Shown: positions 1 to 39,475 of the stretch, one piece after another
Layout: each line of letters opens with the position of its first letter
Numbering within the stretch: position 1 is the stretch's first letter
IMG/VR virus record: IMGVR_UViG_3300036766_000304
Span: 1-39,475 of that record
Reading direction: 5' to 3' (one strand)
Source of the DNA: a virus
DNA length: 39,475 nt
Program-made: the position numbers and the translations under genes
The notes under the pieces: generated by a model
What the model was told of the DNA's origin: nothing
The model's input: only the letters and a program-made list of their open reading frames with translations
The model's database searches: none

Positions 1-424
1 CCACGTAAAATGCTAAATGACTCCCTGCTCTTACTATTCTGGTTAGCCAGTCGCCCAAATCCATATCCTGCGCCTTCGTTCCAGAAGCGACAATCTCAGG
101 TTCATGCCCGTTACAGATAGAGTCAGCATTTGTCGGAGGGTAATTAGCGTAAGTATCCTTCCAAATATCTATCTTTATGGCACCAGTGGCCGTACCTGCT
201 GCGTCACTACCTGTTAATGTCCATCCCATAATTGCAAAATTGATATGGATTGGCAGATCGCCCCAGTACCCAGTAGTAATAACCGAACCGCCGCCGTTGA
301 AGTGGAAATACAGAGTTGTAATCTTAGAGGTTGACGATTCCCAATCCCACCTCAGTTTATCTATCTTGGAGTCGAGCATTTCCATAGTCAATGCTTGTTC
401 TGTATAATGTTTCCCGCCACTCAT
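1..424 (-). CDS. Phage fibre/virion surface protein, N-terminal part (runs off left edge)
   Basis: An open minus-strand frame starts at the ATG at 424 and reaches base 1 without a stop (141 codons). The start overlaps the stop of the upstream gene as ATGA, so translation is coupled. The segment with IKIDIWKDTYANYPPTNAD, followed by an acidic-W motif and LAFYV near the edge, belongs to a beta-sandwich domain common in environmental phage fibres, where it usually lies about 20 residues from the C-terminus. The missing C-terminus is probably the fragment at 39412-39475. Virion surface or receptor binding is inferred from position beside other fibre genes. Confidence 0.8.
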   Translation of the reverse strand, partial: MSGGKHYTEQALTMEMLDSKIDKLRWDWESSTSKITTLYFHFNGGGSVITTGYWGDLPIHINFAIMGWTLTGSDAAGTATGAIKIDIWKDTYANYPPTNADSICNGHEPEIVASGTKAQDMDLGDWLTRIVRAGSHLAFYV

Positions 425-2268
425 GACATTACCACCTCGGAAGCGGTAATGTTAAACACTCGTTCCCACTTACGGCCTTTTTCCTGGTACATATAGGCTT
501 CTCTCACACTCTGAAAGGCCATAATGAGAGTGTTACCGTCCTCGTCCTCCATAGTAATAGGCATGGCTCTGTCTGCGCTGCGAACTCCCGTTGCTATAGC
601 CGCCGCTGTCTGTTTATCTACGCTGCCATCCAAAAGAGTCAAATCATCCACTGCCAGGATGGTAAACTGGTACATCTTCTTATGGCCTGGCCGGAGCATC
701 CCATGAAGGGCAAATCCATTGATATGAAGTAGGACATCCTCGCCATTAGTGCCAACGAATTTAAGTCTTATCTCTCTCCCTGATATTCCATTGGTTCCGG
801 TGCTGATATAGATTGTCTGAATAGGACTGGTGTTGAAAGTTCCTATTGGTGTCCAGGCTCCGCCGTCAAGACTGTAGGAAGCGGCAACTGTTCTCGTAGC
901 ACCTGATAGCCCTGACGACTTGAGGGTTAAGGAAGTCCAGGTCTTGTACTGATCTATGAATCCACCGTTGTACTTAGGTGTGTAATGCGTCCAGCCCGTA
1001 TCAAATAAATAAGAGGCATAGACGCTGGACAGATCAGGGTATCGGTCTGGCAAGATGATATACTTCACGCCGTCTGCGGAGTGTCCGGCAAACCAGAGCT
1101 TCTTAATACCTCCCGCCGTGCTGGTAACAAAGGCGCAGTGAACATCGGCATAGGTTAAAGTCACCCAGGGATGCCACCGGAAGTCTGTTCCTTTGCCCTC
1201 AATAGTTTCCCATTGGCCAACGAGAATCTCTATGTAGGCACCATTGTCTATGAAGGCATACAGAAATTCCTCATCGGCAGCCAGTGCCCGGCACTGCCCC
1301 ACAAAGCTAGACTCCTCTGGAGCATAGTTACCAGGGGTAATTGTGTCTAAGTTGCCGTATTCAGGAGAGTAATAATAGAGAGCATTGACACCAATGGGGA
1401 AGTAGAGATTGTTCTTCCAGGCAAGGCAGTTACCAGGAGGAGTGTAATCATAGAAAGATTCCAATTCTGAGCCTGCATTTACCCAGGAACCTGTGCTTGT
1501 ATCACTATCCCAAGTGTAGATATAAAGTCCTTCGTCTTTGAAGATATAGAGCTTACTTGCATAGCTCAACATCTCGCTAATGAAGGTATTGATCCAACCA
1601 ATAAACTCTACGGCTGTCCAACTGCCCGTATTAGAAGGGTCTGTGCTAGATTGCAAACTAGTGCCAGTAGTCTTGAACAATGTTGTGCTAGTTCCAGTTT
1701 CTATTGAAGCAAAATAAGTGGCATACTTATCGTTGCCAGCTAACGTTGAGTCTGTCCAGGAACTGCCATCAGTAGAATATTTGTAGGCAGCGGCACCGCC
1801 AAAGCCTACCAAGATATAACTCTCCCCCATCGTCCCTATGCAGTCCACTACTACTGCGCCAGTATCTAGTACCTGCACCCACGCACCTGTCACCCATTTG
1901 AATACGCCTGTAGCCACTGCCAGATACAAGTCACCCTTGAAGTTGACGAATCCTTTTATAGTGGCATCTCCAGGATCACTCAGGCTTAAACTAGAGACCT
2001 TTGGTGGTGGAGAGATACGTCCCCTGAATCTATCATCACCGCCATAACCACCTGAAACCAATCCCTCTCGCCAGTCTGACTCCTGAAATACCAGATCATA
2101 TTCCGGTGGCGCATTGGCATAGCTTACCTCTCCGGTGGCCATCTGAGGGGCTAGAGTCGGCACCTGGGTTACTTCCCACATCGGCCTGCCATGCTGGTCC
2201 CTAGCCAGCATTAAGCCAGTAATAGCCGAATCTACAGTTAGAATCCGGTCGTACTTTTTAAGGCTCAT
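421..2268 (-). CDS. Virion structural protein with beta-propeller-like body
   Basis: A 615-residue protein beginning MSLKKYDR. I place the start at 2268 rather than the earlier in-frame ATG at 2289 because a GGCAGGAG ribosome site lies 7 bases before it and the upstream gene stops at 2270. The body is rich in short beta-type repeats (STDGSSW, SLDGGAW, YYYSPEYG), giving a propeller/sialidase-like appearance without catalytic residues I can name. The C-terminal 100 residues look like a separate beta domain. Place in the operon, after the neck protein and before the fibre protein at the left edge, suggests a tail or baseplate component. No named family is recognised with confidence. Confidence 0.75.
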   Translation of the reverse strand: MSLKKYDRILTVDSAITGLMLARDQHGRPMWEVTQVPTLAPQMATGEVSYANAPPEYDLVFQESDWREGLVSGGYGGDDRFRGRISPPPKVSSLSLSDPGDATIKGFVNFKGDLYLAVATGVFKWVTGAWVQVLDTGAVVVDCIGTMGESYILVGFGGAAAYKYSTDGSSWTDSTLAGNDKYATYFASIETGTSTTLFKTTGTSLQSSTDPSNTGSWTAVEFIGWINTFISEMLSYASKLYIFKDEGLYIYTWDSDTSTGSWVNAGSELESFYDYTPPGNCLAWKNNLYFPIGVNALYYYSPEYGNLDTITPGNYAPEESSFVGQCRALAADEEFLYAFIDNGAYIEILVGQWETIEGKGTDFRWHPWVTLTYADVHCAFVTSTAGGIKKLWFAGHSADGVKYIILPDRYPDLSSVYASYLFDTGWTHYTPKYNGGFIDQYKTWTSLTLKSSGLSGATRTVAASYSLDGGAWTPIGTFNTSPIQTIYISTGTNGISGREIRLKFVGTNGEDVLLHINGFALHGMLRPGHKKMYQFTILAVDDLTLLDGSVDKQTAAAIATGVRSADRAMPITMEDEDGNTLIMAFQSVREAYMYQEKGRKWERVFNITASEVVMS

Positions 2269-2269
2269 A

Positions 2270-3373
2270 CTAGAACTCCTGCCAGCCAAACTTGACTTTG
2301 CGGCTAGGTGGTTCTATGCCTGCTCTAGTAATCAGTCCTTTGGCCTCGGTGTATAGTTCAGCAGCATTTTGCTTGTACCTGTCCTGATCCTCTTTACTGC
2401 CTGGCCGGGCAAATCTTCTCAGAAATATACTAGCAGCCATACAAGCCAATGCCTCTGCCTGGCCTGTATCCAATTCGATAGCGTCTGTGTCTGCGCTTAA
2501 AGAGGATAAATAACTAAATCCTGGTATCGGAGCAATATCAGCTCGCCCGGGTCCGTCAAAATAGACATCCCCGTTGGCGGTATTCACTTCACCGCGGAAT
2601 CCCACCTGTCCAGCACCGAGAGGAATATCAAACTCGACTTCCAGCAGTTCCCAACTTCCCCCGCCTGTGTGATAGTTGCTGTATTTGCTATAACCTGTAT
2701 CGGAGCCACAATAGATACACAGTCTAGCCTGTAAAGCAGTCGAGGCCTTAACCCATCGGGAGAACTTCACCTTTTCGCCAATGAGTGCCATCAAAGCGTT
2801 ATAAATGTCAGTACCGAGAACAGAAGATGTTAGTTCGGTTGAGGTGTAAAGGTAGCCATCAGTGCCGGCACGTGTCACTTTGGCTGCTGCCACGCCGTTA
2901 TGTATTGTGGTAGTCTCTTTTACAGCAGTGACTACACTAACTCTCCAGTAGTCGGGATAGGTTGTCTGAGACCAGAAATCAAAGTGGTCATTAGGTATAA
3001 AAGAGTGAACAGCCAAGAAGGGATATACTTCAGGACTGGCTGATGCTTCATTGATTGCCGCTTTTATCTCGTCTGTGTCGAAGCGATGCAGTTCTAGCGT
3101 TACCGCTCCAGCCTCAGCCAGAAGGTTAGCCCCGTATATTGTGATTGTTCCGGTAGTTTGCACAAAGTCACTAATCAGGCGTTTGATGCCGGCATTGTTG
3201 CCACTCGTTATCAGAACAAACCAGTTGTCGTTGAAGTAGTCGTTGCGGAACATATTCAACGAAGTGGAGATAATAGTGGTGTTCGTGGTGATATTGGTCG
3301 TGGTGGAAACAGTAAGCCAGTCCCCCAGGTAGCGGGATAGTGTCTGTCTTAAAGTGGCTAACGTAGTTGTCAT
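2270..3373 (-). CDS. Head-tail connector/neck-like protein with inserted jelly-roll domain
   Basis: 367 residues with three parts. Residues 1-105 carry a beta domain (FNDNWFVLITSG, then KRLISDF) that resembles residues 85-150 of the fibre at 9013-10551. Residues about 110-275 look like a carbohydrate-binding (CBM4/9-like) jelly roll: GVAAAKVTRAG, KVKFSRWVKAS, SWELLEVEFDIP, NGDVYFDGPG. The C-terminal 90 residues are helical (QAEALACMAASIFLRRFA) as in gp6-like connector proteins of podoviruses. A neck or tail-tube adaptor with a surface sugar-binding insert is the best reading. Start has a TAGGAG site 6 bases upstream. Confidence 0.65.
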   Translation of the reverse strand: MTTTLATLRQTLSRYLGDWLTVSTTTNITTNTTIISTSLNMFRNDYFNDNWFVLITSGNNAGIKRLISDFVQTTGTITIYGANLLAEAGAVTLELHRFDTDEIKAAINEASASPEVYPFLAVHSFIPNDHFDFWSQTTYPDYWRVSVVTAVKETTTIHNGVAAAKVTRAGTDGYLYTSTELTSSVLGTDIYNALMALIGEKVKFSRWVKASTALQARLCIYCGSDTGYSKYSNYHTGGGSWELLEVEFDIPLGAGQVGFRGEVNTANGDVYFDGPGRADIAPIPGFSYLSSLSADTDAIELDTGQAEALACMAASIFLRRFARPGSKEDQDRYKQNAAELYTEAKGLITRAGIEPPSRKVKFGWQEF

Positions 3374-3382
3374 ATTAGACTC

Positions 3383-3592
3383 CTATTTAGATGTCTCTTT
3401 CTTTTCTTGACCTTTCGCTCTTGCTGTGATAATGTCAATAGCACTTTGTCCCACTAGGTAGGCATAAGATATATTCTCAATCGTATTTATTGTACCTGCA
3501 CCTAGTGGATGCTTGAACGTATCTGGTAGGGTGACTACCAGAAGTGCGATGACATAACCTAAGAATTTTCTCCAGCCTTCAATCTTTTTCAT
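3383..3592 (-). CDS. Small membrane protein, holin candidate
   Basis: 69 residues: a basic N-terminus (MKKIEGWRKF), one clear hydrophobic span at residues 10-22 (LGYVIALLVVTLP), a weaker one at residues 38-55 (NISYAYLVGQSAIDII), and a charged lysine-rich tail (KGQEKKETSK). This size and charge pattern is that of phage holins. It lies directly after a gene for a cysteine-type enzyme, which supports a lysis cassette. GAGGTG ribosome site upstream. Function is inferred from topology and context only. Confidence 0.6.
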   Translation of the reverse strand: MKKIEGWRKFLGYVIALLVVTLPDTFKHPLGAGTINTIENISYAYLVGQSAIDIITARAKGQEKKETSK

Positions 3593-3601
3593 GTTTTCAC
3601 C

Positions 3602-4069
3602 TCAAATCCAAAGTGTGATTCCCTTGCTGAGATCATATACCCCGTTGTGCTCCGGCTTCTGAGCTTCCTGATAGCTCATTACATTCTTATTCTTGCCCTC
3701 AATAACAACCAGCTTCCAATCAGGCTTGCAAAGAGTTACAGCAAACATATGAGATTGAATCTTCCAGGGTGAGCCATCTGAGAACATTCCCTTGACTGAA
3801 TGATCCGGGGATATGGCCCACCCAGTCTTTATCCCTGCCCGGCCTAGAAATGCACAGACATCATAAGTCTGGTCATCACAGTCCCATTCTTCAAGAATGT
3901 AAGGCAGTGGAGTGAATAGGATAAGCGCTTCCTGTATCTCCTCGATGGTCTTGAACCTAGCCTCGTTGTAATTATTATCATTCAGATGTGTGTCCAGTCT
4001 TGATTGCCAGAGAATCTTTACTGGCTTGATTTCCCTATTGATGATTTCCTTCATTTGATTTTGCTTCAT
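3602..4069 (-). CDS. Papain/transglutaminase-like cysteine enzyme, possible endolysin or virion peptidase
   Basis: 155 residues with a recognisable Cys-His-acid arrangement: WDCDDQ with Cys64, HMFAV with His107, and VVIEGK with Glu124. This spacing matches transglutaminase/papain-fold phage proteins that often begin with a DCDD motif followed by a helix. No signal peptide. It sits between a 36-residue membrane peptide and a holin-like protein, so a cell-wall or virion-associated hydrolase role is plausible. The ribosome site AAGGAGTC precedes the ATG. An alternative is a structural protein that has lost activity. Confidence 0.6.
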   Translation of the reverse strand: MKQNQMKEIINREIKPVKILWQSRLDTHLNDNNYNEARFKTIEEIQEALILFTPLPYILEEWDCDDQTYDVCAFLGRAGIKTGWAISPDHSVKGMFSDGSPWKIQSHMFAVTLCKPDWKLVVIEGKNKNVMSYQEAQKPEHNGVYDLSKGITLWI

Positions 4070-4078
4070 AGAGACTCC

Positions 4079-4189
4079 TTATCTGACTATCTTTTCTACT
4101 GTTGTTGCCGCTAACCACAGGAAGAAAACTGCCGATGCAAAATACACTACGCCCTGAGCAACTTTAATCTTCAACTCATTCCAATTCAT
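4079..4189 (-). CDS. 36-residue single-span membrane peptide
   Basis: A short frame starting MNWNELKIKV with one membrane span (residues 14-29, VYFASAVFFLWLAATT) and a basic end. An in-frame start exists further upstream at 4267, but that would overlap the neighbouring adhesin gene by 68 bases. The ATG at 4189 has a GAAGGGC site 4 bases before it and starts just after the adhesin stop at 4200, so I chose it. Likely a lysis accessory or spanin/holin-type peptide by context. Confidence 0.55.
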   Translation of the reverse strand: MNWNELKIKVAQGVVYFASAVFFLWLAATTVEKIVR

Positions 4190-4199
4190 AGAAGCCCTT

Positions 4200-7100
4200 C
4201 TAAAATATTCCTGGGTCTTGGAACATGATAAAGCCATTACAGTTAGCAAACATCCTTTCTTCACCACCTATTGCTGTCCATTTAGGCTCATCGTACTGAG
4301 TCCAGTCTACTGTTGGTCGCATATAGAACCAATCATAATCTTCATTTGCTGAAGCCTCTCGCCCTATTCTGACGCAACCACCAGAATTGTAGGTAGCATC
4401 AGAGGTTACTACATATCCGCAACCATCCAGACCGAGGGAAATACCAGATGTGGCATTGACCCATGAAGCAGTTACCCTCATCCATGTATCATCCTGAATC
4501 AAGTTAGCATCAAGGTTTATTGTGGCTAAGGATGATGCTGACCCATCAGCTTTGTAAATGGTTAAGAGGTGATGCCCCAATAACATTAGATATCCCTGGT
4601 CATAAGCAGTTTTGTCTGTCGCTGAACTCTTAATGATAAGAGGAAAACCAGTGGCTCCAGTGGATTTATAATACATATTATAGACTTTAGGAGAAGATGC
4701 TATATCGGTAACTAATAATTTCTGGCGATGCACCTGACCTACAGTACCAGCAGTCCGCACGAAATAACCAGACGAAGGTAGACCACCAGATGTCGCTGTC
4801 CATGTACCTAACACGCTTGTCCACGAAGTATATCCTGCAGAACGGGCATCTTGATTATGTCCATCATCCCAATCATCAGCCCAGTCTTCCTCCGTGATAT
4901 CGTAAGTAGCATCATAGATAACTTCACCTGCACCACCCCCACCAGATGAACCACCACCACCTGCTGCAACTACCAGAAGCTCAACAGTGGTAGTCCCAGG
5001 TGGGGCATGATATGTTCCGCTGGCAGTAAACACCGTTTGTCCTACGGCGTCTTTGACAATAACTACACCAGAGCCACCTGCACCGCCCGTATAACCATTT
5101 CTAGCACCTCCACCACCGCCTCCAGTGTTGGCTGTGCCAGCAGCACCATTGTTCCCGCCATTACCACCTCCTGCTCCACCACCTGATGATGCTGTTCCCT
5201 CTGTACCACCAGCCGCATAGTTCGAGCCACCACCACCACCTCCAAACCACCCAGAAACTCCAACACTTGTTCCGAAATGAGAACTCATGTCTACGCCTGC
5301 GCCACCATTGCCGCATATCCCAGTAGCGGTTCCACTCCCACCTACAGCTCCAGCACCACCACCACCTCCTGAAGCATAAGGACTTAACCTATAGTTCCCA
5401 TTGCCTCCACCATCGTTGTTGTATTCAGTGCCGCCATTGGGGGTTCCATTGGTCTGCGCACCACCAGTAGATTGCAATGTAGACGCAGCACCACCACCAC
5501 CTCCTGAACCTCCAGCAATACCTGGGTTAGCATCAGGAACATTACCTCCACCACCCCCTATGGCTATTGTAGTGCCGAATGACGAATTTCCTCCATTTCC
5601 TCCTACAGCATTAAGAAGATGACCTGCGCCACCTGCCCCAACAACGACAGCCACTTCACGTCCACTGAATATATCAGCAATCTTCCATGTTGGTGCAGAC
5701 GCCTGCGGATTGCCATAGTAGACATAATAAGTTTGTGTAACACCATTAGTAGGTGTAGTTACTGGTAATTGACACCAAAACTCAGCTTCCTGGGAATTAG
5801 TTGACTCATAAGGATTCTTGATTATGGGTACTAAGGTAACCCCATCACTTCTAGTCAGTCTTACATCATCAAAATCAGTCTGACACTTTCGGAGAGTAAA
5901 CACAGTATTGAATAAGCTACGCTCTGACAGAAAGAAGCTTTGTGGTGCGCCTGCTAGATCGGTTGAGCCTATAGAACATAATACCTTTCCATCAGCACGC
6001 TCTGCGTGATAAGTAGGCCAACCTAGATAAGCATTTGAAACGTTCCATGTTGCTACTAATTGATGTCTGGCAATCACTTTCCAAGTACCTGATTCGCCAG
6101 TAGGAGAGGTAACTATATATAAGGTCGTATTTGTTCCAGCTAATCCTGCCTCGGCATAGGTTCCCGCTACCATAGCACCGCGGGATGAAACTGCTATGCT
6201 GGAAAAAGCAGCGTAACCAGTTGGGAGAGTATAAACAGAAGTCCAGTTATACGGTCCCGAACCTTGATCTTGTAATCTAAAAATCTGGTTTGCTGTACCG
6301 TCTAGTAGCTCCTCACCGATGTAAACATAGTCATTTCTGCAACAAATAGCAGTTGCCATCTTGGGATATACCGATACCTTTTCCCATGTATTACCAGCAT
6401 CCTTAGTTTTCCAAAGGAAACATGATTCAGCCACTTTTGATAGTACTTGAGTACCTTTCGGTTGTGTAGTTATGGGAGGGGTAACATCAGGCAAATAGGC
6501 AGAAACCCAATATGCTGTCGTGCCTCCAACACTGGATGATGCCCAATCTGTAGGCATTGTCCATTCGATAGTCCCCACACCTGCAACTTTCCACTGATCG
6601 AAATTGGCTACACTCGGCGTTACACCAGATAATAGTTGCCAAGTGCTATCATTCCTATAATACCACCAAGTTATAGTCCAAGTGCCTACCCCTGCCGTAC
6701 CCACATTTATATCCAGATGTCTACTTGGTTCTTTGAATCCGAAGTAGTAACCATCCTCATTATCAACAGGAGAGGCAGGCAGCAAGTTCATATCATTTTG
6801 GGTACTAGGCTCACCCACAACATTGTTAAGTGCTGCCATTGTTTCATCAGTATAAACAGTATTATCCCTTGCCATAGCCGATATTAATTCGGTGTTATCT
6901 GAAAACATATCTGAGACTGTCGCACCTGCAGTCCATTCACCAGAATAGACATAGATAGCATCATTAGTTGAACTATATCGAGTCAGGTGCATGTGCCGGG
7001 CAACAAATGACTTACTTGAGGCTGACCATGCTTGTGTTGCTACGGGGGAGGTGGTCGGCGCACCAGAATTTATGTAACATCTTACCCAATACCCTGTTAT

Positions 7101-8189
7101 TCCACCAAAGATAGTTTCCTCCCAATCCGTAGGTAGAGTCCAGTAGATTTCATATTCACCTGTGGCTTTGAAATATTCACCGTTAGCTTTGTCCACACCT
7201 GTAGAATCGACAGCATCTACCCCAGATAATAGTACCCATGTCCCAGCAGGATTGGCTAGGTTTACTGCCCAATACCACCAGTTACAGGTATAAGTCCCCT
7301 CACCAGCCGTTGCCATATGGACTGTCATCCTGCTAGTGCGTTGGTAAAAACAGAATCTCACATCGTCATTAGTTGTCAGGTCTTGGAAGAATCTAGCATC
7401 ACCAACATCTGAATCGTTTATGTTAGTGGTAAGGTCTTCATTGTAGGTGTTTTCAGATGTATCCCAGTCAAGTGCTCCTTTCAATGCTCGACATTTGTTC
7501 CAAGTCAACCCCCAATCTGTAGATTTGACAACCCTAGATTCTATTCTGTCTGTATAGCAGTAGGTAGTAGCATATAGTATTCCGTCCCCATCTTCTGCTA
7601 AATTAAATACAAAACCATCATCTGTGTAGCCTTCATAGTTCCCTGATGCAATCACTAGAACAGGCGCTCCAGAGGTGTTGTTTATATCCTTAAAATCATT
7701 GATGCTGCTGGCGGTAGATGGAATTGCGCAGCGATATAATTTACGGGTACTACCAAATCCTACAAATAAATGGCCTTGGGAATCTACAAAGCAGCACATA
7801 CCTTTACCGGCATGGACGGGATGTGGGTCTGCCTCAGCGGGTACAGTGGCTATGTCAATAAACGTAATTCCGTTATCACTTGAGCGGTAAACGTGATAGT
7901 CTTTCAGGGCATAAAGAAATGCCCCATCTGTTGACCAATCAGAAGCACCAAAGCCCTTTAATCCTAGAGGGGTATAACCGTCCTTCGGTCCAGTTGTCCA
8001 CCATGGGTCTGCGTAGACCACCTTGAAACTTTTATTGTATCCCGCTGCTTGGCTACCAGCAGTAGTCCCTGTTAAGGTTATTCTCTGCCTGTACTGATAA
8101 CCAGCCAAACCCACAGCACTCGCATCTGCCATAGGCAAAAGAGCCAGAAGGAAAGTTACTATCAAGACAATAAAAAATACCTTCTTCAT
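4200..8189 (-). CDS. Very large secreted adhesin-like fibre: signal peptide, sialidase-type repeats, DUF2341, glycine-rich and lectin-like domains
   Basis: 1329 residues. A Sec signal peptide (MKKVFFIVLIVTFLLALLP, ending near ADA-SA at residue 25) is followed by a half DUF2341-like segment (YQYRQRITL). Residues 60-770 are propeller-like with Asp-box motifs SSDNGITF, STDWGLTW and KDAGNTW. A fuller DUF2341 domain at about 775-830 ends TQTYYVYYGNPQA. A glycine-rich region (840-1080) resembles receptor-binding glycine-rich fibre domains. The last 240 residues look like a concanavalin/LamG-type lectin fold. Two glycine-rich segments appear in unusual order: one ending GSGVVIV precedes one starting FTASGTYHAP. 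A signal peptide on a phage fibre is unusual. Role: adhesion or host-surface binding, inferred. Confidence 0.8.
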   Translation of the reverse strand: MKKVFFIVLIVTFLLALLPMADASAVGLAGYQYRQRITLTGTTAGSQAAGYNKSFKVVYADPWWTTGPKDGYTPLGLKGFGASDWSTDGAFLYALKDYHVYRSSDNGITFIDIATVPAEADPHPVHAGKGMCCFVDSQGHLFVGFGSTRKLYRCAIPSTASSINDFKDINNTSGAPVLVIASGNYEGYTDDGFVFNLAEDGDGILYATTYCYTDRIESRVVKSTDWGLTWNKCRALKGALDWDTSENTYNEDLTTNINDSDVGDARFFQDLTTNDDVRFCFYQRTSRMTVHMATAGEGTYTCNWWYWAVNLANPAGTWVLLSGVDAVDSTGVDKANGEYFKATGEYEIYWTLPTDWEETIFGGITGYWVRCYINSGAPTTSPVATQAWSASSKSFVARHMHLTRYSSTNDAIYVYSGEWTAGATVSDMFSDNTELISAMARDNTVYTDETMAALNNVVGEPSTQNDMNLLPASPVDNEDGYYFGFKEPSRHLDINVGTAGVGTWTITWWYYRNDSTWQLLSGVTPSVANFDQWKVAGVGTIEWTMPTDWASSSVGGTTAYWVSAYLPDVTPPITTQPKGTQVLSKVAESCFLWKTKDAGNTWEKVSVYPKMATAICCRNDYVYIGEELLDGTANQIFRLQDQGSGPYNWTSVYTLPTGYAAFSSIAVSSRGAMVAGTYAEAGLAGTNTTLYIVTSPTGESGTWKVIARHQLVATWNVSNAYLGWPTYHAERADGKVLCSIGSTDLAGAPQSFFLSERSLFNTVFTLRKCQTDFDDVRLTRSDGVTLVPIIKNPYESTNSQEAEFWCQLPVTTPTNGVTQTYYVYYGNPQASAPTWKIADIFSGREVAVVVGAGGAGHLLNAVGGNGGNSSFGTTIAIGGGGGNVPDANPGIAGGSGGGGGAASTLQSTGGAQTNGTPNGGTEYNNDGGGNGNYRLSPYASGGGGGAGAVGGSGTATGICGNGGAGVDMSSHFGTSVGVSGWFGGGGGGSNYAAGGTEGTASSGGGAGGGNGGNNGAAGTANTGGGGGGARNGYTGGAGGSGVVIVKDAVGQTVFTASGTYHAPPGTTTVELLVVAAGGGGSSGGGGAGEVIYDATYDITEEDWADDWDDGHNQDARSAGYTSWTSVLGTWTATSGGLPSSGYFVRTAGTVGQVHRQKLLVTDIASSPKVYNMYYKSTGATGFPLIIKSSATDKTAYDQGYLMLLGHHLLTIYKADGSASSLATINLDANLIQDDTWMRVTASWVNATSGISLGLDGCGYVVTSDATYNSGGCVRIGREASANEDYDWFYMRPTVDWTQYDEPKWTAIGGEERMFANCNGFIMFQDPGIF

Positions 8190-8190
8190 C

Positions 8191-9000
8191 TTAACTCCTC
8201 GTAAATGTAATCACTATTCCTATTAACTGAGCATCTCCAGCAAGTGTGTCTCCTGCATTGTCAGCATCTCTCATACATTCCCAGACAGTCCATTCTCCAG
8301 CAGTTGCATTAGCTACAGTAATACTGCTTGTTGTGACGCTGCTATGTATATAGCTTGCTGTAGTAGAGGTACAGTCTGCAACTTGAGGATTGCCTAGAGC
8401 TGCTTCTATAGCTTCATTATTTCCCCAGCTACCAGCCTTGATAGACCAGTAAACATGCTGAGATGCGGAACCAGTAGTATATGTCCAAATTGGAGCAGCA
8501 GTTACAGTGCCAGCATTCCAGTCTGAGGGCATTGCAAAAGCCCATTGTGCATATTCCTTGGTGGACTGGTCAAAGTCCAAAGTATAATAGTTGATCTTGT
8601 TGGTAGCTGACTCATATAATGTGGCTGAGGCACAACCATTACTTGTTCTAGGTATTCCCCCTTGAGCAGTAAGATATATCTTGCCAGTAAATGTAATAGC
8701 ATCAGACCATGCTAACTGACCTGGATCATCATCCCACTTCAGGTACTTGTCTGCCCCAGGGTCAGCAGGAACTCCATGATTTCCTATCAAGGCTGCATTA
8801 TGGTCAAAAGCCCAGTTGGAGGAGATGGCCTGAGTTGTATGACCATCAACTGGATTTGGGTCGTCTACAGTAACGGTAGGAACTGACACTCCGTTCACCT
8901 GCACCTCAGCAGAAGAGGGCATATTGGCTGTTGAGAAGGCAGCCAGTCCAATAGAGGCTAACGTGATTACTATTAAGAGATACTTGAGTAGTTTAGACAT
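8191..9000 (-). CDS. Fibre-like protein with N-terminal signal/anchor sequence
   Basis: 269 residues. The N-terminus (MSKLLKYLLIVITLASIGLA) is a Sec signal or membrane anchor. Next come SSNWAFDHNAALIGNHG, a motif typical of phage tail-fibre shafts, and a C-terminal half starting GKIYLTAQGGIPRTSNG that matches a beta-sandwich domain widely found at phage particle surfaces. It is separated by one base from the downstream large adhesin and has an AAGGAGGAG ribosome site. Exported fibre or virion surface component, inferred. Confidence 0.7.
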   Translation of the reverse strand: MSKLLKYLLIVITLASIGLAAFSTANMPSSAEVQVNGVSVPTVTVDDPNPVDGHTTQAISSNWAFDHNAALIGNHGVPADPGADKYLKWDDDPGQLAWSDAITFTGKIYLTAQGGIPRTSNGCASATLYESATNKINYYTLDFDQSTKEYAQWAFAMPSDWNAGTVTAAPIWTYTTGSASQHVYWSIKAGSWGNNEAIEAALGNPQVADCTSTTASYIHSSVTTSSITVANATAGEWTVWECMRDADNAGDTLAGDAQLIGIVITFTRS

Positions 9001-9012
9001 TTATACTCCTCC

Positions 9013-10551
9013 TTAATTCAGATAAGCCGCTTCTGTAATAGCTTTATATCCAATATCCACATCGAAGTTCACTGCTGTTGCTCCTGTGCCTACCAAGTTA
9101 ATCTTAATAGTCTTGTCTGTCTTAAGAGTTACCGCACCTGTCCAGCTAACCTGCTCATCAGTGGCATCAATGTTGGCCTTAACTGCATCGGTAGCGCTCA
9201 GGAAAGTGACTACATAGGAAGTTCCACCATAGATTCCAGCACTGGTTAAGTCAGTTGTGGTTGCCCCATTTGAGCGGAGGGTAATGGAATCTATCTGGCA
9301 AGTACCATTCTTGATAGTGGCAACTGTAACATAGGTAGCATTAGCAGCAGAGGTGATGTTCTTGGTGAAGGTTGCAGATTTGCCTGATTTGTGGGTGGAG
9401 TAATCATTGACTGTAGTGCCATTGGCATTGTTGGTAACTGTTACATTGCCGTAGACGTTGATTGTGCCTGCGGTGCAGGAAGCAGCAATTGTTACAACTA
9501 AGTCGCCTGAAACGATATAAGCTTGCCCAGCAGCATTATCCATATTAGCGATAGTGAGTTTGCCATGACCATTGTAAATGTATGCTCTCGTTCCGTTCCC
9601 GCTTAAATGAATTATCGCAGGGTAGTTGTCAGGAAAAATACAACCGTTCATATAAATGAATTTGGTAGCCAGTACGGTAATGTCTCCCTGAACTTCACAA
9701 TTTTCTAATGTAGCGCTAGCTATTCCCTCTATGGTATCTATAACACTATCAACTATGTGAGGCCCAAAAGGAGAGGTAAGTGCAGAAGAAGTATTATGAA
9801 TGTAGAGTGATTTAAGGTAGCAGAAAGGAATATTAAACCCATAAAGGTCTAATGTGTCAACTTCGGAGTCTGTACCAATTATTCTTGATTTTTGAGGTAA
9901 ATCAGCGGGTAACCGCTGATTATAACCATGCAAATATATGTTTGCTACTTTTCTAGCCACCTGAATCGCCAATGCATCCGTCAGGTTACTCACTGGCATC
10001 CCAGCTGTTCCTATAGGCCATGCTGTGCCAGCCACGCCATCCGCATAGTCTACATAGACTCCATCTCCTGACCCTTCTGGTATCTGGGAGTTGATTATAA
10101 GAACTTTGTCACCCTCAGCAAGAGGAGTTGAAAAAGCTGTGTGTACGAATACCCCACCTGACGAGGTGTAGTCACTGATTAGTTGCTTTTCCCCTTGAGG
10201 CGCTGCTCCCGCTGCATCCCACACCACATAGACATAATAACCATTGAAATAATCATTTCCTTTACCAGCAAGGACACTGGCTGCAAATTGAGTAGTGCTG
10301 GTATAAGTGGTTACAGTGCCTTCAAATGAGAGGCCATAGTCTGCTGCCGAAGCTTGCTGAGAGGAATCACCAAAGGTTATTGGAACTCCCGATGACAGTG
10401 TAAGTGAATTCCTAACTGCTAGATCATTAACATATACAGCACCACCAGGTGTTCCATCATTATCTTCAAAGTGATTGACAACGACAAAGGTGCCTACCAC
10501 AAGGCTGAATATCACTAACAGAACAAGTGAGAATAAAAGTAATTTCTTCAT
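9013..10551 (-). CDS. Beta-helix tail-fibre protein with N-terminal signal/anchor sequence
   Basis: 512 residues. Residues 1-28 (MKKLLLFSLVLLVIFSLVVG) form a signal peptide or anchor. Residues 85-155 repeat the FNGYYVYVVWD...KQLISDY domain seen in the neck protein at 2270-3373. Residues 175-380 form a right-handed beta-helix of the common phage type: a PVSNLTDALAIQVARK start, short coils and an ASCTAGTINVYGN end. The C-terminal 130 residues form a beta-sandwich. Typical of tail fibres or spikes apart from the export-type N-terminus. A strong hairpin (10566-10593) lies just upstream of its ribosome site GGAGG. Confidence 0.72.
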   Translation of the reverse strand: MKKLLLFSLVLLVIFSLVVGTFVVVNHFEDNDGTPGGAVYVNDLAVRNSLTLSSGVPITFGDSSQQASAADYGLSFEGTVTTYTSTTQFAASVLAGKGNDYFNGYYVYVVWDAAGAAPQGEKQLISDYTSSGGVFVHTAFSTPLAEGDKVLIINSQIPEGSGDGVYVDYADGVAGTAWPIGTAGMPVSNLTDALAIQVARKVANIYLHGYNQRLPADLPQKSRIIGTDSEVDTLDLYGFNIPFCYLKSLYIHNTSSALTSPFGPHIVDSVIDTIEGIASATLENCEVQGDITVLATKFIYMNGCIFPDNYPAIIHLSGNGTRAYIYNGHGKLTIANMDNAAGQAYIVSGDLVVTIAASCTAGTINVYGNVTVTNNANGTTVNDYSTHKSGKSATFTKNITSAANATYVTVATIKNGTCQIDSITLRSNGATTTDLTSAGIYGGTSYVVTFLSATDAVKANIDATDEQVSWTGAVTLKTDKTIKINLVGTGATAVNFDVDIGYKAITEAAYLN

Positions 10552-10565
10552 TTAAGCCTCCATTA

Positions 10566-10593
10566 GGGGGAAGCATCTATTGATACCTCCCCC
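10566..10593 (-). other. Intercistronic RNA hairpin between two fibre genes
   Basis: Read on the minus strand this is a 12-bp stem, GGGGGAGGUAUC with GAUGCUUCCCCC, closed by an AAUA loop and including two G-U pairs. No U-run follows, so it is more likely an mRNA processing or stability hairpin than a terminator. It ends 5 bases before the ribosome site of the gene at 10551. Confidence 0.6.
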
Positions 10594-10606
10594 CCATTTC
10601 TTAACT

Positions 10607-11812
10607 CTAGTAATTCAGAGTCATCTTGACTGTCTTGGTTGCTCCCAGTTGATTCTCCAAAGTGACTGCTGTGCCACCATCGAAGATGTTGAACTTGTTA
10701 TCTGTAGCACCAGTTGTCGTAATGTTTGCTGAGAACATCATCAAGTTCACTGCCCCTGCTGTACCCCAAGTAAAGATCGCCCACTCCTCGTTGTCACCAA
10801 CCATGAGGTATCCGATGCCAGAGGAAGCATTAGGAAGACTGTAGGTTCCAGTGTCAGTCAGTGACTGGTTGTCTATAATGCCTTTGGCATCATCACCGAT
10901 TGCTACATTGGATGCCTGGACAAGTTTGCCTGTGGTACTATCAAATCTAACGACTGTATTATCTACAGCCACTCCAGGCCCAACAACATCACCAGTGCCA
11001 GATGGAGTAGCCCAAGCCAATACACCAGAGCCATCAGACTGCAAGAATTGGCCCGTAGTACCATCATCAACAGGTAATGTAAGAGTTACGTCCTGTGTCT
11101 GAACACCAGGCTGGAATGTAGTAGAGTGATCTGTGCCTCCATCCTCTGAGTACAACTTTAATGTGCCATCTGTCCCAGCATGACCTATCTGTAGATTGTC
11201 ATTCATCTGGAAGCCAGCACTAACCGCCGTCAGAGTCGGGTCAGTTCCACTCAGATCGAATAACCAAGCATTTGAGGCATTGGCTGCATCACTCCATGTG
11301 ACAGCATCCAGTTCAGTGGCATCAAAAGTAATTGTGGTGTCTGCATCTGCTCCAGGGAGTACATTATCCTCGCCTCCACTAATTCCCACACCAGCTACAA
11401 TGTCCTTAGCAACTGTAACCCCAATGTCACCCAATGCGGAAAGGGTAGCTGGCCCAGTAGCAGATACCGCCACCGTGCCAGTAGCATTAGGGAGGGTGAT
11501 TGTCTTATCTGGGGTTGTTGGATCGGTTAGCGTCAGTGTAGTCTGAAAGGCATCATCGGTTGCACCCTCAAAGGTAACACCTGTGCCTAAAAACGCTGTG
11601 AGCCAGAACAAGGCTTCTGTGCCCAAGCTATCTGTTGCAGCAGTATCAGAAATCAGTGATGTCTTTACGCTTGTAACCCCAAGAGTTCCTACGTCAAGGT
11701 CATCTATTAGCTTGGTTGCCCCGGGGGCACCGCCCCCACAAGACGGCAACATCACAAGCACTATTGCCAGAAGTGCTGCCAAAGTCCCTAAGATAAGTAA
11801 CTTTCTTTTCAT
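10607..11812 (-). CDS. Tail-fibre-like lipoprotein
   Basis: 401 residues. The N-terminus MKRKLLILGTLAALLAIVLV then LPSC-GGG is a textbook lipoprotein signal with the lipobox cysteine at residue 25. The rest is phage fibre sequence: DPTTPDKTITLPNATG and TLTLPVDDGTTGQFLQSDG are shaft motifs of many tail fibres. The last 70 residues (GDNEEWAIFTWGTAG to the end) are paralogous to the end of the protein at 11901-12440. TAGGAGG ribosome site. A lipid-anchored fibre homologue would be displayed on the host cell rather than only on the virion; this is inference. Confidence 0.75.
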   Translation of the reverse strand: MKRKLLILGTLAALLAIVLVMLPSCGGGAPGATKLIDDLDVGTLGVTSVKTSLISDTAATDSLGTEALFWLTAFLGTGVTFEGATDDAFQTTLTLTDPTTPDKTITLPNATGTVAVSATGPATLSALGDIGVTVAKDIVAGVGISGGEDNVLPGADADTTITFDATELDAVTWSDAANASNAWLFDLSGTDPTLTAVSAGFQMNDNLQIGHAGTDGTLKLYSEDGGTDHSTTFQPGVQTQDVTLTLPVDDGTTGQFLQSDGSGVLAWATPSGTGDVVGPGVAVDNTVVRFDSTTGKLVQASNVAIGDDAKGIIDNQSLTDTGTYSLPNASSGIGYLMVGDNEEWAIFTWGTAGAVNLMMFSANITTTGATDNKFNIFDGGTAVTLENQLGATKTVKMTLNY

Positions 11813-11900
11813 TTTTTCCTCCTATTTTTAAGTAACCAAAAGGATGCATTGAACTGGCAGTATCAAGAATCATCGAAATACTTTTCCATTTTATTCTCCT

Positions 11901-12440
11901 TTATGGTGTATAATATTTGACTTCGTAAGCCACCTTTTTGGTGTTTCCTAACTTATTTTCAAATGCCACTCCGGCACCTGCATCATATATATTAAACTTG
12001 CCAGCAGTGCCTCCGGTTGCTGTGACATTAGCAGAATACATCATAAGATTGACTACTCCGGCACTAGAGAAGGAGAAGGCAGCCCACTCCTCATTATCAC
12101 CGATCTGGACATAACCCCAGCCAGCCTTCCCAACTGTGAGAGGGAAAATGTCGTTATTTAACATAGAGGTTACATCTAGGACGACACTATCTAATGCGCC
12201 TCTATTAACGACTGTGGCTGCTAACTGTGCTGTAGCAATTATCCCATCATCATTAGGATCGTAAACTGCCTTGAGCATATCCCCGCCGCCAACACCAGCA
12301 GAGACAGCGACATTCACACGGTCATTACCAGCATCATCTACGGCAGTAACACCAGTACCGGTAAAGTTAATCTTCCTTCGAATGGCTATTATGACGCCTT
12401 CATCCAGGAGTATGGGAGTACCAGGATTATTTATACCCAT
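11901..12440 (-). CDS. Tail-fibre-like protein paralogous to the neighbouring lipoprotein
   Basis: 179 residues with no signal peptide. The N-terminal half (INFTGTGVTAVDDAGNDRV, then LKAVYDPNDDGIIATAQ) is a typical phage fibre stem. The C-terminal 70 residues (GDNEEWAAFSFSSAG, NLMMYSANVTATGG, KFNIYDAG) match the C-terminus of the protein at 10607-11812 closely, so one arose by domain duplication. Probably a virion fibre. Confidence 0.7.
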   Translation of the reverse strand: MGINNPGTPILLDEGVIIAIRRKINFTGTGVTAVDDAGNDRVNVAVSAGVGGGDMLKAVYDPNDDGIIATAQLAATVVNRGALDSVVLDVTSMLNNDIFPLTVGKAGWGYVQIGDNEEWAAFSFSSAGVVNLMMYSANVTATGGTAGKFNIYDAGAGVAFENKLGNTKKVAYEVKYYTP

Positions 12441-12683
12441 TTACTTGCCCCATATTTTCCACCAAGGTTTCTTCTTTCCCACAATCGAAGCCTTGTGGGA
12501 CTTTTCCATTTCAAAAGACACAATGAACTTACCGGGTTCTTTTATCTGAACCAAAAGGTCTACAACCTTATCTGCGCTGTTTTTCTCTTTTAGACAGATC
12601 ACATAACAATCTTTTTCGGTATAAACTATTGCAGGGTAGCCTCTTTTAGCTAAAAACGCCTTTAGTTCATCAGTAGTAGGCAT
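12441..12683 (-). CDS. Small hypothetical protein
   Basis: 80 residues, alpha/beta in appearance (DELKAFLAKRGYPAIVYTEKDCYVICLKEK), with a basic tryptophan-rich tail (KKKPWWKIWGK). No family is recognised. It starts 11 bases after the head/virion protein upstream and abuts the fibre gene downstream, so it is co-expressed with structural genes and could be a fibre chaperone or minor virion protein. Confidence 0.6.
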   Translation of the reverse strand: MPTTDELKAFLAKRGYPAIVYTEKDCYVICLKEKNSADKVVDLLVQIKEPGKFIVSFEMEKSHKASIVGKKKPWWKIWGK

Positions 12684-12694
12684 AATGCACCCCT

Positions 12695-13120
12695 TTAAGC
12701 CTTAGAATCGTCCGAGACTGTTACCTTCTTATTCCCAGCTCCGGCATGAATACCATATATTGCCCCCCGGAATAGATTGTTCTGGTCCATTGTGTAAGCA
12801 CCGCCATAGGGAGCTATAGAATCACCTGTCTCAGCCACCGCAGCCGCACCTTTTGCGAGATAAATCCAGGTATCAGATATATTCGTGATAGAACAACCTA
12901 TCCTATTTGCATTGGCAGCCAATATCTGAGTCGAGGCAGCAGCGACATTTACCGCAGTAGGGGATGAACTTGATGCAATGCGTGAACCATCCATCTTGAC
13001 ACCTTCGGCTGACACTTGTGGATGATAGAATGTCCCGCTTCCATCCAGTTCTGTATTGAATAATACCGGTGCGATTTGTCTGCCTTTGTTATCTTCTGTT
13101 TTGTCATTGTATGTAGGCAT
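12695..13120 (-). CDS. Virion structural protein (small beta-rich head/neck decoration type)
   Basis: 141 residues. The segment ILAANANRIGCSITNISDTWIYLA followed by a conserved GGAYTMDQNNLFRGAIYGIHAG stretch is the pattern of a compact beta-sandwich common in phage structural modules. No catalytic motifs. Its place after the cement protein suggests a minor head or neck component. Confidence 0.65.
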   Translation of the reverse strand: MPTYNDKTEDNKGRQIAPVLFNTELDGSGTFYHPQVSAEGVKMDGSRIASSSSPTAVNVAAASTQILAANANRIGCSITNISDTWIYLAKGAAAVAETGDSIAPYGGAYTMDQNNLFRGAIYGIHAGAGNKKVTVSDDSKA

Positions 13121-13130
13121 ATTGCGCTCC

Positions 13131-13337
13131 CTAAATATCCTTAACCAACTCGTCTTTATGTCCTACCAAATGGGAATCATCGGATAGTCTCCAGCCAAAT
13201 GTATAGCCGAACAAGGATGGCCTTTTATCACCTATGCCGTTACAGTGTGGACATACCGCAGTTTGCCGTTCCTCAACTGCTTTTCTGTACTCAAATACAG
13301 AATGACAGCGACGGCATTGATACTCATACAAAAGCAT
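13131..13337 (-). CDS. FmdB-type zinc-ribbon protein
   Basis: 68 residues starting MLLYEYQCRRC with a second CPHC knuckle at residues 29-32. The YEYxCxxC...F...CPxC layout is that of the FmdB putative regulatory family. It binds zinc; a role in phage gene regulation is only possible. The start overlaps the end of the upstream gene by 14 bases. One of many small zinc ribbons in this genome. Confidence 0.7.
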   Translation of the reverse strand: MLLYEYQCRRCHSVFEYRKAVEERQTAVCPHCNGIGDKRPSLFGYTFGWRLSDDSHLVGHKDELVKDI

Positions 13338-13554
13338 CTGGGGTTTTCCCTCCTACGGTGTTCCCCCTGGCACCAAGATATTCTGCCTCAGTCCTTATGG
13401 TATCTGTAATTGTCATTCCCCCACCCAACGGGGGTATAATCGCTATAAACAACGGTTCGCCATCGGCCATGACAATTACAGATTGCATTTCTTGGATTTG
13501 TTCCTTTTTCAGCCTTTTGAATTCCGTCAAGTTGATTACTGGTATCAATGCCAT
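13324..13554 (-). CDS. Small hypothetical protein in head module
   Basis: 76 residues starting MALIPVINLTEFKRLKKEQI. A GTG three codons earlier is also open, but AAGGTGG is best spaced to the ATG at 13554. The motif SVIVMADGEPLFIAIIPPLGG could be a short beta hairpin. No family recognised. Lies just after a strong hairpin and before the FmdB ribbon gene. Confidence 0.55.
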   Translation of the reverse strand: MALIPVINLTEFKRLKKEQIQEMQSVIVMADGEPLFIAIIPPLGGGMTITDTIRTEAEYLGARGNTVGGKTPDAFV

Positions 13555-13568
13555 GCTCACCACCTTAG

Positions 13569-13596
13569 TTAGAGGGGGCTTTTAAGCCCCCTCTAA
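13569..13596 (-). terminator. Strong intercistronic hairpin below the cement gene
   Basis: A perfect 13-bp inverted repeat, TTAGAGGGGGCTT with AAGCCCCCTCTAA, separated by 2 bases. The minus-strand product is not followed by a U-run, so it may act as a partial terminator or a 3' stabiliser that uncouples abundant capsid messages from the minor genes downstream. A smaller palindrome (TCCCTAGCTAGGGA) lies at about 13610-13623. Confidence 0.6.
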
Positions 13597-13625
13597 TCCT
13601 TTCGTTCTTTCCCTAGCTAGGGACT

Positions 13626-14159
13626 TTAGGCTACGGTTATAGCGCCTAGTTCGATGCTTGAGTTCAGCAGGTCCTTGTAGGGTATGACCTTCACTAGCAA
13701 AGTCCAACGTAAAGCAGCAGCATCAACATCGCCATTTTGGGTAACAGTAAGAAACGCCTGAGTCGCTGATCCCTTTGCCTTCCAGATATACTTTGCTCCT
13801 GTCCCGGCCAATGCCTGCGGAATAGTACCCTCGAATACACCAACCGCCGTATTGACAATAGAGTCGAAGATAATGGCACCAGTGGTGAGTGAATCGGTTC
13901 CGGCTGCGTCATCTTCAAGACCTACGTCAATATCTCCGTCTTGGGCATCTAAAGTCTCAATCACGCATAAAGCATCAAGAACCACAAGGTCCTCGCTGTA
14001 GGGGTTTTCGATGTAGTACAGTACATCGTTGCCGCCTGCATCCTGATCGGAGGCTCCCCGCAGTCCAGGGAATCTCATCCAGAACTCACGGCAAGCCCCT
14101 GCCTGGTCAGAACTCACACTAGCATCAAAAGTCATTGCTTTTGCAACAGGATTTGCCAT
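13626..14159 (-). CDS. Probable capsid decoration/cement or head accessory protein
   Basis: 177 residues directly after the major capsid gene. Beta-rich with a conserved-looking centre (NPYSEDLVVLDALCVIETLDAQDGDIDVGLEDDA) and no enzymatic motifs. Position and size are typical of a capsid cement or head-fibre subunit; that assignment rests on context. Hairpins flank it on both sides (14185-14214 and 13569-13596), as expected for a highly expressed structural gene. Confidence 0.6.
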   Translation of the reverse strand: MANPVAKAMTFDASVSSDQAGACREFWMRFPGLRGASDQDAGGNDVLYYIENPYSEDLVVLDALCVIETLDAQDGDIDVGLEDDAAGTDSLTTGAIIFDSIVNTAVGVFEGTIPQALAGTGAKYIWKAKGSATQAFLTVTQNGDVDAAALRWTLLVKVIPYKDLLNSSIELGAITVA

Positions 14160-14184
14160 ATTTTTTACCTCGCTTGTATGGATT

Positions 14185-14214
14185 AAGGGAGGTTTTTCGT
14201 AGAGAACCCCCCTT
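14185..14214 (-). other. Intercistronic hairpin between capsid and cement genes
   Basis: On the minus strand, AAGGGGGGTT pairs with AACCTCCCTT (10 bp, one G-U pair) around a 10-base loop. It lies between the major capsid stop and the cement ribosome site. No U-run; probably message processing or partial termination. Confidence 0.5.
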
Positions 14215-14231
14215 TATAAACTCACCGGATA

Positions 14232-15254
14232 CTAGCTAGCAGTTGCAGAGAATAAGCCGGCAATAGCCCTTTTATTTGTCAGACGCATCCCCGCATAGAA
14301 CTTGATACGAACTCTCTTGGCATCCTTTGTCTCCAGCTTGTCAAACTTCTCCACCTGGATCATGCCCTCCCCATTGATACCAACCAACCCGTCCTCTCCA
14401 AATCTCACAGCTATGATGGGGGAGGTGTCATTAGCAGCCGCCACCGCCGTAGTTGGAGTGTAAGATGCAGGGGCAGATACCAATGTTGACGGATCGGGGA
14501 AGTTCACGGGCATATAGTCATCTATCAGAATGGTTTGCTCACCGTATCTGGTGACCGGCATACCCAGAGCATTTTTGTCATGTTCCAAGTTAGTACCAGC
14601 AGCACGGGCCAGAGCTGCTAGTTTCCTCCGTATTAAGCGGTTCAGGACTATGTGGGTAGCTTTAGGTTTAACAAGGTCTACCAGCACATCAATCATGTCC
14701 AGCGTTAATGTAGCCGAAGCTCCAGAGGCAGCCTGTATGACCTGTGCATTGTTGGCAGCACCTATGGCACTAAACAATGCTCCGTCCAAATCAGTTGTCG
14801 TACTGGACTCACATTCGCATAGTAACCTCAAGAGTCCCTTGAAGTTTTTCTCCGCGCTGTATTTAGCGACCGCCGTAGTCCTGCCCAGGAGACAAAGTTC
14901 AGCGAACCAGTTAGCAACAGCCTTTGATTTAAGCTCGATCAGCGCAGCCATTGTATTTTCGCCCGCTGCAGCCAGCCGACCAAAGTTGTCATCATCAGCA
15001 TCGCCACCTAGAACGGCTAGAGGGGCATCCCTATACTCCCAGGTCGGTGTCCCTTCAGTCCAAGTTTCGCCTACTTCGTATGTATCCGCACGGGCAGCAG
15101 CCAGTTCCATCTTGTACCGGGACACGTTGTTATTTATTTCCTTGAAAGGCATATCAGCCAACCACGGAAATTCTTGGACAATCGTCTGGGCTATGCCCTT
15201 GCGTATTTCAGCGGCATCACCGAGATATTTGTATTGAACCAATGTAACAGCCAT
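14232..15254 (-). CDS. Major capsid protein (HK97-fold type)
   Basis: 340 residues placed between a scaffold and a cement gene. Starts MAVTLVQYKYLGDAAEIRKG. The central PKATHIVLNRLIRRKLAALARA followed by GMPVTRYGEQTILIDDYMP is the P-domain/substrate strand pattern typical of HK97-like capsids that lack a fused protease domain. The C-terminal KDAKRVRIKFYAGMRLTNKRAIAGL is a common capsid end. Assembly unit of the head; copy number presumably the highest of the virion. Confidence 0.85.
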   Translation of the reverse strand: MAVTLVQYKYLGDAAEIRKGIAQTIVQEFPWLADMPFKEINNNVSRYKMELAAARADTYEVGETWTEGTPTWEYRDAPLAVLGGDADDDNFGRLAAAGENTMAALIELKSKAVANWFAELCLLGRTTAVAKYSAEKNFKGLLRLLCECESSTTTDLDGALFSAIGAANNAQVIQAASGASATLTLDMIDVLVDLVKPKATHIVLNRLIRRKLAALARAAGTNLEHDKNALGMPVTRYGEQTILIDDYMPVNFPDPSTLVSAPASYTPTTAVAAANDTSPIIAVRFGEDGLVGINGEGMIQVEKFDKLETKDAKRVRIKFYAGMRLTNKRAIAGLFSATAS

Positions 15255-15268
15255 GTGTTACCTCCTTT

Positions 15269-16066
15269 TTACTTCATCTTTGTAAGACCATGTGCAATCA
15301 GTTCTACTGGACTCATACCGTCAGTATTCACCCCGGCAGCACTCGGCCCCCCAGGCTCCCCATCTAACTGCCCGCTAGCCCTCTTTTTCCAGTATTCAAG
15401 ATCGGCCTGAAGTTTCTTTACGTCTAGTGGTTCATTGGCTCGGTCACCGGGCTTTTCAGATTCAGAAGGCTTCGCTTTCCCCCCCACAACTGGGATTGTG
15501 GGAAGGACTTTCCCCTTTACCTTAGCAACATAACCCGGCAAATCTTCCAGAGCCGCTTCAGGATTGGCATATCTATCCGCCCATTTCTGCAGGGCAGAGT
15601 CCTTTATGTCCAGTCCCGCTTCAGTCACCGCCTTAACAAAAGCCGCTACCTGAACTTGTAGTGTTGCTGCCTCACGTTCAGAGTCAATCTGAGCGTAACG
15701 CTTGCCTGCTTCTTCCTCAGTTATGCGGCCTGATACCAGGTCATTAGTGACCTTCTGCATCTCCAGAATTTGCTTTAGTGTCGCCTTTTGTGCGCCAATC
15801 TCCTGTTTCAGAGATTCGGCAAAGGTAGAACCCTTCTTGGCCTCCTCCAACTCCTTGAGTGTCTGCTGTAGTCTTTTCTGAACTCCCCTGTAGTCCTCTA
15901 ACGAAGGCGCCTTTTCTTTCTCTGCGGGTTTAGTTTCTTCAGGCTTAACCACTTCCTCGGATGGCTTGACCTCTTCGGGAGTTAGTTCCACCTCTAAAAC
16001 TTCGTCCTCAGTGGAAGTTTGAGCGACAACCTCAGCGGCCTCTACAGGCTTTTCACCTTCTGGCAT
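15269..16066 (-). CDS. Capsid scaffold protein
   Basis: 265 residues immediately upstream of the capsid gene. The first 60 residues are highly acidic and Glu/Pro-rich, followed by a long helical coiled-coil region (residues 60-180, QKRLQQTLKELEEAKKG) and a lysine-rich flexible C-terminus. This composition and position are those of phage scaffolds (GP20-like). AGGGAGG ribosome site. An intrinsic terminator lies just before it. Confidence 0.8.
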   Translation of the reverse strand: MPEGEKPVEAAEVVAQTSTEDEVLEVELTPEEVKPSEEVVKPEETKPAEKEKAPSLEDYRGVQKRLQQTLKELEEAKKGSTFAESLKQEIGAQKATLKQILEMQKVTNDLVSGRITEEEAGKRYAQIDSEREAATLQVQVAAFVKAVTEAGLDIKDSALQKWADRYANPEAALEDLPGYVAKVKGKVLPTIPVVGGKAKPSESEKPGDRANEPLDVKKLQADLEYWKKRASGQLDGEPGGPSAAGVNTDGMSPVELIAHGLTKMK

Positions 16067-16096
16067 GACTTAAAACCTCCCTTTTTATTTGGTATA

Positions 16097-16131
16097 ACAA
16101 AAACCCGCCTCGGTTAATACCCAAGCGGGTT
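16097..16131 (-). terminator. Intrinsic terminator upstream of scaffold gene
   Basis: Minus-strand RNA folds AACCCGC with GCGGGTT, extended by TTGG/CCGAG, and is followed by UUUGUU. It sits only about 30 bases before the scaffold start, with no room for a promoter in between. It should cut down or condition transcription of scaffold and capsid from upstream. Confidence 0.75.
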
Positions 16132-16173
16132 ATATTGGCCTGATAATGTCCCTAACTAGAGACTAACGAATAG

Positions 16174-16359
16174 TTATTTCTTCTTGGCTGCGTGGTATCT
16201 CTGGCGCATATTTTGGGCAGCCTTGCAATTAGAAGAACAGTACTTTTGGTCTGTCCTAATAGGCTCAAAATGGATCTGGCAATTCCCGTTTGCACAAACT
16301 TTAATATGTGTCTTACTTCTTAGAAGAACAAGTGTAAGATATGGTTTGGGTAGTGTCAT
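16174..16359 (-). CDS. Small zinc-finger protein
   Basis: 61 residues. CANGNC followed by KYCSSNCKAAQNMRQRY is a treble-clef/CGNR-like zinc knuckle with four spaced cysteines and a basic tail. Short basic zinc proteins of this type bind nucleic acid. It lies between a small cysteine-containing protein and the terminator before the scaffold. Specific role unknown. Confidence 0.65.
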   Translation of the reverse strand: MTLPKPYLTLVLLRSKTHIKVCANGNCQIHFEPIRTDQKYCSSNCKAAQNMRQRYHAAKKK

Positions 16360-16366
16360 AGTTCTA

Positions 16367-16567
16367 CTATCCGCCCTTCTTGCCTTTGATTCTTACTTTC
16401 TTATAAGGAACCTTAGCCCCGCTTCTACGTGCCGATTCCATACACATAGCCACAGCCTGATCGTGTGGCCTGCCCTCTTTGATAGCCATGCGGATACAAT
16501 CAGACACAGTGTTTCTGACGTGTTCTTTGGAACTGTCCTTACTTAGTTTCTCTGTTGGCAATGGCAT
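16367..16567 (-). CDS. Small hypothetical phage head-module protein
   Basis: 66 residues beginning MPLPTEKLSKDSSKEHVRNT, with a helical core DCIRMAIKEGRPHDQAVAMCMESAR and a lysine-rich end. The helix with QAVAMC is often seen in short proteins near portal/capsid genes and in the tails of some prohead proteins. Possible minor head protein. AGGAGGCG ribosome site upstream. Confidence 0.6.
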   Translation of the reverse strand: MPLPTEKLSKDSSKEHVRNTVSDCIRMAIKEGRPHDQAVAMCMESARRSGAKVPYKKVRIKGKKGG

Positions 16568-16581
16568 GATCGCCTCCTACT

Positions 16582-19500
16582 TTATTTCTTACCCGCAGTT
16601 TCCAGCAAGCGGTTTTGTATTTGTTGTTCGCCTATTCTTTGTAATATAAGTGCCTTGGCCTGTTCCTGGGCTGAATTTACTGCCTTTTGGATGGCTTTCT
16701 TTTTGATATTATCATCGGCTTGCTGGTATGAAGTGTTACTGACAAGAACACCGAGCATCTCTTCAATCAATAACCACGCTACTTTCTGATAGGCAGTTCT
16801 TTCCTTCATTGTTAGAGGAACTTTGTCTATCTCATCACCAACAGCACTAAAGGTAATGCCGAGTCTATTAATATCTGGTAATTGAGAAAAGGATCGCTTT
16901 GTCTCCTCAACCGCTTTATTAAATTCATCCCAACCTAACATTTCCTCTTGTGTGCCTTTGGTGCCCACAAATCGTCTAGTAACTGGTGCTTGACCAAATT
17001 CTTCTATCAATGTAGGCGAAGGCGTTTCCGCTAAAGCCTCACCATAGGCTTCAGGGCTATAACCAAGGGCTTCTAAACCAAGACCTAAAAGCCAATTAGT
17101 CAATTCTCCTGTACCTGCTGTATAATCCCGTATGGCAAAATCTATCTTGCGGGGGCTAACATTTAATGCCTTGCCTATCATAATAGCAAACTTAGATGTT
17201 TCGGGGCCCCATTGTTGCTCAGGCAATCGTTGCTCTTCTCTCTGAGGAATAATAGGCAAGCCTGTAAACAAGGATTTACCTGTTTGCAAACTAACACCTG
17301 TTTTTAAGATTGGGGGCAATATCCCCGCTACTTCTGGTTGCACAGGTGTTAATTGCTGAGTCATATCCCAAGCCGATTGCCATATCATCTCCACAATACT
17401 GTAATCTTTTTGTCGCTGTGAAGTACCAAGAGCTATTTCTATAGGTGCTGTGATGGGAGCAGCAACCGGGCCTTTAGGAATCTTTATGGTGATAGGGAAT
17501 TTCGTACCATCCTTTGCTGTTCCCTCACCTATCTGTATAGGCCAATAGTAAAGGTACTCATACCAAGGTATATCTTTCCCTGTCTCGAACCGCTGATTAT
17601 TTACCCAAGTTAGAATAGACGCAGCGGCAAAAGGAGATGATCGGGCAAGAGCTAATTGAGGTGTGTTTTTCCATGTTCTGATTATGTTAGCCGCACCCTG
17701 CATACCAGCATTAGAAAAAGGTATTACCTGATTTACAACCTTCATAGCATTGCCGGATTTGGCGAAATCAACTGTTACATCCCGTGCTCTAACAGCCGCA
17801 TCTAGTTCGCCTATGCCCTTGCCACGGAGTTTTAACCAGGTAGCCACTCTGGTAGATTGTTCTGCCCTTACATTAGCCCACTCTATTAGTCGAGGAATGA
17901 ATAATGCAACATCCTTCGGGCTTTTTACTGTCAGCGAACCCAATTTGCCAACTCTACTCATAGCCTCCGTTGTACGCATAGTGTCAACTAAGCCAGAGAG
18001 TAATATTTTGGCTTCTGCTGCTTGTGTATAAGTCTCACCCGGACGTAATACTGCCCACCACCCTTTGAAATAAGCGGGTGAAAAGGGAACTAAACCCTCT
18101 CTAAACCAAGCACTCAAAGCATCTTTCATGGGGTTAATAATTAAGAAAGCTGGATTATAGGTGGTAGCACCTTTCGCCAGCGGTCTACCAACAGCCCTGA
18201 GAATATTGACCAATATATTATTGGGTTCCCACTCTAAGCCCTTGGCTACCTTGGCGTATTTTGCTGGTATCTCGACCGTATATTTTGTACCGTCCTTAAA
18301 GTAAGATACCATATCCCGTAAGGCACTATGTTCTGCTTTGGATGCTTTAGGTACTACTTGCCCAGTGACACGTTCTATCTTGGCAATTTCTGCCTTTGGT
18401 TCAATGAACTTCACCAAGTCGTCACCAGTAGTCTTTTGCAACTGTACTAAGTCCTCGACAATAGCCTTAGCAGCTTCATTACGAGCTACGACTTGCCTTG
18501 TTTTAATAAAGTTAGACTCAAAGGCAGCCAGAGGATCGCTAAGAGCACGTTCACTTCCTGCCAGTTCCATCCTCTTAATACCTATTTGTCCAACTGATGC
18601 CTCTGGTTTACTAAGAGTGCGAGCAATATCATCTACGAAGTCAGCACGTTGAAATGGAATATAATGAGGGTGAGCGGATTTTATGACTGTGTAAGTTTCT
18701 TTGTTAATTAGACCATTATCAAGAAGATATTTAAGGTTCAATTCGTCATTGGCAGACCACAGTTTGGCAGCCACTTCTTTAAGAGCTGCCATTCTTCTAG
18801 TACCTAATTGAGTTTCCAAGTCTTTCAGCGCTGTGACTACACCACCCCAGCCTCTTATTCCACCCGGAAGGAAGGCTTGAGGATTGCGAGCTAAAACATC
18901 CTGACTACGCATCAAGACCATGTATTGTTCTAGGTATTTAACATCCTTGCCCAAGTTAGAATAGATTGGTCGTACTGATGTACGTATTACATTCTCACCA
19001 GCCGCCGTAGCCCCTGGAACTAACTGAGCCAATTTGCGAGATTCACCCAATTCTTTTAGAGCATAGTTGCGATCATACCAATCAGCTAGAATTTTATCTC
19101 TAGCATCCTTTATCGCATCTTTAATTGGCTTCTTTGCTGGCGTAACTGCTTCAACTAACCTTTCATAGTCGGTTTTAGCACGCTCAACAGGTTTCATCTG
19201 ACCAATACCACCGGGTTTCCGTCCTGATGGCAATTCAGGTGGCAAACCAGCACCAGTTTCAGCAGGTGGTTTAGGCGGTTCTTCAATTCCTGCCCAAAGT
19301 GGCTTTCTAGGTGGCTTGACAGGGGGTACACCTTTCCCCGCCTCTGTTAACGGTCTGGTGGCCTCCTGTGGCACTTTGGGGGCGACCCCCTCAACCTTTG
19401 CTCCCACCCCACTAGGCTTCGATAGTGGGGGGACTTCTGACTCTATCAATCTTGCCCGTTCAAATAGTCGGTTTAATCCCTGTTTCAATCTTGGCAAGGA

Positions 19501-20643
19501 ATTACCAGCCATTATATCCTCACCATTAAGATATGCTCGCCAGTATTTGCCAGAGCCTAACGGGCTAGGTGCGGTTTTGATTTCGACATCAGCAATAGTT
19601 TTGCCTTTAATTTTGCCCAGAAAGTCTATATAATCCTTGCTCCATTTTTCTCTAGGAATCTCACCAGCAACCTTTGCCGCTATAGGTAACTCCACTTTTG
19701 GAGTAAGTGGTTCAATCTTTGGAGTGATGGCTTCGGCTGGCTGGACGGTCTTGGCTGCCGCAGGGGCAGCAGGCTTGACTTCAGGTATCTTGGCTGCTAT
19801 CTGTTCCTCAGCAATTTCCTTTGATGCTTGTGATATAGAGATACCCTTTTCTTTGGCTCTTTGTTCAGCTAAAACTTGCCAGTTCCTTAACTCGCCAGTC
19901 TCAGTCGCCAGTGTCTTATACTCAGGCGCTTTCGCCCCTATCTGTGGTGCCGCTCCTAGTTTCAGGTTCTTGAATCCCTTCTGTGCTTGCTGAATAGTCC
20001 TTAACTTTGCCTCATTCAGAAGTTGACCCTCAACAGACCCTATCTTCTGCCATGCCTTGATATTCTCAGTTATATCAGTTACTCTTATCACATCATCAGC
20101 TACCTGCGCCGCTTTCAAATCCACAGCAAGGTTTTTAAGAGCACTGGTGCGTATGGCATTAATAGCTTCAGGCATAATTGCCGTTTCACCCTGCATACCA
20201 ACAGCATTTAATATCTGCATCCAAGTAGGTTGTGCCATTAAATCATCAGCAGTCATACGTGGCGGATTGACCAAGCCAGCAGCTAGCGAGGTAGGAAGTT
20301 GCGCTATAATCTGTACAACGGGGTTTTTACCACCTGGCAGTTTAGCTACTCCCTTGCTAACAAGTTCGCCAGTTTCCTCAAATGGTTTAGCTATAGCGCC
20401 AGTTACCATCTCTCCGAAAGTCTTTTTCTTTTTTGTAGCACCATAGATAATCTGTCCCTGTGCCCCCATGTTCATAGGAATCTCTTTTAACTGGTCAGTC
20501 CATTCAGTCTGTTGTGGCGGAGGTGGAGGCGGTGGAGGTGGTGGCTGTCTGGCCTTGAGCATAGTAGCCAGGCTAGCCGCAGTCTTTCTAACCTTATCCT
20601 CTTTGTCTCTATTTTCGGTATATTGATAAAGCCAACTTTTCAT
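16582..20643 (-). CDS. Large polyvalent-type (LPD38-like) virion protein, probable DNA-ejection protein
   Basis: 1353 residues. A run of ten prolines lies near residues 34-43, then an Ala/Pro/Lys-rich disordered linker (to about 480), a helical middle (500-880) and a domain at about 925-1000 with ARDVTVDFAKSGNAMKVVNQ then PFSNAGMQGAANIIR. That matches the large polyvalent-protein associated domain 38, found in big proteins injected with DNA or replacing the tape measure in short-tailed phages. It stands between the head-completion genes and scaffold. No transglycosylase or protease motif seen. The motif NMGAQG near residue 60 recurs in the 87-residue protein at 21606-21869. Confidence 0.75.
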   Translation of the reverse strand: MKSWLYQYTENRDKEDKVRKTAASLATMLKARQPPPPPPPPPPQQTEWTDQLKEIPMNMGAQGQIIYGATKKKKTFGEMVTGAIAKPFEETGELVSKGVAKLPGGKNPVVQIIAQLPTSLAAGLVNPPRMTADDLMAQPTWMQILNAVGMQGETAIMPEAINAIRTSALKNLAVDLKAAQVADDVIRVTDITENIKAWQKIGSVEGQLLNEAKLRTIQQAQKGFKNLKLGAAPQIGAKAPEYKTLATETGELRNWQVLAEQRAKEKGISISQASKEIAEEQIAAKIPEVKPAAPAAAKTVQPAEAITPKIEPLTPKVELPIAAKVAGEIPREKWSKDYIDFLGKIKGKTIADVEIKTAPSPLGSGKYWRAYLNGEDIMAGNSLPRLKQGLNRLFERARLIESEVPPLSKPSGVGAKVEGVAPKVPQEATRPLTEAGKGVPPVKPPRKPLWAGIEEPPKPPAETGAGLPPELPSGRKPGGIGQMKPVERAKTDYERLVEAVTPAKKPIKDAIKDARDKILADWYDRNYALKELGESRKLAQLVPGATAAGENVIRTSVRPIYSNLGKDVKYLEQYMVLMRSQDVLARNPQAFLPGGIRGWGGVVTALKDLETQLGTRRMAALKEVAAKLWSANDELNLKYLLDNGLINKETYTVIKSAHPHYIPFQRADFVDDIARTLSKPEASVGQIGIKRMELAGSERALSDPLAAFESNFIKTRQVVARNEAAKAIVEDLVQLQKTTGDDLVKFIEPKAEIAKIERVTGQVVPKASKAEHSALRDMVSYFKDGTKYTVEIPAKYAKVAKGLEWEPNNILVNILRAVGRPLAKGATTYNPAFLIINPMKDALSAWFREGLVPFSPAYFKGWWAVLRPGETYTQAAEAKILLSGLVDTMRTTEAMSRVGKLGSLTVKSPKDVALFIPRLIEWANVRAEQSTRVATWLKLRGKGIGELDAAVRARDVTVDFAKSGNAMKVVNQVIPFSNAGMQGAANIIRTWKNTPQLALARSSPFAAASILTWVNNQRFETGKDIPWYEYLYYWPIQIGEGTAKDGTKFPITIKIPKGPVAAPITAPIEIALGTSQRQKDYSIVEMIWQSAWDMTQQLTPVQPEVAGILPPILKTGVSLQTGKSLFTGLPIIPQREEQRLPEQQWGPETSKFAIMIGKALNVSPRKIDFAIRDYTAGTGELTNWLLGLGLEALGYSPEAYGEALAETPSPTLIEEFGQAPVTRRFVGTKGTQEEMLGWDEFNKAVEETKRSFSQLPDINRLGITFSAVGDEIDKVPLTMKERTAYQKVAWLLIEEMLGVLVSNTSYQQADDNIKKKAIQKAVNSAQEQAKALILQRIGEQQIQNRLLETAGKK

Positions 20644-21606
20644 TTAAGCCCTTTGATATGCCGGTTGCCATCTGGCTCTCGGTGAACTCCACATAGGATA
20701 CAACTTCTTCATTTGCTCTATAATAGATTCAGCAGGCGTGCCCTGTGACTCTGCTAATCCTAACGCCATTTGTTTTTGCGGTTGTGTCCAACTCCACCAG
20801 GTTGAAGCTGAGGGATATTTCCAGTTTGTCGGCAATGCTGCGCCTGTCTGAGTACCATAAACCTTAGCCAACCAATCAGGAGTCGTTGCCTCTGGTTGCC
20901 CTACCAGCTTTTGCTCTCGCTGTAATGCGGCCTGGACTTCGGGGCGGAGAAGATCAGGAGAAATAGCCTCCCGTGCTGTCTCAGGGATGGCCTCTCGGCT
21001 TGTATGTAACCACGCTTGCTGAGTGGGTAGCATAGAGGATCGCTGTGAGAACTCTATCCAGCTACGGGGGTTCTTCTGCAACTCTTGAAGTTTGTCAATT
21101 TCTTGTTGATATAAATTGAAAGAGTCAACCCATGTCTGTTCTTTTCTTGTTTTCTCTTGTTCTTCCTGTTCAACATCCCATCTCCCTTTTTCAACATCCC
21201 ATTTCTCTCTGGCCAACTGTTCAGAAGGGGTTAAACCAGCCGTTTCACCCGTAAGTTTTGCCAATGCTGTCCCTGGGTCAATGACGTTATATCTGTTAGG
21301 AGTAGAGATGTCTATGTCAATGTAAGTGCCATTCCTGAATGTTACTCTGTATTGTTTAGGATTGGGATTAGTGAATTCTACACCCGCAACGGTGGTAGTA
21401 GTATCAAGGGGTGTCCGACCTATAATCTCCCCATTGGCCGCAATAAGTGCCTGCCATTCTTCTTCGGTCATTCCCCAAGCAGCCTCTCCTTCTGCTTGGG
21501 GAACAGTCGGTTTTATTGGAGCAGTCGCTGGAGTAGCCTCCGGCTCCTTCAAAAGGTCGTCTAATATCTTTTGAATTTCTTCTGTGGGATCTTTGGGATC
21601 AGGCAT
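20644..21606 (-). CDS. Hypothetical head-module protein, coiled-coil rich
   Basis: 320 residues with an acidic Pro/Ala-rich N-terminus, a small beta domain (GVEFTNPNPKQYRVTFRNGTYI) at residues 75-100, and a charged coiled-coil stretch (EKWDVEKGRWDVEQEEQEK) at about 133-155. The C-terminus has tryptophan clusters (STWWSWTQPQKQM). No family known to me. It overlaps the upstream gene by one base and abuts the large polyvalent protein; probably an internal virion protein that acts with it. Confidence 0.6.
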   Translation of the reverse strand: MPDPKDPTEEIQKILDDLLKEPEATPATAPIKPTVPQAEGEAAWGMTEEEWQALIAANGEIIGRTPLDTTTTVAGVEFTNPNPKQYRVTFRNGTYIDIDISTPNRYNVIDPGTALAKLTGETAGLTPSEQLAREKWDVEKGRWDVEQEEQEKTRKEQTWVDSFNLYQQEIDKLQELQKNPRSWIEFSQRSSMLPTQQAWLHTSREAIPETAREAISPDLLRPEVQAALQREQKLVGQPEATTPDWLAKVYGTQTGAALPTNWKYPSASTWWSWTQPQKQMALGLAESQGTPAESIIEQMKKLYPMWSSPRARWQPAYQRA

Positions 21607-21869
21607 TAGCGTCTCCTCGCAGTCAGTTTGATTCGTTCCATCTTACTAATCCAGTTCTCAATCTCAGGTATCCTGTCCGGATGTTGCTTGACCAAATTGA
21701 TTATCCCCTGTGCCCCCATGTTCTCATAAACTGACAACTGCTCTGCCTCAGACATTTTCCTGGTCCCAGGGGGACGGGGTAGTTGTTTCCTTACCGATTC
21801 AAGAACACGTGTAATATAATCAGGCACATAGTCAGCTACTTTATCGAGATGGGTCTTATCCTCAGCCAT
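21606..21869 (-). CDS. Small helical protein following the portal
   Basis: 87 residues, helical, with a basic end (KMERIKLTARRR). The start overlaps the portal stop as TGATG, a sign of tight coupling. It contains ENMGAQGIINLV, whose core NMGAQG recurs in the large polyvalent protein, so the two may share a docking motif. Function unknown. Confidence 0.6.
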   Translation of the reverse strand: MAEDKTHLDKVADYVPDYITRVLESVRKQLPRPPGTRKMSEAEQLSVYENMGAQGIINLVKQHPDRIPEIENWISKMERIKLTARRR

Positions 21870-23647
21870 CAGATACCACCTGCCACGGGAACTTCCATAC
21901 CCGTAGGCTGACTCATAACACCTGCTTCGCCCAATTTCCTATTTCTGGTCACCGGTGCCATCCCAGGGATAACCTCTTGTGGAGTAGGAGTTTGTTTAAG
22001 TAGCTTTTCCTGTTCCTTCATCTTGGCTATTTCATCTTCCAACCCCCAGTCCTCGGCTATTTTCTGATCTAACACAGACTGAATCATTTGGCTATTTTCA
22101 ATATATCTCTCTGCACCTAACCTGACCATCTCAGCTTGCGGGTCTTTAACGCCCTGATACTTGGACAGGTTGGTGTAAAGACTTATCTCTTTACCCCTAT
22201 AGAGTCTTGAACCTTCTTGGGAAAGTACCACATCCCGCGACGGATCGGTGGTCTTGAACTCCATCTTAACATCATAGTTCCCGTTTATATCTTCAGGGGA
22301 CATAACCAATTCAGCCCAGTTCTGTTTATCTCCCTGGGGCATCAGCCCCTTTATCGTTACCGACCTCTTGACGAACTTCTCGATCATCCTCAGTTCCATA
22401 CCCACCGCCCTGCTGAGTCCTGCGGCCAGATTCTTAACAAAACTGGCGTAAGTCGCCCTCGCCCAGTCCGTCCGGCCAGACAGCGCCACTCCCGAAGTAA
22501 TTCCCTCACTGGCATGTCCTGAAAGTAGCGAGGTAAAAGTCCTTTGTTCTATCATATTCTCTATATGCGCCAGATAAGCAAATAGACTCTGGGGAGGTTC
22601 GACACCCTTCTCAATAAGTTTTTCTAACTCCATGACGCCATTGCTACCTATAACCTCCTCCCATATTTCGCCAGGTTCTAGCTTAGTTCTAGTCGCCTCT
22701 GCTCTCGCTTCCTCTAGGCTTCGTGCTCTCACTTTGATGATATGAAACGCATACAAAGCAATGAGAGAATCAAGATAAGATTCCATTCTCTGATATTCCA
22801 TCAGTAAGTCACGCAAGGGATATAAAAGGCTCCGGGCTAGTGTTTCCAGCTTGCCCTCATATGACTTGTAGCCAAATCCAGCGTAGACATGTACATAAGG
22901 CACGAAGCCATAAGGATTAGGTTGCACCTCACCCTTCAACACTGGCTCATTATCAGCCAGAAAACATCTTACATCAGCTCTCCAATACTCTCGCCATTCC
23001 ACTGTTTCGGACATTTTACGATTCTTGAGGTTGCTCCAGTTCGGCCAGGACGCCTGAACATCCTCTACTGTCCGGGGGTATATCTCGATGACATCTCGTG
23101 GTACACCTCTATCTTGTACTGGACTGGGATATACAACCATCGGATCGGGAGCAGACCAGACTACAGGTACTTTATCAATCAGACTGGTTTCCCATTCCTC
23201 TTTTTTGTTTTTACCCTTCGGCTCGTTGTAATAGAGGTCCAGCCACTCCGGGTTATGAGTCAGCTTGAAGAAACACTCGCCCCGCATCGGGCCTTTAATC
23301 TTGTTCTCGTCTATCGGGTTAGGCGAGTCCTGCATCAACTGGTTCATGCGGGCATTTATCCATAGCTTCCGCCTGGTGTTGCGTTCCTCCTCTACCTTGG
23401 TCGCCCGCCGTGGCTCGGTCACATCGGTAGGATTATCAGTAAATATCCGCTCGGCCAACGTATAGATGATCCCCCGTGCCTTACCAGTCCGCACTGTCTT
23501 AAACGGCTTTTTGATGCCTATGTCCTCCACACCCTCCACCAGCTCATCATCCTTTTTCTGTTCCTCTCGCAACGTGTTATAATCACTCTTGCGTTGAGTT
23601 GCCAGTTTATTGATGTACTCTAGAGTAACCTCTTGCTTTTTGGGCAT
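21869..23647 (-). CDS. Portal protein
   Basis: 592 residues in the canonical place after the large terminase. The helical N-terminus carries TGKARGIIYTLAERIFTDNP. The central PNPYGFVPYVHVYAGFGYKSYEG, the long helix EARAEATRTKLEPGEIWEEV and the LLSGHASEGITSGVALSGRT loop fit phage portals of the SPP1/P22-like fold. The C-terminal 60 residues are Lys/Glu then Pro-rich. It forms the dodecameric DNA gate of the head and binds the terminase. The ATG follows GAGGTAATTAG, the same 11 bases that precede the small gene at 24213. Confidence 0.82.
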   Translation of the reverse strand: MPKKQEVTLEYINKLATQRKSDYNTLREEQKKDDELVEGVEDIGIKKPFKTVRTGKARGIIYTLAERIFTDNPTDVTEPRRATKVEEERNTRRKLWINARMNQLMQDSPNPIDENKIKGPMRGECFFKLTHNPEWLDLYYNEPKGKNKKEEWETSLIDKVPVVWSAPDPMVVYPSPVQDRGVPRDVIEIYPRTVEDVQASWPNWSNLKNRKMSETVEWREYWRADVRCFLADNEPVLKGEVQPNPYGFVPYVHVYAGFGYKSYEGKLETLARSLLYPLRDLLMEYQRMESYLDSLIALYAFHIIKVRARSLEEARAEATRTKLEPGEIWEEVIGSNGVMELEKLIEKGVEPPQSLFAYLAHIENMIEQRTFTSLLSGHASEGITSGVALSGRTDWARATYASFVKNLAAGLSRAVGMELRMIEKFVKRSVTIKGLMPQGDKQNWAELVMSPEDINGNYDVKMEFKTTDPSRDVVLSQEGSRLYRGKEISLYTNLSKYQGVKDPQAEMVRLGAERYIENSQMIQSVLDQKIAEDWGLEDEIAKMKEQEKLLKQTPTPQEVIPGMAPVTRNRKLGEAGVMSQPTGMEVPVAGGI

Positions 23648-23671
23648 CTAATTACCTCATATGCGAGAAAT

Positions 23672-23720
23672 AAAAAAAGAACCGACAAACTCTAAGTTTC
23701 CTCAAAGCCTGTCGGTTCTT
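23672..23720 (-). terminator. Strong intrinsic terminator upstream of portal gene
   Basis: Minus-strand RNA has an 11-bp perfect stem, AAGAACCGACA with TGTCGGTTCTT, a 22-base loop and a run of seven U residues. It ends only about 25 bases before the portal start, and no promoter is visible in between, so read-through or antitermination must feed portal expression. Confidence 0.85.
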
Positions 23721-23760
23721 CCGTTGGACTTAGGTCAATTTTATTTATTAAAGCCAGGTA

Positions 23761-24069
23761 CTACCCTGTTACACAAACCCTTTGACAAGGAATTATTTCA
23801 GATGTTCCTATATATGGGTTCCCCTCTTTATCACGATAACTTTTCAAATCGTAAGACATAAAATAAGTTACCTCCACCACCTTAACATAATATGACAGGG
23901 TACTCCCGTTTAATAACTCAATCCACAACTCTATTTTGTCGCCTACCTCTAGCCTAACACAATCAAAATATTTGTCTGGTAAGTATCCCATTCCCTTTTC
24001 ATCCCAATCACCAGGGATTATTTGTTCATCCCCATTAGCTTTCCAAGCCCACTCTATTGAAGTCTTCAT
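23761..24069 (-). CDS. Small hypothetical protein
   Basis: 102 residues with a compact beta-rich pattern (VRLEVGDKIELWIELLNGSTLSYYVKVVEV), possibly an OB- or SH3-like barrel. No family recognised. A very good ribosome site (AAAGGAGG) lies 7 bases before the ATG. It sits between the DUF2292-like peptide and the terminator before the portal. Confidence 0.65.
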   Translation of the reverse strand: MKTSIEWAWKANGDEQIIPGDWDEKGMGYLPDKYFDCVRLEVGDKIELWIELLNGSTLSYYVKVVEVTYFMSYDLKSYRDKEGNPYIGTSEIIPCQRVCVTG

Positions 24070-24081
24070 TAGGTTCCTCCT

Positions 24082-24213
24082 TTAATCCAATTTAATAGTC
24101 TTCTCTATCTTTATCAAAGTCGGTTTCCCCGCCCTTATTTGAACTGTGATAGTGCCATATTCTATTGGCCAGGTGATCTTTTTTAGTTCTGTTTCAAAAC
24201 AATCCTGCCCCAT
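24082..24213 (-). CDS. 43-residue DUF2292-like small protein
   Basis: A short gene starting MGQDCFETELKKI directly on the terminase stop (TAGATG) with GAGGT 7 bases upstream. The body, EYGTITVQIRAGKP then IKIEKTIKLD, has the size and strand pattern of the DUF2292/YezD family (a compact beta protein, usual form YGSVxIxxxxGxVxxIexxEKxRL). Function of the family is unknown. Confidence 0.75.
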   Translation of the reverse strand: MGQDCFETELKKITWPIEYGTITVQIRAGKPTLIKIEKTIKLD

Positions 24214-25572
24214 CTAATTACCTCGCAAATAATTACGGTGTGGTGGTAACGGAGTGCCATGCCTTGCTACTGTCTCAGGCGTGAAGTCGCTCAAGATATA
24301 TCGTTCAGCCGCTAGGTAGTGATAATCTGCCTCATCCTCGATCTTGTCCGTGGGTTTGTACGAATCGTCAAGCTCTCGGCTAAACGATTCCTTTTCGTCC
24401 AGATATTCCTTCAGGTCGTCAAAGACAAATATCTTATTGAGCTTATGGAGAGCATAAACTCGATCTATCTGCAACTCAACTGAGCCGGGGCCTGTTATCT
24501 TCGGTTCAGCTATCGGCCAGCCCTCAGCGGCGTAGGCATCACGCCAGCCAGACTCCCCCTTAGCTCCCCCTACACGCTTGAATATCTGTTCATCAATCTT
24601 ACCCGTAGCATCCTTGTGCATCTCGCTACGCCACAACACTACATTTTCGTGAACACTCATTTTTGATGCTGATTTGCAAGTACGATACAGAAATATATTG
24701 CCAGTTGCAGGTTCCGCGGCGTAGAACCCAGCCGCCGTGTGTACCGGCCCGAAGTCTTGCCCTGCGTATCTCGGCCACGATAGCGGTATCTCAAAGCGCT
24801 TGATAACCTGGGACTCGACATTGAATGAGTCATAAATCTGTCCGGCTGGACGCTCGAATACACCATCATAGAACATTCGGAACTTCCAGCGGGGGAGCCT
24901 GGCCTTCTGTGTCTCGTACTCTGCTTGTGGGAAGTTAGGGTTCATGGTTGAACGGAAGTTGACCATCTTATACCCGGGGTCACCACGCATTGCCCGATCA
25001 TAAACTTCACGCTTGAACCATCCAAAGACATAAGGTGTGGTGGTGAATAATATCCTTCCCTGATGCAACGATACCCGGCGGTCTATAGCCTCCATTGACT
25101 CACGCCGAAAGCGCTTTTGCCCCGGCTCATCAAGCCAGGCAGCTCTCGCCGTTGCCGACTCCAAAGAGTCAGGATTCTCAGCCGAGCCAAGGAACACCTT
25201 CCAAAGCGGCCCACCTCGCAACTTCTTCGCACTCTCAAATACTCTATCAGATGCTTTGTACTCGCCCAATCTCAAAAGTATCTTGAACACCTGCAAGAAC
25301 TCAGGTAACATCTTAAGATTCATAAGGGGATAAGTAGCACTCACAGCCATAAAGTCTACTGACTCTGCGGGATTGCTATTTAGCCAGTAGTCAATCTCTC
25401 GCTTCAACCAGTGAGGCCCTAGGCACGTCTTACCGCTCTGCGTGCCCGCAGAGACCACCACGTAACGCTCAGAGGCATCCCAGGCTATAGTCTGCCCCTG
25501 GTGCAGGTTGACTTGGAGCTTACCACCTGGCAGTACCTCCCTGAAGGGTTTAACGAGTGTTGTTACTGGCAT
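24214..25572 (-). CDS. terL: Terminase large subunit
   Basis: 452 residues. The ATPase half has Walker A SAGTQSGKT (41-49), Walker B/catalytic AAWLDE (144-149) and motif III ILFTTTP (174-180). The RNaseH-like nuclease half begins at AGQDFG (Asp273), with further acidic residues in DEADYHYLAAERYIL near the C-terminus. It cuts and pumps concatemeric DNA through the portal. Follows the small subunit and a small helper gene; starts at TAGATG on the upstream stop. Confidence 0.93.
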   Translation of the reverse strand: MPVTTLVKPFREVLPGGKLQVNLHQGQTIAWDASERYVVVSAGTQSGKTCLGPHWLKREIDYWLNSNPAESVDFMAVSATYPLMNLKMLPEFLQVFKILLRLGEYKASDRVFESAKKLRGGPLWKVFLGSAENPDSLESATARAAWLDEPGQKRFRRESMEAIDRRVSLHQGRILFTTTPYVFGWFKREVYDRAMRGDPGYKMVNFRSTMNPNFPQAEYETQKARLPRWKFRMFYDGVFERPAGQIYDSFNVESQVIKRFEIPLSWPRYAGQDFGPVHTAAGFYAAEPATGNIFLYRTCKSASKMSVHENVVLWRSEMHKDATGKIDEQIFKRVGGAKGESGWRDAYAAEGWPIAEPKITGPGSVELQIDRVYALHKLNKIFVFDDLKEYLDEKESFSRELDDSYKPTDKIEDEADYHYLAAERYILSDFTPETVARHGTPLPPHRNYLRGN

Positions 25573-25977
25573 CTAATCTTCTGTATCATGTAGTATCTTC
25601 TCGGCCTCGGCTAATATTTCACCTGTGCCGGTGTTGACTATCTTGGCTCCCGCTTGCAGGTTGCGCTTGGACATAAGTAACCTCATATCTTCTTCTATCC
25701 TATCAGCTTCGGCGTTGGCTTCAGACAATGCCTTATTGATGCTGGCCTTCTCTTCATCTGAGAGGGTGAATACTTCCTCATACTGTTTCAAATCGGCAAC
25801 TCTTAGCAATATCTTGTTATGCCCATTGCTAAGAGATAACAGGATGCAAGGGTATGGAGCTTCTGTGGTAGGCTTGGGAACCATCACCATGCGCCAGGTA
25901 TAAGACTTGGGGCTGTATGCATCATGTAACTTCTTAGATACCATAGTCAAAAGCCTGAGAAACCGTTTCTTTGCCAT
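25573..25977 (-). CDS. Hypothetical protein between the terminase subunits
   Basis: 134 residues starting MAKKRFLRLL; the ATG at 25977 is preferred because AAGGA lies 7 bases upstream. The N-terminal half is basic and beta-rich (SYTWRMVMVPKP, CILLSLSNGHNKILLRVADL). The C-terminal half is an acidic helix likely to form a coiled coil (SINKALSEANAEADRIEEDMR). No family recognised. Perhaps a packaging accessory. Confidence 0.6.
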   Translation of the reverse strand: MAKKRFLRLLTMVSKKLHDAYSPKSYTWRMVMVPKPTTEAPYPCILLSLSNGHNKILLRVADLKQYEEVFTLSDEEKASINKALSEANAEADRIEEDMRLLMSKRNLQAGAKIVNTGTGEILAEAEKILHDTED

Positions 25978-26034
25978 CAAAAGTCCTTATTAATTTATTA
26001 ATTATTTAGTTAAGGGGTCTGTCCACTCCATAGA

Positions 26035-26397
26035 CTAAGCAACTTTCTCCCCATAATCCTTGACAACTTCGATAACAGTAATCTTTATTGGATTATCAGG
26101 ATCGCCACCAATGGGCAGTACAACCTTGCCCTCTACCCGGTCCAGCAGTTCTTTGAGAAGTAGCCCTTGCCCTTTGCCTGGCGTGAGACATCCCCTAAGC
26201 CATGCCAACACCAATACCTCTCGCCAGGTTTTGCCCGTCTTATCCTCAGGACAGAGGTTATCCAACTCGACTTTGAGCAGAGAGGTGAGGGAGCAATCCT
26301 TCGGGGGACGGCCTGGAGAAGCATGGTTCCCCGGAAGGAACCTGCCGTTGCTATCCCGATTCACCACGGTTTTATCTGGTTTTTCTATTTTTTTCAT
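26035..26397 (-). CDS. Terminase small subunit-like protein (DUF5681 type)
   Basis: 120 residues. NGRFLPGNHASPGRPPKDCSL is the signature start of DUF5681, and WREVLVLAWLRGC followed by LLKELLDRVEGKVVLPIGGD completes the usual pattern. Proteins of this family sit in front of large terminases and are taken as the DNA-recognition small subunit. GAGGAAGT precedes the ATG, which overlaps the stop of a 14-codon leader frame. Confidence 0.75.
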   Translation of the reverse strand: MKKIEKPDKTVVNRDSNGRFLPGNHASPGRPPKDCSLTSLLKVELDNLCPEDKTGKTWREVLVLAWLRGCLTPGKGQGLLLKELLDRVEGKVVLPIGGDPDNPIKITVIEVVKDYGEKVA

Positions 26398-26438
26398 ACT
26401 TCCTCAACGGGAGCGTCTAATTTTTTTAAATCAGTCAT
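26394..26438 (-). CDS. Possible 14-residue leader peptide before the small terminase
   Basis: The frame MTDLKKLDAPVEEV ends in a TGA that overlaps the next ATG (ATGA). A weak GGAG site stands about 10 bases before it. It could couple or attenuate translation of the small terminase. Too short to be certain. Confidence 0.3.
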   Translation of the reverse strand: MTDLKKLDAPVEEV

Positions 26439-26489
26439 TGTAGCTTCACTCCGATTTTAATTCCCGTTCAGGGGAAAGTCCTCACCTCA

Positions 26490-26515
26490 CGCAGTCGCAC
26501 AGCTCAGCGTCTGCG
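26490..26515. repeat. 26-nt quasi-palindromic element, copy 1 (intergenic)
   Basis: Reads CGCAGTCGCA on the left arm and ends CGTCTGCG, with an AGCT-containing centre. Its reverse complement matches the elements at 36229-36254 and 31558-31628 in nearly every position. Here it lies outside genes. Confidence 0.7.
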
Positions 26516-26544
26516 AGTGGGGAGACTATTTTCCCCAAAATCCC

Positions 26545-26567
26545 AAAAGTACTCACCACAGTGGGTA
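26545..26567. repeat. 23-nt dispersed repeat, copy 1 (intergenic)
   Basis: An exact 23-nt match to 30786-30808, which lies inside the DUF1064 gene. The core folds as TACTCAC-CACA-GTGGGTA (one T-G pair). Confidence 0.8.
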
Positions 26568-26606
26568 AACCACGTTCAAATAGCTTCAATTAGCTTTGAT
26601 TACCCC

Positions 26607-26636
26607 TTGACATAGTATAGTATAATATGATATAGT
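26607..26636 (+). promoter_or_regulatory. Sigma-70-type promoter of the plus-strand island
   Basis: TTGACA at 26607-26612, an 18-base AT-rich spacer and TATAGT at 26631-26636, followed by a strong ribosome site (AAGGAGGT) and the ATG at 26667. The spacer has TATAG direct repeats and an internal TATAAT that is too close to the -35 box to serve as the -10. Confidence 0.75.
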
Positions 26637-26666
26637 ATATGCAATGAAAGGAAAGGAGGTTATTTA

Positions 26667-26798
26667 ATGAATTGTCCCAAATGTAACCATGCCATGCACA
26701 AAGCCGGAATGGTATGGTCTGGAAGCCACAAAGTACAACGCTATCGTTGTCAACGATGTGGTGCAACCACTACTAAGAAGGATAAAAATGGTAAATAA
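26667..26798 (+). CDS. 43-residue zinc-ribbon protein (InsA-like)
   Basis: Starts MNCPKCNHAMHKAGMVWSG six bases after AAGGAGGT. Two knuckles (CPKC at residues 3-6 and CQRC at 28-31) with RYRCQRCGATTT resemble the zinc ribbon of IS1 InsA and other DNA-binding ribbons. The stop overlaps the ATG of the next gene. First gene of the plus-strand island; possibly a transcriptional regulator. Confidence 0.75.
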   Translation: MNCPKCNHAMHKAGMVWSGSHKVQRYRCQRCGATTTKKDKNGK

Positions 26799-27228
26799 GA
26801 GTTTAATGTTTCAGTTAAAACTTCAAGGTGCTAGTTATAATCAAATTGCTGAAGCTGTTGGCTTATCCAGGCAAAGAGTACAACAATTATTATCACCATC
26901 ACCTAAAATTAAAAGGTTTATACTTCAAAAATATGAAGGTAAATGTGCTAAGTGTGGGTTCAACGTTGGCAAAAGTGGACATATACATCATATATTCTCA
27001 ACAGTGAGTAATAAAGAAATTTACAATAGCGCTGATAATTTAATATTGTTATGCAATTCTTGTCATCGTTCTAGCCACAGCCTTTTAGGTGAAGTTCCCC
27101 CTTACGATAATACACGGCCTTGTATTTGCCAAAGATGTGGCCATCAGTGGAATCCTCGCATTGACTCAAGACCTTCAAGCTGTCCAGCTTGTAAATCATA
27201 CAAATGGCCAAATCCGTGCAAAGCCTGA
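26788..27228 (+). CDS. HNH endonuclease with N-terminal HTH and C-terminal zinc ribbon
   Basis: 146 residues. The ATG at 26788 (MVNKSLMFQ) overlaps the preceding stop; earlier in-frame starts would be translated out of frame with the upstream ribbon gene. Residues 12-32 form a helix-turn-helix (YNQIAEAVGLSRQRVQQLL). The HNH core has KCAKC, IHHIF, a central Asn and LCNSCH. The last 40 residues, CQRCGHQW to CPACKSYKWP, form a ribbon paralogous to the protein at 27977-28135. Free-standing mobile nuclease, or packaging/recombination nuclease. Confidence 0.78.
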   Translation: MVNKSLMFQLKLQGASYNQIAEAVGLSRQRVQQLLSPSPKIKRFILQKYEGKCAKCGFNVGKSGHIHHIFSTVSNKEIYNSADNLILLCNSCHRSSHSLLGEVPPYDNTRPCICQRCGHQWNPRIDSRPSSCPACKSYKWPNPCKA

Positions 27229-27259
27229 CCCAATGGGCAGGTAAGGAGAGGAGAAGAAG

Positions 27260-27709
27260 ATGTTGCACACAACCTTAGCACTAGCCCATAAAGCCGGAGC
27301 CTGTACAGACCGGTACAAGCATTTGGCAAAAGCCCTGGGTGGCATCACAGCCTATGGAAAGGACACTCCCATTCCCCTGACCATAGTGCTAGAGCACAAC
27401 GGCCTAGATGATACCCTGTGGGCACTCAGGTGCGTATTGCCTGAGGAGATTCCCTTGAGGGATAAGCTGGCCAGGTCCTTCGCCTGTGATTGCGCCGAGC
27501 GGGTGCTATCTCTGTTTGAGAAGAAATACCCCGATGACCAGAGACCCCGGCAAGCCATAGAGATCGCCAGACTCTTCGCTGAGGGGAAGGCAACCACTCA
27601 AGAATTGGCTGCTGCCAGGGATGCTGCCTGGGCTGCTGCCGAGGCTGCTGCCAGGGATGCTGAACAAAAATGGCAGGGCCAGCACCTGCAGGAGATGTTA
27701 TTAGCCTGA
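27260..27709 (+). CDS. Imm-5-like protein
   Basis: 149 residues with IVLEHNGLDDTLWALRCVLP at 42-61, then FACDCAERVLSLFEKKYPDDQRP and AIEIARLFAEGKATTQELAAA, ending in an alanine-rich helical repeat (AAWAAAEAAARDAEQ). This is the layout of the Imm-5-like family, annotated as putative immunity proteins and frequent in phages and actinobacteria. Real function unproved. AAGGAGAGGAG ribosome site. Confidence 0.7.
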   Translation: MLHTTLALAHKAGACTDRYKHLAKALGGITAYGKDTPIPLTIVLEHNGLDDTLWALRCVLPEEIPLRDKLARSFACDCAERVLSLFEKKYPDDQRPRQAIEIARLFAEGKATTQELAAARDAAWAAAEAAARDAEQKWQGQHLQEMLLA

Positions 27710-27741
27710 CCCAGCGTGGCAGGCAGAGAAAGGAGAAAAAC

Positions 27742-27954
27742 GTGAGAAAATATAGGCGATGGGCTGGAAATGAAACTGGGATTACAGAAGATGTCACCAA
27801 ATGCATTGCGAGTGTATCTGATGGTGGTCGTTCTGTACTATTCCACCAGTGTGAACTCAGACGAGGAAAAGGGCCTGGTGGACTATATTGTGGGATACAT
27901 GCAAAACAAATTGCCAAAGGGTGTTATGTTAGTGTTCCAAGAGATATAGCCTGA
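27742..27954 (+). CDS. Small zinc-binding phage protein
   Basis: 70 residues from a GTG at 27742, well spaced from AAAGGAG; an upstream in-frame ATG at 27670 lies inside the previous gene. Cysteine pattern: TKCIAS, HQCELRRGKGPGGLYCGIHA. The QC..(R/K)RG.GP.GLYC..HA signature recurs in small phage proteins of unknown role and probably binds one zinc. Confidence 0.65.
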   Translation: MRKYRRWAGNETGITEDVTKCIASVSDGGRSVLFHQCELRRGKGPGGLYCGIHAKQIAKGCYVSVPRDIA

Positions 27955-27976
27955 CCCAGCTAAGAAAGGAATTGAA

Positions 27977-28135
27977 ATGAAACACAAATGTCTGCGCTGC
28001 AACCATACCTGGAAAGGCCGGGTACAGAATCCTCAGTGCTGCCCGGCCTGTAAATCCTACGATTGGAAAAGTCCTCACAGTCGCCCCAGGGGGGACAAGC
28101 CTCGTAACCGTCGAGAAGACAAGAGGAGCCGCTGA
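27977..28135 (+). CDS. 52-residue zinc ribbon with basic tail
   Basis: Starts MKHKCLRCNHTWKGR, with the second knuckle in CCPACKSYDWKSP, then an Arg/Lys-rich tail (RPRGDKPRNRREDKRSR). It closely matches the C-terminal ribbon of the HNH protein at 26788-27228, so the two share origin. Likely nucleic-acid binding. Its stop codon is inside the hairpin that closes the island. Confidence 0.75.
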   Translation: MKHKCLRCNHTWKGRVQNPQCCPACKSYDWKSPHSRPRGDKPRNRREDKRSR

Positions 28136-28150
28136 TAATAGCGGCTCCTC
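28123..28150 (+). terminator. Hairpin closing the plus-strand island
   Basis: A perfect 11-bp stem, GAGGAGCCGCT with AGCGGCTCCTC, and a GATAAT loop. The last gene's TGA lies within the left arm and loop junction. Only a weak AT-rich tail follows, so termination efficiency is uncertain, but position at the end of converging operons supports it. Confidence 0.65.
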
Positions 28151-28231
28151 ATAGTTATCGAATTATATCTAATATATAGCACACATTTTTGAGTTTGTCA
28201 AGCCCCTTTTAGCCTTGTTTTTATCAAGCAC

Positions 28232-28255
28232 AAAACCTATAATATTATAGGTTTT
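28232..28255. promoter_or_regulatory. 24-bp perfect palindrome in the convergent gap
   Basis: AAAACCTATAAT is followed directly by its reverse complement ATTATAGGTTTT. It lies about 24 bases beyond the methyltransferase stop and 80 bases after the plus-strand hairpin. With no loop it looks more like a dimeric-protein site, though an AT hairpin terminator for converging messages is also possible. Confidence 0.5.
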
Positions 28256-28278
28256 TGCGGTATGGTTATATTCATGGT

Positions 28279-28971
28279 TCATACCCTTAACTCCATAACA
28301 GTTTGACTCATCCTCTTGGCTGCAATCTCACAATACTTTTCTTCTATCTCTATGCCGATTGCTTTACGTCCCAAATCCTTAGCTGCCCTCAGTGTTGTGC
28401 CACTGCCCATGAAGGGGTCGAGAATAAGTTGATTTCTCAATGAGGCAAAATTAACTAGCCACTTCAACCATGCAATAGGTTTAGCGCAAGGGTGTTCGCT
28501 GCACTCGCTGGTTACTACACTATCAATGACATTAGGTTGACAACCATTGCGCTGTGTGGGGCATTTACCATAAAACAATACAGGGACAAAGTGGGTAAAT
28601 CCCCATCGTGATACTCCTACCCCTGATATACAATGAATACCACCCAAAGCATCAGGGGGTGGATATTTACATATACTTGACCACCCAATAAATGCCACTA
28701 CTTGTCCTACAGAGTCTATTAATTCTGTCATAACAGGAATAACAATTTCGTTTAAGGTTCTATCGTCATCTGTTCCAAAAGATTCTTTGTGCAACCCATG
28801 CCCAACTCGCTTATCACTATGTCCTATATTTATCCCATAAGGCGGGTCAGTCAGCACCAAGTCCACCTTTGGCAAGTGGGGTAGTATGTCTCTACAATCA
28901 GCATGATAGATAATTACGGCATTATCTTGGTAATAAGGACTATTGGGCAGTTCTAAGCCGTTCCAGTTCAT
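28279..28971 (-). CDS. DNA N6-adenine (beta-class) methyltransferase
   Basis: 230 residues. Catalytic motif IV DPPY at 42-45 comes before the AdoMet-binding motif DPFMGSGTT at 185-193, the order of beta-class amino-methyltransferases. IGIEIEEKYCEIAAKRM is the usual strand after motif I. It probably protects phage DNA from host restriction. No partner restriction gene is adjacent, so it is an orphan. Recognition sequence cannot be read from the sequence. Confidence 0.88.
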   Translation of the reverse strand: MNWNGLELPNSPYYQDNAVIIYHADCRDILPHLPKVDLVLTDPPYGINIGHSDKRVGHGLHKESFGTDDDRTLNEIVIPVMTELIDSVGQVVAFIGWSSICKYPPPDALGGIHCISGVGVSRWGFTHFVPVLFYGKCPTQRNGCQPNVIDSVVTSECSEHPCAKPIAWLKWLVNFASLRNQLILDPFMGSGTTLRAAKDLGRKAIGIEIEEKYCEIAAKRMSQTVMELRV

Positions 28972-28972
28972 G

Positions 28973-29422
28973 TTATCTAATCCTCAAATGGGCAGATTTC
29001 AAATAATAGTGTCGCTGACTTTTCCAGTTCGCAAATGAAGTGGATTTCCGCTTCCAGCCACAGCAATAATATAGAGCAGACCGAGCCGACTTCTCCAAAT
29101 CTCCCCAGGTGCAGTCTGCCCTCAGTTGATAATAGAGAACTCGACCCGCTAGCCCAGTCCTCTGTAATCTTGCCTCTATTTCCGCCGCTATCATAGCAGG
29201 ATTTTCAAATGGTGCTCTAAAACTCTTTATCCCAAGCCTGGGACCCGGGACATCAATAGAACTCTGATTGGGATCACGGGGCCAGCAGCCTTCAGTGAGC
29301 AAAGGAAGCATATAGATCAGCCACAAAACCTGATCTCTGGTAAAAGTAATATCTCTCGGTGGCCACCAGAAACTATCCCAGGTAGCCCGGCGACTGGGAC
29401 TATCCCAATCCGGTATGCTCAT
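28973..29422 (-). CDS. Tryptophan-rich hypothetical protein
   Basis: 149 residues from the ATG at 29422, preceded by GAGGGGG; a GTG at 29428 overlapping the upstream stop is the alternative. The sequence is rich in aromatic residues (TWDSFWWPPRDITF, LWLIYMLPLLTEGCWPRDP). The C-terminal part (DLEKSARSALYYCCGWKRKS) may form a helix-turn-helix. No family recognised. Located between an ASCH-like gene and a methyltransferase. Confidence 0.6.
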   Translation of the reverse strand: MSIPDWDSPSRRATWDSFWWPPRDITFTRDQVLWLIYMLPLLTEGCWPRDPNQSSIDVPGPRLGIKSFRAPFENPAMIAAEIEARLQRTGLAGRVLYYQLRADCTWGDLEKSARSALYYCCGWKRKSTSFANWKSQRHYYLKSAHLRIR

Positions 29423-29424
29423 TA

Positions 29425-30627
29425 TCACCCCCTCTTATTCAAGATAGAGAACTCAATTACCCACACCCAAGGATTGGTGTCCCAGCCATAGCCTCGTTTA
29501 GCATTGAGAGAATCCCAAAGACCAATAAAGTGGTCACGGTGTATAAATGGCCTTTCAATCTCAGTAAAGTGTGGTTTAGGTTTCAACTCAAAGTGTTGTA
29601 TAGTTTTTGCTATGAGTTGACAGCCTTCATTTATCGTGTCCTCCTCGCTTATCTCCTGCAACCGCTCTACTTTCACCCTTGTAATCTCAAGCCAGATGCG
29701 GGCTGCCCACTTGGGCATGAAAATTGAGGGTCGTGTTTTTAATACTTCCTTTTGACAACTGCGGATATGCCAGCCTGGGACATCCCAAGAATCCGCGCCG
29801 CTTGGTGCTGGCTGACTAATCTTTTCTGAATCGACCACTGTAACGCTTGCATCTCGAATGTGGTCAACTTCGCCATTGGGTGTTTGCCCGCTTCCGTCCC
29901 ATGTCCCGATAACTTCCTGTCCATCCAGTTCTCTTGTTGGCTTCCCCATTTCAAGTTTGTCGGCACGTTGTTGGATGAGTCGCTGTCTAAATGTCTTGTT
30001 TGAGAAGATGGGGACGGTGGCATCCCATGAAAAGCCATACATATCAGAGAGTGAACGGATTTTGACACTTTTTTGTTCTGGTGGGACAACGTAATAGTCT
30101 GGTATCCCTTCCCATTCTGGTGTCCTTGTAGCGGATACCAATCCACGTACACCTTGTGACCAAAGCCTTTGTATTTTGTTCGTGAGTAGACTTGACCATC
30201 CGAACCCGCCATGTAATCCTCGTTGGGGGAGATTGGGATAGCTTTGAGAAGGACTCCACTCGTCAGTTTTATACCTTCCATCTTGTACCTCCATTGACAT
30301 AAGTATAGCATATAATCTATCATCGGTCAAGCGGTACAATATGTCTACATTGGGTATTAGTGATTCATCCAGCAACATATGAGTTGATTTACACCACAGC
30401 CTGTCACCAGGCTGGCCGTATCTGCACTTGAAAACTTGTCCTCTGTTCGGGTCGTGTTGCATCAAGCCAACCCACTCATTAGGTATTTTCATTGGGAGGA
30501 CATCAATCGGTTGTTTGCCCTTCCACTCGCCTGTTTGAGCCACGACTACACGGCGTGTCTGTGTCTTTCTGCCTTCAAGGATAGCCTTGACCATCTCGGT
30601 CGAAAATAAGATTGGTTGCTCTTTCAT
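29425..30627 (-). CDS. ASCH-like phage protein enlarged by an insertion
   Basis: 400 residues. The N-terminal MKEQPILFSTEMVKAILEGR, KTQTRRV and RYGQPGDRLWCK, and the C-terminal PSIFMPKWAARIWLEITRVKVERLQEIS and NPWVWVIEF, are hallmarks of a common phage ASCH-superfamily (RNA/base-binding) protein that is normally about 220 residues. Residues about 120-297 do not belong: they are the other-frame reading of a homing endonuclease gene. Removing them gives a normal-length product. No stop occurs across the insertion, so a long fusion protein would be made. Overlaps the upstream gene as ATGA. Confidence 0.75.
   Translation of the reverse strand: MKEQPILFSTEMVKAILEGRKTQTRRVVVAQTGEWKGKQPIDVLPMKIPNEWVGLMQHDPNRGQVFKCRYGQPGDRLWCKSTHMLLDESLIPNVDILYRLTDDRLYAILMSMEVQDGRYKTDEWSPSQSYPNLPQRGLHGGFGWSSLLTNKIQRLWSQGVRGLVSATRTPEWEGIPDYYVVPPEQKSVKIRSLSDMYGFSWDATVPIFSNKTFRQRLIQQRADKLEMGKPTRELDGQEVIGTWDGSGQTPNGEVDHIRDASVTVVDSEKISQPAPSGADSWDVPGWHIRSCQKEVLKTRPSIFMPKWAARIWLEITRVKVERLQEISEEDTINEGCQLIAKTIQHFELKPKPHFTEIERPFIHRDHFIGLWDSLNAKRGYGWDTNPWVWVIEFSILNKRG
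29739..30281 (-). CDS. NUMOD4/HNH homing endonuclease nested in the ASCH gene
   Basis: 180 residues from MEGIKLTSG at 30281, which has GGAGGT 6 bases upstream. NUMOD4-like start (PNEDYMAGSDGQVYSRT), then VDWYPLQGHQNGKGYQ and KSVHSLICMAFHG. HNH core RHLDSDSSNNVPTNLKWGS and QEN, GTEAGKHPMAKLT, and a C-terminal helix-turn-helix (QHQAARILGMSQAGISAV). This is the standard layout of phage homing endonucleases. It lies in a different frame from the surrounding ASCH gene and almost fills the insertion, leaving no room for an intron ribozyme. Confidence 0.85.
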   Translation of the reverse strand: MEGIKLTSGVLLKAIPISPNEDYMAGSDGQVYSRTKYKGFGHKVYVDWYPLQGHQNGKGYQTITLSHQNKKVSKSVHSLICMAFHGMPPSPSSQTRHLDSDSSNNVPTNLKWGSQQENWMDRKLSGHGTEAGKHPMAKLTTFEMQALQWSIQKRLVSQHQAARILGMSQAGISAVVKRKY

Positions 30628-30986
30628 GGCTTCACCACCCTTAGTTCAATACTGGGATAATGGTATCTAAACATCTTTTCTTTGAGCTTCCAGAGAGGAG
30701 TCTCTGCACCCTTTACGTCCTCAACAACCTTCTTCTCAGTCTCATTATCCCAGTATGCAAAGTCCGCCACATAGTATATTGCCCGAAAAGTACTCACCAC
30801 AGTGGGTATAGTTTTGCCTAACCTGACAAATGGAGGTTGTAGCATATACCGAGGTTGATACTCCAAATCCTTAATCTTCCCCGCCCCCTGTAATAACTCC
30901 AGCTCCTGTGCTCTATGCGCTTCGGCTTTGCTGGCAAACGTCCTGCCATTATATTCAGTTACTCTTGAGTGGTATTTAGTTGTCAT
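30624..30986 (-). CDS. DUF1064 nuclease-like phage protein with a repeat-encoded segment
   Basis: 120 residues from MTTKYHSRV (ATG at 30986, AAAGGT upstream). An earlier ATG at 31061 would overlap the preceding gene by 47 bases. FASKAEAHRAQELELLQ, GKIKDLEYQPRYMLQPPF, YVADFAYWD and VVEDVKG are the DUF1064 signature; the E, D, E and K residues suggest a restriction-endonuclease-fold nuclease, perhaps a junction resolvase. Residues 60-67 (PTVVSTF) are encoded by the 23-nt repeat 30786-30808, at a point where the family normally runs straight into RAIxYxADF. Confidence 0.75.
   Translation of the reverse strand: MTTKYHSRVTEYNGRTFASKAEAHRAQELELLQGAGKIKDLEYQPRYMLQPPFVRLGKTIPTVVSTFRAIYYVADFAYWDNETEKKVVEDVKGAETPLWKLKEKMFRYHYPSIELRVVKP
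30786..30808. repeat. 23-nt dispersed repeat, copy 2 (inside DUF1064 gene)
   Basis: Identical over 23 nt to 26545-26567. It adds about eight in-frame codons to the nuclease-like protein. Confidence 0.8.
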
Positions 30987-31014
30987 TATGTCACATACCT
31001 TTGAAGCTAATTCC

Positions 31015-31215
31015 TTAGTCGGTCTTATCCTTTGCCGTATTGCTGCGAGTGGGCACTTCACTTGATTGCCGTATTATTGAAATGATATGTTTTGCCCACC
31101 CTTCCCTACGACGGCGGCAATTCTGGCACTCGCATTCGTCTCCTTTAATGTGTATCCTTAGATATTCTGCTATCTCCCTTTCGAGACCCCCTTCTCTTTT
31201 TTCTCCTATCGTCAT
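31015..31215 (-). CDS. Small hypothetical protein with cysteine cluster
   Basis: 66 residues starting MTIGEKREGGLEREIAEYLR; the start is fixed by an ATGA overlap with the upstream ribbon gene. A CECQNC cluster and a basic helix (RRRREGWAKHIISIIRQ) suggest metal and nucleic-acid binding. No family recognised. Confidence 0.65.
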   Translation of the reverse strand: MTIGEKREGGLEREIAEYLRIHIKGDECECQNCRRRREGWAKHIISIIRQSSEVPTRSNTAKDKTD

Positions 31216-31373
31216 CTTAGCATTATTCCTCCCTTCCTTGTTCTCTTGGCCGAGCTGAGGAAGTATGCGATGACCCCCTTCTGACACCGGGGGCAGTAAC
31301 GCTTCCTGGGTGCTAAGCCATCCTTGTAACGTAGCCCTGCCTTGTGGCAGACTGGACAGTAGCCGATTAGCAT
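31212..31373 (-). CDS. 53-residue zinc-ribbon protein
   Basis: MLIGYCPVCHKAGLRYKDG with a second knuckle YCPRCQKG: a classic CxxC...CxxC ribbon with a basic tail (SSAKRTRKGG). The start overlaps the upstream stop (ATGCTAA) and the end overlaps the next start (ATGA), so it is clearly part of the coupled early operon. Probably nucleic-acid binding. Confidence 0.75.
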   Translation of the reverse strand: MLIGYCPVCHKAGLRYKDGLAPRKRYCPRCQKGVIAYFLSSAKRTRKGGIMLR

Positions 31374-31699
31374 AGCACTATCCCTCCTTTCTTTCCCTCT
31401 GGAGCGGGGGACTTCTGTGGCCGGTAATCAATATAGCGCTTAGTCGCCTCCCGACTCTTATCCTCATATAGTTTCAGCACGTTTATCGTTGTTTCCGCAT
31501 CCTGTAAATCCATTAGTGCCCAACTTATCCTATTCGCTTCCCTCAACAGTTCATTCTCGCAGACGCTCAGCTTTGCCCCAGTCGTCCCACTAGTTCCTCT
31601 GGAGCGTGGGACGACTGGGGCGACTGCGTTAAATCCCAACTTGTCCTGCACCCGGTCACAATCTGCAAATGCCTTTCGGACTATTTCTTCAACTGTCAT
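31367..31699 (-). CDS. Early hypothetical protein carrying a nested palindromic insertion
   Basis: 110 residues from the ATG at 31699 (AAAGGA 9 bases upstream; overlaps the previous gene). An N-terminal helix (EEIVRKAFADCDRVQDKLGF) and a C-terminal helical part (ENELLREANRISWALMDLQDAE, YEDKSREATKRYIDY) are separated by NAVAPVVPRSRGTSGTTGAK, encoded entirely by the palindromic element 31558-31628. The helices resemble short phage replication or packaging accessories, but no family is recognised. The C-terminus (KSPAPEGK) is encoded by a further partial copy of the inner hairpin at 31395-31412. Confidence 0.65.
   Translation of the reverse strand: MTVEEIVRKAFADCDRVQDKLGFNAVAPVVPRSRGTSGTTGAKLSVCENELLREANRISWALMDLQDAETTINVLKLYEDKSREATKRYIDYRPQKSPAPEGKKGGIVLC
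31558..31628. repeat. 26-nt palindromic element with a nested 45-nt palindrome, read in frame
   Basis: The outer element, CGCAGACGCTCAGCTTTG then CGACTGCG, matches 36229-36254. Between its G and C lies a 45-nt insert (31576-31620) with perfect 15-bp arms, CCCCAGTCGTCCCAC and GTGGGACGACTGGGG, around a 15-nt centre. The insert length is a multiple of three and adds 15 codons to the gene. Confidence 0.85.
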
Positions 31700-32726
31700 C
31701 AAGGTATTCCTTTACCCTGAAATAAACCTTAACAGTAGTCCATGTTGTCACTGACAACAACGTTTTGGTTATCAGAGAACCAAGCCGATTTCTTAGCCAA
31801 TCGGCAACGAATATAGTTGGCACCTCAACCACAAACTCAGGCTCTTTATAACTCACTCCCTTGGTATCCTTCAGCCAAGTAACATAGTTGGCCTTCGCCG
31901 TCTTGTCTTTTAGTTCTAGTAGTGTATGATTCCAAACTTCTTCTGCCAACTCAGTCATGTTATTATGCAGGGGAATGTAGAGAATAGGTTTATTGTCCTC
32001 ACAGTCGCACACAGTCCCCTCTTTGGGGGACACAGTGTCTTTTGTTTTATATTCTCTTGCTTTAGTCAGCCAATTTAACAATGCCAACTTGGGATTCTTT
32101 AGTTTGCGTTTCCCCTCACTCCAGTAAAGATTAAATTTCTCTAACTCAACGTCAATATCTAATTCCTTGAATCGCTCCTTAAGTTCTTGTTGATATTCTT
32201 CAAAAGATGGTGATGGCGTCTTCTTCTTCTTTACTTTACTTTTCTTTTCTTTTACTTTACTTTTCTTTACTTTACTTTGTGGCGTTTCTGGTGGTGTTTC
32301 TGGTGGTGTTTCTGCGTCAGAAACAGGTAAGAAACTAGATTTTAGCTTTGTTTTTTGGTAGAGTTCTTTCATTAAATCTCTCTTTTCCAGCACCATAGAG
32401 GACCGTTTTTTAACACCATTGCTGGTTAAAATGCCATATTTCTCATAAATTTGTTTATTAAAACAACCCCATTTTAGGGCGGTGGTTAGCATTTCATTAA
32501 ATTTCTGTTCCGTTACTGCTACTTTTCTGGCAAGTATCTGAATGGTTTCTGCGTCAGAAACTATCAGTTCACACTTAGGCGACCGGTATATTCTCTCTAA
32601 TAGGATAAAAAAGAAGGCATAACCATCATTACCATGCAAAGCTCGCAGAGCTTCCAGCTTCTCATCATTGACCGCATCTGTATCATGCGGGAAATAATCT
32701 AATCCTTCTTTAGTTGGTCTCGCCAT
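31689..32726 (-). CDS. Replication initiation-like protein: DUF4373 N-terminus and DnaA-N-like C-terminus
   Basis: 345 residues. Residues 1-115 (GLDYFPHDTDAVNDEKLEAL, GNDGYAFFFILLERIY, YGILTSNGVKKR) match the Lin1244/DUF4373 N-terminal domain of phage replication initiators. A basic linker (SKVKKSKVKEKKSKVKKKK, about 150-168) follows. The last 85 residues (LAEEVWNHTLLELKD, YVTWLKDTKG, FVVEVPTIFVADWLRNRL) resemble DnaA domain I/II or DnaA_N proteins, which contact helicase. It may recruit the host replisome. Two identical 17-nt palindromes encode VSDAET twice. Confidence 0.75.
   Translation of the reverse strand: MARPTKEGLDYFPHDTDAVNDEKLEALRALHGNDGYAFFFILLERIYRSPKCELIVSDAETIQILARKVAVTEQKFNEMLTTALKWGCFNKQIYEKYGILTSNGVKKRSSMVLEKRDLMKELYQKTKLKSSFLPVSDAETPPETPPETPQSKVKKSKVKEKKSKVKKKKTPSPSFEEYQQELKERFKELDIDVELEKFNLYWSEGKRKLKNPKLALLNWLTKAREYKTKDTVSPKEGTVCDCEDNKPILYIPLHNNMTELAEEVWNHTLLELKDKTAKANYVTWLKDTKGVSYKEPEFVVEVPTIFVADWLRNRLGSLITKTLLSVTTWTTVKVYFRVKEYLDDS
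32308..32324. repeat. 17-nt palindromic repeat, copy 1
   Basis: GTTTCTGCGTCAGAAAC: perfect 7-bp arms and a 3-base loop. Identical to 32545-32561 in the same gene. Encodes VSDAET in the linker. Confidence 0.75.
32545..32561. repeat. 17-nt palindromic repeat, copy 2
   Basis: Identical to 32308-32324 and read in the same frame as VSDAET, here within the N-terminal domain. Confidence 0.75.
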
Positions 32727-32916
32727 TTCCCTTCCTCATCTGTGCCACTTTGCCCATCCAGACTTTCAGGTAAGGCCAGATAGCCTTTCGGAGTTCATTG
32801 TCAGCATAAGCTAAGTTCCTCCCACGATGCTTCCGGGATTGATAGCGCTCCCAATATGGTTCAGTAGCTTTTTGATATTCCTGCCAACACCGAAGAACTG
32901 ATTTGTTTACTATCAT
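32710..32916 (-). CDS. Small basic hypothetical protein
   Basis: 68 residues with aromatic and basic content (CWQEYQKATEPYWERYQSRKHRGRN, IWPYLKVWMGKVAQMRKG). Overlaps the replication protein by 17 bases and the upstream ribbon gene as ATGA, so it is in the coupled early operon. No family recognised. Confidence 0.65.
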   Translation of the reverse strand: MIVNKSVLRCWQEYQKATEPYWERYQSRKHRGRNLAYADNELRKAIWPYLKVWMGKVAQMRKGNGETN

Positions 32917-33059
32917 TTCTCTGCTATTCCATGCTCTGCTGCTCGCTCGAAATCTCTAGCTTGGGACTTTAAGTTTGCTCCACAGTGCGAACAAAACTTC
33001 CATTCAGGCGATGTCTGTCCTCTCCTTTTCCTAAGTCGGCTGGCTACTTCACTTCCCAC
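32913..33059 (-). CDS. Short zinc-ribbon-like protein, start uncertain
   Basis: An open frame ends in TGA overlapping the next ATG (ATGA), with EWKFCSHCGANLKSQARDFERAAEHGIAEK as two conserved-looking halves (written here: EWKFCSHCGANL, then RDFERAAEHGI). A GTG at 33059 gives 48 residues but overlaps the upstream gene by 16 bases. A strong AAAAGGAGAGG site at the junction is followed by no ATG/GTG/TTG in this frame, so a non-standard start or a small sequence change is possible. Confidence 0.5.
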   Translation of the reverse strand: MGSEVASRLRKRRGQTSPEWKFCSHCGANLKSQARDFERAAEHGIAEK

Positions 33060-33403
33060 TCCTTGAGTTTGGCTTTCCATAATACTTGGTCATTTATAAT
33101 AGAAAAATAGAGCATTATTTCTTGCATCCACTCTACAACTTCCCTTCTTCCCGCCTGTCTACCTTCCTCTACACCCTTTTGGAAGTCCAGATAATCAGGG
33201 TTAAAGTATAATTCAAACTCTCCTTTTGCTTGGTCATGGCCAGCCTTGAAGGAGATTTCGGCTTGGGCTTTGGCAATCTCCAAATCATAATCTTTTTGTG
33301 TTGATAAATTCATCGAAGGAAAAGGACCCTCGCTTTTGTGGAGTCTGGCATAGAGTGTGTGAATATCAAGTTTAGTCATTACAGTATCTTTAGCTTCTAG
33401 CAT
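33044..33403 (-). CDS. Early hypothetical protein
   Basis: 119 residues, mostly helical, with ISFKAGHDQAKGEF and FQKGVEEGRQAGRREVVEWMQE. The two AGHDxA / GVEEGRQAGRREVVEW stretches are a recurring style in short phage proteins of unknown function. Starts with TAGGAGAAG upstream, provided by a junction cassette. Confidence 0.65.
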   Translation of the reverse strand: MLEAKDTVMTKLDIHTLYARLHKSEGPFPSMNLSTQKDYDLEIAKAQAEISFKAGHDQAKGEFELYFNPDYLDFQKGVEEGRQAGRREVVEWMQEIMLYFSIINDQVLWKAKLKEWEVK

Positions 33404-33434
33404 TTTATCTTCTCCTATTCTGGGTCGGCTGGCT

Positions 33435-33524
33435 TTATAATTCAGGTCGTCTCACTACTATCCACACAAAACCTGCCCCAAAAATCAAAAGAATAAGAAT
33501 CCCCATTACCACGCCTGCGTCCAT
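33435..33524 (-). CDS. 29-residue membrane peptide
   Basis: MDAGVVMGILILLIFGAGF and WIVVRRPEL: a single membrane span with a basic C-terminus. It has one of the best ribosome sites in the window (AAAGGAGG) and both flanks are junction cassettes, so it is very probably translated. An early inner-membrane peptide; role unknown (superinfection exclusion or membrane tethering are possibilities). Confidence 0.65.
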   Translation of the reverse strand: MDAGVVMGILILLIFGAGFVWIVVRRPEL

Positions 33525-33554
33525 TTCCTTTCCTCCTTTCTCTGGGTCGGCTGG

Positions 33555-33785
33555 TTACTCCTTGTATCCCAGTTCCACTAGTTTCCTTATACACTTAGGG
33601 CAATCTATTTCCACATCAGCATAAGTGAGTAAAAAATCTTTAATAGGTTTACCACAGCTAGTACCCTTTCCCAACTGAGCAAGGTGCATGAACTTATCTC
33701 CATTGCAGGTTGCACCATTTGTGATGTCTCTTCCACCTCTCCCTTTCAATACCACATAATCCTTACCAAGTACCCTAGCTTCCAC
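33555..33785 (-). CDS. Small cysteine-containing early protein
   Basis: 76 residues from a GTG at 33785 five bases after AGGAGG. Cysteines at GATCNGD, TSCGKP and DCPKC could form one zinc site; FMHLAQLGKGTSCGKPI resembles the CxxH/CG segments of small phage zinc proteins. No family recognised. Confidence 0.6.
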   Translation of the reverse strand: MEARVLGKDYVVLKGRGGRDITNGATCNGDKFMHLAQLGKGTSCGKPIKDFLLTYADVEIDCPKCIRKLVELGYKE

Positions 33786-33824
33786 TATTTCCTCCTTTCT
33801 CTGGGTTGGCTGGCTTTCGGTAAT

Positions 33825-34017
33825 CTAATCACCAGCCAACCCACCTGAGCCTATCTCCTTCACTATCCTTACTAGAGCAGGCATCTGTGTAAGTGAAAGT
33901 TCAAATGCTTTTCGGCTCAGGTACTTTGATTCGCCCTCGCCTACAATGAACGCTCCACCATCGCTCTTTTCAGAGACACCCAAAGCTGGTTCATTATCAT
34001 CAGTTCCCCAACTTCAT
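33825..34017 (-). CDS. Small gene with apparent +1 frameshift or lost start
   Basis: A convincing coding stretch (DDNEPALGVSEKSDGGAF, GEGESKYLSRKAFELSLTQM, RIVKEIGSGGLAGD) ends at 33825 and is followed by a junction cassette. It has no good start. An ATG at 34017 with AAAGGGG before it reads MKLGN then TGA; a +1 shift at AAC-TGA-T would join it to the long frame. Programmed frameshifting, a sequencing change, or a downstream exon are all possible. No family recognised. Confidence 0.45.
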
Positions 34018-34244
34018 CCCCTTTCCGGGGATCCCTCGGCTCAGGCACCTGCTGGCTCCAATTCCCCTTTCCCGTAGCTCCCGCGTACTTACTCGGCGAA
34101 GTTTTGCCAGCAAGCTTGTTCCCACAACAAATATTGTGGGATAGATAACGCTCTCGGCTCGGTTATGCTCCCGGATGTGCCGTACCTAACGGCCACGCAA
34201 TCCGATAAACCGGAACACTGAGAGCGGTTAGACCTATTTGGTTG
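34018..34244 (-). ncRNA. Highly structured non-coding segment
   Basis: About 230 bases with stops in all minus-strand frames and many stems. An outer CGCTCTC/GAGAGCG encloses about 60 bases that contain CGGAT/ATCCG stacked on GTGGCCGT/ACGGCAC. Next come TCCCACAA/TTGTGGGA (8 bp), CTTGCTGGC/GCC-G-AGTAAG, and ATCCCC/GGGGAT with a GGAAA loop that hides the ribosome site and ATG at 34017. It could be a cis-regulatory leader, a free RNA, or an intron-like element between 34245 and 34010. No known RNA family recognised. Confidence 0.4.
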
Positions 34245-34325
34245 TTAAGGTACTGGGACTGGGACTAGGGCTGGTTCAACCGCCATAGCCTCAACAGACT
34301 TCTTGAGAGTGACTATGTCTATCAT
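34245..34325 (-). CDS. Possible 26-residue peptide after RecT
   Basis: MIDIVTLKKSVEAMAVEP then ALVPVPVP and stop. The ATG is 2 bases after the RecT stop, with AAGGTGGGG upstream. It could be a stand-alone peptide or the first part of a gene interrupted by the structured segment. Confidence 0.3.
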   Translation of the reverse strand: MIDIVTLKKSVEAMAVEPALVPVPVP

Positions 34326-34327
34326 GG

Positions 34328-35488
34328 CTACATCCCCACCTTCGGCTTGATTAGCTTCTCATACACAAGCGGCCATGCTTTGTCAGGTATCAGGATTGTC
34401 TTTTCAGATACCCCTATAGCCCCATAAATCTCTGGCCTACCAATTCCGTACTGTTGGCAATGTGTGAACATTGCCCCGATGTTCTGAAACTTGTGGTCAG
34501 CACCGTATTGAGGTTCCTCCTTTGTTTCTTCTTCTGATGGTGGCGGTTCATCCTTTGGAACTTCCTTTACTTCGGCCTCTATAGTGTTGCCATTCTGAAG
34601 TGAAGGAAGATACGTCCCATCCTCAATCTGGACCTCTTCTTCATCAGGGAGTTCCCCAGGAAGCAGCCGGTTAAGGGCATTGCGTTCCGATCTGATACGG
34701 GCCATATTCTCAGGAGAGTTGCCTTTATCAGCACCCTTCACTGCCTTATCTTTGGGCCAGAGACCTACTCCAAAGGATTGATTACCCTTATCATCCCGCA
34801 GGATAGTGAGTGCCCAGTACTTGCTATCATCAACCTTGCCGTTGATCTTGACCTGCTCTTCCTCAGTCATAGCTCTTGGGCTAAAGTCAAGGTATCCATA
34901 GCTTATCTTGTGCTTTCTCGCTGCCCTACGAGCTACTAATCGGGTGGCCTCAATGCCCCATATCAATGACCAGTCATATTGACCTGATTGATTTTTGAAT
35001 GGTATTAGATAGATATGTTTTGCCAGAGGATTGAGTTTGTACTGGATACACAACATGATGGCCTTCTTGACTTCGACCTGTGGAGCCGTTGGCCATAGGG
35101 TTGTAACGATGTCCGTTACATCTGCTTGGGTAAGTTGCATCTTGGTTTCGTACTTTGCCAGTGCCGTCTGTTTTTCTGCCGTTGCCTCTTTCATTGTCTT
35201 TTGTTCTCCTTTCACACTTTCGTATTTTTCAATCGCTTGCTCCCCGGCCTCTCCGAGTCCTTCAAGCGTTTTTACCGTAGGGTCCTGCTTCTTAACAATG
35301 CCACTGTGTGTCCTGTCTTTGGCGCAGCAGGTTATCACCTTGTCCTGCTTACCGTCCCAGGGCTGTACCAGGTTGGATTGACACTCGCTACAGCAGAACA
35401 TATCTATGTTATGACGTGTAATTTGCAGGCTTCCCTCCTTCCTATGTGCTCCCCCTTCTATTTGGGTGCGGGATGGTTCGCTTTTCAA
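34328..35488 (-). CDS. recT: RecT-family single-strand annealing protein with N-terminal zinc ribbon
   Basis: 386 residues from a TTG at 35488. A CTG at 35428 stands 5 bases after the much better AAGGAGG site and may be the true start. The N-terminal part has MFCCSECQSNL and ITCCAKD, a small zinc ribbon absent from typical RecT. The core (about residues 115-285) is RecT/Bet-like: NPLAKHIYLIPFKNQSG, WSLIWGIEATRLVARRAA, SEYGYLDF-type strands and RSERNALNRLLPGE. The tail is acidic and helical. It promotes strand annealing during phage recombination. No exonuclease partner is recognised nearby. Confidence 0.82.
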   Translation of the reverse strand: MKSEPSRTQIEGGAHRKEGSLQITRHNIDMFCCSECQSNLVQPWDGKQDKVITCCAKDRTHSGIVKKQDPTVKTLEGLGEAGEQAIEKYESVKGEQKTMKEATAEKQTALAKYETKMQLTQADVTDIVTTLWPTAPQVEVKKAIMLCIQYKLNPLAKHIYLIPFKNQSGQYDWSLIWGIEATRLVARRAARKHKISYGYLDFSPRAMTEEEQVKINGKVDDSKYWALTILRDDKGNQSFGVGLWPKDKAVKGADKGNSPENMARIRSERNALNRLLPGELPDEEEVQIEDGTYLPSLQNGNTIEAEVKEVPKDEPPPSEEETKEEPQYGADHKFQNIGAMFTHCQQYGIGRPEIYGAIGVSEKTILIPDKAWPLVYEKLIKPKVGM

Positions 35489-35515
35489 ACCACTCTTATC
35501 GTCTTAGCTCTCGCT

Positions 35516-35791
35516 TTACACCCGCACCCCAGCTGGGTCAGGCTTGAATCGTATAAAAGCAACACCATCGATATATACCCAGATTCTTCCATCGCTGGCT
35601 ATTTGTATCCCTATATTACAGTCCATTTGCAGTGCCTCTGGCATATTCTCTATGGACAGATGTCCTCGTTGGCATAGCACTAAAGAGGTGAAGCCTTCTT
35701 TCTTTTCCATATACCTTTCCATTTTTTCGTTATGCCTAAATGATGCACTCAAACATAGACCGAAGATTATGAGATTAGACAAGAACTCCAT
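35516..35791 (-). CDS. Small early protein with N-terminal hydrophobic stretch
   Basis: 91 residues. MEFLSNLIIFGLCLSASF may be a membrane span. The C-terminal half (NIGIQIASDGRIWVYIDGVAFIRFKP) matches a small domain seen in many phages with the form GIQIAxDGRVWVCxxGxAFxRFKP. Function unknown. Starts inside the end of the upstream ribbon gene with GAGGT upstream. Confidence 0.65.
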   Translation of the reverse strand: MEFLSNLIIFGLCLSASFRHNEKMERYMEKKEGFTSLVLCQRGHLSIENMPEALQMDCNIGIQIASDGRIWVYIDGVAFIRFKPDPAGVRV

Positions 35792-35969
35792 CTTTGACCT
35801 CGGTGTGTTCTCTCAGCCCCCCTTGTTCCCATTGCCGACATGATATACACCAGTGATAAGGATAGTATTCACAGACTGGGCAGTATTTCATAAACACATA
35901 CCCATGACCGCCGATATAGAAGTAGTCTATTATTAACTCACCACCGCACTTTGGACAAAGTTTCACCAT
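35775..35969 (-). CDS. 64-residue zinc-ribbon protein
   Basis: MVKLCPKCGGELIIDYFYIG and KYCPVCEYY, then WCISCRQW: three CxxC knuckles, enough for one ribbon plus an extra pair. The start overlaps the previous stop (ATGGTGA). Probably nucleic-acid or protein binding; one of the cluster of early ribbon genes. Confidence 0.72.
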   Translation of the reverse strand: MVKLCPKCGGELIIDYFYIGGHGYVFMKYCPVCEYYPYHWCISCRQWEQGGLREHTEVKDGVLV

Positions 35970-36460
35970 ATTGCGGCGGCAAACCCTGCAAACTTGGTAT
36001 CCAATGGTAGCCGAGTGGCTATTGCTTGAAGGTTGGCTTGGTTAATCAGTTCCTCTAGTGCCTCGGAATCTTCTATGAGCCTTTTATGCTCTTCCTGAAC
36101 GCCATCCTTAACACCTTGTTGATAGCACATCTCACCGTAGACTGTAAGTGCTTCCTTCAAATCTCCGGGTTCCATGCGATCTAACTCCGCCTTGACTCTT
36201 AGGGTGGCCTCTTCCACTGTGATAGTTTCGCAGACGCAGAGCTTTGCGACTGCGTCAGTTGACTGCTCCTGCTGAGGCCAACGATGCCTGCTATGCTCCA
36301 CACCATTACAAGCCACATGATCGCCGCTGTGTCTGTAATAACGAGTACAATAATAACTGTTAGTTTGGGCTGAACAACGATCTCTGTTTTTGCCGCCGCA
36401 ATAAGGACACTCTGAGGGCGGCTTATGCACCCTTCCATGTGGTTTCGCCTGTTCTTTCAT
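35963..36460 (-). CDS. Zinc-finger early protein with a palindrome-encoded segment
   Basis: 165 residues. N-terminal cysteine/histidine motif: SECPYCGGKNRDRC, YYCTRYYRHSGDHVACNG, EHSRHRW. A linker TDAVAKLCVCETI is encoded by the palindromic element 36229-36254. The C-terminal half is helical (AELDRMEPGDLKEALTVYGEM, KRLIEDSEALEELINQAN). No family recognised. Overlaps the HNH gene by 38 bases. Confidence 0.65.
   Translation of the reverse strand: MKEQAKPHGRVHKPPSECPYCGGKNRDRCSAQTNSYYCTRYYRHSGDHVACNGVEHSRHRWPQQEQSTDAVAKLCVCETITVEEATLRVKAELDRMEPGDLKEALTVYGEMCYQQGVKDGVQEEHKRLIEDSEALEELINQANLQAIATRLPLDTKFAGFAAAIW
36229..36254. repeat. 26-nt quasi-palindromic element, copy 3 (in coding frame)
   Basis: Arms CGCAGACGCA and TGCGACTGCG (one mismatch) around GAGCTT. 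On the minus strand it is read as AVAKLCVCE, the same frame and nearly the same peptide as the flanks of the nested element at 31558-31628. Confidence 0.8.
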
Positions 36461-36827
36461 CTCCCTCTCCCTTTGCCTGGTTAATTATATGCAGTATTTG
36501 AACATGGCTAATATGAATCTGCCTGCTAATCTTCCGAGAACTCCAGCCCTTGCCATGAAGCAACAAGATATAGGCGTTCCGATGTGCCAACTTTGCCTTT
36601 TGCTTTTCTGTTCTAGTAGGATTATATTTCCAAGAAGGATGATGTAAGATACCTAAATGGCATTTACGGCAAACAATCATTAGATTGTTAATATTATTAT
36701 TGGGTCTTGAGGTTTTACCATAACCATTGTTATCTTTATGATGTATGTCTAATCTGCCTGTATCCTTGCTACATACTTCACATTTACTGCCATGATTTTC
36801 CAATACCTTTAGATAACTAGGACGCAT
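36423..36827 (-). CDS. HNH endonuclease with C-terminal HTH
   Basis: 134 residues. HNH core: KCEVCSKDTGRLDIHHKDNN, NNLMIVCRKCHLGILHH, with paired cysteines and the DIHHKDNN centre. Residues 90-120 (LLHGKGWSSRKISRQIHIS) form a helix-turn-helix. Similar in plan to the plus-strand HNH gene, with the domain order reversed. Second gene of the early operon; possible mobile nuclease or packaging helper. Confidence 0.8.
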   Translation of the reverse strand: MRPSYLKVLENHGSKCEVCSKDTGRLDIHHKDNNGYGKTSRPNNNINNLMIVCRKCHLGILHHPSWKYNPTRTEKQKAKLAHRNAYILLLHGKGWSSRKISRQIHISHVQILHIINQAKGEGDERTGETTWKGA

Positions 36828-36992
36828 TTATATCCCCCTAGTTTTATCTGGGCGACCACCCTTATGACAACCATCCTGATGCCTAACCTTATTAACCAAA
36901 CATTTAGCACACAGAAATTGCCGTGACCCCTGGGGTGCCCTAAAATATTTCTGGCAATCCTTACACCGATAATGCACTATTATCTTTTCCAT
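36828..36992 (-). CDS. First early gene: 54-residue zinc-ribbon protein, probably from a leaderless message
   Basis: MEKIIVHYRCKDCQKYFRAP and QFLCAKCLVNKVRHQ, then CHKGGRPDKTRGI: two CxxC knuckles with a basic tail. The -10 box of the promoter ends 7 bases before the ATG, so transcription should begin at or next to the start codon and no ribosome site is present. Its stop abuts the next ATG (TAAATG). Confidence 0.7.
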   Translation of the reverse strand: MEKIIVHYRCKDCQKYFRAPQGSRQFLCAKCLVNKVRHQDGCHKGGRPDKTRGI

Positions 36993-36998
36993 GCCCTT

Positions 36999-37027
36999 AC
37001 TATATACCCTTTGCCATAGGTTGTCAA
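36999..37027 (-). promoter_or_regulatory. Early sigma-70-type promoter
   Basis: On the minus strand: a perfect TTGACA (37022-37027), a 17-base spacer and TATAGT (36999-37004). It faces the whole early block and is the best promoter in the window. Confidence 0.85.
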
Positions 37028-37313
37028 GGGGTCTACAAGGTTATTTTGGCAAAAAGGACAAAAATAATCTAGCCTCTAAGTTTGTGGGGGAAATTTGTTG
37101 TTGTCTGTTGTGGTTTGGCAATACTCATTTTCTAGGCATAATTGGGGGGGGGTCACTATAGATGATTGGTTTTGTGGGGTTGGGTTGGTATCATTGGACA
37201 GCCCCCTAAATCATCTAGCTTCACGCAAAGCTAAGGGAAAAATGGCAAGTGGTCTTTTTGAGGGCTAGGACGAGGCTGGCGGGCTAGTTGAGACTAATGA
37301 GGGGGATAGTCAG
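37028..37313. other. Main non-coding region: candidate origin or packaging-site region
   Basis: The largest gene-free stretch other than the structured RNA. It lies between the last gene of one transcription unit and the early promoter. G-rich on the plus strand (a run of eight G near 37145). A 9-bp inverted repeat, TAGATGATT/AATCATCTA, at 37159-37167 and 37209-37217 encloses GGGGTTGGGTTGG. A second small hairpin, TAGCTT-CACGCA-AAGCTA, follows at about 37215-37232. No iterons recognised. Confidence 0.5.
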
Positions 37314-37988
37314 TCATAGGTAACATAATTCGATTTTGTCGCCTCTTACTAATATGAAACTCATACTATCGAGCATGTCTCCTGAATCCGCAATCAGACC
37401 ATTCCAGGGTAGAGGACAATGAGTGTGCCCAATAATTAACCTCACCCCCTGCTTAATGGCATATTCCTGCGCCTTGAGGTGTATCAGTCCTATTTTGGTG
37501 TTCCAGTCGTCTCTTGTCTGATGGTGCTTCAGTGCGCCTGGAGTTTTCTTGTGACCATACAGAAGACGATAAAGTTTGATTGCCCAACTAGGATGATGCT
37601 GTGCAAACCAAAAGGCGAACGGATGTATTATCTGCCAGTCACTGAATTCCCAGCCGTGAAGAAACAAAATATCCCCTACCTGATAACGGTTACACAGTTC
37701 GGCGTAGTGCAGATAGTCAGGTTTGGCAGACCAGTCATGGTTTCCTTTGAGATAGATGGTTTTCTTACTCTCCAGATACCTGTGCCAAGCCAGCTCCTCT
37801 ATGACATGATGACTCTTGGTAGCTAGTATCTTGTCCCAGCTAGACTGCCACGGGTCAAACAGTTCTTCCAGTATCAGGATGTCGGGGTTGGTGGTTTCTA
37901 CCAGACGGCGGAATGTGAGAACAGAGGGCAGGGAGAGGTCATCACTTATGTGGAAGTCGCTTGCTTTGAGAATTGTTGGCATAGTCAT
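37314..37988 (-). CDS. Calcineurin-like metallophosphoesterase
   Basis: 224 residues from the ATG at 37988, preceded by AAGGAG at 7 bases. Metal-binding motifs in order: SDFH (10-13), GNHD (82-85), LHG (His111) and GHTH (187-190). The usual GDxxD motif is replaced by ILEELFDPW, with Glu-Glu at 41-42 where Gly-Asp is expected. Enzymes of this family cleave phosphoesters (nucleotides, phosphoproteins, nucleic acids); substrate unknown. Last gene before the non-coding region. Confidence 0.8.
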   Translation of the reverse strand: MTMPTILKASDFHISDDLSLPSVLTFRRLVETTNPDILILEELFDPWQSSWDKILATKSHHVIEELAWHRYLESKKTIYLKGNHDWSAKPDYLHYAELCNRYQVGDILFLHGWEFSDWQIIHPFAFWFAQHHPSWAIKLYRLLYGHKKTPGALKHHQTRDDWNTKIGLIHLKAQEYAIKQGVRLIIGHTHCPLPWNGLIADSGDMLDSMSFILVRGDKIELCYL

Positions 37989-38133
37989 GGCATCGCTCCT
38001 TAATATAAAGTTGAAGGCCATGCCTCAAAACCATATCAACCACCTCGAAATCCTGGAGTTCATATTCTTTTGTCCAGAACTCTATCAGTTCAACCAGGTA
38101 TGCCTCGGCTGCTTCATGGTTAGGGATAGTCAT
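37942..38133 (-). CDS. Small hypothetical helical protein
   Basis: 63 residues (MTIPNHEAAEAYLVELIEFW, DFEVVDMVLRHGLQLYIKERC) ending in a basic tail. Its start overlaps the upstream membrane protein as ATGA and its end overlaps the phosphoesterase by 47 bases. No family recognised. Confidence 0.6.
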   Translation of the reverse strand: MTIPNHEAAEAYLVELIEFWTKEYELQDFEVVDMVLRHGLQLYIKERCHDYANNSQSKRLPHK

Positions 38134-38378
38134 TTTGTTACCAGTTTATCTATGCCTATGGCACCACCTGTAATCACACCGCTACCCACCAAAATTCCTA
38201 CAAGGGTATAGACTATCTTCTTGAGTTTGGAGAGTTCGCAGGATTCTTCTTTGATAGCTACGGCACATCGTTTCACATCACCCACAAGGCCATCATCGCC
38301 GTTAGCTCCTAGCAAGACAGTGTGGATTTCTATTATAGCGTCATGATCCGTTAGGTCTTTTCTGTAGTCAGGTGTCAT
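38130..38378 (-). CDS. Small membrane-anchored protein, holin-accessory-like
   Basis: 82 residues. The N-terminal helix region DLTDHDAIIEIHTVLLGANG and ELSKLKKI is followed by one span (VYTLVGILVGSGVITGGAIG, residues about 56-75). This XhlA-like plan (soluble helix then C-terminal span) is common among phage lysis accessories. Starts by ATGA overlap with a tiny basic gene. Confidence 0.65.
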   Translation of the reverse strand: MTPDYRKDLTDHDAIIEIHTVLLGANGDDGLVGDVKRCAVAIKEESCELSKLKKIVYTLVGILVGSGVITGGAIGIDKLVTK

Positions 38379-38458
38379 TTCTTCTTGCCTTTCATTACTT
38401 GTGGCTGCTGTCCCTGTGTCTTCTTGCGATTCTTGTTACCCTTCTTCTTTTTAGGCAT
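38375..38458 (-). CDS. 27-residue highly basic peptide
   Basis: MPKKKKGNKNRKKTQG and MKGKKK: about half lysine or arginine. AAAGGAG lies 9 bases upstream and the stop overlaps the next ATG (AAATGAC), so it is very likely translated. Perhaps nucleic-acid binding or charge neutralising. Confidence 0.6.
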   Translation of the reverse strand: MPKKKKGNKNRKKTQGQQPQVMKGKKK

Positions 38459-38474
38459 TGTCCAGTTCTCCTTT

Positions 38475-38503
38475 GTCCCACGCTCCTTTGGAGCTAGAGG
38501 GAT
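38475..38503. repeat. Relative of the inner 45-nt palindrome, at a gene end
   Basis: Begins GTCCCACGCTCC, identical over 12 nt to the reverse complement of the inner element at 31576-31620, and continues with the same CTAG and GGGA blocks. It covers the stop codon of the propeller gene and the space before the next ribosome site. Confidence 0.65.
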
Positions 38504-39405
38504 TATCCTAAAATGTAACCCCAACTACGACCTAGTGCTAATGCCCCAGCGTCCTCAGCTAAAGCATAGATAGTACCACCATAACTAGCACTATCAAGGA
38601 CAGTGCTCATATCTGTTTTGAGTATCTTCCTGACTTTGTAAGTAGTAGTGCCAGCAGCATAAATATAATCTGTGTCCTCAGCCAAGGCTCTGAGGGTGCC
38701 AAAGGCAGCACTATCGGCGACATATGACATATCTGACTTTAGTATCTTCTCAACCTTAGTACGGGTATAACCAGCAACATAGACATAGTTGATATCCTCA
38801 GCAGCTAAAGCTCTAATGGTGCCACCATAACCACTACTATGTGTTACAGCACTCATATCTGATTTTAGTATCTTATACACAGCTTGATTGACGCCAGCAG
38901 CATAGACATAATCAGCGTCCTCAGCTAGAGCATAGATAGTGCCATAGTCACTAACACTGTCCAAGATAGTTGTCATATCTGCTTTGAGTATCTTCCTGAC
39001 CCTGCCATAGCCAGCAGCATAGACATAATCAGCGTCCTCAGCTAGAGCAAAAATAGTATCACCATAACTAGCACTATCCAAAACAGTTGACATATCTGAT
39101 TTTAGTATCTTCCTGACTTTGTTAAGGGTCAGACCAGCAGCATAGATATAATTTGTGTCCTCAGTCAGAGCATAGATAGTGCCACCATAATCAGCACTAT
39201 CGAGGACAGTGCTCATATCTGATTTTAGTATCTTCCTGACTTTAGTGAGGGAAGAACTTGTTGCATAGATGTAGTTTGCATCATTAGTTAGGGCATAGAT
39301 AATACCACCTAGCGCAGCACTGTCTAGAATATCACTCATATCAGACTTAAGTATTTTCCTCACCACATCAGGCCAGGCACCACCCGCATAAACAAACCCA
39401 CTCAT
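38503..39405 (-). CDS. Seven-repeat beta-propeller fibre protein
   Basis: 300 residues made of seven tandem copies of a roughly 41-residue unit with the form DYVYAAG, KVRKILKSDMSTVLDSA, GGTIYALAED. One unit per blade gives a single closed seven-blade propeller. The DNA repeats at about 120-123 nt spacing (unit markers near 38607, 38730, 38850, 38973, 39090, 39213, 39336). The last blade breaks off into ALALGRSWGYILG, at the point where the dispersed element 38475-38503 begins. Probably a receptor-binding or virion surface protein; GAAGGT upstream. Confidence 0.75.
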   Translation of the reverse strand: MSGFVYAGGAWPDVVRKILKSDMSDILDSAALGGIIYALTNDANYIYATSSSLTKVRKILKSDMSTVLDSADYGGTIYALTEDTNYIYAAGLTLNKVRKILKSDMSTVLDSASYGDTIFALAEDADYVYAAGYGRVRKILKADMTTILDSVSDYGTIYALAEDADYVYAAGVNQAVYKILKSDMSAVTHSSGYGGTIRALAAEDINYVYVAGYTRTKVEKILKSDMSYVADSAAFGTLRALAEDTDYIYAAGTTTYKVRKILKTDMSTVLDSASYGGTIYALAEDAGALALGRSWGYILG

Positions 39406-39411
39406 ACTCGT

Positions 39412-39475
39412 TTAACCTTCAATTCCAGTATTACTAACACTTATCAGTTGCTTCATAGTCTCTTTATCTTCAATG
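39412..39475 (-). CDS. C-terminal fragment, probably of the fibre gene cut at the left edge
   Basis: An open frame enters from the right edge and reads IEDKETMKQLISVSNTGIEG before a TAA at 39412. In fibre proteins like the one at 1-424, the LAFYV motif is normally followed by about 20 residues of this type and then the end. Joining the two window ends would give a full-length gene if one base is missing at the junction. Confidence 0.55.
   Translation of the reverse strand, partial: IEDKETMKQLISVSNTGIEG

Follow-up and report, generated by a model that had tools for sequence, protein, structure and literature searches.

How a 110-residue phage protein came to carry two palindromic sequences, one set inside the other and both read in frame, is the question raised by positions 31558 to 31628 of a virus record that is 39,475 bases long and is, as a whole, called the window here. 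The original prediction described a 45-nt perfect palindrome nested in a 26-nt palindrome and proposed that both were mobile. The families to which these sequences belong are referred to below as F1 (the outer repeat), F2 and F4 (the type of the inner insert). The features at the locus itself are as follows.

31558-31628, minus strand: F1 copy split by a 45-nt F4-type insert (from the sequence, mismatch search and folding).
31576-31620, minus strand: the F4-type insert, 45 nt, with 15-bp perfect arms and a 15-nt loop, encoding PVVPRSRGTSGTTGA.
31367-31699, minus strand: the ORF of the nested hairpin, 110 aa, with no Pfam or PHROG family.

The locus reads CGCAGACGCTCAGCTTTG, 45 nt, CGACTGCG, and on the minus strand the 26 nt of F1 read CGCAGTCG...CAAAGCTGAGCGTCTGCG; on the plus strand, a T stands on either side of the F1 copy. 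The coordinates and sequence are as originally described, both here and at the second site at 36229-36254, and translation bears out the in-frame reading of both palindromes, FNAVA-PVVPRSRGTSGTTGA-KLSVCE, with 15 extra residues gained between AVA and KLSVCE. The shapes require some qualification. The 15-bp arms of the 45-nt insert are indeed perfect (16 bp if the flanking G/C is counted), but they enclose an asymmetric, non-palindromic loop of 15 nt. The outer 26-mer is an inverted repeat but an imperfect one, and although F1 is split by 45 nt, the point of splitting, given as exactly G|C, is ambiguous by 1-2 nt due to the G/GC on both sides. No other perfect inverted repeat in the window with its arms so close together is as long as the insert, and the window has six hairpins with arms of at least 10 bp against 0.6 in shuffles. 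When folded, an 87-nt RNA of the hairpin reaches -45.3 kcal/mol, a stability well beyond that of shuffles (z = -5.9; as DNA, z = -6.0). A 17-nt sequence within the insert, GTCCCACGCTCCAGAGG (31596-31612), resembles 31396-31412 at the 3' end of the same ORF with one mismatch, the two window sites being about 180-200 nt apart, and has an exact match in a related contig (L003, at 10838). The 45-nt insert may, judging from its sequence, be a mosaic.

The window encodes a terminase, a P22-like portal, RecT, a replication protein of the Lin1244/DnaA_N type, a DUF1064 nuclease and HNH proteins, along with a gene for an Imm5-like immunity protein at 27260-27709 (Pfam E 8e-14). Its closest relatives are two IMG/VR contigs, L003 of 11.1 kb and L004 of 8.9 kb; their terminases share 98% identity with that of the window. 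The two contigs are 99.4% identical to each other over 5.2 kb, and in the parts that align with the window their identity to it is mostly 91-98%. These three genomes allow the same loci to be compared with and without palindromes. No insert-free allele of the 31367-31699 ORF was found, the relatives matching its last 19 residues only, and the stepwise history proposed below for the nested hairpin is therefore inferred from other loci.

The outer palindrome recurs. Its consensus, CGCAGWCGCnnAGCTnnGCGWCTGCG, is an imperfect palindrome of 26 nt, and when as many as 3 mismatches are allowed, the window yields 5 matches, spread over 3 places, where 0.08 would be expected. Beyond the split copy, the F1 places are these.

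36229-36254, minus strand: uninterrupted F1 copy CGCAGACGCAGAGCTTTGCGACTGCG (AVAKLCVCE).
35963-36460, minus strand: the 165-aa ORF that holds this uninterrupted copy.
26490-26515, plus strand: third F1 copy, intergenic and inside an F2 copy, found by mismatch search.
21618-21623, minus strand: CGCAGT in place of the complete F1 of L003, a 21-nt in-frame difference.

The site at 36229-36254 had been taken for the empty state of the nested hairpin; it is instead another F1 copy, in a different gene. The counterpart of the hairpin segment there reads AVA-KLCVCE, and common descent of the two AVA-KL-VCE proteins is not supported, their similarity being confined to about the element. The third copy had been overlooked. 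L003 carries F1 at 2312, at 8609 (common to L004, at 5179) and at about 10175, and L004 has one more at 7078. At 21618-21623, the short CGCAGT could be an empty-like site, implying a gain in L003, or the footprint of a loss. The reading frame of F1 changes from gene to gene, giving the peptides AVAKL.VC, TQTQSSASA and SRSRKALRLRV, so that it is the DNA that is kept and not the peptide. At six independent F1 places the base to the left is the same as the base to the right, either A or T. This is what a 1-nt target duplication would give, with a net length of 26 + 1 = 27.

F2, AAGTMCTCRCCNCAGTGGGKA, is a second family with copies both inside and outside genes; the window copies at 26545 and 30786 match each other exactly over 23 nt. 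Further copies are present in L003 and L004.

26545-26567, plus strand: F2 copy AAAAGTACTCACCACAGTGGGTA, at the same locus in L003/L004.
26476-26523, plus strand: composite of F2 and F1, AAGTCCTCACCTCA, F1, AGTGGGGA, intergenic, before an HNH gene.
30786-30808, plus strand: F2 copy inside the DUF1064 gene, adding 7 residues, IPTVVST.
30624-31061, minus strand: the gene for the DUF1064, Holliday-junction-resolvase-like nuclease that carries this F2.
29424-29425, no strand: unoccupied F2 site CATTA|TCACC, at which L003/L004 carry AAGTCCTCGCCACAGTGGGGA.
31417-31418, no strand: unoccupied F2 site YRP|QKS near the 3' end of the 31367-31699 ORF.

In the composite, F1 occupies the loop of F2, as it also does in L003 and L004, and the unoccupied form of that F2 variant, AAAGTCCTCACCTCAGTGGGGAGA, lies at 6499 of L003 on the minus strand. 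The DUF1064 protein of the window reads GKT-IPTVVST-FRAIYYVADF, and the 7 residues are missing in four homologues from other phages (for example, GKTFRKIEYIADF). Presence or absence amounts to exactly 21 nt at two loci compared between the window and L003/L004. At one, CCATTA is followed by AAGTCCTCGCCACAGTGGGGA in the two contigs and by ATTATCACC in the window; depending on the start codon used, this site could sit just upstream of the coding part. At the other, the equivalent of 31417-31418 in the contigs is AAGTACTCACCACAGTGGGTA, giving YRP-KYSPQWV-QKS, within a short stretch of homology (48 nt). The length of F2 behaves as 20 + 1. F2-like matches in L013/L014, which have no other similarity to the window, were dismissed, as were those in L031-L035, of which L031-L034 encode a CPHCGEY-type zinc-finger motif.

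The inner insert also has relatives. F4 comprises the 45-nt insert and a 32-nt piece of L003 (10182-10213); the assignment of a 22-nt core at 29377-29398 to it is weaker. The insert is homologous to the L003 piece (local alignment score of 28, with 0/2000 shuffles as good), and the two lie at equivalent positions within F1 at two unrelated loci. For the 22-nt core, the corresponding shuffle fraction is 0.07 against the 45-mer and 0.0075 against the L003 piece.

29373-29399, minus strand: F4-type insert of 27 nt, core CCCAGTCGCCGGGCTACCTGGG (29377-29398, minus strand), with CTATCCCA at both ends.
28973-29428, minus strand: the ORF with the three-state site, by translation.
28076-28102, plus strand: 27 extra nt, CACAGTCGCCCCAGGGGGGACAAGCCT, in a zinc-ribbon ORF relative to L003/L004; F4-like, weakly so.

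The most informative locus, at 29372-29410, exists in three states. L004 is empty (CCAGAAGCTATCCCAATCC), and the window carries the 27-nt F4-type insert (CCAGAAACTATCCCAGGTAGCCCGGCGACTGGGACTATCCCAATCC). L003 has the window insert and, after GGCGACT, an F1 that is itself split by an F4 of 30-32 nt. The proteins follow suit, with DWDS-FWW in L004, DWDSPSRRATWDSFWW in the window, and DWDSP-TQSHSSAAVPRVPATGASA-SRRATWDSFWW in L003, where the middle segment is 19 residues long. This locus was aligned by hand, as an automatic MAFFT alignment misplaced L004.

Across the compared sites the differences are 21, 21, 21, 21, 27, 57 and 18 nt, each of them divisible by three. The families have distinct ends, CGCAG/CTGCG in F1, AAG/GTA or GGA in F2, and CCCAG/CTGGG in F4. 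The unit repeated at the ends is 1 nt for F1 and F2 and 5-8 nt (CTATCCCA) at the F4 site 29373-29399; because these putative target duplications differ between families, a single mechanism is not established.

Taken together, it is likely that the nested hairpin belongs among several non-autonomous mobile palindromes carried by this phage lineage, whose hosts are probably of the Dehalococcoidia type. The same sequences stand at unrelated loci, genic and intergenic, are present or absent in relatives, and nest in one another, all of which are marks of mobile DNA. Recurrence, occupied and unoccupied alleles, nesting and the kept frame are directly visible in the three genomes. The proposal of mobility gains support from L003 and L004, which show the same loci occupied and unoccupied and nesting more than once; the elements recur at other places, and segments of this kind vary among related phages rather than being fixed. 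At each site we infer gain rather than loss, although with only three related genomes the two cannot be polarised at most sites.

Other origins for the palindromes can be considered. Template switching or slippage at hairpins (quasi-palindrome mutagenesis) during replication may create or alter them without any element moving. A case for this can be made at the hairpin at 21471-21503, where the 9-nt loop of the window, CCTCTCCTT, is exactly inverted in L003 (about 2147-2196) and L003 gains an 18-nt in-frame palindrome made up of the 14-nt TCCCAAGCTTGGGA plus CTTG. The 17 nt shared by the 45-nt insert and a site some 180-200 nt away, with their single mismatch, can be read in the same way. Template switching may have acted at 21471-21503 and in building the 45-mer, but when local it would not account for identical 26-nt or 21-nt sequences at unrelated loci, in intergenic DNA and in the loop of F2, and as a general explanation we regard it as unlikely. 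Alternatively, F1 and F2 could be binding sites (operators, packaging or replication signals) kept by their function, with their presence in genes incidental. F1 is a near-palindrome of operator size, and both the F2-F1 composite and an F2 copy are intergenic, before an HNH gene and near promoter-like sequence. However, a binding site would need neither nesting of one family in another nor a kept frame, and presence or absence at one locus between close relatives, insertion within the conserved DUF1064 nuclease domain and the use of different reading frames all speak against this reading, which seems quite improbable. Finally, both relatives come from metagenomes as viral contigs, the window itself is a record of the IMG/VR type, and hairpins are hard to assemble, so that chimeras or assembly artefacts might be suspected. 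The same families and orthologous F2 insertions nevertheless appear in contigs with different sample numbers, and the net lengths keep the frame; an artefact is thus extremely improbable.

Among known systems, the closest in kind are the Rickettsia palindromic elements (RPEs), reportedly described by Ogata et al. in 2000 and 2002, to which the original prediction had likened the locus. As in that system, several families of palindromic repeats lie in frame in unrelated protein genes, and the likeness holds to that extent; here, however, the carrier is a phage, the families are nested, and alleles are caught both occupied and unoccupied. RPEs are palindromic repeats of about 150 bp in bacterial chromosomes (PMC10969869), whereas the phage inserts are 21-57 nt net with units of 20-45 nt. 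Membership of the RPE family is not supported, as RPEs are set apart by their size and taxon as described. The GC clusters of yeast mitochondria (GC42) are short, mobile, GC-rich hairpins flanked by AG or ACT (PMC4478555). They share with the phage elements the short, enzyme-free, GC-rich hairpin, presence and absence in close relatives, merging and short end repeats, a likeness drawn from their description. Unlike the phage elements, they are mitochondrial, mostly intergenic and flanked by AG/ACT; the contigs here carry a phage terminase, portal and RecT. GTAG- and CGTC-tagged REPs are likewise palindromes of 20-40 bp that can be intragenic, and GTAG repeats have been reported in Chloroflexi (PMC3733652), but the ends of F1, F2 and F4, read directly, lack a terminal GTAG or CGTC tag. 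MITEs are also non-autonomous, with inverted-repeat ends and possible target duplications, but at 70-300 bp (PMC3733652) they are far larger than the phage palindromes, for which no parental transposon was found. The best reading is of non-autonomous mobile palindromes resembling RPEs and yeast mitochondrial GC clusters, and no report of such elements in phages was found in the open-access literature.

The route by which such palindromes would move can be sketched. At least three families, F1 (26 nt, net 27), F2 (net 21) and F4 (22-45 nt), would insert at new places, landing in genes, in intergenic stretches and in one another. Within genes they would add whole codons, 7, 9, 15 or 19 extra residues, without a stop in the frames used; in a genome this compact, selection would remove any insertion that broke the frame. 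In the case of the nested hairpin (31558-31628), F1 would have entered an ancestral gene, followed by an F4-type hairpin entering F1 at CGCAGTCG^C. The hairpin would presumably be copied by an enzyme supplied in trans. One candidate is a host transposase acting on hairpins; another is the joint action of the phage HNH endonucleases and the annealing protein RecT, which could join a hairpin-forming single strand at a break. Either route must be considered doubtful at best. No transposase, including the REP-associated tyrosine transposase (RAYT), was recognised among the window ORFs scanned with Pfam.

Searches beyond the three genomes bear on where the palindromes reside. In IMG/VR, F1 returned only L003 and L004, and neither the 45-nt element nor relatives of the RecT were found there; a near-match search of phage records with 20-39 kb also gave none. 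The closest terminase in the genome collection, 61% identical, is from a Dehalococcoidia MAG, with Chloroflexota MAGs common among the further matches, and a host of this type is probable. The exact F1 pattern was absent from 84,980 species genomes. In 393 genomes from the class to which the nearest terminase belongs, F2 with at most 1 mismatch was absent, and F1 with at most 2 mismatches gave nothing but one unconvincing match. Given this absence from the genomes searched, the palindromes may have their reservoir within the phage lineage or in a host yet to be sampled. Neither an Rfam scan of the 26-37 kb stretch nor a search of the whole window for tRNAs returned anything.

Additional palindromes and repeats are present in the window. 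A 17-nt palindrome, GTTTCTGCGTCAGAAAC, occurs exactly twice in the replication-protein gene (32308-32324 and 32545-32561) and is possibly a further family. A perfect palindrome of 24 nt, AAAACCTATAATATTATAGGTTTT, at 28232-28255 is nearly conserved in L003/L004 with its centre changed. The repeats CTCTGGGTYGGCTGG and AGCCAGCCGAC lie near the ends of small ORFs (33529-33554, 33788-33813, 33035 and 33424), one pair making a 12-bp hairpin (33802-33843). About six repeats of roughly 120 nt at 38547-39357, within the gene at 38503-39405, were judged unrelated.

A few bacteria are known to have in-frame mobile palindromes, and mitochondria to have mobile hairpins; how these move is not settled (PMC10969869, PMC4478555). 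The units seen here, in a small phage genome, are very short, with net lengths of 21 and 27 nt, and are probably tiny mobile DNAs that make proteins longer without disrupting them. Since occupied, unoccupied and doubly nested states occur in close relatives, the choice of target, the length of the duplication and any bias in frame are open to direct reading. If further phages of the lineage are sequenced, both the mechanism and the consequences for proteins would become testable, for instance with the DUF1064 nuclease with and without its 7 residues. A broader and tentative possibility is that phages host their own minimal mobile DNA, enzyme-free hairpins of 20-26 nt that proliferate in a phage lineage and not in the host, with several families per genome serving as landing sites for one another, moved by phage recombination proteins and, through net lengths that are multiples of three, giving rise to new protein loops. 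If true, phage-borne hairpins would be a source of new protein loops.
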